34,760 nucleotides of DNA from contig JAFGFZ010000059.1 of the NCBI GenBank assembly GCA_016930815.1, positions 1 through 34,760 of the forward strand, written 5' to 3'. The notes beneath the pieces were generated by a model, which had not been told where the DNA came from, searched no databases, and saw only the letters and a program-made list of their open reading frames with translations. The position numbers were made by a program, and so were the translations under genes. This stretch comes from Pirellulales bacterium. Its GTDB lineage: Bacteria; Planctomycetota; Planctomycetia; Pirellulales; Lacipirellulaceae. Of this stretch, positions 1-34,760 are shown one piece after another (position 1 is the first letter of the stretch; each line of letters starts with the position of its first letter).

Positions 1-270
1 GTCATCGCCGCCCGGGCGCTGGGGATTAGCTTCGGGGACTACCCGGCCGATCATAGCCCATTCATTGAATCCCGAAAGCCCGAAGATGCAATCGCAGTCC
101 AATCCGAAGCTGCGATTTCGGATCAGTCCGAAGACGAGCTCTGGGAACAGACTGAAAATGCGATGGGAGCCCGATCCGATCCATGCACTGGTGTTGTGCC
201 CACACTAGATATCGTCGACCAGACTGAAACGCAGTCGGAGTGGATTCTGGATGAGGCCTTGGTCTTTTAG
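1..270 (+). CDS. C-terminal part of an unrecognised protein (5' end outside window)
   Basis: Frame 1 is open from the first base to a TAG at 268-270 and gives about 89 residues. The first 20 or so residues (VIAARALGISFGDYP...) look like the end of a folded domain. The rest is rich in Glu, Gln, Ser and Asp and looks like a disordered acidic tail. No motif identifies the family. It is followed after 80 bases by an exported secretin-like gene on the same strand, so the two could be cotranscribed. That it is coding is inferred from the open frame and position only; the product is unknown. Confidence 0.5.
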   Translation, partial: VIAARALGISFGDYPADHSPFIESRKPEDAIAVQSEAAISDQSEDELWEQTENAMGARSDPCTGVVPTLDIVDQTETQSEWILDEALVF

Positions 271-350
271 CAACGGCTAGCCCGCGGTAGATTCTTAGTA
301 GTAACATCCAAATTTCATTTCTCTTGCTGCATCGAAGAAGGGGGTGAATC

Positions 351-1220
351 ATGCGGTTAATAATCTGTGGCTTGAGTGTTTTCGCCGTTGTACTCGGTTC
401 TGTTTGGGCTGGAGAACCGAGTGAGGACCAGACCAAACCGTCCCAGGAATCGCCCGAGATCCAACCTGAGCCCACCGGGCATCGCGTCAATGACCTGGAG
501 CGGCAGCGATTTATTTGTTGCTTGAAGAACCGGCAAGCCAATGAATTGGCTGAAGTGATGCATAACTTGATGCAAGCCGACGGCAGCCTTGATGCTCGCG
601 TTATTCCAGATCCTTCCAGCAATCAGATCATCGTGACGTGTGCCCCGAAAGCACGGTCGCAAGTGATGGAGATGCTGAGTCAATTGGATCGGCCTCCGGC
701 ACAAATCCATTTCGAATTTCTGATTCTGCAGGGGGAGTACGACATCAAGGATACGAAACCAGCAGAGATAATCCAAAAACTCCGCGAGCTTCGGGACTCA
801 GGTCAGGCTACCGGACTCGTGAGCGTGCAGGTCAGAGCGATTAGCAATCAGCATGTGAAGATGCAATTGGGGAATCGGCGACCGGTCATCATGTCAACCC
901 AGATGTCGCGCGGTGGGCGGTCGAATTCGGTCAGCTTCGAAGATGTGGGTTGTTTAATCTCATTCCAACCTGTATCCTTCGACAGCGAGAATATTATTCT
1001 CCAACTGGAATATGAGTCATCCTACCCTGGTACCGAAGCGGATGGTGTGATCTTATCCGAGCAGGCGGATGGCGATCCGGTCAAAATTCCAAATGTTTAT
1101 CGAAACACAGTCAATACAATCCTCCGCTTGAAAAATGGGCAGCCGGAAGTCGTCCGCTTGTCTCAGGACACGAAGAACCAAGTGATGATCGCAATCACCG
1201 GCACGATTGTACCAGAATAG
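351..1220 (+). CDS. Short exported secretin-like protein (NolW-type N domain plus partial secretin domain)
   Basis: A 289-residue protein. The ATG is preceded by AAGGGGGTGA (339-348), one mismatch from a full Shine-Dalgarno sequence, which supports this start. Residues 1-20 form a Sec signal peptide (MRLIICGLSVFAVVLGSVWA). Residues about 60-125 resemble the secretin N1/NolW fold: KNRQANELAEVMHNLM, then VIPDPSSNQIIVT, then a helix and SQLDRPPAQIHFEFLIL, the strand that normally leads into the secretin beta domain. Residues about 160-289 look like part of that domain (VKMQLGNRRPVIMS, VSFEDVGCLISFQPV, VMIAITGTIVP). Full secretins are at least 400 residues and have VPDGGTV and VPLLSKVPxxxxLF segments; neither is visible here. 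It is therefore either a reduced secretin or a periplasmic partner of one. Function is inferred; the fold assignment is moderately sure. Confidence 0.7.
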   Translation: MRLIICGLSVFAVVLGSVWAGEPSEDQTKPSQESPEIQPEPTGHRVNDLERQRFICCLKNRQANELAEVMHNLMQADGSLDARVIPDPSSNQIIVTCAPKARSQVMEMLSQLDRPPAQIHFEFLILQGEYDIKDTKPAEIIQKLRELRDSGQATGLVSVQVRAISNQHVKMQLGNRRPVIMSTQMSRGGRSNSVSFEDVGCLISFQPVSFDSENIILQLEYESSYPGTEADGVILSEQADGDPVKIPNVYRNTVNTILRLKNGQPEVVRLSQDTKNQVMIAITGTIVPE

Positions 1221-1279
1221 GAGTCTGGCGACTCTAAATCCTGGATTTGACAAAACACCGATATAAGGAGAAATGTGGA

Positions 1280-2008
1280 ATGATTAACAGCCCTTTCCGA
1301 AGCCCCGTTGCCCGTTGGTTGCGTTTCCCGTCGATTGCGATCGCGATTGGATGGATGGCCATCGCGCATGAGGCGATTGCTGATGACAACACACCGCCCG
1401 AAGGATTCGTCGCGCTTTTCAACGGCAAGGATCTTGCCGGCTGGAAGGGGCTTGTTGGAAGTCCCAAGAGCCGGGCCGAGATGAGCCGGGACGAACTGGC
1501 CGCCGCCCAGGAAAAAGCGGATGCACAGATGCGGAAACACTGGAAAGTCGTCGATGGCGCCCTCGAATTTGATGGGAAGGGAGATTCCCTATGCACCGCG
1601 AAGGACTATGGTGACTTCGAGATGTGGGTTGACTGGAAAATCACGCCCAAGGGTGATAGCGGGATCTATCTCCGAGGGAGCCCGCAGGTGCAAATCTGGG
1701 ATACCGAAAATGAGGCAGGTCGCAATCACGGGAATGATCGAGGGAGTGGCGCCTTGTGGAATAACAAGAAAAATGCGCGATTCCCGTTAGTCAAGGCGGA
1801 TAAACCGGTCGGCCAATGGAATACATTCTATATCAAAATGGTCGGCGAACGGGTCACGGTGAAACTCAACGGCAAGCTGGTGACCGACGATGTGGTCATG
1901 GAAAACTACTGGGAACCGGACCAGCCCATCTACGCGACCGGCCAGATCGAACTCCAGAACCACGGCAACACATTGTGGTTCAAAAATATTTACATCCGCC
2001 AGTTATAG
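1280..2008 (+). CDS. Exported DUF1080 / 3-keto-disaccharide hydrolase-like protein
   Basis: A 242-residue protein. The ATG at 1280 is chosen because AAGGAG (1265-1270) lies 9 bases upstream; the longer frame from 1247 has no such signal. A signal peptide is visible (RFPSIAIAIGWMAIAHEAIA). The mature part has the classic DUF1080 pattern: GFVALFNGKDLAGWKG near the start, a WKVVDGALEFDGKGDSL segment, DFEMWVDWKITPKGDSGIYL, a Gly-rich GSGALWNN turn, and an end in QIELQNHGNTLWFKNIYIR. The family is a concanavalin-like beta sandwich (LamG-like); some members hydrolyse 3-keto-glycosides, and it is greatly expanded in Planctomycetota and Bacteroidota. The substrate cannot be told. It ends 2 bases from the stop of the convergent argF, so there is no room for a terminator between them. 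Confidence 0.9.
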   Translation: MINSPFRSPVARWLRFPSIAIAIGWMAIAHEAIADDNTPPEGFVALFNGKDLAGWKGLVGSPKSRAEMSRDELAAAQEKADAQMRKHWKVVDGALEFDGKGDSLCTAKDYGDFEMWVDWKITPKGDSGIYLRGSPQVQIWDTENEAGRNHGNDRGSGALWNNKKNARFPLVKADKPVGQWNTFYIKMVGERVTVKLNGKLVTDDVVMENYWEPDQPIYATGQIELQNHGNTLWFKNIYIRQL

Positions 2009-2010
2009 AA

Positions 2011-2919
2011 TCAGCACAAAAGCCAGACCAGAATTCCCTTCTGGACATGCATTCGGTTGCCGGCTTGGGCGACGACGACGCTATGTGGGCCATCGATCAC
2101 CTCGTCGGTGACCTCTTCGCCTCGGCGGGCCGGGAGGCAGTGCATGAAGATGGCGTCTTCCGGCGCGCTGGCCATGAGGTCTTTGTTGATTTGATAGTCG
2201 GCGAAGTCCCGTTGGCGTTGTTCCCGCTCGGATTCCTGGCCCATGCTTGCCCAGACATCGGTATAGACGGCCGACGCGTCAAAGACGGCTTCCTGCGGAT
2301 CTTCCGTCATGGTTAGGTCCAACTCCGGCACGCTGCGATTCAGTTCAGCGAGAAATGCATGGGTGAAACGATAATCGGGAGGGGATGCCACGGCCATGCG
2401 GACACCCAACTTCCCGCAGGCCAGGGCAAGACTCCGGGCCACATTATTGCAGTCGCCAATCCACGCCAACTTCGATCCACGAAGCGAACCGATATGTTCC
2501 TGGAGCGTATAGAGATCGGCGAGGACCTGGCATGGATGGAATGCATCCGTCAAGCCGTTGATCACGGGGCAACTCGAATGCCTGGCGACATCAACCACCG
2601 TTTGATGCATTTTTGATCGAAGGACGATTACGTCGACCATAACACTCAGAACACGAGCAAAATCAGCCGTGCTCTCGCGTTTTCCAAAACCGGTGTCCGA
2701 ACCGAGCATCATGCTGCTTCCGCCCAGGTGCGCCATCCCGGCTTCGAAACTCACCCGCGTGCGGAGGGACTGCTTTTCAAAGAGCAATGCCATCACGCGA
2801 CCGGCCAAAAGGGGGGCCCGGATACCCTGCCGGTACTCTGTCTTGAGCCTGGTGGTGATCGTGAAGATCTCCATGATTTCTTGAACGTCCAGGTCGGCAA
2901 TCGTGATAAGGTGGCGCAT
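2011..2919 (-). CDS. argF: Ornithine carbamoyltransferase
   Basis: A 302-residue cytosolic enzyme that makes citrulline from ornithine and carbamoyl phosphate. The carbamoyl-phosphate site is SLRTRVSFEAGMAHLGG (residues about 50-66; most OTCases have STRTR, so Thr to Leu here) and HPCQVLADL. The ornithine loop is TDVWASMGQE, with the SMG triplet typical of ornithine rather than aspartate enzymes, and the C-terminal signature is HCLPARRGEEVTDE. The start MRHLITIADLD at 2919 is chosen because it begins at the usual family N terminus. A longer frame reaches into argD, and no strong Shine-Dalgarno sequence marks either start. It lies 28 bases downstream of argD and is the last gene of the argB-argD-argF cluster. 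SLRTR also occurs in N-succinyl and N-acetyl-OTCases, but the SMG motif favours the ordinary substrate. Confidence 0.95.
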   Translation of the reverse strand: MRHLITIADLDVQEIMEIFTITTRLKTEYRQGIRAPLLAGRVMALLFEKQSLRTRVSFEAGMAHLGGSSMMLGSDTGFGKRESTADFARVLSVMVDVIVLRSKMHQTVVDVARHSSCPVINGLTDAFHPCQVLADLYTLQEHIGSLRGSKLAWIGDCNNVARSLALACGKLGVRMAVASPPDYRFTHAFLAELNRSVPELDLTMTEDPQEAVFDASAVYTDVWASMGQESEREQRQRDFADYQINKDLMASAPEDAIFMHCLPARRGEEVTDEVIDGPHSVVVAQAGNRMHVQKGILVWLLC

Positions 2920-2947
2920 GGCAATGGTTCGAACCGGAAAAAACAGT

Positions 2948-4177
2948 TTACGCGATGGAGGAAGATATCTGCTCAACTTGATACTTGCGTAGAACCTCGG
3001 CCAGGATTTCACATCCTTCCGCGAGTTCGTCGTCCGAAAGTGTCATCGCAGGCAGCAAGCGTAGGACCGTCCCCTGGGTGCAGTTGATCAACAGGCCGTG
3101 GCGGACACATTCCGCAACGACCGGTTTGGCGTCGATTTTGAGTTCCAGGCCAATCATCAATCCGCAGATCCGTAACTGGTCCACGATATCCAGTTCCTGA
3201 GCGAGTGGAGTGAGATGTTTCCGGAACGCGGCGCTAAGTTGTTTGGCCCGATTGAGAAGACCGTCACGTTCAATGGTTTCGATCATGGCGATTCCAGCTC
3301 GGGCGGCGATCGAATTACCACCAAAGGTCGACGCATGCATGCCGGGTCGAAGGCTTGGAGCGATTGCGGCCGTTGTGATCATCGCTGCGCCGGCAAGACC
3401 ACCACAGAGTGCCTTCGCGAGTGTCAGAATGTCCGGAGTGACCTGGAAGTGCTGGTAGCCAAACCATTCTCCGGTCCGGCCGCAGCCTGTTTGCACTTCA
3501 TCAAAGATCAGCAGCAGGCCATGTTGATCGGCCAGTTGGCGGAGACCGGCCAGGAAGCCATCGGGTGGCACCCGAACCCCACCCTCGCCTTGAACCGGCT
3601 CAATCATGATCGCAGCCGTCTGGTCATCGATCCGATGGACCACCGCGTCGAGGTCGCCGAAGGGGGCATAGACGAAACCGGCAACCAGTGGGCCGAGGCC
3701 TGCATGAAATTTCGGTTGGGCGCTGGCCGCCGTCGTCGCCAAGGTCCGGCCATGGAATCCACCTTCGAACGTGATGATCTTGTAGCGTCCGTCCTTGGCA
3801 TGCAGACGTGTCAGTTTGATCGCCGCCTCGTTGGCCTCCGCGCCTGAATTGCAGAAAAAGGCCCTGCCTTCTGTGCCGAAACTCCGCTCGCAAAGGAGTT
3901 CCGCCCAGGAACCTTGGGGTCCGGTATGCCACGTGTTTGGAACATGGATCAGTGTCTCGAGCTGATCGCGAACCGCTTCGATAATCGTGGGTGGACAGTG
4001 GCCTAATAAGTTGCATCCCCAACCGTTAAAAAAGTCCAGATACCGGTTCCCATCGGTGTCCCAGACCTGAGAGCCAGAACCCCTTTCGATCACGATGGGG
4101 GACCGGATGTAGTTCGGGACAACATACCGTTCGAATTGCTGTAGGATGTCAGAGGTGGATAAAGTTGCGGTTGCCAC
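2948..4177 (-). CDS. argD: Acetylornithine aminotransferase (class III, PLP)
   Basis: A 409-residue pyridoxal-phosphate enzyme of arginine synthesis. Visible class III motifs are GTEGRAFFCNSGAEANEAA (phosphate-binding region), FDEVQTGCGRTG (the Asp that pairs with the PLP ring nitrogen) and LTLAKALCGGLAGAAM, which holds the Schiff-base lysine. The GTG at 4177 is taken as the start because AGGAG (complement of 4185-4189) lies 7 bases upstream; the ATG at 4222 lacks such a signal. The gene sits between argB (119 bases upstream) and argF. Related class III transaminases (ornithine, 4-aminobutyrate, succinylornithine) share these motifs; the arg context decides the name. Confidence 0.93.
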   Translation of the reverse strand: MATATLSTSDILQQFERYVVPNYIRSPIVIERGSGSQVWDTDGNRYLDFFNGWGCNLLGHCPPTIIEAVRDQLETLIHVPNTWHTGPQGSWAELLCERSFGTEGRAFFCNSGAEANEAAIKLTRLHAKDGRYKIITFEGGFHGRTLATTAASAQPKFHAGLGPLVAGFVYAPFGDLDAVVHRIDDQTAAIMIEPVQGEGGVRVPPDGFLAGLRQLADQHGLLLIFDEVQTGCGRTGEWFGYQHFQVTPDILTLAKALCGGLAGAAMITTAAIAPSLRPGMHASTFGGNSIAARAGIAMIETIERDGLLNRAKQLSAAFRKHLTPLAQELDIVDQLRICGLMIGLELKIDAKPVVAECVRHGLLINCTQGTVLRLLPAMTLSDDELAEGCEILAEVLRKYQVEQISSSIA

Positions 4178-4296
4178 AAAGGATCTCCTAAAGATCGTGA
4201 GTGAATCAGTATTCCGAAGCATGGATCATGCCACAGGATGCGCCACTTGGCAAGAATGCGAGGGAATTGGATTCAACCTTCAAGACGCCGAGGTCC

Positions 4297-5196
4297 CTAT
4301 CCCATCCCTGTTTTGGCGGCAATGACTGTGCCGACTCCAACGTTCGTGAAGATCTCCAATAGTAAGGAATGGCGCAACCGGCCATCAATGATATGAATTT
4401 TACGTACGCCCTTGTCGAGTGTCTCCAAGCAGGCTTCCACCTTGGGGATCATGCCGCGGGCGATCGAACCATCGGCTATCATGGATCGGGCCGTCTGGGG
4501 CGTGAGTTCATGCATCAGTGAATTGGGGTCGTCCTTGTCCTGCAAGACGCCTGCGACATCACTCAGGAATACCAGTTTCTCGGCACCGAGGGCCAAGGCG
4601 ACTGCGGTCGCGGCGGTATCGGCATTGACATTGAGGTGTTGGCCGGAGTTCGTCGCGCACATCGATGGAATGACCGGCACCATGCCAGCGAAACAAATGT
4701 TATCGATCGTGTCACGATCGACGCGTGTCACATGGCCCACATGCCCCAGGTCAATCACGTGGCCTTGGTCATCGGTGAGCTGGAGGCGTTCCCCAAACAG
4801 GACGTTTGTATCGGTGGTGCCCATGAAATTCAGCGGCATTGCCCGGCCGCCCAGTTCCTCGATCCGCCGGGCGAGAAATTCGTTCACCTCGCCAGCCAAG
4901 ATTCGTTCCACAATGGCCAGTGTCGCATCATCCGTGACACGACGGCCTTGAATGAACTGTGGTTCGAGCTTCGCTTCCGCCATGGCTCGGTTGATTGCGG
5001 CGCCTCCGCCATGGACAATCACCGGTCGCATGCCAACCGATTCCATGAAGACGATGTCCAGCAGCAGATGACGCAGGCATTCCGGATCTCCCAGGACGCT
5101 TCCCCCGACCTTCACGACCGTGATTTTATCCCGGAATTCACGGATCCAGGCGAGTGCCTCAATCAGTGTATCAGCTTTCTCAATGGCGGTTTTCAT
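4297..5196 (-). CDS. argB: Acetylglutamate kinase, arginine-sensitive type
   Basis: A 299-residue amino-acid kinase that phosphorylates N-acetylglutamate, the committed step of arginine synthesis. Motifs are [11 protein letters not shown] (ATP loop; commonly KYGG, here KVGG), [18 protein letters not shown] and LNVNADTAA. Two features are those of hexameric, arginine-inhibited enzymes: an N-terminal helix before the ATP loop ([15 protein letters not shown]) and the C-terminal signature [15 protein letters not shown], which forms part of the arginine site. Feedback control by arginine is therefore inferred. The start [11 protein letters not shown] at 5196 matches where the family begins. It is the first gene of the minus-strand arg cluster and is divergent from the glmU-like gene. 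Confidence 0.95.
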
Positions 5197-5203
5197 GCGG
5201 ATT

Positions 5204-5234
5204 ATTGTAAGAGGATGGATCGCACCGTGGTCAA
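5204..5234 (-). promoter_or_regulatory. Candidate promoter of the argBDF cluster
   Basis: Read on the minus strand: TTGACC (complement of 5229-5234), a 19-base spacer, and TACAAT (complement of 5204-5209). The -10 ends 7 bases before the argB ATG, so transcription would begin at or next to the start codon, giving a leaderless or nearly leaderless mRNA. The -35 and -10 matches are good but the spacer is 2 bases longer than ideal. No ARG-box-like operator was recognised. Confidence 0.35.
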
Positions 5235-5360
5235 TAGGCTCCCGATCCATTCTGAGACCTGGTTGCCGTGACCCCTGGTCTTCGTGTGCCGTTCATGGCA
5301 AGATAGGGGCCATTCGGAGCCATCGATTCGTGTCATTTTACTTGAACGCTGTCATACCAT

Positions 5361-6119
5361 ATGACTCATCCCGTTGCCATCGTCCTTGCCGCCGGTCAGG
5401 GCACCCGAATGAAATCCGACCTCCCGAAGGTTCTCGTTCCAGTGCTTGGTAGGCCCATGATCCGGTATGTGATTGACGCGCTCCATCGAGCAGCGATAGA
5501 AGACATCATCTTGGTGGTTGGTTACCGGGCAGATGAGGTCCGGGCCGAACTGGCCGACGAGCCGACACTGCGGTACGTGGAGCAGAGGGAACAGCTTGGA
5601 ACCGGCCATGCCGTCATGATGTGCCGGGACACCCTGGCGGATCACGATGGTCCAGTCATTATTCTGACCGGGGATTCACCGCTGACGCAGCCAGCGTCGA
5701 TCCGGTTACTACTGACCCATTTTGCCACGTCGACTCCGGCCTGCCTGATCGGTACTGCGCGAACGGATGATCCCACCGGTTTGGGCCGGATCCTCCGTGA
5801 TGCATCAGGAGAATTCAAGGGAATCGTGGAGGAGAAGGATGCCACAAAGGACCAGCGGCGGATAACGGAAGTCAATATGAGCACTTATGTTTTCGCCTGC
5901 CAGGACCTGCTGAGCTCCTTAGGGCAATTGACATGCAAGAATGTCCAAACGGAATACTATTTGACGGATTGCCCGGGACTGCTTTTGAAACAGGGGAAGC
6001 GAGTTCAGGCAATTCCAATCCTGCAACCGTGTGAGGCATTGAGTATCAATACACTGGACCAATTGAAAATGGTCGAACAGGAAATATCCCGATCTCTTCA
6101 ACGCACCGTTCTGCCATGA
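5361..6119 (+). CDS. UDP-N-acetylglucosamine pyrophosphorylase domain protein (GlmU N-terminal half only)
   Basis: A 252-residue nucleotidyltransferase. It carries the GlmU uridyltransferase signatures: LAAGQGTRMKSDLPKVL (UTP loop), QLGTGHAV, TGDSPLT (usually GDVPLT; holds the metal-binding Asp), LGRILRDASGEFKGIVEEKD, EVNMSTYVF (usually ExNTGxY) and INTLDQL, which carries the second metal-binding Asn. E. coli GlmU is about 456 residues because a left-handed beta-helix acetyltransferase follows; here the gene stops before it. It probably makes UDP-GlcNAc from UTP and GlcNAc-1-phosphate for peptidoglycan and LPS, with acetylation done by another protein. It overlaps prs by 4 bases (ATGA), so the two are translationally coupled, as in the conserved glmU-prs-ctc-pth neighbourhood. 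Confidence 0.88.
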   Translation: MTHPVAIVLAAGQGTRMKSDLPKVLVPVLGRPMIRYVIDALHRAAIEDIILVVGYRADEVRAELADEPTLRYVEQREQLGTGHAVMMCRDTLADHDGPVIILTGDSPLTQPASIRLLLTHFATSTPACLIGTARTDDPTGLGRILRDASGEFKGIVEEKDATKDQRRITEVNMSTYVFACQDLLSSLGQLTCKNVQTEYYLTDCPGLLLKQGKRVQAIPILQPCEALSINTLDQLKMVEQEISRSLQRTVLP

Positions 6120-7063
6120 CAACTGATATCACCATTCTTAGCGGCAACTCGAATTTAACCCTTTCCAGGCGCATTTCAGATTACCTCGGAGTTCCGCTCG
6201 GAAATGTCTCGCTGGGCCGGTTTCCAGACCAGGAGATTTCATGCAAGGTGAATGAAGACGTCCGTGGCCGCGACGTTTTCTTGGTCCAATCGACATGCCC
6301 ACCGGTCAATGACAACCTGATGGAACTGCTCATCTTGATCGACGTTTGCCGGCGTGCGAGTGCCGAGCGGATCACGGCCGTATTGCCGTATTTTGGTTAT
6401 GCCCGGCAGGACCGCAAGGATGAAGGACGTGTTCCGATCACGGCAAAACTGGTCGCGAACCTGATCACCCGAGCCGGTGCGGACCGTGTACTGACGATGG
6501 ACCTGCACGCACCTCAGATCCAGGGTTTTTTTGATGTGCCGGTGGACCACCTCTATGCTGCCCCGGTGCTGAACCAGCATTTCCTCAGCCTCAATCTGAA
6601 TCCCGACGAATTAGTGATTGTCAGCCCGGATGAAGGGAGTATCAAGCGGGCCATTGGGCACGCAAAACGTCTCGGCGGGAAGATCGCGATCATTGACAAA
6701 CAGCGGATTTCAGCGGAGAAAGTCAAGCAGGAACATATCATTGGCGGACCTGTGGAGGGTAAAATCGCGCTGATATTCGATGACATGATCAGCACGGCGA
6801 ATTCGATTCGTGGGGCGGCGAAAGTCTTGCACCACCAGGGAGCACGGGAAATCCAGGTTGCGACAACCCATGCGGTCTTTTGTGGCCAGGCAATCCAAGT
6901 GTTGACCGAGGCCAACCTGGCGAGTATTGTCTGCACCGATTCGATTCCCCTCACCCAAGAGCAGGTCCCCGCGAATACGAAAATTTTAACGGTTGCCCCC
7001 CTGCTCGGAGAGGCCATCCGCCGGATTCACCGCAATGAATCCGTCAGCCGACTGTTCAAATAG
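6116..7063 (+). CDS. prs: Ribose-phosphate pyrophosphokinase (PRPP synthase)
   Basis: A 315-residue class I-like enzyme that makes PRPP from ribose 5-phosphate and ATP for nucleotide, His and Trp synthesis. Motifs in order are LSGNSNLTLSRRIS, GRFPDQEISCKVNEDVRG, RASAERITAVLPYFGYARQD (ATP site), TMDLHAPQIQGFFDVP, the catalytic loop IIDKQRISAEKV with the expected Lys and Arg, and the ribose-phosphate loop FDDMISTANSI. That last loop is usually DDMIDTxGT; the Asp to Ser change also occurs in some other bacterial and archaeal PRPP synthases, so activity is still expected. The start ATG overlaps the glmU-like stop codon. No terminator is evident before rplY. Confidence 0.95.
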   Translation: MTTDITILSGNSNLTLSRRISDYLGVPLGNVSLGRFPDQEISCKVNEDVRGRDVFLVQSTCPPVNDNLMELLILIDVCRRASAERITAVLPYFGYARQDRKDEGRVPITAKLVANLITRAGADRVLTMDLHAPQIQGFFDVPVDHLYAAPVLNQHFLSLNLNPDELVIVSPDEGSIKRAIGHAKRLGGKIAIIDKQRISAEKVKQEHIIGGPVEGKIALIFDDMISTANSIRGAAKVLHHQGAREIQVATTHAVFCGQAIQVLTEANLASIVCTDSIPLTQEQVPANTKILTVAPLLGEAIRRIHRNESVSRLFK

Positions 7064-7150
7064 GTCAAGTTGGCTGCTTCTGGTAGCTTACAGCGGGTGG
7101 TCCGTGCGGGGACCCGGGAACCCTTTAAAGCCTCGGATGGGCTTGAATTG

Positions 7151-7180
7151 TTGACTGATTCTGGGACAATAGTCTATTCT
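7151..7180 (+). promoter_or_regulatory. Candidate promoter of rplY-pth-rpsF
   Basis: TTGACT (7151-7156), an 18-base spacer and TATTCT (7175-7180), about 60 bases upstream of the rplY start. This is a reasonable sigma-70-type match placed in the only sizeable gap between prs and rplY, so rplY and the genes behind it may be expressed apart from glmU-prs. Confidence 0.45.
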
Positions 7181-7243
7181 GCGCCTTTCCTGGGATCGGG
7201 AACTGCCGAGGGCCGTTGACACATAGCTGGAAGTGAGGATTTG

Positions 7244-7870
7244 ATGCCGGAAATCATGCTGGTCGAAAAACGAGATATCCGCGGGAAACACCATGCCCGT
7301 CGACTCCGGAGCACCGGAAAGTTACCGGCCGTTTTATACGGGCACGGGGAGCCAACCCTTAGCCTGACAATTTCTGCCGACGAGCTCCATGCCGCGCTAC
7401 GGCATGGGGTGAAGATTGTCGAGTTGCAGGGAGAGGCCAGCGGGCAGGCGCTGTTGCACGTCATGCAGTGGGATACCTACAGCAGCCATGTCTTGCACGT
7501 TGATCTGCTTCGGGTCAAGGCTGGGGAACGGGTGAAGATTGAAGTTCCCATCGAATTGCGGGGCGAAGCGCCGGGGACCAAGGCGGGAGGTGTGGTTGAG
7601 CATATCCTGCACCAGGTTGAGATCGAGACCGATGTCTCGCGGATTCCGGATAAACTCCATGTGAATATCAATACGTTGGGACTCGATGCTGCAATGACCA
7701 TCGACTCGATCGAGGATCTGCCCGAGGGCGCCAAGGTGCTCGAAGATTCGGATCTCGTGATCGTGCAGTGTGTCCTGCCGGCCGAAGAGCTGGAACCCGA
7801 AGAGATCGCGGCGGAGATGGCTGAACCGGAAGTCATTGGCCAGAAACATGATATGGAGGAGGAGAGCTGA
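7244..7870 (+). CDS. rplY: 50S ribosomal protein L25/TL5/Ctc
   Basis: A 208-residue protein that binds 5S rRNA in the central protuberance of the large subunit. The N-terminal L25 domain (residues 1-92) has EKRDIRGKHHARRLRSTGKL and PAVLYGHGEPTLSL. The C-terminal TL5/CTC beta domain (about 95-190) has VKAGERVKIEVPIELRGEAP and HVNINTLGLDAAMTIDSIEDL. Length fits the two-domain CTC type rather than the short E. coli L25. The ATG at 7244 is preferred over the in-frame TTG at 7241 because GAGG (7235-7238) is 5 bases upstream. It precedes pth by 8 bases, the classical ctc-pth pair, and ends in an acidic tail. Confidence 0.95.
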   Translation: MPEIMLVEKRDIRGKHHARRLRSTGKLPAVLYGHGEPTLSLTISADELHAALRHGVKIVELQGEASGQALLHVMQWDTYSSHVLHVDLLRVKAGERVKIEVPIELRGEAPGTKAGGVVEHILHQVEIETDVSRIPDKLHVNINTLGLDAAMTIDSIEDLPEGAKVLEDSDLVIVQCVLPAEELEPEEIAAEMAEPEVIGQKHDMEEES

Positions 7871-7878
7871 CCGTACCA

Positions 7879-8445
7879 ATGAAGCTGATCGTTGGTCTAG
7901 GCAATCCGGGTCGAAAATATGGCCGGACTCGGCATAATGTAGGTTTTGAGGTGGTCGACGAATTGGCTCGCCGCTTGGCGGCAGGGAGGAAAAAATATCA
8001 ATTCGATGGCGAGGTAGTCGAAACGCGGTTGGGAAACCACAGATTGTTGCTACTCTGGCCACAGACGTATATGAACCATAGCGGTGTGAGTGTCCGTCAA
8101 GCCGTTTCGTTTTATAGAATTGACTTGGTGGATATCCTGATCGTATGCGACGATTTCAATCTCCCGCTGGCCCGTTTGCGGTTTCGCCCGCACGGTTCGG
8201 ACGGCGGACAGAAGGGACTCGGCGATATTCTGTGTCAGCTGGGTACTCAAGAGATTGCTCGCCTGCGAATCGGTGTGGGGCCCTTGCCGCCCGGCTGGGA
8301 TGCGGCCGGTTATGTCCTGAGCCGGTTTAAAAAACGGGAACGTGAGGAAATGGATTCGGCGGTCCTCCGCGCGGCGGATGCTGTCCAGCGGTGGATCGAA
8401 ACCGATATCAACGTATGTATGAACGAATTTAACGCATTGGAATAG
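7879..8445 (+). CDS. pth: Peptidyl-tRNA hydrolase
   Basis: A 188-residue enzyme that frees tRNA from peptidyl-tRNA dropped by stalled ribosomes. Seen: KLIVGLGNPGRKYGRTRHNVGFE (with the structural Asn and catalytic His of the TRHNVGF segment), WPQTYMNHSGVSV (substrate-binding Asn) and CDDFNLPLARLRFR (Asp that polarises the His). The next segment reads SDGGQKGLGDI where E. coli has GGHNGLKD, so the His and Asn lining the peptide site are Gln and Lys. I think this is tolerated in related bacteria but have not aligned it. Its stop overlaps the Shine-Dalgarno sequence of rpsF. Confidence 0.94.
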   Translation: MKLIVGLGNPGRKYGRTRHNVGFEVVDELARRLAAGRKKYQFDGEVVETRLGNHRLLLLWPQTYMNHSGVSVRQAVSFYRIDLVDILIVCDDFNLPLARLRFRPHGSDGGQKGLGDILCQLGTQEIARLRIGVGPLPPGWDAAGYVLSRFKKREREEMDSAVLRAADAVQRWIETDINVCMNEFNALE

Positions 8446-8454
8446 GAGCAAAAC

Positions 8455-8922
8455 TTGGCCGAGAACGTCTATGAGGGGATGTTTATCCTCGACGCAAACC
8501 GTTATACCCGAGATGCATCGGGTGTGCCAAAGCAAATTGAAAAACTGATTCAGAGTGCGGGAGGCGAGTTGATCGTAAGCCGTCTTTGGGAAGAACGGCG
8601 TTTGGCTTATCCGATCAAAGGCCAGCGGAAGGGGGTCTACTGGTTGACGTATTTTCGCATCGAGGGAGCCAATCTGCAGTCGCTCAATCGCCAGTCGGAG
8701 ATCAGCGATTTGATCCTCCGGCACCTTTTCCTGTTGATCGATCCTAAACTCGTGGATGCGATGATCGCGCACGCGTCGGGCGCCGAGAGCGAATCGAAAA
8801 GTAGCCGGGCCGTTCCCGCCCTGGATGCTGGCCTCGAGGATGACCTGGACGATGATGATTTGGATGATGACGTGGAGACAGATCCAGACGAGCCGGTGCC
8901 CGCCTCGGGCCGCCTGTATTGA
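8455..8922 (+). CDS. rpsF: 30S ribosomal protein S6 with an encoded acidic tail
   Basis: A 155-residue S6; the usual length is 95-135. It starts at TTG (8455) with AGGAG (8444-8448) 6 bases upstream, and no nearby ATG fits. The S6 ferredoxin-like domain spans residues 1-105 (NVYEGMFILDANRY, RLWEERRLAYPIKGQRKGVY, LRHLFLLIDPKLVD). Residues 110-155 form a Ser-rich linker followed by a run with more than ten Asp/Glu (DDLDDDDLDDDV) and a short PVPASGRLY end. S6 normally pairs with S18 beside the platform of the small subunit. No rpsR is found downstream, unlike in most bacteria. Confidence 0.93.
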   Translation: MAENVYEGMFILDANRYTRDASGVPKQIEKLIQSAGGELIVSRLWEERRLAYPIKGQRKGVYWLTYFRIEGANLQSLNRQSEISDLILRHLFLLIDPKLVDAMIAHASGAESESKSSRAVPALDAGLEDDLDDDDLDDDVETDPDEPVPASGRLY

Positions 8923-8960
8923 CCGGAAGAATCGTGGGTACTCTGGATTTTTATCTGCCC

Positions 8961-8985
8961 GAAAATTTCCCGTCCGGAAATTTTC
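8961..8985. promoter_or_regulatory. Perfect 10-bp inverted repeat between rpsF and ssb
   Basis: GAAAATTTCC (8961-8970) and GGAAATTTTC (8976-8985) are exact reverse complements with a 5-base centre, CGTCC. No T-run follows, so an intrinsic terminator is unlikely. The repeat ends 20 bases before the -35 of the candidate ssb promoter, a position suited to a dimeric regulator. It could also be an mRNA 3'-end stabiliser for rpsF. Confidence 0.5.
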
Positions 8986-9005
8986 CACATTCAGAGAAAA
9001 AGTAC

Positions 9006-9035
9006 TTGCTGTGAGTTGGCCTGTTGTGCTAGACT
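9006..9035 (+). promoter_or_regulatory. Candidate promoter of ssb-rplI-dnaB
   Basis: TTGCTG (9006-9011), an 18-base spacer and TAGACT (9030-9035), with TG one base before the -10 (extended -10 type). It lies about 75 bases upstream of the ssb ATG and just downstream of the perfect inverted repeat at 8961-8985. Confidence 0.45.
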
Positions 9036-9111
9036 AGCCGCCTTACGATACGTTTGTTCAGTCCGGCCAGAAAAAGGCCGGCGACTTCCTTTCCTGGCAG
9101 GGGTAAGAAAC

Positions 9112-9573
9112 ATGTCCAACTACAGCTTCAATCGAGTGATCCTGGTCGGTAATTTGACCCGTGACCCTGAGCTCCGGTATGTCCCGAGCGGAACGCCCGT
9201 CTCGGATATCAGCTTGGCTGTCAACCATCGCTACAAGCGGAACGAGGAGTGGGTGGACGAAACGACGTACGTGGACGTGACACTTTGGGCCCGGACCGCG
9301 GAGGTTGCCAACGAATATCTAAGTAAGGGTTCCCAGGTCCTCATTGAAGGACGTTTGAAACTCGACACATGGGAGAAAGATGGCCAAAAACAATCCAGGT
9401 TGCGGGTGGTTGCGGATCGGATGATGATGTTGGGAGGCCGTGGCGAGAACGGTGGTGGCGGGAATTTCCAGAAAGCGCCCATGCGCGCCGTACCCGATGA
9501 CCATGAGGCCGAACAGCGTGCGGCATCCACTTCAATGAGTGATGGACCCCCTGACCAGGAGATCCCGTTCTAA
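9112..9573 (+). CDS. ssb: Single-stranded DNA-binding protein
   Basis: A 153-residue SSB. The OB fold covers residues 1-108: [19 protein letters not shown], then [35 protein letters not shown] and [14 protein letters not shown]. Next comes a short Gly-rich linker ([12 protein letters not shown]) and the tip DQEIPF, the amphipathic end that recruits replication and repair partners (canonical DDDIPF). The ATG at 9112 is the family N terminus; a longer frame from 9016 runs through the promoter region and is not used. It belongs to the rpsF-ssb-rplI-dnaB neighbourhood, linking replication with ribosome genes. Confidence 0.96.
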
Positions 9574-9776
9574 GTAGAATTCGTAGGGGGATGGAAGAAT
9601 TCCTCTGCCAATGCGTTGTTCAATAACTCGATAGAATACTATTGGCTTTACAAAAACATTTGCATTATTGCAGTGGATCCTTGGGAACTGGCTGAATCGG
9701 CTGCGATCCAGTTTCCAGAGACAGCCTATTGCATTCCAATTTGTTCATGAAGGGCCGGCGGGACCGGCATGGGACT

Positions 9777-10316
9777 ATGAAAACCGAACAACCAGTGCTA
9801 CGGAAAAAAAGGCTCCAATCGCAACGACTCCCCAAGGGAAAGCATGGCGGCATCGAGCTATTGTTGATCCAAACGGTTGAACACCTTGGAAAACAAGGAG
9901 CTATTATCGAGGTGAAACCCGGTTATGCCCTGAATTACCTGATCCCGCAGGGCCTCGCAACGATCGCTAGCGCCCATCATAAGCGGATGGTCGAGAAGCA
10001 TCGCGAGCGGCTTGATGCAATTGAACGGGCCCGCGTGGCCGATCTGAAACGATTTGCCGAGAAGCTCGGTAAACAGAGTGTGACGATTGAAGCGAATGCC
10101 ACGGAGGAAGGCCATCTGTATGGTAGTGTCGGGGCGATGGAAATTGTGGCGTCCCTGAAGAAAAATGACATTTCGATCGATCCCGACCAGATCCGCCTGG
10201 AGGGCCCCCTCAAGGAACTTGGACTCTATACGGTCAAGGTTCGCGTATCGAGTGAAATTGAGGGCGAATTGAAGGTTTGGGTAGTCCCAACGGTCGGGGG
10301 CGAAAATAAGGATTGA
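9777..10316 (+). CDS. rplI: 50S ribosomal protein L9 with basic N-terminal extension
   Basis: A 179-residue protein. The L9 N domain begins at about residue 24 (GGIELLLIQTVEHLGKQGAI, then EVKPGYALNYLIPQGLATIA, the rRNA-binding signature). It is followed by the long central helix (residues about 60-95) and the C domain ending LKVWVVPTVG. Ordinary L9 starts with M-x-V-I-LLE. Here 20 or so extra residues with many Lys and Arg (LRKKRLQSQRLPKGKHGG) come first. The ATG at 9777 is the most likely start; the in-frame ATGs at 9729 and 9747 would add still more. No strong Shine-Dalgarno sequence helps. Its stop lies 48 bases from the dnaB start. Confidence 0.93.
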   Translation: MKTEQPVLRKKRLQSQRLPKGKHGGIELLLIQTVEHLGKQGAIIEVKPGYALNYLIPQGLATIASAHHKRMVEKHRERLDAIERARVADLKRFAEKLGKQSVTIEANATEEGHLYGSVGAMEIVASLKKNDISIDPDQIRLEGPLKELGLYTVKVRVSSEIEGELKVWVVPTVGGENKD

Positions 10317-10363
10317 TCCGGCGCTCCCGGCGAAATTGTATCATCTTCGGGCTAGGTGTCGTC

Positions 10364-11788
10364 ATGGATCAAGGAAATCATGGTTCCCAGAGCGGGCGGC
10401 GCGTTTCCGGGAGTGTCTTTGAGCGGGAGCCGCCACGGAATGTCGATGCTGAAAAGGCCGTTTTAGGTAGTATTCTTTTACTGCCCCAGGTCTGCGATGT
10501 GGTCGCTCTCATCTTGCGGCCAGGTGACTTCTACGACGAGGTCAATGCGAGCATCTATTCTCAGTTACTGGAGATGTATCAGGGGAACCAGCAAATGGAT
10601 CCCATGCTGCTGGTGGCTGAATTAAAAAAGGCCGGTATTTACGAAACCATTGGGGGAGCGGCCTACTTGGGCGAGATCGCCCAAACGGTTCCAACGGCAG
10701 CCCACGCGGAATTCTATGCCCGCATTGTCCGCGAGAAAGCCGATTTGCGGTCACTGATCCTCGCCACGACCGATGTCCTGCGTGATGCCTACGATCCCAC
10801 CGCCGACGTCCGTGAAGTACTCAGCCATGCCGAAGAAAAAGTCTTCGCGGTCTTGGAGGAGCGGGGGACTGGCAATGTGGCCAGCATCCGTGACGTTTTG
10901 CAGAAATCGCTTGCCCGCGTCGATACCCGGATGCAACGCGGGCATGCGTTGGGAGGTCTGGAAACGGGATTCGATGATTTCGACGATTTGACCGGTGGCC
11001 TGCAAAAATCGGAACTGATCATTCTGGCGGCCCGACCGAGTATGGGAAAGACGGCGCTGGCCATGAACATGGCGGAGCATATCACAGTCAACTTGGGGGC
11101 CACGGTCCTCTTTGTCAGCCTCGAAATGTCCGACGTCGAATTGGGGGATCGCATGCTTTGTTCGGCCGCGCGAATCAATAGCAGCCGGCTCCGGAATGGA
11201 ACCATCAACAATGACGAACGGCATCAACTCATCGCTACCGCGGCTGAGATCAGTCGGGCCCCTCTTTTCGTGGATGATTCTCCGGCCCGAACCATGACAG
11301 AGATTGCCGCGAGTGCCCGCAGGTTAAAACGTCGTGAAAACCTGGCTCTGATCATTATCGACTATCTCCAACTCATCGAACCGGAGAATTCACGGGATCC
11401 GCGGCAGGAACAGGTGGCTCGGATCTCCCGGCGCCTGAAAGGATTGGCCCGGGAACTCGATGTGCCCGTCCTCTGCTTGGCCCAACTCAACCGCCAGGTG
11501 GAATCGACTCAAAAAGCAATACCTCAATTGAGCCATTTGCGGGAATCGGGGGCGATCGAACAAGACGCGGATGTCGTCATGTTTATCCATCGCGAGGAAC
11601 AACTGCTCAGCAGCGAAGAAGAACGGGCCGAAGTGAAAGGCAAGGCCCAGCTGTTCGTACGAAAACAGCGGAATGGACCAACGGGGGAGGTCCACCTCAC
11701 GTGGATTGATAAGTACACTCGATTCGAAAATCCGGCAAGCCGGCCCCATGACGAATTCGAATCCTATGCCTTTGAACATGAGTTCTAA
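10364..11788 (+). CDS. dnaB: Replicative DNA helicase DnaB
   Basis: A 474-residue hexameric 5'-3' helicase that opens the replication fork and works with DnaG. The N-terminal helical domain starts REPPRNVDAEKAVLGSILL and runs to about residue 170. The RecA-like domain has Walker A AARPSMGKTALAM (residues about 222-234), Walker B LIIIDYLQLIEP and the end motif LRESGAIEQDADVVMFIHRE, with the arginine-finger region after it (FVRKQRNGPTGEV). No intein or insertion is present. The ATG at 10364 is preferred; a TTG at 10313 overlapping the rplI stop would add 17 residues without homology. It is the last gene of the plus-strand run, with a hairpin downstream. Confidence 0.97.
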   Translation: MDQGNHGSQSGRRVSGSVFEREPPRNVDAEKAVLGSILLLPQVCDVVALILRPGDFYDEVNASIYSQLLEMYQGNQQMDPMLLVAELKKAGIYETIGGAAYLGEIAQTVPTAAHAEFYARIVREKADLRSLILATTDVLRDAYDPTADVREVLSHAEEKVFAVLEERGTGNVASIRDVLQKSLARVDTRMQRGHALGGLETGFDDFDDLTGGLQKSELIILAARPSMGKTALAMNMAEHITVNLGATVLFVSLEMSDVELGDRMLCSAARINSSRLRNGTINNDERHQLIATAAEISRAPLFVDDSPARTMTEIAASARRLKRRENLALIIIDYLQLIEPENSRDPRQEQVARISRRLKGLARELDVPVLCLAQLNRQVESTQKAIPQLSHLRESGAIEQDADVVMFIHREEQLLSSEEERAEVKGKAQLFVRKQRNGPTGEVHLTWIDKYTRFENPASRPHDEFESYAFEHEF

Positions 11789-11879
11789 TGGTTCGGCCCA
11801 GAATATGCTCTCTTGCTGGGGGTATCCATCATCAATCCTTTGGAATTGGCGATTCGACCGCTTTCAAGTCTTAGTCTGG

Positions 11880-11919
11880 AACATGCGCGCGTGGTGCGCG
11901 CATGTTTGTAAGTCTTTTT
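11880..11919 (+). terminator. Probable terminator after dnaB
   Basis: A perfect 11-bp stem: AACATGCGCGC (11880-11890) pairs with GCGCGCATGTT (11896-11906) around a 5-base loop. A short run of five T lies at 11915-11919. The T-run sits 8 bases from the stem, further than ideal, so termination may be partial. The stem is the strongest hairpin in the gap. Confidence 0.5.
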
Positions 11920-11977
11920 GGGTTGTGGGCTTGACACGCGTTGGATATTTCCTGCCTTCTCTTTTTTACGCCATTGA

Positions 11978-12007
11978 TTGACGGCATCCGTTCCGTCTGC
12001 CTAGCAT
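11978..12007 (+). promoter_or_regulatory. Candidate promoter of the small exported protein and plsC
   Basis: TTGACG (11978-11983), an 18-base spacer and TAGCAT (12002-12007), about 44 bases upstream of the ATG at 12051. It follows the hairpin that closes the dnaB unit, which suits the start of a new transcript. Confidence 0.45.
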
Positions 12008-12050
12008 ACAAGTTGGGTACTCTTAATGGCCGAGAATGAGGGTTCGGTGG

Positions 12051-12476
12051 ATGGCAAGTCGAATATGGATCGGTAGGATAGGGACAGTTGTGGTCGGCAG
12101 CATATTGCTAGCATGCAATTGGCCGGCAGCAGGTGCGGAAAACGGCATGGTTTCCGGCGGGTACCAGCGTCACCGGGCGCCGTTGTTCTCGACCGGCCTT
12201 CCCCCTTCACATCTTTTCGGCGATCGGGCGGAAGCAACCCGCCACGTTGGCTCCTGGCCCGGATCTGGGAGGATTCAATCCCAAGGAGGGAGCTGGTTCC
12301 AACGGCCCTATCCTTATCACTTGGACTATTACCGTTGGCGATACCAGGGTTCGTATGCCCCGTATTTTGGGAATCTGTACGGACCGCCAACGTATATCGT
12401 TCCGCCGGCCGTGGTCACACCGCCCATGGATGAATATGGATATGGAATGGGAAATGGGGGCGCATGGCATTGGTAA
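12051..12476 (+). CDS. Small exported Tyr/Pro/Gly-rich protein, possible lipoprotein
   Basis: A 141-residue protein of unknown function. The ATG at 12051 is chosen because GAGGG (12038-12042) lies 8 bases upstream; the in-frame ATG at 12036 has no such signal. The N terminus has Arg residues, a hydrophobic core and ILLAC at residues 18-22, a fair lipobox, so Cys22 may be lipidated; cleavage after AGA (Sec type I) is the alternative. The mature chain has no recognisable domain and is rich in Tyr, Pro, Gly, Arg and Trp, with segments such as PYPYHLDYYRWRYQGSYAPY and a GYGMGNGGAWHW end. It is followed by plsC after 36 bases. It is probably a cell-envelope structural or adhesive peptide, but this is a guess from composition. 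Confidence 0.65.
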   Translation: MASRIWIGRIGTVVVGSILLACNWPAAGAENGMVSGGYQRHRAPLFSTGLPPSHLFGDRAEATRHVGSWPGSGRIQSQGGSWFQRPYPYHLDYYRWRYQGSYAPYFGNLYGPPTYIVPPAVVTPPMDEYGYGMGNGGAWHW

Positions 12477-12512
12477 TCACGCGGTCCGAAAGGTTCTAGT
12501 CCGCATATTTGC

Positions 12513-13175
12513 ATGAAGAGCATTTTTCAAATTCTCTGGTATCATGGATTCCGCACCCTATTTGGCCTTGTAATCGTTGTCTATTTTCGATGTCGCTGGT
12601 TTGGAGTGGATCGGATGCCTGCGAATGGTCCTGTTCTCCTGGTGGCCAATCACCAGAGCAACTTGGATCCCGTCCTGATTGGTGTTGGTTGCCGTCGTCG
12701 ACTCTGTTTTGTGGCCAAGAAATCGCTCTTCTTTGGTCTATTTGGTTGGAGTATTCGATACTTGGATGCCATTCCCCTCGATCAAGAGGGGAGCAGCCTG
12801 TCGGGGATCAGGGGGGCGCTCCAGCGATTGAAACAGGGCAAGGCTGTCCTAATTTTCCCGGAAGGTTCGCGAACGCCGGATGGCCAGATTGCGCCGATCC
12901 AACCGGGTTTTTGTGGTTTGGCTCGCCGGAGTGGCGCCTCGATCTTGCCCCTCGGAGTCGCTGGAGCCTTTGAAGCTTGGCCACGCACACACCTGTTCCC
13001 TCGGCCCAATCGTGTCGCGATCCAATTTGGAGAGCCGATTTCTGCTGACACGGTGCGTCGGCTCGGCAACGATGCCCTGGTGGAACTCGTCCAAGCCCAA
13101 ATGATCCATTATTTTGAACGGGCCTCGCATTTGCGGCGACGTTCCCTACGCGGCTGGGGACGGAACCGAACATGA
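12513..13175 (+). CDS. plsC: 1-acyl-sn-glycerol-3-phosphate acyltransferase (PlsC family)
   Basis: A 220-residue membrane-associated acyltransferase of phospholipid synthesis that converts lysophosphatidic acid to phosphatidic acid. The catalytic HX4D motif is in LLVANHQSNLDPVLIG (His about residue 46, Asp 51). The glycerol-phosphate-binding motif is VLIFPEGSRTPDGQIAP, and a third conserved block is GASILPLGVAGAFE. The N terminus carries a hydrophobic stretch (LFGLVIVVYFRC) that would hold it at the inner membrane. The C-terminal end is Arg-rich. The upstream neighbour is the small exported protein; in other bacteria plsC is often near cmk and rpsA, and both are in this window (rpsA directly downstream). 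Confidence 0.93.
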   Translation: MKSIFQILWYHGFRTLFGLVIVVYFRCRWFGVDRMPANGPVLLVANHQSNLDPVLIGVGCRRRLCFVAKKSLFFGLFGWSIRYLDAIPLDQEGSSLSGIRGALQRLKQGKAVLIFPEGSRTPDGQIAPIQPGFCGLARRSGASILPLGVAGAFEAWPRTHLFPRPNRVAIQFGEPISADTVRRLGNDALVELVQAQMIHYFERASHLRRRSLRGWGRNRT

Positions 13176-13274
13176 TTCGGGAATGCCCCACGGCGGAAGG
13201 CCGATGATGCAAGGAGTCCGGGAGGGAGGGATGGCACGTTCGGAATCCCGGAATCCCAAATCGCTTGATGGCAA

Positions 13275-13303
13275 TTGTTTTGAATTCTTATCCATGATAC
13301 ATT
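13275..13303 (+). promoter_or_regulatory. Candidate promoter of rpsA
   Basis: TTGTTT (13275-13280), a 17-base spacer and TACATT (13298-13303), with TG one base before the -10. It would give a leader of about 160 bases before the rpsA ATG at 13470. A long leader fits the self-regulated translation known for S1 in other bacteria, but no specific structure was worked out. The rest of 13176-13469 shows no gene. Confidence 0.45.
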
Positions 13304-13469
13304 AGCAAAATTACTGTGTCGTTCGATCGATGTTTCTTGCACCGGGCAAGGGCCGGGCGCACTAATGATTCTCTATGGAGTTGCCTCTTGCGCAGTTTCC
13401 AGGCGTTTCTGTCCATCAAAATGCCTTGGTTCTCATCGGCGCTGTGGGGCATGGATTATCGTTTTTCGT

Positions 13470-15380
13470 ATGGTCAACCGCAATCTCATTCGTGAATTTG
13501 ATGTTTCCGAGGACGACTACTCGTCCGCTCTGGATGAACTGGAACAGGGGGAAATCGATTGGTTGGAAGGGGAGGATGTTTCCATCAATCAGATTGTGGA
13601 GGGTACCATCCTGCGGGTTGATGACGAGTTCGTCATGGTGGATGTCGGATACAAGAGCGAAGGTGTCATTCCACGGAATGAGTGGGAGGAAAATGAACAA
13701 CCGCCCGAAGTTGGACAAACCGTCTCCCTGCTAGTTGAAGAAGTGGAGGGTGTGAGCGGCGTGCCGGATGATCGCGGTATGATCGTGCTCAGCAAGCAAA
13801 AAGCCGAGAAAATCAAAAAATGGCAGGATGTCATGGAATCGGTCCATGAAGGGGACATTGTTCAGGGAGACGTCACCCGGCGGATCAAAGGTGGCTTGCT
13901 GGTGGATATCGGAGTCAATGTCTTCTTGCCGGCAAGTCAGGTCGATATCCGCCGCCCACCCGATATCGGCGAATATATCGGGAAAAAGATTGGCTGTATC
14001 GTCTTGAAGATTGATGAGAGCCGCCGGAATATCGTTGTGAGCCGCCGCAGCCTCATCGAAAGGGAACGTGCGACAAAGAAAGCCGATCTTCTCAGGGAAT
14101 TGCAAATCGGCCAGGTTCGGAAAGGGATTGTTAAAAATATCGCCGATTTCGGCGCGTTCGTCGATCTCGGCGGAATTGATGGTCTCCTGCATATCACCGA
14201 CATGAGCTGGGGACGGATCGGCCATCCCTCTGAAATGGTCAAGATCGAGGATGAACTCGAAGTGATCATCCTTAAGATTGACTACGAAAGGGAGAAAATC
14301 GCACTTGGACTCAAACAAAAATCAGCCAGTCCCTGGGAAGAAATCGATCAGAAGTACCCCATCGGATCGGTCCATAAGGGAACCATTGTGAATGTCATGA
14401 GCTATGGCGCGTTTGTCAAACTCGAAGATGGCATTGAGGGCCTGGTCCATATTAGCGAGATGTCATGGACAAAACGGGTGAGCCACCCGAGTGATCTGGT
14501 TTCAACCGACGATGAGGTGGAAGTGGTGGTGCTCGGGATCAATAAGGAAAAGCAAGAGATCTCACTCGGAATGAAGCAAATCCAAGAAAATCCCTGGGAC
14601 CGCGTCGATGAACGCCAGCCGATTGGTTCGATTATCAAGGGGCGGGTTCGAAATCTGACGAACTATGGCGCGTTCGTTGAAATCGAGGAGGGTATCGACG
14701 GCCTATTGCACGTCAGTGACATGTCGTGGACCCGGAAAATTGGCCATCCGAGCGACATGATTGAGAAGGGCAAGGAAGTCGAATGCAAAATCCTCGCGAT
14801 CGATAAAGAGCGGCGACGCATTGCGCTCGGCTTGAAACAAATGGAAGAGGATCCCTGGGTCAACGACATCCCAAACCGGTATCAGCCCGGCCAACTCGTC
14901 AAAGGAAAAGTCACGAAACTGACCAATTTCGGCGTGTTTGTCGGTCTCGAAGACGGCTTGGAGGGTCTCTTGCATATCTCGGAGCTGGCAGATCACAAGG
15001 TCGATAGCCCGGAAGAAGTCGTGAAACTTGGCGAAGAACTTGAGGTGAAGATTCTCCGGGTCGACTCGGAAGACCGCAAGATCGGGCTATCACGAAAACG
15101 CGTGGAATGGGCCGAAGAAGCCGAGGCTGAAGAAAAAGAAAAGGAAACAGGCACCCCATCCACGCCAATCGAACTCAAGGGCGGCATTGGATCTGATTCC
15201 GGCCCCCTCTTCAAGCCGGCATCTCACGCCAATATTGAGGAATCCTCGGACTCTGATGATCCTGCGGCGTGTGCGGAGGATGCTAATCCGGCCGAAACGG
15301 CAGAAACGGATCAGGCCGAAGATCCGTCCCAAGCCGAGAATGTGGCCGAAACCGAAGCTGCAATCAAAGCGGATCGCTAA
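13470..15380 (+). CDS. rpsA: 30S ribosomal protein S1, six S1 domains plus acidic tail
   Basis: A 636-residue RNA-binding protein that brings mRNA to the ribosome. Six S1 (OB-fold) domains lie at residues about 40-110, 125-195, 212-285, 297-370, 384-457 and 472-545. Domains 3-6 carry the repeated pattern (D/S/N)YGAFVxL with GLxHIS and MSW. The first two are divergent, as expected for ribosome-anchoring domains. Residues 546-636 are a low-complexity acidic tail (Glu, Ala, Asp, Pro), longer than in E. coli S1 (557 residues). The ATG at 13470 (MVNRNLIREFDVSEDD) is chosen; the longer frame from 13365 translates a Cys-rich stretch without S1 character. The next gene is a sigma factor 260 bases on. 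Confidence 0.95.
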   Translation: MVNRNLIREFDVSEDDYSSALDELEQGEIDWLEGEDVSINQIVEGTILRVDDEFVMVDVGYKSEGVIPRNEWEENEQPPEVGQTVSLLVEEVEGVSGVPDDRGMIVLSKQKAEKIKKWQDVMESVHEGDIVQGDVTRRIKGGLLVDIGVNVFLPASQVDIRRPPDIGEYIGKKIGCIVLKIDESRRNIVVSRRSLIERERATKKADLLRELQIGQVRKGIVKNIADFGAFVDLGGIDGLLHITDMSWGRIGHPSEMVKIEDELEVIILKIDYEREKIALGLKQKSASPWEEIDQKYPIGSVHKGTIVNVMSYGAFVKLEDGIEGLVHISEMSWTKRVSHPSDLVSTDDEVEVVVLGINKEKQEISLGMKQIQENPWDRVDERQPIGSIIKGRVRNLTNYGAFVEIEEGIDGLLHVSDMSWTRKIGHPSDMIEKGKEVECKILAIDKERRRIALGLKQMEEDPWVNDIPNRYQPGQLVKGKVTKLTNFGVFVGLEDGLEGLLHISELADHKVDSPEEVVKLGEELEVKILRVDSEDRKIGLSRKRVEWAEEAEAEEKEKETGTPSTPIELKGGIGSDSGPLFKPASHANIEESSDSDDPAACAEDANPAETAETDQAEDPSQAENVAETEAAIKADR

Positions 15381-15640
15381 CCATTCGATGCAATTGAAGG
15401 TTGTTTGATCGGACTACTTCGGCGAATCGCTATTGCCGGAAGGGCGAATACATTCCACCTTCTGTGCATCTTTTGGCAAGGTGTGCAGGTCCTGTTTGGG
15501 ATGCGACGATGATCTTGGTGTCTTCGATTCCCGTTTGCGCAGCCACGAAGACAAGAGGTCCTCATCGGGTGATCCTGTTTCATCCGAGATATCGCATGCC
15601 CTCGAATCGAGAAAACGGTACCACTCCACTATTTAGCTCC

Positions 15641-16522
15641 ATGACAGCCATTAGAAAACGCAAACGTCGCGCGTTGTCTTCAGCGGTCCAGACACCGCTG
15701 GAAACGTATTTACGCGAGATCAACGAGACGGCTCTTTTGAGTGCCGAAGACGAGCGCGAGCTTGCAATGCGGATCGGTCAGGGCGATACACGGGCCCGTG
15801 ATCGAATGGTTCGTGCCAACCTGCGGCTCGTTGTCAATATTGCTCGAGGGTATTCCGGCAAAGGACTAGGTTTGCAGGATCTGATTGAGGAGGGAAATCT
15901 GGGCCTCTTGCGGGCGGTCGAAGGCTTTGACCCGGCGGTTGGCACGCGTTTCAGTACCTATGCCAGCTATTGGATCAAACAGTCGATCAAACGGGCACTG
16001 ATCAATACCGGCAAGACCATTCGAATTCCAGCCTATATGGTTGAATTGCTTTCGAAATGGCGTCGAGCGAGTACTCGGCTCGCCGAGGAATTGGGCCGAA
16101 CACCCACGCCCGAGGAAGTTGCTCGTGTTCTGGGATTACCAAGGAAGAAGCTCCCGATCATCAAGAAAGCCATTCGTATCTACAACGCAACTCCGCAGAC
16201 CGATCAAAGCGAAGTGGGTTGGACGCTCAGCGATATGGTCATGGATGAGCGCCTTCTCAGCCCGGATGAAGCGCTCGTCGAAAGTGATAGCCTCTTCCAC
16301 GTCCTGCGCCTGCTCAAAAATATGGAAAACCGCGAGCAGACCATTCTGAAAATGCGGTTTGGATTGGAAGATCACGAGCCGAGGACACTCAAGGAAATCG
16401 GAGAACGACTCGGTTTGACCCGAGAACGCGTCCGCCAGATCGAGACGGAGGCACTCCGGAAACTGGCCATTGGCCTGGAAGATCCCATCCAATGTGACGC
16501 GGGGCTCTTCCCCAGCCGCTAG
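15641..16522 (+). CDS. RNA polymerase sigma factor, RpoD-like group 2
   Basis: A 293-residue sigma-70 factor with regions 1.2 to 4.2 but no region 1.1. Region 1.2 is TPLETYLREINETALLSAED. Region 2 (residues about 57-131) includes RMVRANLRLVVNIAR, QDLIEEGNLGLLRAVEGFDP and YWIKQSIKRALINTGKTIRI. In that last block the E. coli Gln437 equivalent is kept but the Thr440 equivalent is Lys, which may alter -10 recognition. Region 3 follows, then region 4.2 with the -35 helix LKEIGERLGLTRERVRQIE. The ATG at 15641 is chosen; extension to 15401 gives non-homologous sequence. The small size suggests an alternative rather than the housekeeping factor, but some planctomycete primary factors may look similar. 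Confidence 0.9.
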   Translation: MTAIRKRKRRALSSAVQTPLETYLREINETALLSAEDERELAMRIGQGDTRARDRMVRANLRLVVNIARGYSGKGLGLQDLIEEGNLGLLRAVEGFDPAVGTRFSTYASYWIKQSIKRALINTGKTIRIPAYMVELLSKWRRASTRLAEELGRTPTPEEVARVLGLPRKKLPIIKKAIRIYNATPQTDQSEVGWTLSDMVMDERLLSPDEALVESDSLFHVLRLLKNMENREQTILKMRFGLEDHEPRTLKEIGERLGLTRERVRQIETEALRKLAIGLEDPIQCDAGLFPSR

Positions 16523-16726
16523 CCCGCCGTGAAAGCGCGGGAATATGTAGAACTCGCCTTGTCGGGGACCGCATTATTCGCTATCTCTAGCAGCCCTTTT
16601 CGTGAACCACAAGGCGGTGCTGCCTCCTGAAGGCGGACTGTCGATATACGACTCTCTTTCCGCAATGGTCCCCATTGGCCTGGAAAGCGTTCTATCATCC
16701 ACTTCATCCTGTTTGAAATTGGCCGA

Positions 16727-19714
16727 ATGACGGACCACTTGAATAACATGGTACGGCTCGTGCTGACCGGGTCCGCCGCGGGACTGGTGCTAGCACTCCT
16801 TGTTTCAGCCGGTGCTGGCCAAACAACCGTGCCAGGCCAACCATTGGATGAAGTTCAGGTCGCGGAAGTGCGCATTGAGGGAAACCGGGGCTTTTCCGAA
16901 GCCCAAATTGCCGGGCAGTTGATGACCCGGGTTGGACGGCCATTCGATCATGGACTGGTTCAAAGTGATGTTCGAAAACTCTTCCATCTCGGATGGTTTT
17001 CCAATGTGGAACCGTATTTCGAAGATGGACCCAACGGCCGGATCGTGATCTTTCAAGTGACCGAGAGGCCTACCATCCGGTATATCCAGTTTCTTGGTGC
17101 CAAAAAAATATCAGTGAAAAAACTGGAAAAGCAGGTGGGGCTCAAACGGGGTGAAACGATTGATCCCTACCGGGTGGAAGAAGGGCGGAATAAGATCGAA
17201 GAGTTCTATCGCGAAAAGGGATTCAACCGCGTCCAGGTTTTTGTCGAAGAGGGAGACTCCGTCGAGGATCAGGGAGTGGTTTATGTTATCAATGAAGGAG
17301 CGTCCCAACGGGTCTGGTCCGTCCAATTTGTCGGCAACACGTTTGTCAGCGGGCGGCGATTGAAAACCCAAGTGAAATCGAAACCTGGGATCCTATGGGT
17401 ATTTAGCGGCTATGTCGATCCGAAGAAAATCGAGGCGGACAAGGAACGCCTAACTGCCTACTATCGGGCATTTGGATTTTTCCAAGCCCGGGTCGAGGCA
17501 CTCAAGGAATTCAATGACGGGGGGAATTGGCTGACCTTGAAGTACATTATCCACGAGGGACCCCGCTACCAAATCCGACGGGTCTCCTTTGTCGGAAATA
17601 CCCAATTCCCATCCTCGGCCTTGCTCGAGAGACTCCAACTGCAAACCAACCAGCCATTTGACCAATTCAAAATGGACCGGGACCGGACTTGGCTTCAAGA
17701 CCTTTACGGCAGCAAAGGATATGTTTTCGCGGATATCCTGGCGGAGCCAAGATTTCTCGAGGAATCGGGGATGATGGACCTCGTCTATCGCATCGAGGAG
17801 GGCAAACAATGGCGCGTGGGGCAGATCTTCGTCCATATTGATGGACCGAATCCCCATACCCGGATTCAAACGGCTTTGAACCGGCTCTCCTTGCGATCCG
17901 GTGACATTATGGATATCCGGGAACTGAAGGCCAGCGAGCGGCGACTGCAAGCGTGTGGTCTCTTCCGGAATGAACCGGCCATGGGCGTTTCACCGAAAAT
18001 TGTCTATCGGATTCCAGAACTGCAAGACTCAAAATTTGCCGATCATGCCTCGGGAGGACAGTTCCGGGGCCAGAGTCCCGACACGCATGGATCCCATGAT
18101 TCGAATCGGTACCTGTCGTATCGGCCGCTTCCCGGAGATCATTTGCTGGATGTCCATGTCTATGCGGAAAGTCAGCCCGAGAACGTGCCGCCCGATCGTG
18201 CTGCCCCAGCCTCGGATGATCCTGGTGCCAATCCGGCAGAAACGGATCGGAACAAATCCGGAGAGAATCCACCTTCCGGGCATGGCTCGCCGCAAAATCC
18301 GGACCTTGGTAGAAATTCCATGCCCAGGACGCACCCGGTCCATCCCGCGTATCGGAATTTATTCCCGTCGGATGATCCTGCATCTTCGGTTGCCACGCGT
18401 GGGATCGATCGATCGGTTGTTCGTGGCCAGAATCCAAATTATGGTGGGCAAATGCTTGGCGCCACGGGTCCCGATGCGGCTCGTACCCAATTGAAAGAGC
18501 CGCGTATGGCGCAGGCAGATCCTGTCTTCCAGCCGGGGACACCGGTTAGCCCGAGTTCTCCCGATCCGCTACCACCGCCGGGCGGTCCGCAACCACTCTT
18601 CCCGTATCCCCAGGTTGGCCCGGTTCAACCTTTCTTCACCGATCCGGCGGTGGATCTGCACCTTCATCTCGAAGAAACGGAGACGGGCCGATTCATGGCG
18701 GGGGCGAGTGTGAACAGCGATCTGGGTCTGTTTGGTTCGTTCGTCATCGATGAACGGAATTTCAATTGGCGTCGTTGGCCGACGAGTTGGGAGGATATCC
18801 GCAATGGCACTGCATGGCGCGGGGCCGGTCAAAGATTCCGCCTCGAGGCAGCTCCGGGAAGTGAGATGAATCGGTACCTGGTCAGTTTCCAGGAACCCTA
18901 TCTTTGGGATTCGCCGATCAGTCTCGGACTGAGTGGATTCTATTACGATCGCCGGTTCCGGGATTGGGATGAACAGCGACTCGGTGGTCGTGTCTCGCTC
19001 GGCTACCAGTGGACTGATCGTGATATCGCGGTGACTGCTAGTTACCGTGGCGAGAATGTCAATATTCACGATCCGGCCATTCCAACACCGCCGGAATTGG
19101 CCGATGTCCTAGGCGATAATGTCCTCCATGGTTTTGGAATGACCGTGGTCAACGACACTCGAGACAGCGCCTTTCTGGCAACGAGTGGCCATTATATTGA
19201 AATGATGTTCGAGCAGGTGATTGGTTCTTATGACTATCCCCGCGCAACGCTGGATATGCGGCAGTATTTCCTGTTGCACGAACGTCCGGATCGTTCGGGG
19301 CGGCACGTTTTGAGTTACAGCACACGTTTTGGGTATTCGGGTACGCAGACACCTATTTACGAGCATTTCTTTGCTGGTGGCTTTTCCACACTCCGCGGAT
19401 TCGACTATCGATGCGCCTCGCCAGTCCGTGGCAATGTGCGGGTGGGAGGTGAATTCCAATGGCTCAATTCCCTGGAATATCTCTACCCGATCTCGGCCGA
19501 TGATATGGTTCGAGGAATCGTCTTTTGCGACTTTGGGACGGTTGAACCAGAGATCCAGATCGAGGAGTTCCGCGTGGCGCCCGGTGTTGGACTGCGGATC
19601 ATCGTCCCCGCGATGGGGCCTGCCCCCATTGCGCTGGACCTTGCCTGGCCCATCCTCCGAGCCGATTACGATGAGCAGGAACAGTTCAGCTTCCATATCG
19701 GATTTCAGCGATAG
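16727..19714 (+). CDS. bamA: Outer membrane assembly factor BamA (Omp85) with long internal linker
   Basis: A 995-residue outer-membrane protein that inserts beta-barrel proteins. A signal peptide is visible (LVLALLVSAGAGQ). POTRA domains lie at about 40-112, 113-190, 191-277, 278-356 and from 357 (segments VAEVRIEGNRGFSE, IRYIQFLGAKKISVKKLEKQ, VWSVQFVGNTFVSGRRLK, IRRVSFVGNTQFPSSALLER, WRVGQIFVHIDG). Residues about 432-640 are an insertion rich in Pro, Asn, Ser and Asp. The barrel starts VDLHLHLEETETGRFMAGAS and contains the loop-6 signature GGFSTLRGFDY. It ends FSFHIGFQR, not in an aromatic residue as proteobacterial BamA does. An ATG at 16748 is also possible as start. Length exceeds the usual 800 because of the linker. 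No Shine-Dalgarno sequence was seen. It converges on cmk with an 18-base gap. Confidence 0.93.
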   Translation: MTDHLNNMVRLVLTGSAAGLVLALLVSAGAGQTTVPGQPLDEVQVAEVRIEGNRGFSEAQIAGQLMTRVGRPFDHGLVQSDVRKLFHLGWFSNVEPYFEDGPNGRIVIFQVTERPTIRYIQFLGAKKISVKKLEKQVGLKRGETIDPYRVEEGRNKIEEFYREKGFNRVQVFVEEGDSVEDQGVVYVINEGASQRVWSVQFVGNTFVSGRRLKTQVKSKPGILWVFSGYVDPKKIEADKERLTAYYRAFGFFQARVEALKEFNDGGNWLTLKYIIHEGPRYQIRRVSFVGNTQFPSSALLERLQLQTNQPFDQFKMDRDRTWLQDLYGSKGYVFADILAEPRFLEESGMMDLVYRIEEGKQWRVGQIFVHIDGPNPHTRIQTALNRLSLRSGDIMDIRELKASERRLQACGLFRNEPAMGVSPKIVYRIPELQDSKFADHASGGQFRGQSPDTHGSHDSNRYLSYRPLPGDHLLDVHVYAESQPENVPPDRAAPASDDPGANPAETDRNKSGENPPSGHGSPQNPDLGRNSMPRTHPVHPAYRNLFPSDDPASSVATRGIDRSVVRGQNPNYGGQMLGATGPDAARTQLKEPRMAQADPVFQPGTPVSPSSPDPLPPPGGPQPLFPYPQVGPVQPFFTDPAVDLHLHLEETETGRFMAGASVNSDLGLFGSFVIDERNFNWRRWPTSWEDIRNGTAWRGAGQRFRLEAAPGSEMNRYLVSFQEPYLWDSPISLGLSGFYYDRRFRDWDEQRLGGRVSLGYQWTDRDIAVTASYRGENVNIHDPAIPTPPELADVLGDNVLHGFGMTVVNDTRDSAFLATSGHYIEMMFEQVIGSYDYPRATLDMRQYFLLHERPDRSGRHVLSYSTRFGYSGTQTPIYEHFFAGGFSTLRGFDYRCASPVRGNVRVGGEFQWLNSLEYLYPISADDMVRGIVFCDFGTVEPEIQIEEFRVAPGVGLRIIVPAMGPAPIALDLAWPILRADYDEQEQFSFHIGFQR

Positions 19715-19732
19715 TCTGATCCCCGGATGAAA

Positions 19733-20395
19733 TCACGGTCTGTATCTCCGGGAGAGTTCAAGGACAATCTCGGCCAGCCGGTCCACAACCTCGTCTTGCG
19801 ACATGCCGTCCGTGTTGACTTCGATGGCATCCGCAGCTTGTCGGAGTGGTGCGATGGACCGTGTCCGGTCGCGCGTATCGCGTTCCTCCTGTGCAGCGAG
19901 GATCTCTTCGAACGATCGCGTGTCCCCTTGGGCTTCTAGATCGCGCTGGCGTCTTCTGGCACGCTCTTCGGGACTGGCCGTGAGATAGAACTTACACTGG
20001 GCATCAGGGAACACGACAGTTCCTTGGTCGCGTCCTTCGGTGACCACGTTCCGCCCTACCGCGGTGGCCCGTTGTAATTGGACTAAATGGGCTCGAACAC
20101 CCGGATGATCGGCCACATGCCGGGTCATGCCCGTGATCTCCAGCGATCGGATTGCATCCGTGACATCGCGGCCATCGAGCAATAGGCGGCCCTCGATCCA
20201 GCGAATGTCCAGGCTGCGTGCCAGTTGCTCCAGCGCGCCGGAGTCCTGGAAATCGATATTCCGCTCGATGCCGGCGCATGCCACGGCACGGTACATGGCG
20301 CCCGTATCCAAAAAATGGAAACCGAGCCGATCTGCCAGACCTCTGGCGACACTACTTTTTCCTGCTCCAGCAGGGCCATCGATGGTAATAATCAT
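19733..20395 (-). CDS. cmk: Cytidylate kinase
   Basis: A 220-residue P-loop kinase that turns CMP and dCMP into diphosphates. Seen: IITIDGPAGAGKSSVARGLA (Walker A), FLDTGAMYRAVA, LLLDGRDVTDAIRSLEI, VVTEGRDQGTVVFPDA (CMP-binding; commonly EGRDxGTVVFPDA) and the lid region RARRRQRDLEAQG followed by RDTRDRTRSIAPLRQA. The start at 20395 (MIITIDGP) matches the family; the longer frame to 20455 would overlap the upstream gene. It is preceded by the GH38-like gene with 32 bases between, so the two are likely one transcript. Confidence 0.95.
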   Translation of the reverse strand: MIITIDGPAGAGKSSVARGLADRLGFHFLDTGAMYRAVACAGIERNIDFQDSGALEQLARSLDIRWIEGRLLLDGRDVTDAIRSLEITGMTRHVADHPGVRAHLVQLQRATAVGRNVVTEGRDQGTVVFPDAQCKFYLTASPEERARRRQRDLEAQGDTRSFEEILAAQEERDTRDRTRSIAPLRQAADAIEVNTDGMSQDEVVDRLAEIVLELSRRYRP

Positions 20396-20427
20396 GATTT
20401 TTTCCCAGCAGGCATCGGCCTGAATCC

Positions 20428-23298
20428 TCACCACCTGATCTCGAGTCGAATCCATTCGTAGGATTGGAATCGAAGTGGAACGGAATTGGCCGTGGGTGAC
20501 ACATCGTCAAGAGGTTCCCCGGCTAGTGTCATTCTCCGAGCGGCAGATAGATTTCGGGCACAGTGGAAGCGTGTTTGGGTAGGTTGGCCCATTGTTTCGA
20601 TGAGATCGAAGATCAAACCTCGGTCATTACCCACCAGTGGCATCGCGTGAACCATAGCGATATTTGGTGCCTCGATGTGAAAGAGCCAGGCGGCTTTTCC
20701 ACCAGCAGGTTGCCCGGAAACAGCGAAACATGGATCCAATCCCTGACAAATTGCTTCGGACATGCTCATCAGTTGCGTCGCGGGGATTCCGATCCCAATG
20801 GCACATCGAAACCGGCGCTGCGATTCCCCGTCCGGGATGAGCAGTGTATCGAGCATGCGTGGACCGGTGAGACGATGGATGGGAAGCCCAAGCGGAAAGA
20901 GGGTCCAGCCGCCTGACGGGCGTGATAAATCGATGAAATCGGTTGCAAGGATCCATTCTTGATCCGTGGATTGGCACATGCCATTGAGACTGCGATAGAT
21001 ATCATGATCGCATTCGGGCCAGGCGAAACGAAGTGCATAATACGATTCGTGGCAGGACGGGATAGGTAACTGGTGAGGAGTCAATTCGATCTCGATAAGC
21101 ACATAGCGGCAAGCACGATAAAGCCGTGTCGATTGCCGAAATTCGGCTAGGACCGTTCCGTTGCGATTGAGTAATTGCCCTTGTGCCGTGATTTCACCAC
21201 AGGCTCCATTTGCCGCTGTCACATCGACGGAATTCGCTGCCATCACCGAATATTCGACAACCTTCGAATTCGCTTGGCGGAAAGCAATCTGCTGGGCCAC
21301 CCGAGGCCTGCGATCGCCATAGCTTCCCATGCCTCGAATCGCACCCGTTGCGCGATCGAATTGGATATGAACTAGCTCATTTTGCAGCCGCAGTTCCTCT
21401 GCAAGGTGTGCCGGTGGTGGTGGGGGAGGCCGATTTTCCAGCCAGGCGAAACCATAGGCTGGTACATTCGCAAGATAGCCTGATGGAACCGGCCCCCACG
21501 GAGATATTCCCTTGGGACCGAAGGGATCAAAGACAGGGAGTGTTTGTGCACGGCCAGACGGATTGACGACCAGGAAGCCCTGATCCAATGCGGGTGTATC
21601 CTGGTGTGCCGGGAGCACCACTTGCCGGAGCAGGCCGGCCATGGATTCAGTATCTTCCACGATTTGGCCAGGCGCTTCACCGGAATCGTTCACAAGGGTT
21701 TCCGGATCGCTATGCCAGGGCGTTGATCCTCCAGCGGCAACCACCATGGCGGCAAGTTTATTTTGCCGTTTCTTTCTGGCATGATCTTCCCAAGCCCAGA
21801 TCGACGCCGAGATCGCGTTTTGCCTTGAAACCAATCGGGAGTAGGCATACGGATCCGTGTCCGGTTTGGGTTGCGTCACGATGTCCGTACCGGCCGAAGT
21901 CTCAAAGAACGAATCGAGTGTGATAAAGGTGCCCAGTGCCGAAGTGAATTGGGTTGCCAGGCGGAGGTCCTCATACCACGGAGACATGGCACCAGGCCAG
22001 CTGGCGAACAGGAGCGTCGCCACATAATCGCGGTCCATTGCTTTGCTGGCATCATGGCCGAAGTTGATTAAGGCTTTGGCCGCCGCGGCATCCGTGGGCA
22101 CCCGCCACAAGGCATCGATTCGAACATTTGCGCAACCGGTCCAATGCGTTTTCGACTGTCGTGCATGGGGTAATTTTCTCCCATCAAAGGTCGCGACCAA
22201 GGCACCCTTGAAACCAAAACTGGCCAGGATCTGGGGCAGGATTGGCAGCACATGAAAATGGCGACTGGCATAAATCCGGGGTGTATGGCCGAGGATTCGT
22301 TCTACCACGGCCCGGCCATGGGCTAGATTCTCAACGCAAGCATTCGGCGCTGCCAACTCCCAATCCATTTCTTCGTATTCGCCACCGATCAGACTCGCGG
22401 TGCCCCGGTGGAGGGCATTCCGGAGCGCGTCGATACTCGCCGGCTCCGTCCTCGCCATCTTTTCAATGGTTTTCCCAGTGGCCAGGACATTGGTTGGGGT
22501 TGGTTCATTGAGCCGATCCCGAAAAGATGGTCCCCCCAGATTGGAATCAACGAGTATCACGTCAATCAAATAGGATGTGGTTGGATAGATATAGTCCCGA
22601 GCGGCACTCAGAATATCGTAGGCTCGATATAAGTGGGCCCGAGCCGAATCCGCGTCCCCGGAAACGGCCGTTGTTGCCGCGTCGCGAACGCATTCCTGGA
22701 ATTGGATGGTATCCAAATTGTTCGCATATTGCGTGTGGCGCGTCAGCACTTCGACCATCCAATAACTGTAGCCCAGGGCGAAAAATTCACGAATCAAATC
22801 GGTTTCGATCGTGGGGCGTGGATTCAATGGCCGTTGGACCGGATCCTTCCGGGGCTCGATGGGATCGAAACCGCTCGTCCTTGGATCGCATGCCCTCGGG
22901 GCCGTTCCCTGTTTGTCCCCCTGGTCGATCTCGGACACCGCCATGGTTGTGCCGGATGTTGTCAGGCCCGGGATTGCCTCAGGAATGCTCCATGGCCGAG
23001 GCATGAAATGGCGAACGATGACCGCTTGCCGACTGTCTGCATCGATCCGTTCCTGCCAGCCGGCTGGAATCCGGTTCTGGGATGGAGCCGGTAGGAGAAT
23101 GAGTGTATCCGGCAAGTATTCAGGAGGGGCGTCGGCTGGACGCCACGTCGGTAATCGACCGATCCGGGCAAGTAGCTCGGGATGCCAAGCAAGAGTCCAG
23201 GCGCCGAGCACCTCAGCCGCCTCCTGGCCGTTTAGGTCAACCGGGAAGTCGTCCAAGCTCGAATAGGGCATCAAAACGACGACATCACAGAAATCCAT
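20428..23298 (-). CDS. Large GH38/alpha-mannosidase-like protein lacking the usual catalytic motifs
   Basis: A 956-residue protein, taking the ATG at 23298 (MDFCDVVVLMPYSSLDDFP). The C-terminal part has the beta-sandwich pattern of glycoside hydrolase family 38 (LRLQNELVHIQFDRATGAIRGMGSYG), and the central part a helical region with GGEYEEMDWELAAPNA and YASRHFHVLPILPQILASFG. In GH38 the latter region reads WxxDxFGxSxxLPxIL and holds the Asp nucleophile; here that position has no Asp. The N-terminal HxHxD metal site is replaced by PYSSLDD. About 90 residues near 125-215 are disordered-looking. No signal peptide is obvious, so it is probably cytoplasmic. Family-level assignment is inferred from pattern; enzymatic activity is doubtful. 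It shares a transcript with cmk. Confidence 0.65.
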   Translation of the reverse strand: MDFCDVVVLMPYSSLDDFPVDLNGQEAAEVLGAWTLAWHPELLARIGRLPTWRPADAPPEYLPDTLILLPAPSQNRIPAGWQERIDADSRQAVIVRHFMPRPWSIPEAIPGLTTSGTTMAVSEIDQGDKQGTAPRACDPRTSGFDPIEPRKDPVQRPLNPRPTIETDLIREFFALGYSYWMVEVLTRHTQYANNLDTIQFQECVRDAATTAVSGDADSARAHLYRAYDILSAARDYIYPTTSYLIDVILVDSNLGGPSFRDRLNEPTPTNVLATGKTIEKMARTEPASIDALRNALHRGTASLIGGEYEEMDWELAAPNACVENLAHGRAVVERILGHTPRIYASRHFHVLPILPQILASFGFKGALVATFDGRKLPHARQSKTHWTGCANVRIDALWRVPTDAAAAKALINFGHDASKAMDRDYVATLLFASWPGAMSPWYEDLRLATQFTSALGTFITLDSFFETSAGTDIVTQPKPDTDPYAYSRLVSRQNAISASIWAWEDHARKKRQNKLAAMVVAAGGSTPWHSDPETLVNDSGEAPGQIVEDTESMAGLLRQVVLPAHQDTPALDQGFLVVNPSGRAQTLPVFDPFGPKGISPWGPVPSGYLANVPAYGFAWLENRPPPPPPAHLAEELRLQNELVHIQFDRATGAIRGMGSYGDRRPRVAQQIAFRQANSKVVEYSVMAANSVDVTAANGACGEITAQGQLLNRNGTVLAEFRQSTRLYRACRYVLIEIELTPHQLPIPSCHESYYALRFAWPECDHDIYRSLNGMCQSTDQEWILATDFIDLSRPSGGWTLFPLGLPIHRLTGPRMLDTLLIPDGESQRRFRCAIGIGIPATQLMSMSEAICQGLDPCFAVSGQPAGGKAAWLFHIEAPNIAMVHAMPLVGNDRGLIFDLIETMGQPTQTRFHCARNLSAARRMTLAGEPLDDVSPTANSVPLRFQSYEWIRLEIRW

Positions 23299-23365
23299 AG
23301 AGCGATGGGAGATATGGTGCAAAATCAAAAAGAGCCCGGAATATCGCGGAAAAAAGGAAATCCGC

Positions 23366-23393
23366 TACATAATCCGGCATGATTTCATTACAA
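23366..23393 (-). promoter_or_regulatory. Candidate promoter of the GH38-like gene and cmk
   Basis: Read on the minus strand: TTGTAA (complement of 23388-23393), a 16-base spacer and TATGTA (complement of 23366-23371), about 67 bases upstream of the ATG at 23298. Confidence 0.35.
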
Positions 23394-23594
23394 TAGCCGC
23401 ACAGTTGACGTAAGTCGAGTCGGGCGCTACACAAACGGCGGAATTTGATTAAAATGGTAGGGGTGGAGACAGAAGGCAAAATAGTCTGCGGAAGGGAATT
23501 CGGTCGATTGAAAACTACCTGGCTGGGGTGGGAAGGTCCCATCGATTACGGTCAGGGGATCGACCACACGCAGCGGGCCAAATCGCGGATTTGC

Positions 23595-23624
23595 TTGACA
23601 TCTGATTCAACAGACCGGTACATT
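23595..23624 (+). promoter_or_regulatory. Candidate promoter of the pilMN operon
   Basis: A perfect -35 TTGACA (23595-23600), an 18-base spacer and TACATT (23619-23624). It is the best -35 match among the promoters proposed in the window. It would leave a leader of about 140 bases before the pilMN ATG at 23771. Confidence 0.5.
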
Positions 23625-23770
23625 GGTGTGTGGAAGAGGCGTGATGCTTCCTGCGACAGTTGCCCCTTATCGACCTTCATCCTTCATTCGGTCCATCGAC
23701 TGTCCGAAGCATATCCATCGGCCGTTTTTATGGCTGAGACAAATTTTTTGATTGGAACAGAGGCTCTATC

Positions 23771-26140
23771 ATGGCAAAGAGCAATGCCATTTGGGGCATC
23801 GACATTGGCCAGTGCGCATTGAAAGCACTGCAGTGTCGTCCTCACGACAAGGATCCGAAACGGATTATTGCCGAATCGTTTGACTACATCGAGTATTCCA
23901 AGATTCTGAGCCAACCCGAAGCCGACCGTACCGAATTGGTTGCGGAAGCGCTAGCGCAATTCGTATCACGGAATGATCTATCGGGCGACCGGGTTGCGAT
24001 CTCGGTTCCTGGCCAGACTGGATTGGCCCGTTTTATCAAGCTGCCACCGGTCGAATCGAAAAAAATCCCGGATATCGTCAAGTACGAAGCACGGCAGCAG
24101 ATTCCCTTCTCACTCGAAGATGTTGTCTGGGATTACCAACAGCTTGCCGGAGGAAGTGAAGAGGAGGGCTATGTTCTGGAGACAGAGGTCGGTCTCTTTG
24201 CGATGAAACGGGATCAGGTATCCCGGTCACTCAAGCCGTTGAACGATGCTGGTATCGATATCGATGTGATCCAGCTTGCCCCGCTGGCCATTTATAACTT
24301 CCTCTGTTTTGATCTCCTGGACGACCTGCATAGCGGGGCACCCTACGATCCGCAGAATCCTCCTCCATCCACGGTGGTCATTTCGCTTGGTACTGACACG
24401 ACCGACCTGGTTGTAACGAACGGCTATCGCGTATGGCAGCGCAACATTCCGATCGGTGGCAATCATTTTACGAAAGCCCTGTCGAAGGAACTCAGGCTCA
24501 CCTTCTCGAAGGCGGAGCATTTGAAACGGCACGCCACCCAGGCGGACGATCCGAAGGCCGTCTTTCAAGCCATGCGGCCTGTCTTCAGCGATCTGTTGGC
24601 TGAGATCCAACGGTCCATCGGATACTTCACGAGCATCGACAAAACGGCCAGTATCGGCCAAATTGTGGCCTTAGGGAATGCAATGAAGTTGCCGGGCCTG
24701 CAACGTTACCTATCACAAAACCTGGAACAGACGGTTGTCCCAATCAAGGAATATCAGAATCTGGTGGGTGGTAGCGTCACGGCTGGCCCCCAGTTTAAAG
24801 AGAATATCCTGAGCTTCGCGGTCTCTTATGGTCTCTGCGTCCAAGGTCTTGGTTTGAGTGAACTTCGGACCAACCTGCTTCCGGAAGAGATCATCACGCA
24901 CCGGCTCATTCGTGCAAAGAAACCATGGATGGTTGCGGGAATTGCCGCCCTACTGGTCGGTTGCACGGTCAATTACATCGCGACCTTTGCATCGCTCAAG
25001 AGTGTCGATGTGGAGAAACCCCTGTATAAAACAGCGTTGGCGTCCGCCGATACGACCCAGCGCAAATCAACCGATCTGATGAGCCAATTCAAGGCGGCCC
25101 AGGACCAATTCATTCAGATTCAGGATATCGGAGACAATCTCGTCAGTAACGTTGAGGGGCGCCTGCGGTGGCTGGAGTTACTCAAGGCGATCAGTACGGC
25201 GCTCCCGAAGGAAGAAGCCGAACTGGATGACAGCCAGAATGTCTCGATGGAAGAACTGGCCAAAGCAATCAGTGAACGCGAGGTACTCCACATTCAGCGA
25301 CTCGATTGCCAGTACCTCGAAGATGTCTCCACGTGGTTTGCGGGTGTTGCCGAGGAATATCGCGTGGATTCGGCGAAGAATACCGAGGAGGGCAAGGCTT
25401 CTTCAGAGGCCACCCAACCAGCGGACGGCGCCGCATCGCCGGACGGCGCTGCGCCAGCGGACGATGGAACCGGAAATCCGGCGGGCGACGCAACGGCCTC
25501 GGCGCAAGCGAATCCGACCGAAGATCCCAACGCTGCCGCTGACACCAATCCACCAGACACCTCCGGAAGCGGATTCGCCGACGATGCATCCGCCCAAGGC
25601 GGTGGAACAACCGAGGGTCCCACCGGTCCCGGCTGGATCATCGAGTTGCGTGGATTTCATTATCACAATGCGGATATCGATAACGAAGGTGCCGAATTCA
25701 TTCGAAATACTTTCCTCAAAAATCTGACCGAAGGATCTGTTGAATTGCCCCCGCCTCCCGGGGATCCAACCCAGCCTGCCCCGCAAGAAGGAGAGGGCGA
25801 GACAGAGCTAATTCCCGTCCCGATGAAAGACCTTTCCATTTCTTACCCCGTGATTGTCTGGTATAGCGAGATCCGGGACCAATCGGTGAGCATGGGGGGC
25901 GATGAAGAGGCCCTTGCGGGTGCGGTAGGTCGAGAAGTGAATCCCCGGCAAGGACGCCAGCCGGGCAGTAATCAGCAGAACAACGCATTACCAGAACCTA
26001 AGATACTTAAATTACGGCGAATCAATTTCATTATCCAGTTTTGCTGGCAACCCAAAACACCAACCGAACGACTCAATCCAGAAAAAGCAACCAATGCAGC
26101 CATTCCAGATGATAGCAGCGATGGCACGACTGATTATTGA
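23771..26140 (+). CDS. PilM-PilN-like fusion, pilus/secretion inner-membrane assembly protein
   Basis: A 789-residue protein with AGAGG 7 bases before the ATG. Residues 1-360 are the actin-like PilM/FtsA fold: NAIWGIDIGQCALKALQCRP, ISVPGQTGLARFIKLPPVE, KYEARQQIPFSLEDVVWDYQ, VVISLGTDTTDLVVTNG and GGNHFTKALSKELRLTFSKAE. A transmembrane helix (about 385-405, MVAGIAALLVGCTVNYIATF) follows, then a helical, coiled-coil-like stretch, a Pro/Ala/Asp/Gly-rich linker (about 537-617) and a periplasmic domain to the end. PilM is normally cytosolic and binds the N-terminal tail of a separate PilN. Here the two are one chain, with the PilN-like part recognised by its position and topology, not by sequence. 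It is the first gene of a set in pilMNOPQ order. Confidence 0.85.
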   Translation: MAKSNAIWGIDIGQCALKALQCRPHDKDPKRIIAESFDYIEYSKILSQPEADRTELVAEALAQFVSRNDLSGDRVAISVPGQTGLARFIKLPPVESKKIPDIVKYEARQQIPFSLEDVVWDYQQLAGGSEEEGYVLETEVGLFAMKRDQVSRSLKPLNDAGIDIDVIQLAPLAIYNFLCFDLLDDLHSGAPYDPQNPPPSTVVISLGTDTTDLVVTNGYRVWQRNIPIGGNHFTKALSKELRLTFSKAEHLKRHATQADDPKAVFQAMRPVFSDLLAEIQRSIGYFTSIDKTASIGQIVALGNAMKLPGLQRYLSQNLEQTVVPIKEYQNLVGGSVTAGPQFKENILSFAVSYGLCVQGLGLSELRTNLLPEEIITHRLIRAKKPWMVAGIAALLVGCTVNYIATFASLKSVDVEKPLYKTALASADTTQRKSTDLMSQFKAAQDQFIQIQDIGDNLVSNVEGRLRWLELLKAISTALPKEEAELDDSQNVSMEELAKAISEREVLHIQRLDCQYLEDVSTWFAGVAEEYRVDSAKNTEEGKASSEATQPADGAASPDGAAPADDGTGNPAGDATASAQANPTEDPNAAADTNPPDTSGSGFADDASAQGGGTTEGPTGPGWIIELRGFHYHNADIDNEGAEFIRNTFLKNLTEGSVELPPPPGDPTQPAPQEGEGETELIPVPMKDLSISYPVIVWYSEIRDQSVSMGGDEEALAGAVGREVNPRQGRQPGSNQQNNALPEPKILKLRRINFIIQFCWQPKTPTERLNPEKATNAAIPDDSSDGTTDY

Positions 26141-26177
26141 AAGGGTTGATTGCTTCCAATAAAGCAGGAGCGGAACC

Positions 26178-27830
26178 ATGGAACAGATACGAGCTATTCT
26201 CCAATTTTTCAAGAAACAACACTTCTGGCTCCTCAACGCCCTGATCATTGTCACGGCGATCGTCTCATGGTTTCTCGCGGCTCGATCGTTGAACGATACC
26301 TTTTCCAAAAATCGGAACACGATCGAAACCGCATTGAAGGCACAACAACAGATTGCCGCAACCAACCCCCATCACAATGATAAGACTATCGAAGCTCAAC
26401 GCCAGGAAGTCGCTCAACTCCGAATGCATACCCTTGAAGTATGGCAAAAACTCTACAAGCGCCAGCAGGAAGAAGTCTTGAAATGGCCCGCTCAATTGGG
26501 CAATGCATTTATCAACATGATCTCCAAGTATAAGTTTGGCGATGAGCTTACCGCCGTGGACAAGCCATATCTCGCTCGGTATCGAAACTATATCCAAGAT
26601 GCTGCCCGCAAGTTACCAGAAATCGTCCAGGCGAAAACCAAGGATGTCGACATGAGTTTGGGCGGCGAGCTTTATGGTGAAAGAGGCGGTTATGGGCAGC
26701 AAACTCCAGGTGGCCCGGAAGATGCGGCCGTCGAGGAGGATTACGTGGTGCTGTGGCCAAGTTACCAGGAACAGATCGAAGGGCGCCTCGTCTGGTCCCA
26801 AACGCCCACTTCGATGCAGATGTGGATTGCCCAGGAGGATCTCTGGGTGATTGAAACCATGCTGAGGGCGATCGCGGCCGTGAATCGAGATACGGGGGCA
26901 ACGGGATACCACGATGCGGCAATCCGAGAAATCCATTCCCTGGAGATCGGCCGAGAAGCTGCGATGGCCCGCAACACGCAGGGACGACTATTCCAGAAGC
27001 GTTCCAGTCAAGGACCGGGAATGCCAAGTGAAGGGGGAGGGTATGGACGCGGTATGGAGGGCGGGGGCTATGAGGGACGCAGTTTACAGGACTTGGGACG
27101 GGGCGCCGAAGGCGGCATCGGGCGTGCCATGCCCGGTATGGAAGGAAGGGGCGATCCGTACGGATACGGCGCTGGCGGTGAAACCAGCGGTTCCGAAGAT
27201 GGTTCCACCATGGATGCCAACGCCTGGCTCCTCCAAGGGCGCTACCTGGACGCGGAAGGGAAGCCCAGCGATGGCACGGAAGAAAGTGGCAACATGGGAT
27301 ACAAAAAATTACCCGTTCGAATGGTCCTGACCATGGACCAACGCATGCTGTCCAAGTTGGTCATTGAATGTGCCAACGCCCCCCTACCCATTGAAGTCGA
27401 GGAAATTCGTGCAAATGTCGGATCCGCGCAAGAGATGGGTAGCAGTGGCGCTAGTGGTTATGGTGAGGGTGGTGGTTCTCGTAGAGGCGGTTATGGAGAG
27501 AGTGGCTATGGAGGGTATGGCCCGGGCCGCGGCGGTATCATGCGAGGCAATGAAGGCGGTGGTGGAAGAAGTCTGCCGATGGGGGGTTCGGAGGGAGGCG
27601 GCATCTATGGTCGTGGCGGAAATGCCATGGAAGGATATGGGATGGACGATGCGGAAGAAATCGATATGAAGCCCAATCCGCAGATGATCCCGGTTATCCT
27701 GTATGGTACGATCTATATCTATAATCCTCCCAATCCAGAGGCAATGAAATTTCCATGGGAAGAAGGTGGGGCCACGGATAGCAACCAGCCGTTTGCGGGC
27801 CAGACCCAATCATCCAATTATTCGTCGTGA
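26178..27830 (+). CDS. Single-pass membrane protein in PilO position with Gly/Tyr-rich blocks
   Basis: A 550-residue protein with AGGAG (26167-26171) shortly before the ATG. Topology resembles PilO: a short cytosolic N terminus, one membrane helix (residues about 15-34, HFWLLNALIIVTAIVSWFLA), then a helical coiled-coil-like stretch to about 100 and a periplasmic part. Two low-complexity blocks (about 275-345 and 415-492) are made of Gly, Tyr, Arg, Glu and Ser, with GGYG, RGGYG and GGGYG units. An ordered segment between them (LPVRMVLTMDQRMLSKLVIE) looks like a ferredoxin-like strand-helix of PilO/GspM proteins. It follows pilMN by 37 bases. The PilO role is inferred from order and topology; sequence similarity could not be tested. 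Confidence 0.7.
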   Translation: MEQIRAILQFFKKQHFWLLNALIIVTAIVSWFLAARSLNDTFSKNRNTIETALKAQQQIAATNPHHNDKTIEAQRQEVAQLRMHTLEVWQKLYKRQQEEVLKWPAQLGNAFINMISKYKFGDELTAVDKPYLARYRNYIQDAARKLPEIVQAKTKDVDMSLGGELYGERGGYGQQTPGGPEDAAVEEDYVVLWPSYQEQIEGRLVWSQTPTSMQMWIAQEDLWVIETMLRAIAAVNRDTGATGYHDAAIREIHSLEIGREAAMARNTQGRLFQKRSSQGPGMPSEGGGYGRGMEGGGYEGRSLQDLGRGAEGGIGRAMPGMEGRGDPYGYGAGGETSGSEDGSTMDANAWLLQGRYLDAEGKPSDGTEESGNMGYKKLPVRMVLTMDQRMLSKLVIECANAPLPIEVEEIRANVGSAQEMGSSGASGYGEGGGSRRGGYGESGYGGYGPGRGGIMRGNEGGGGRSLPMGGSEGGGIYGRGGNAMEGYGMDDAEEIDMKPNPQMIPVILYGTIYIYNPPNPEAMKFPWEEGGATDSNQPFAGQTQSSNYSS

Positions 27831-27954
27831 AAATCGGGGTACGAAAGCTCGGCCGTTTGATAAACGCCGGAGGATATTCCGTGTTGGGAACCCAATCGTA
27901 CGTTCATGCGTCCAATCATTGGTTGGGCGTTTCCATGAACAAGGAGATGAGAAA

Positions 27955-30258
27955 ATGATGCGAGCCAACATGCAAGGCATGAGTGGACTTAAGGGCATTC
28001 TGCTCAAACATGGGGAAAAGATCGGCCTCAGTTTGATCGGCCTGGTCGTTGCCTGGTTCATCTACTCTTCCATCGGCCGGGAACGACTCCCCGAGGATCA
28101 ACCCCAAAAACTGGCTAGTCTCGTGAAAACGGCCAGCGACCATATGGGAGATACGACATGGGACCAATTGGATACGGAATATAAAAAGATAGCCTTGGCG
28201 GCCAAACCAAGCGGCGAGCCGATGAAGGAACTGCAAGCCAGTCATTATCCCAAGCTCCCATCGTTCGACACGCCCGTCATCCCACACCGGGAACCACGCC
28301 GCGATCCGATCCTGCTAACCGTGGCCGAATTGGAGGTCCATCCCGGCGCGGGCATCATCGCACACGTCGATGAAGAAGTTATGAAGAAACGTGAAGAAGC
28401 GGCTCGCATTGAAGAGGAGAAACAGCGGAAGGAGGAGGAGAAGAAACGCGACAGCGAAACGGAACCCGGCGAAGGCCGAAGTCCTTATGGCGATCGCGGT
28501 TATGGCGGCGAGGGAAGAGGCGGATATGGAGGCGAAGGAAGAGGCGGTTATGGCAGCCGGGGAGGATATGGCCAGGGCATGGATCGAGGGACCGGCCGTC
28601 GAGGCGGCGGCGGTTTGCTCGAAGGGGGTGGCCGCGGCGGTGCTTATGCCGGAGACGATCCGAATGTCCGTCCCATCGATATGGCGGTCTCCATGGAAGG
28701 GTATGTTCCCGACGGTACGGAACGCTATGACCTGACGTACTGGAATTGCATTGTCGGCAAGGTCCCCATCAAGAAACAGATCAAGGAATTTAGTAACGCT
28801 CTGCATAATACTTACAATTACGATCCTTCGATCGATTTTCCGAGTTATGAAATCTACCAGGTTGAAAGAAAAGAGATTACCGGCAGCGGTGCGTCAGAAT
28901 GGCAGAAGGTCAAGCCACGCGATCCGAAGACCAAGAACCTTTTCCCCTATGTAAACTATGATGTCCTTGTGAAGCTCCAGTGGGATTGGCCCACATCCAT
29001 GGAACCTGTCGTCGGCGATCAATACATCGATCCCTTGTTGACCTTCCCATTACCACCCGTTGTCGGCCATGGATGGGGGAAGGATGCAACGCATTCTGAC
29101 ATCCCGCTTTTTGATCCGGCTACCCTACCGGCGGATCAGAATCGTGAAGACCTGGAGGAAGATGATTCGCAAGACATGCCACTCGACGAGGATACCTTTG
29201 TCAGTGGTTCGGGGGATGATACGACGGGCAATTTCCGAGGGGGCCGCGGCGGCTATGGTGGCCTGGAGAGTGGCAGGGGCGGTGTCCGGAGGCCTGGCAT
29301 GCCGGGCGGCCGGTCCGGCTATGGTGGCTACGGTGAGGAGGGAATGACTCGCGGCCGCGGAGGGTATGGTGGCCGTGGCGGTATCGAAGGTGGTGTTCGC
29401 GATCCTTATGGCGGCCGCGGTATCGCCGGCCGCGGTGGCTACGGTGGCCGGGAGATGGGTGGCCGCGGTGGCTATGGCAGCCGCGGAATGGGTGCGATTG
29501 GCTATGGCATGATAGAAGAAACGGAATTCCTCCTCTTCCGATTCTTCGATTTCGATGTCCAACCCGGAAAGACCTATCAATATCGAGTCCGGCTCGTAGT
29601 CGCGGATCCGAACCACAATACTGATAAGCGTTTCCTTGCCCCTGAAGTACTCGAACGGCGGGCCGCGGTGGAACAAAAAAATAAGGGAAATCTGCCTTAC
29701 CGCTTGACGGAATGGAGTGAGCCGAGTGCGGCAGTTGGCGTCTCGCTTCCTGGACAGGTCCTGGCGGGCAAGGTCAATCCGGCTTCACAAAGCTCCCATC
29801 ATTCCGAACCGGCGGCGGGCTGGATTGTGACGTCGTTTGATGGGAATACGGCCGAGGAACTGATCGCCGAAGAAGAGCGAGTCTATCGGGGTTCCGTCGG
29901 TAATGTGTCCGTATCGGATGGCTGGGTTATCGCACCCAGTCGCGGTGAGCTGCATCGGAAAAAAGATTACCTTGTTCGAACGGGCGTCGTCATGATCGAC
30001 ATGTTTGGTGGAGAAAGACTTGACGGCAGCCGCGACATGACCATACCAGGTCAGGTCCTGCTGATGGACCCCTCGGGCCGCATGGTTATTCGGAACGAAC
30101 TGGAAGATGCCGGAAAGGTCGCCTTTTATCATCAACTTCTTGAGGAAGAGGTGGAACGGGAACGCGCCAATGAATCGGGAGACCGCCGGGGTGGTGAGGA
30201 AGGCCTCTTGGCCCCGCCGGGTGGAGGCCGAGGTGGGGGGCGTGGTGGCCGCCGTTAA
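27955..30258 (+). CDS. Single-pass membrane protein in PilP position with RGGYG repeats
   Basis: A 767-residue protein. The ATG at 27955 is chosen because AAGGAG (27941-27946) is 8 bases upstream; the long frame from 27766 overlaps the previous gene. One membrane helix near residues 20-42 (IGLSLIGLVVAWFIYSSIG) is followed by a Glu/Lys-rich helix (about 139-172) and the first Gly-rich block (176-232). Next comes an ordered domain (about 240-420), a second Gly-rich block (426-519) with RGGYG units, and a C-terminal region with a beta-rich segment FDFDVQPGKTYQYRVRLVV and a Gly/Arg-rich end. RGGYG occurs seven times. PilP is normally a short lipoprotein, so this is at best a positional equivalent. 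A strong terminator follows the stop codon. Confidence 0.72.
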   Translation: MMRANMQGMSGLKGILLKHGEKIGLSLIGLVVAWFIYSSIGRERLPEDQPQKLASLVKTASDHMGDTTWDQLDTEYKKIALAAKPSGEPMKELQASHYPKLPSFDTPVIPHREPRRDPILLTVAELEVHPGAGIIAHVDEEVMKKREEAARIEEEKQRKEEEKKRDSETEPGEGRSPYGDRGYGGEGRGGYGGEGRGGYGSRGGYGQGMDRGTGRRGGGGLLEGGGRGGAYAGDDPNVRPIDMAVSMEGYVPDGTERYDLTYWNCIVGKVPIKKQIKEFSNALHNTYNYDPSIDFPSYEIYQVERKEITGSGASEWQKVKPRDPKTKNLFPYVNYDVLVKLQWDWPTSMEPVVGDQYIDPLLTFPLPPVVGHGWGKDATHSDIPLFDPATLPADQNREDLEEDDSQDMPLDEDTFVSGSGDDTTGNFRGGRGGYGGLESGRGGVRRPGMPGGRSGYGGYGEEGMTRGRGGYGGRGGIEGGVRDPYGGRGIAGRGGYGGREMGGRGGYGSRGMGAIGYGMIEETEFLLFRFFDFDVQPGKTYQYRVRLVVADPNHNTDKRFLAPEVLERRAAVEQKNKGNLPYRLTEWSEPSAAVGVSLPGQVLAGKVNPASQSSHHSEPAAGWIVTSFDGNTAEELIAEEERVYRGSVGNVSVSDGWVIAPSRGELHRKKDYLVRTGVVMIDMFGGERLDGSRDMTIPGQVLLMDPSGRMVIRNELEDAGKVAFYHQLLEEEVERERANESGDRRGGEEGLLAPPGGGRGGGRGGRR
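28498..28554 (+). repeat. 24-bp coding repeat (GYGGEGRG units)
   Basis: Two 24-bp units (28498-28521 and 28522-28545) encode the same eight residues, followed by a partial third. The copies differ at synonymous third positions (ggc/gga, gag/gaa), which suggests that the peptide, not the DNA, is kept by selection. Confidence 0.75.
29428..29474 (+). repeat. Direct repeat within the second Gly-rich block
   Basis: GGCCGCGGTGGCTA occurs at 29428-29441 and 29461-29474, spaced exactly 11 codons apart. It encodes GRGGY in the same frame. It is part of the wider block 29230-29510 of degenerate RGGYG-coding repeats. Confidence 0.7.
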
Positions 30259-30280
30259 TCGGCTGCAATTTCGCAATTCC

Positions 30281-30316
30281 AAACCCCGGTCTCTTCCTCG
30301 GAAACCGGGGTTTTTT
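30281..30316 (+). terminator. Strong intrinsic terminator after the PilP-position gene
   Basis: AAACCCCGGT (30281-30290) pairs fully with ACCGGGGTTT (30304-30313) over a 13-base loop, and the T-run (30311-30316) begins in the stem. It lies 23 bases after the stop codon. It separates the pilMN-O-P genes from the secretin gene. Confidence 0.9.
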
Positions 30317-30392
30317 ATTCGCCAGCACCCATGCCGCCCGGTACGGAATGAAAAATTTACCGCCCATTTTGTAATCTTGCCAAAAAGTGGCC

Positions 30393-30421
30393 TTGACCGC
30401 TCTTTATGCGGGCAGTATTTT
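30393..30421 (+). promoter_or_regulatory. Candidate promoter of the secretin gene
   Basis: TTGACC (30393-30398), a 17-base spacer and TATTTT (30416-30421), just after the terminator. It predicts a leader of about 200 bases before the secretin TTG start. Confidence 0.5.
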
Positions 30422-30465
30422 CCCGCCGCTCGTCTTTCAATCGCGTGCACTTTGTCTTGGAATAT

Positions 30466-30580
30466 CCCCGTTCGGGGAACATGCGAACCACCTCATGCCG
30501 ATCCAATGGCGATTGCCACTGCGGCATGTGAAAAGAGACTAAGCACAAGGACGTGTAAGCGACGTGGCCATGAGGCCACG
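30466..30580 (+). promoter_or_regulatory. Structured leader of the secretin mRNA
   Basis: Two hairpins can form: CCCCG-TT-CGGGG (30466-30477) and a 7-bp perfect stem CGTGGCC-ATGA-GGCCACG (30563-30580). The second ends 33 bases before the AGGAG ribosome binding site at 30613-30617. No known riboswitch class was recognised. The rest of the gap 30259-30624 holds no gene. Confidence 0.4.
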
Positions 30581-30624
30581 CCATGCGCCGCGATGCGACG
30601 GCGCACCTCGAAAGGAGAATCGAG

Positions 30625-34710
<4,086 letters not shown>

Positions 34711-34760
34711 CGTTGCCCGATTGCTGCCATTCGCCGGCGGTTCGCATCTTGTGCCGGCAA

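What the first reader, a model, noticed from the sequence alone, without database searches (positions are those of the whole stretch)
23771..34710. Remodelled pilMNOPQ-type machine
Gene order and topology match the classical pilMNOPQ set: PilM fold plus PilN-like membrane part, a PilO-like single-pass protein, a second single-pass protein, then a secretin. Every part is unusual: M and N are fused, O and P are two to four times the normal size with Gly-rich blocks, and Q has helical repeats and no visible AMIN domain. This may be a lineage-specific envelope machine (pilus, secretion or uptake of large polymers) rather than a standard type IV pilus.
Basis: partly seen in the sequence, partly recalled or inferred. 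Interest (0 to 1): 0.8.

Follow-up and report, generated by a model that had tools for sequence, protein, structure and literature searches.

The report
Planctomycete-type pilus assembly module, Gly-loop expanded
Four neighbouring genes encode the envelope-spanning part of a type IV pilus machine in a form shared with other planctomycetes and with the gut bacterium Akkermansia; in this lineage two of its parts have gained long glycine-rich loops, so it is an unusual version of a known machine, not a new one.

Summary
The four ORFs at 23771-34710 are real and their order is conserved. PilM/N-ORF2-ORF3 is adjacent in all 40 Pirellulales loci examined where the contig allows, and recognisable in other planctomycete classes; the secretin follows directly in 22 of 37. 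The first protein is a natural PilM-PilN fusion: a PilM domain, the PilN peptide motif (TNLLPEEI, aligned to RINLLP in an artificial PilM-PilN fusion crystal, 5eou), a transmembrane helix and a coiled coil. ORF2 is PilO-like: its model matches Amuc_1100 (Z 10.7) and PilO (Z 7.0), and 8 of 50 family members hit the Amuc_1100 model by sequence. ORF3 sits where PilP should, but no PilP signal was found; it carries an Fn3-like sandwich. The secretin has TPR-like repeats and no AMIN domain. This is the Amuc_1098-1101 arrangement of the PVC superphylum, enlarged by Gly-rich loops. Motor genes (pilB-pilT-pilB-pilC plus prepilins) form a second conserved cassette elsewhere, lacking M/N/O/P/Q. Best reading: the alignment subcomplex of a retractable type IVa-like pilus. 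New observation: Gly-rich loops of O and P co-vary in composition beyond phylogeny. New variant of a known kind.

The parts
23771..26140 (+). PilM-PilN fusion (789 aa): actin-like PilM domain (res. 1-366), PilN peptide, one TM helix, coiled coil, PilN-like periplasmic part
   Evidence: PilM_2 7e-30, Amuc_1101_fam 1.9e-59 over res. 1-483; PDB PilM 5e-35
24869..24892 (+). PilN cytoplasmic motif TNLLPEEI (T367, L369, P371 invariant in 16 sequences)
   Evidence: aligned to RINLLP of the PilM:PilN fusion crystal 5eou
24926..24994 (+). transmembrane helix of the M-N fusion (res. about 386-408)
   Evidence: hydrophobic stretch in alignment A1
26178..27830 (+). ORF2, PilO / Amuc_1100-like protein (550 aa): TM helix, coiled coil, ferredoxin-like domain
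   Evidence: AlphaFold2 model, Foldseek and VIA-align matches to Amuc_1100 and PilO, 8/50 members hit Amuc_1100_fam
26985..27215 (+). Gly-rich loop inside the ferredoxin-like domain of ORF2 (res. 270-346)
   Evidence: pLDDT below 50; a Gly-rich loop across the 50 aligned homologues
27414..27659 (+). Gly-rich loop between the last two strands of ORF2 (res. 413-494)
27955..30258 (+). ORF3, protein in the PilP position (767 aa): HxEK motif and TM helix, Fn3-like beta-sandwich, C-terminal beta domain
   Evidence: start with SD; AlphaFold2 model; Fn3-like matches Z about 8; N-terminal motif shared with compact homologues
28480..28650 (+). Gly-rich (RGGYGG) loop 1 of ORF3 (res. 176-232)
29161..29505 (+). 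Gly-rich loop 2 of ORF3 (res. 403-517)
30281..30318 (+). terminator-like hairpin and T-run between ORF3 and the secretin
   Evidence: MFE -18.9 kcal/mol, z -3.9, 0/200 shuffles as stable; the pattern scan finds it too, but its total count is not above chance
30625..34710 (+). PilQ-like secretin (1361 aa), TTG start with SD, signal peptide
   Evidence: Secretin PF00263 7.9e-21; homologue in 60/60 relatives
30802..32290 (+). five TPR-like helical hairpins in the secretin N-terminus (approximate limits)
   Evidence: picked by eye and aligned with MAFFT; the compact homologue in L226 has Pfam TPR hits
34057..34665 (+). secretin channel domain

Best explanation
This is the alignment (trans-envelope) module of a retractable type IVa-like pilus in the form used by the PVC superphylum. 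SHOWN by sequence or predicted fold: a PilM-PilN fusion, a PilO-like protein, a single-pass protein in the PilP position, and a secretin with TPR-like repeats. INFERRED mechanism, by homology to the Neisseria, Myxococcus and Pseudomonas systems: the PilM domain sits under the inner membrane holding the PilN motif in its groove and contacts the PilB/PilT motors and PilC platform encoded in the second cassette; the N-like part and ORF2 pair in the periplasm as ferredoxin-like domains; ORF3 links this ring to the secretin; the secretin lets the pilus through the outer membrane, its TPR-like repeats standing in for AMIN or PilW functions. The Gly-rich loops of O and P are proposed to be flexible spacers that touch each other.
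For: Fusion: PilM HMMs and the PilN peptide motif aligned to crystal 5eou. O: structure and sequence matches to Amuc_1100 and PilO. Order conserved across the order and detectable in other classes. Compact M/N-O-P-Q operon in another planctomycete family. Only one PilM in the genome. A separate PilB-PilT-PilB-PilC-prepilin cassette, conserved in 9/9 relatives and without M/O/P/Q, complements this module. PilT family in 243/244 genomes of the phylum. Akkermansia locus Amuc_1098-1102: a secretin, an FtsA-like protein and proteins annotated as hypothetical, abundant in the envelope fraction (PMC5332112, PMC4960237).
Against: No physical or genetic link between the two cassettes was tested. ORF3 has no detectable PilP homology. 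The PilN-like periplasmic domain was not recognised by any model. G038 (99% complete) has PilT and the secretin but no PilM hit, so the parts can separate. The Foldseek E-values for ORF2 are weak (best 0.024); the argument there is specificity (the ten best hits are all Amuc_1100, followed by PilO).
Confidence: 0.8

Rival explanations
1. It is the L-M-C-D platform of a type II secretion system: in T2SS, GspL is itself a PilM-PilN fusion, so M/N-O-P-Q could equally be read as L-M-C-D serving the several GspE/GspF/secretin clusters of this genome.
For: GspL (PulL) corresponds to fused PilM and PilN (PMC10191384). The genome has several GspE/secretin contigs but a single PilM-type protein.
Against: The actin-like domain passes the pilM model cut-off and no GspL model is hit; the N motif is TNLLP as in PilN; the order has one conserved PilB-PilT-PilC-prepilin cassette that needs such a module.
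Confidence: 0.12
2. A lineage-specific envelope machine for uptake or export of large polymers, linked to the crateriform structures and their pili-like fibres, in which the Gly-rich parts make a polymer-handling conduit.
For: Crateriform structures join outer and inner membrane, carry 12 nm fibres, and the fibres bind dextran in Planctopirus and Gemmata (PMC5394234). O and P loops are expanded in the class that has such structures and their compositions co-vary.
Against: No gene link to such structures; compact versions exist elsewhere in the phylum; the parts are those of T4P. P. limnophila tolerates loss of three pilQ-like genes, and the section read describes no phenotype (PMC11958385).
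Confidence: 0.08

Closest known systems
Akkermansia Amuc_1098-1101 locus (NCBIfam Amuc_1098, Amuc_1100 and Amuc_1101 families)
   Same: neighbouring genes for a secretin with N-terminal TPRs, a PilO-like protein and a PilM-type protein whose family model (608 positions) is long enough for a fusion; same relative order by locus number
   Different: identity too low for the equivalog cut-offs (202 of 650 bits for M/N); O and P here are larger with Gly-rich loops; ORF3 matches no Amuc family
PilMNOPQ of type IVa pili (Pseudomonas, Myxococcus, Neisseria)
   Same: PilM fold, PilN peptide, PilO fold, secretin, gene order
   Different: M and N fused; no recognisable PilP; no AMIN detected, TPR-like repeats instead; motors and pilins in another cassette
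T2SS GspL-GspM-GspC-GspD
   Same: fused L (M+N), ferredoxin-like M, single-pass C position, secretin
   Different: PilM models hit, GspL models do not; PilT present in the genome

Membership tests
Type IVa pilus alignment subcomplex (PilMNOPQ) | cytoplasmic actin-like PilM | tested here: met
   pilM TIGR01175 146.6 bits over cut-off 133; PDB PilM 5e-35
Type IVa pilus alignment subcomplex (PilMNOPQ) | PilN N-terminal INLLP-type peptide that binds PilM, followed by TM and coiled coil | tested here: met
   TNLLPEEI aligned to RINLLP of 5eou; T367, L369 and P371 invariant
Type IVa pilus alignment subcomplex (PilMNOPQ) | PilN ferredoxin-like periplasmic domain | tested here: inconclusive
   no PilN model hit; only a similar strand-helix-strand pattern by eye; not folded
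Type IVa pilus alignment subcomplex (PilMNOPQ) | PilO: TM, coiled coil, ferredoxin-like fold | tested here: met
   Z 10.7 to Amuc_1100, 7.0 to PilO 2rjz, 5.5 to PilO 5uvr; Amuc_1100_fam in 8/50 members; the PilO Z values alone are modest
Type IVa pilus alignment subcomplex (PilMNOPQ) | PilP linking the inner-membrane ring to the secretin | tested here: inconclusive
   PF04351 not over cut-off in any of 60 genomes; Fn3-like fold matches only
Type IVa pilus alignment subcomplex (PilMNOPQ) | PilQ secretin | tested here: met
   PF00263 7.9e-21
Type IVa pilus alignment subcomplex (PilMNOPQ) | PilQ AMIN domain (usual, not universal) | tested here: not met
   no AMIN hit at E up to 1; TPR-like repeats instead
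Type IVa pilus alignment subcomplex (PilMNOPQ) | PilB, PilT, PilC and prepilins in the same genome | tested here: met
   contig C514 and 9/9 relatives
Amuc_1098-1101 equivalogs | score above NCBIfam equivalog cut-off | tested here: not met
   Amuc_1101_fam 202 of 650 bits; Amuc_1098_fam 52 of 750: homologous, not equivalogs
Type II secretion L-M-C-D | actin-like subunit recognised by GspL models | tested here: not met
   no GspL/T2SSL family among hits of the M/N protein
Type II secretion L-M-C-D | pseudopilins and GspE/F next to the module | tested here: not met
   none among the window proteins scanned and no PilB/PilC homologue near the module in relatives of the order

The most novel reading that the evidence does not exclude
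The Gly-rich loops of the PilO-like and PilP-position proteins are co-evolving, mutually sticky low-complexity regions that form a flexible or phase-separating collar in the wide planctomycete periplasm, turning a pilus alignment complex into an elastic envelope spacer that may be the core of the crateriform structures.
Probability: 0.12. Interest if true: 0.8.

Novelty: new variant of a known kind. Interest (0 to 1): 0.42.

Why it matters
It gives a concrete gene set for the pili-like fibres seen on planctomycetes; two of the four genes (ORF2 and ORF3) match no Pfam family and would be annotated as hypothetical. It ties these to the Akkermansia locus whose protein Amuc_1100 is studied as an immune modulator, and supports reading that protein as a PilO-like part of a pilus machine. 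The split of motor and envelope cassettes, the natural PilM-PilN fusion and the co-varying Gly-rich loops are directly testable in the genetically tractable Planctopirus limnophila.

Tried and rejected
Pfam, NCBIfam and PDB profile searches with ORF3 alignments, with the compact P homologues, and the PilP family in 60 genomes gave nothing usable. PDB profile searches with ORF2 and compact O alignments gave only chance hits. Foldseek with the whole ORF3 model gave mainly antibodies and Fn3 modules; no PilP or GspC chain was among the rows shown, which is not evidence of absence. Using phylum-wide co-occurrence of PilM/N with PilT as a link failed because PilT is nearly universal. Promoter and terminator pattern scans are at chance level overall; only the hairpin after ORF3 stands out by its folding energy. 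Considered and rejected: chance ORFs or an assembly artefact (conserved order in 40 loci), and a specialised system absent from most relatives (M/N present in 57 of 60 relatives).

Full report
WHAT IS THERE. The window is a whole contig (C471) of a draft genome of 5.55 Mb in 528 contigs, so nothing lies beyond its right end in this assembly. Four genes run left to right at 23771-26140, 26178-27830, 27955-30258 and 30625-34710 (the last two starts corrected from Shine-Dalgarno positions). A strong hairpin with a T-run lies between the third and fourth (-18.9 kcal/mol, z -3.9), so the secretin is probably a separate transcription unit (inference). The close relatives with names are Pirellulales and other planctomycetes.

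FIRST GENE. Pfam and NCBIfam identify PilM and the PDB profile search finds solved PilM chains. The match to crystal 5eou, an engineered fusion of PilM with the PilN N-terminus, runs on into the PilN peptide: RINLLP against the family's RTNLLP. Residues T367, L369 and P371 are invariant in 16 relatives. A hydrophobic helix and a probable coiled coil follow. The closest curated family is Amuc_1101 of Akkermansia (202 bits over residues 1-483), below its equivalog cut-off. So the protein is a natural M-N fusion, as GspL is in type II secretion (PMC10191384), but recognised by PilM and not GspL models. The PilN-like periplasmic domain itself was not confirmed.

SECOND GENE. No family was found by single-sequence search. 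The AlphaFold2 model (mean pLDDT 72.7, most of the folded core above 90) has a TM helix, coiled coil and a ferredoxin-like domain with the Gly-rich segments as loops. The ten best Foldseek hits in the PDB are all Amuc_1100 chains, followed by PilO of Myxococcus and Pseudomonas (E-values weak, best 0.024). VIA-align gives Z 10.7 (rmsd 7.1, 179 residues) and 10.1 (rmsd 4.0, 168 residues) for Amuc_1100 and 7.0 (rmsd 4.0, 117 residues) for PilO. Independently, 8 of 50 homologues hit the Amuc_1100 family by sequence, best 7.9e-4.

THIRD GENE. A short cytoplasmic N-terminus with an HxEK motif, a TM helix, and a periplasmic part with two long Gly-rich loops. The model (mean pLDDT 74.3) contains an Fn3-like sandwich that seems to be built from residues about 117-138 and 526-600 (best Z 8.2, rmsd 2.8, 102 residues) and a further beta-rich part. 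PilP was not over cut-off in any of 60 relatives. Its role as PilP equivalent is by position and topology only.

FOURTH GENE. A secretin with N-terminal TPR-like hairpins and no AMIN hit. The compact homologue in another family has Pfam TPR hits, and Akkermansia PilQ is described with three N-terminal TPRs (PMC4960237). Every one of 60 relatives has a secretin match, most of them to nearly the whole channel half, but it follows ORF3 directly in only 22 of 37 assessable loci.

CONSERVATION. M/N-O-P are adjacent in all 40 relatives of the order examined with enough sequence, usually with cmk, and often a GH38-like gene, divergent upstream. Profiles of O and P recognise the genes next to M/N in the rest of the class and, more weakly, in other classes. 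One planctomycete family has a compact operon, M/N 582, O 301, P 266, Q 736 aa, whose O and P match the profiles at best at 4.8e-9 and 4.8e-6 in a set of 37 ORFs. The large Gly-rich form is therefore most simply a derived expansion within the class (inference).

PARTNERS. In this genome contig C514 carries pilB2-pilT-pilB-pilC and prepilin-like genes but no M/N/O/P or secretin. The same cassette is present in 9 of 9 complete or nearly complete relatives tested, again without M/N/O/P/Q within about 9 kb (some genes masked by antisense ORFs). No pilB/T/C lies beside the M/N-O-P module in the relatives of the order. The two cassettes complement each other, which is the main reason to call the whole a T4aP-like pilus. 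One relative, G038, has PilT and the secretin but no PilM hit and is unexplained.

GLY-RICH LOOPS. Loops of O and P hold about 30% Gly against 5-7% outside. Across 41 genomes their compositions co-vary (Met rho 0.84, Gly 0.79, Tyr 0.75). After removing PilM distance the partial Mantel r is 0.48 (p 0.0005) for O-P against 0.18 and 0.21 for O and P with the M/N linker. This suggests that the two sets of loops share a selective environment or touch; genome-wide habits of low-complexity sequence have not been excluded.

FUNCTION AND LITERATURE. Planctomycetes show pili-like fibres on crateriform structures, and the fibres bind dextran (PMC5394234). Three pilQ-like genes of P. limnophila were deleted and found dispensable; the section read describes no phenotype (PMC11958385). 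A systematic study of type IV filaments does not mention planctomycetes or the PVC group in its main text (PMC6668835). The mechanism given under Best explanation is inferred by homology.

VERDICT. Observation confirmed; interpretation partly supported; a new variant of a known kind, of moderate interest.

Noticed in passing
window 351-1220: A second secretin-type ORF (289 aa, Secretin_N plus part of the Secretin domain) at the left contig end, followed by a 3-keto-disaccharide hydrolase; short or cut for a secretin.
   Followed up: partly
window 20428-23328 (-): Weak GH38/GH57-like protein (966 aa) next to cmk, divergent from the pil module and conserved there in many relatives; its link to the module is unknown.
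   Followed up: no
L224 14641-17229, L225 1412-4030 and others: Many relatives carry a second, diverged PilM-type protein of about 740-890 aa (25-33% identity) at another locus; it may be a GspL-like paralogue.
   Followed up: no
G000 C69, C290 (L072, L076): Other secretins of this genome are also very long (open frames of 1392 and 1316 aa), so oversize secretins are not special to this module.
   Followed up: no
G038: A 99% complete relative has the secretin homologue and PilT but no PilM hit.
   Followed up: partly
L223 2969-10712: In one planctomycete of another class the M/N locus is followed by three consecutive ORFs that each match the window secretin.
   Followed up: no
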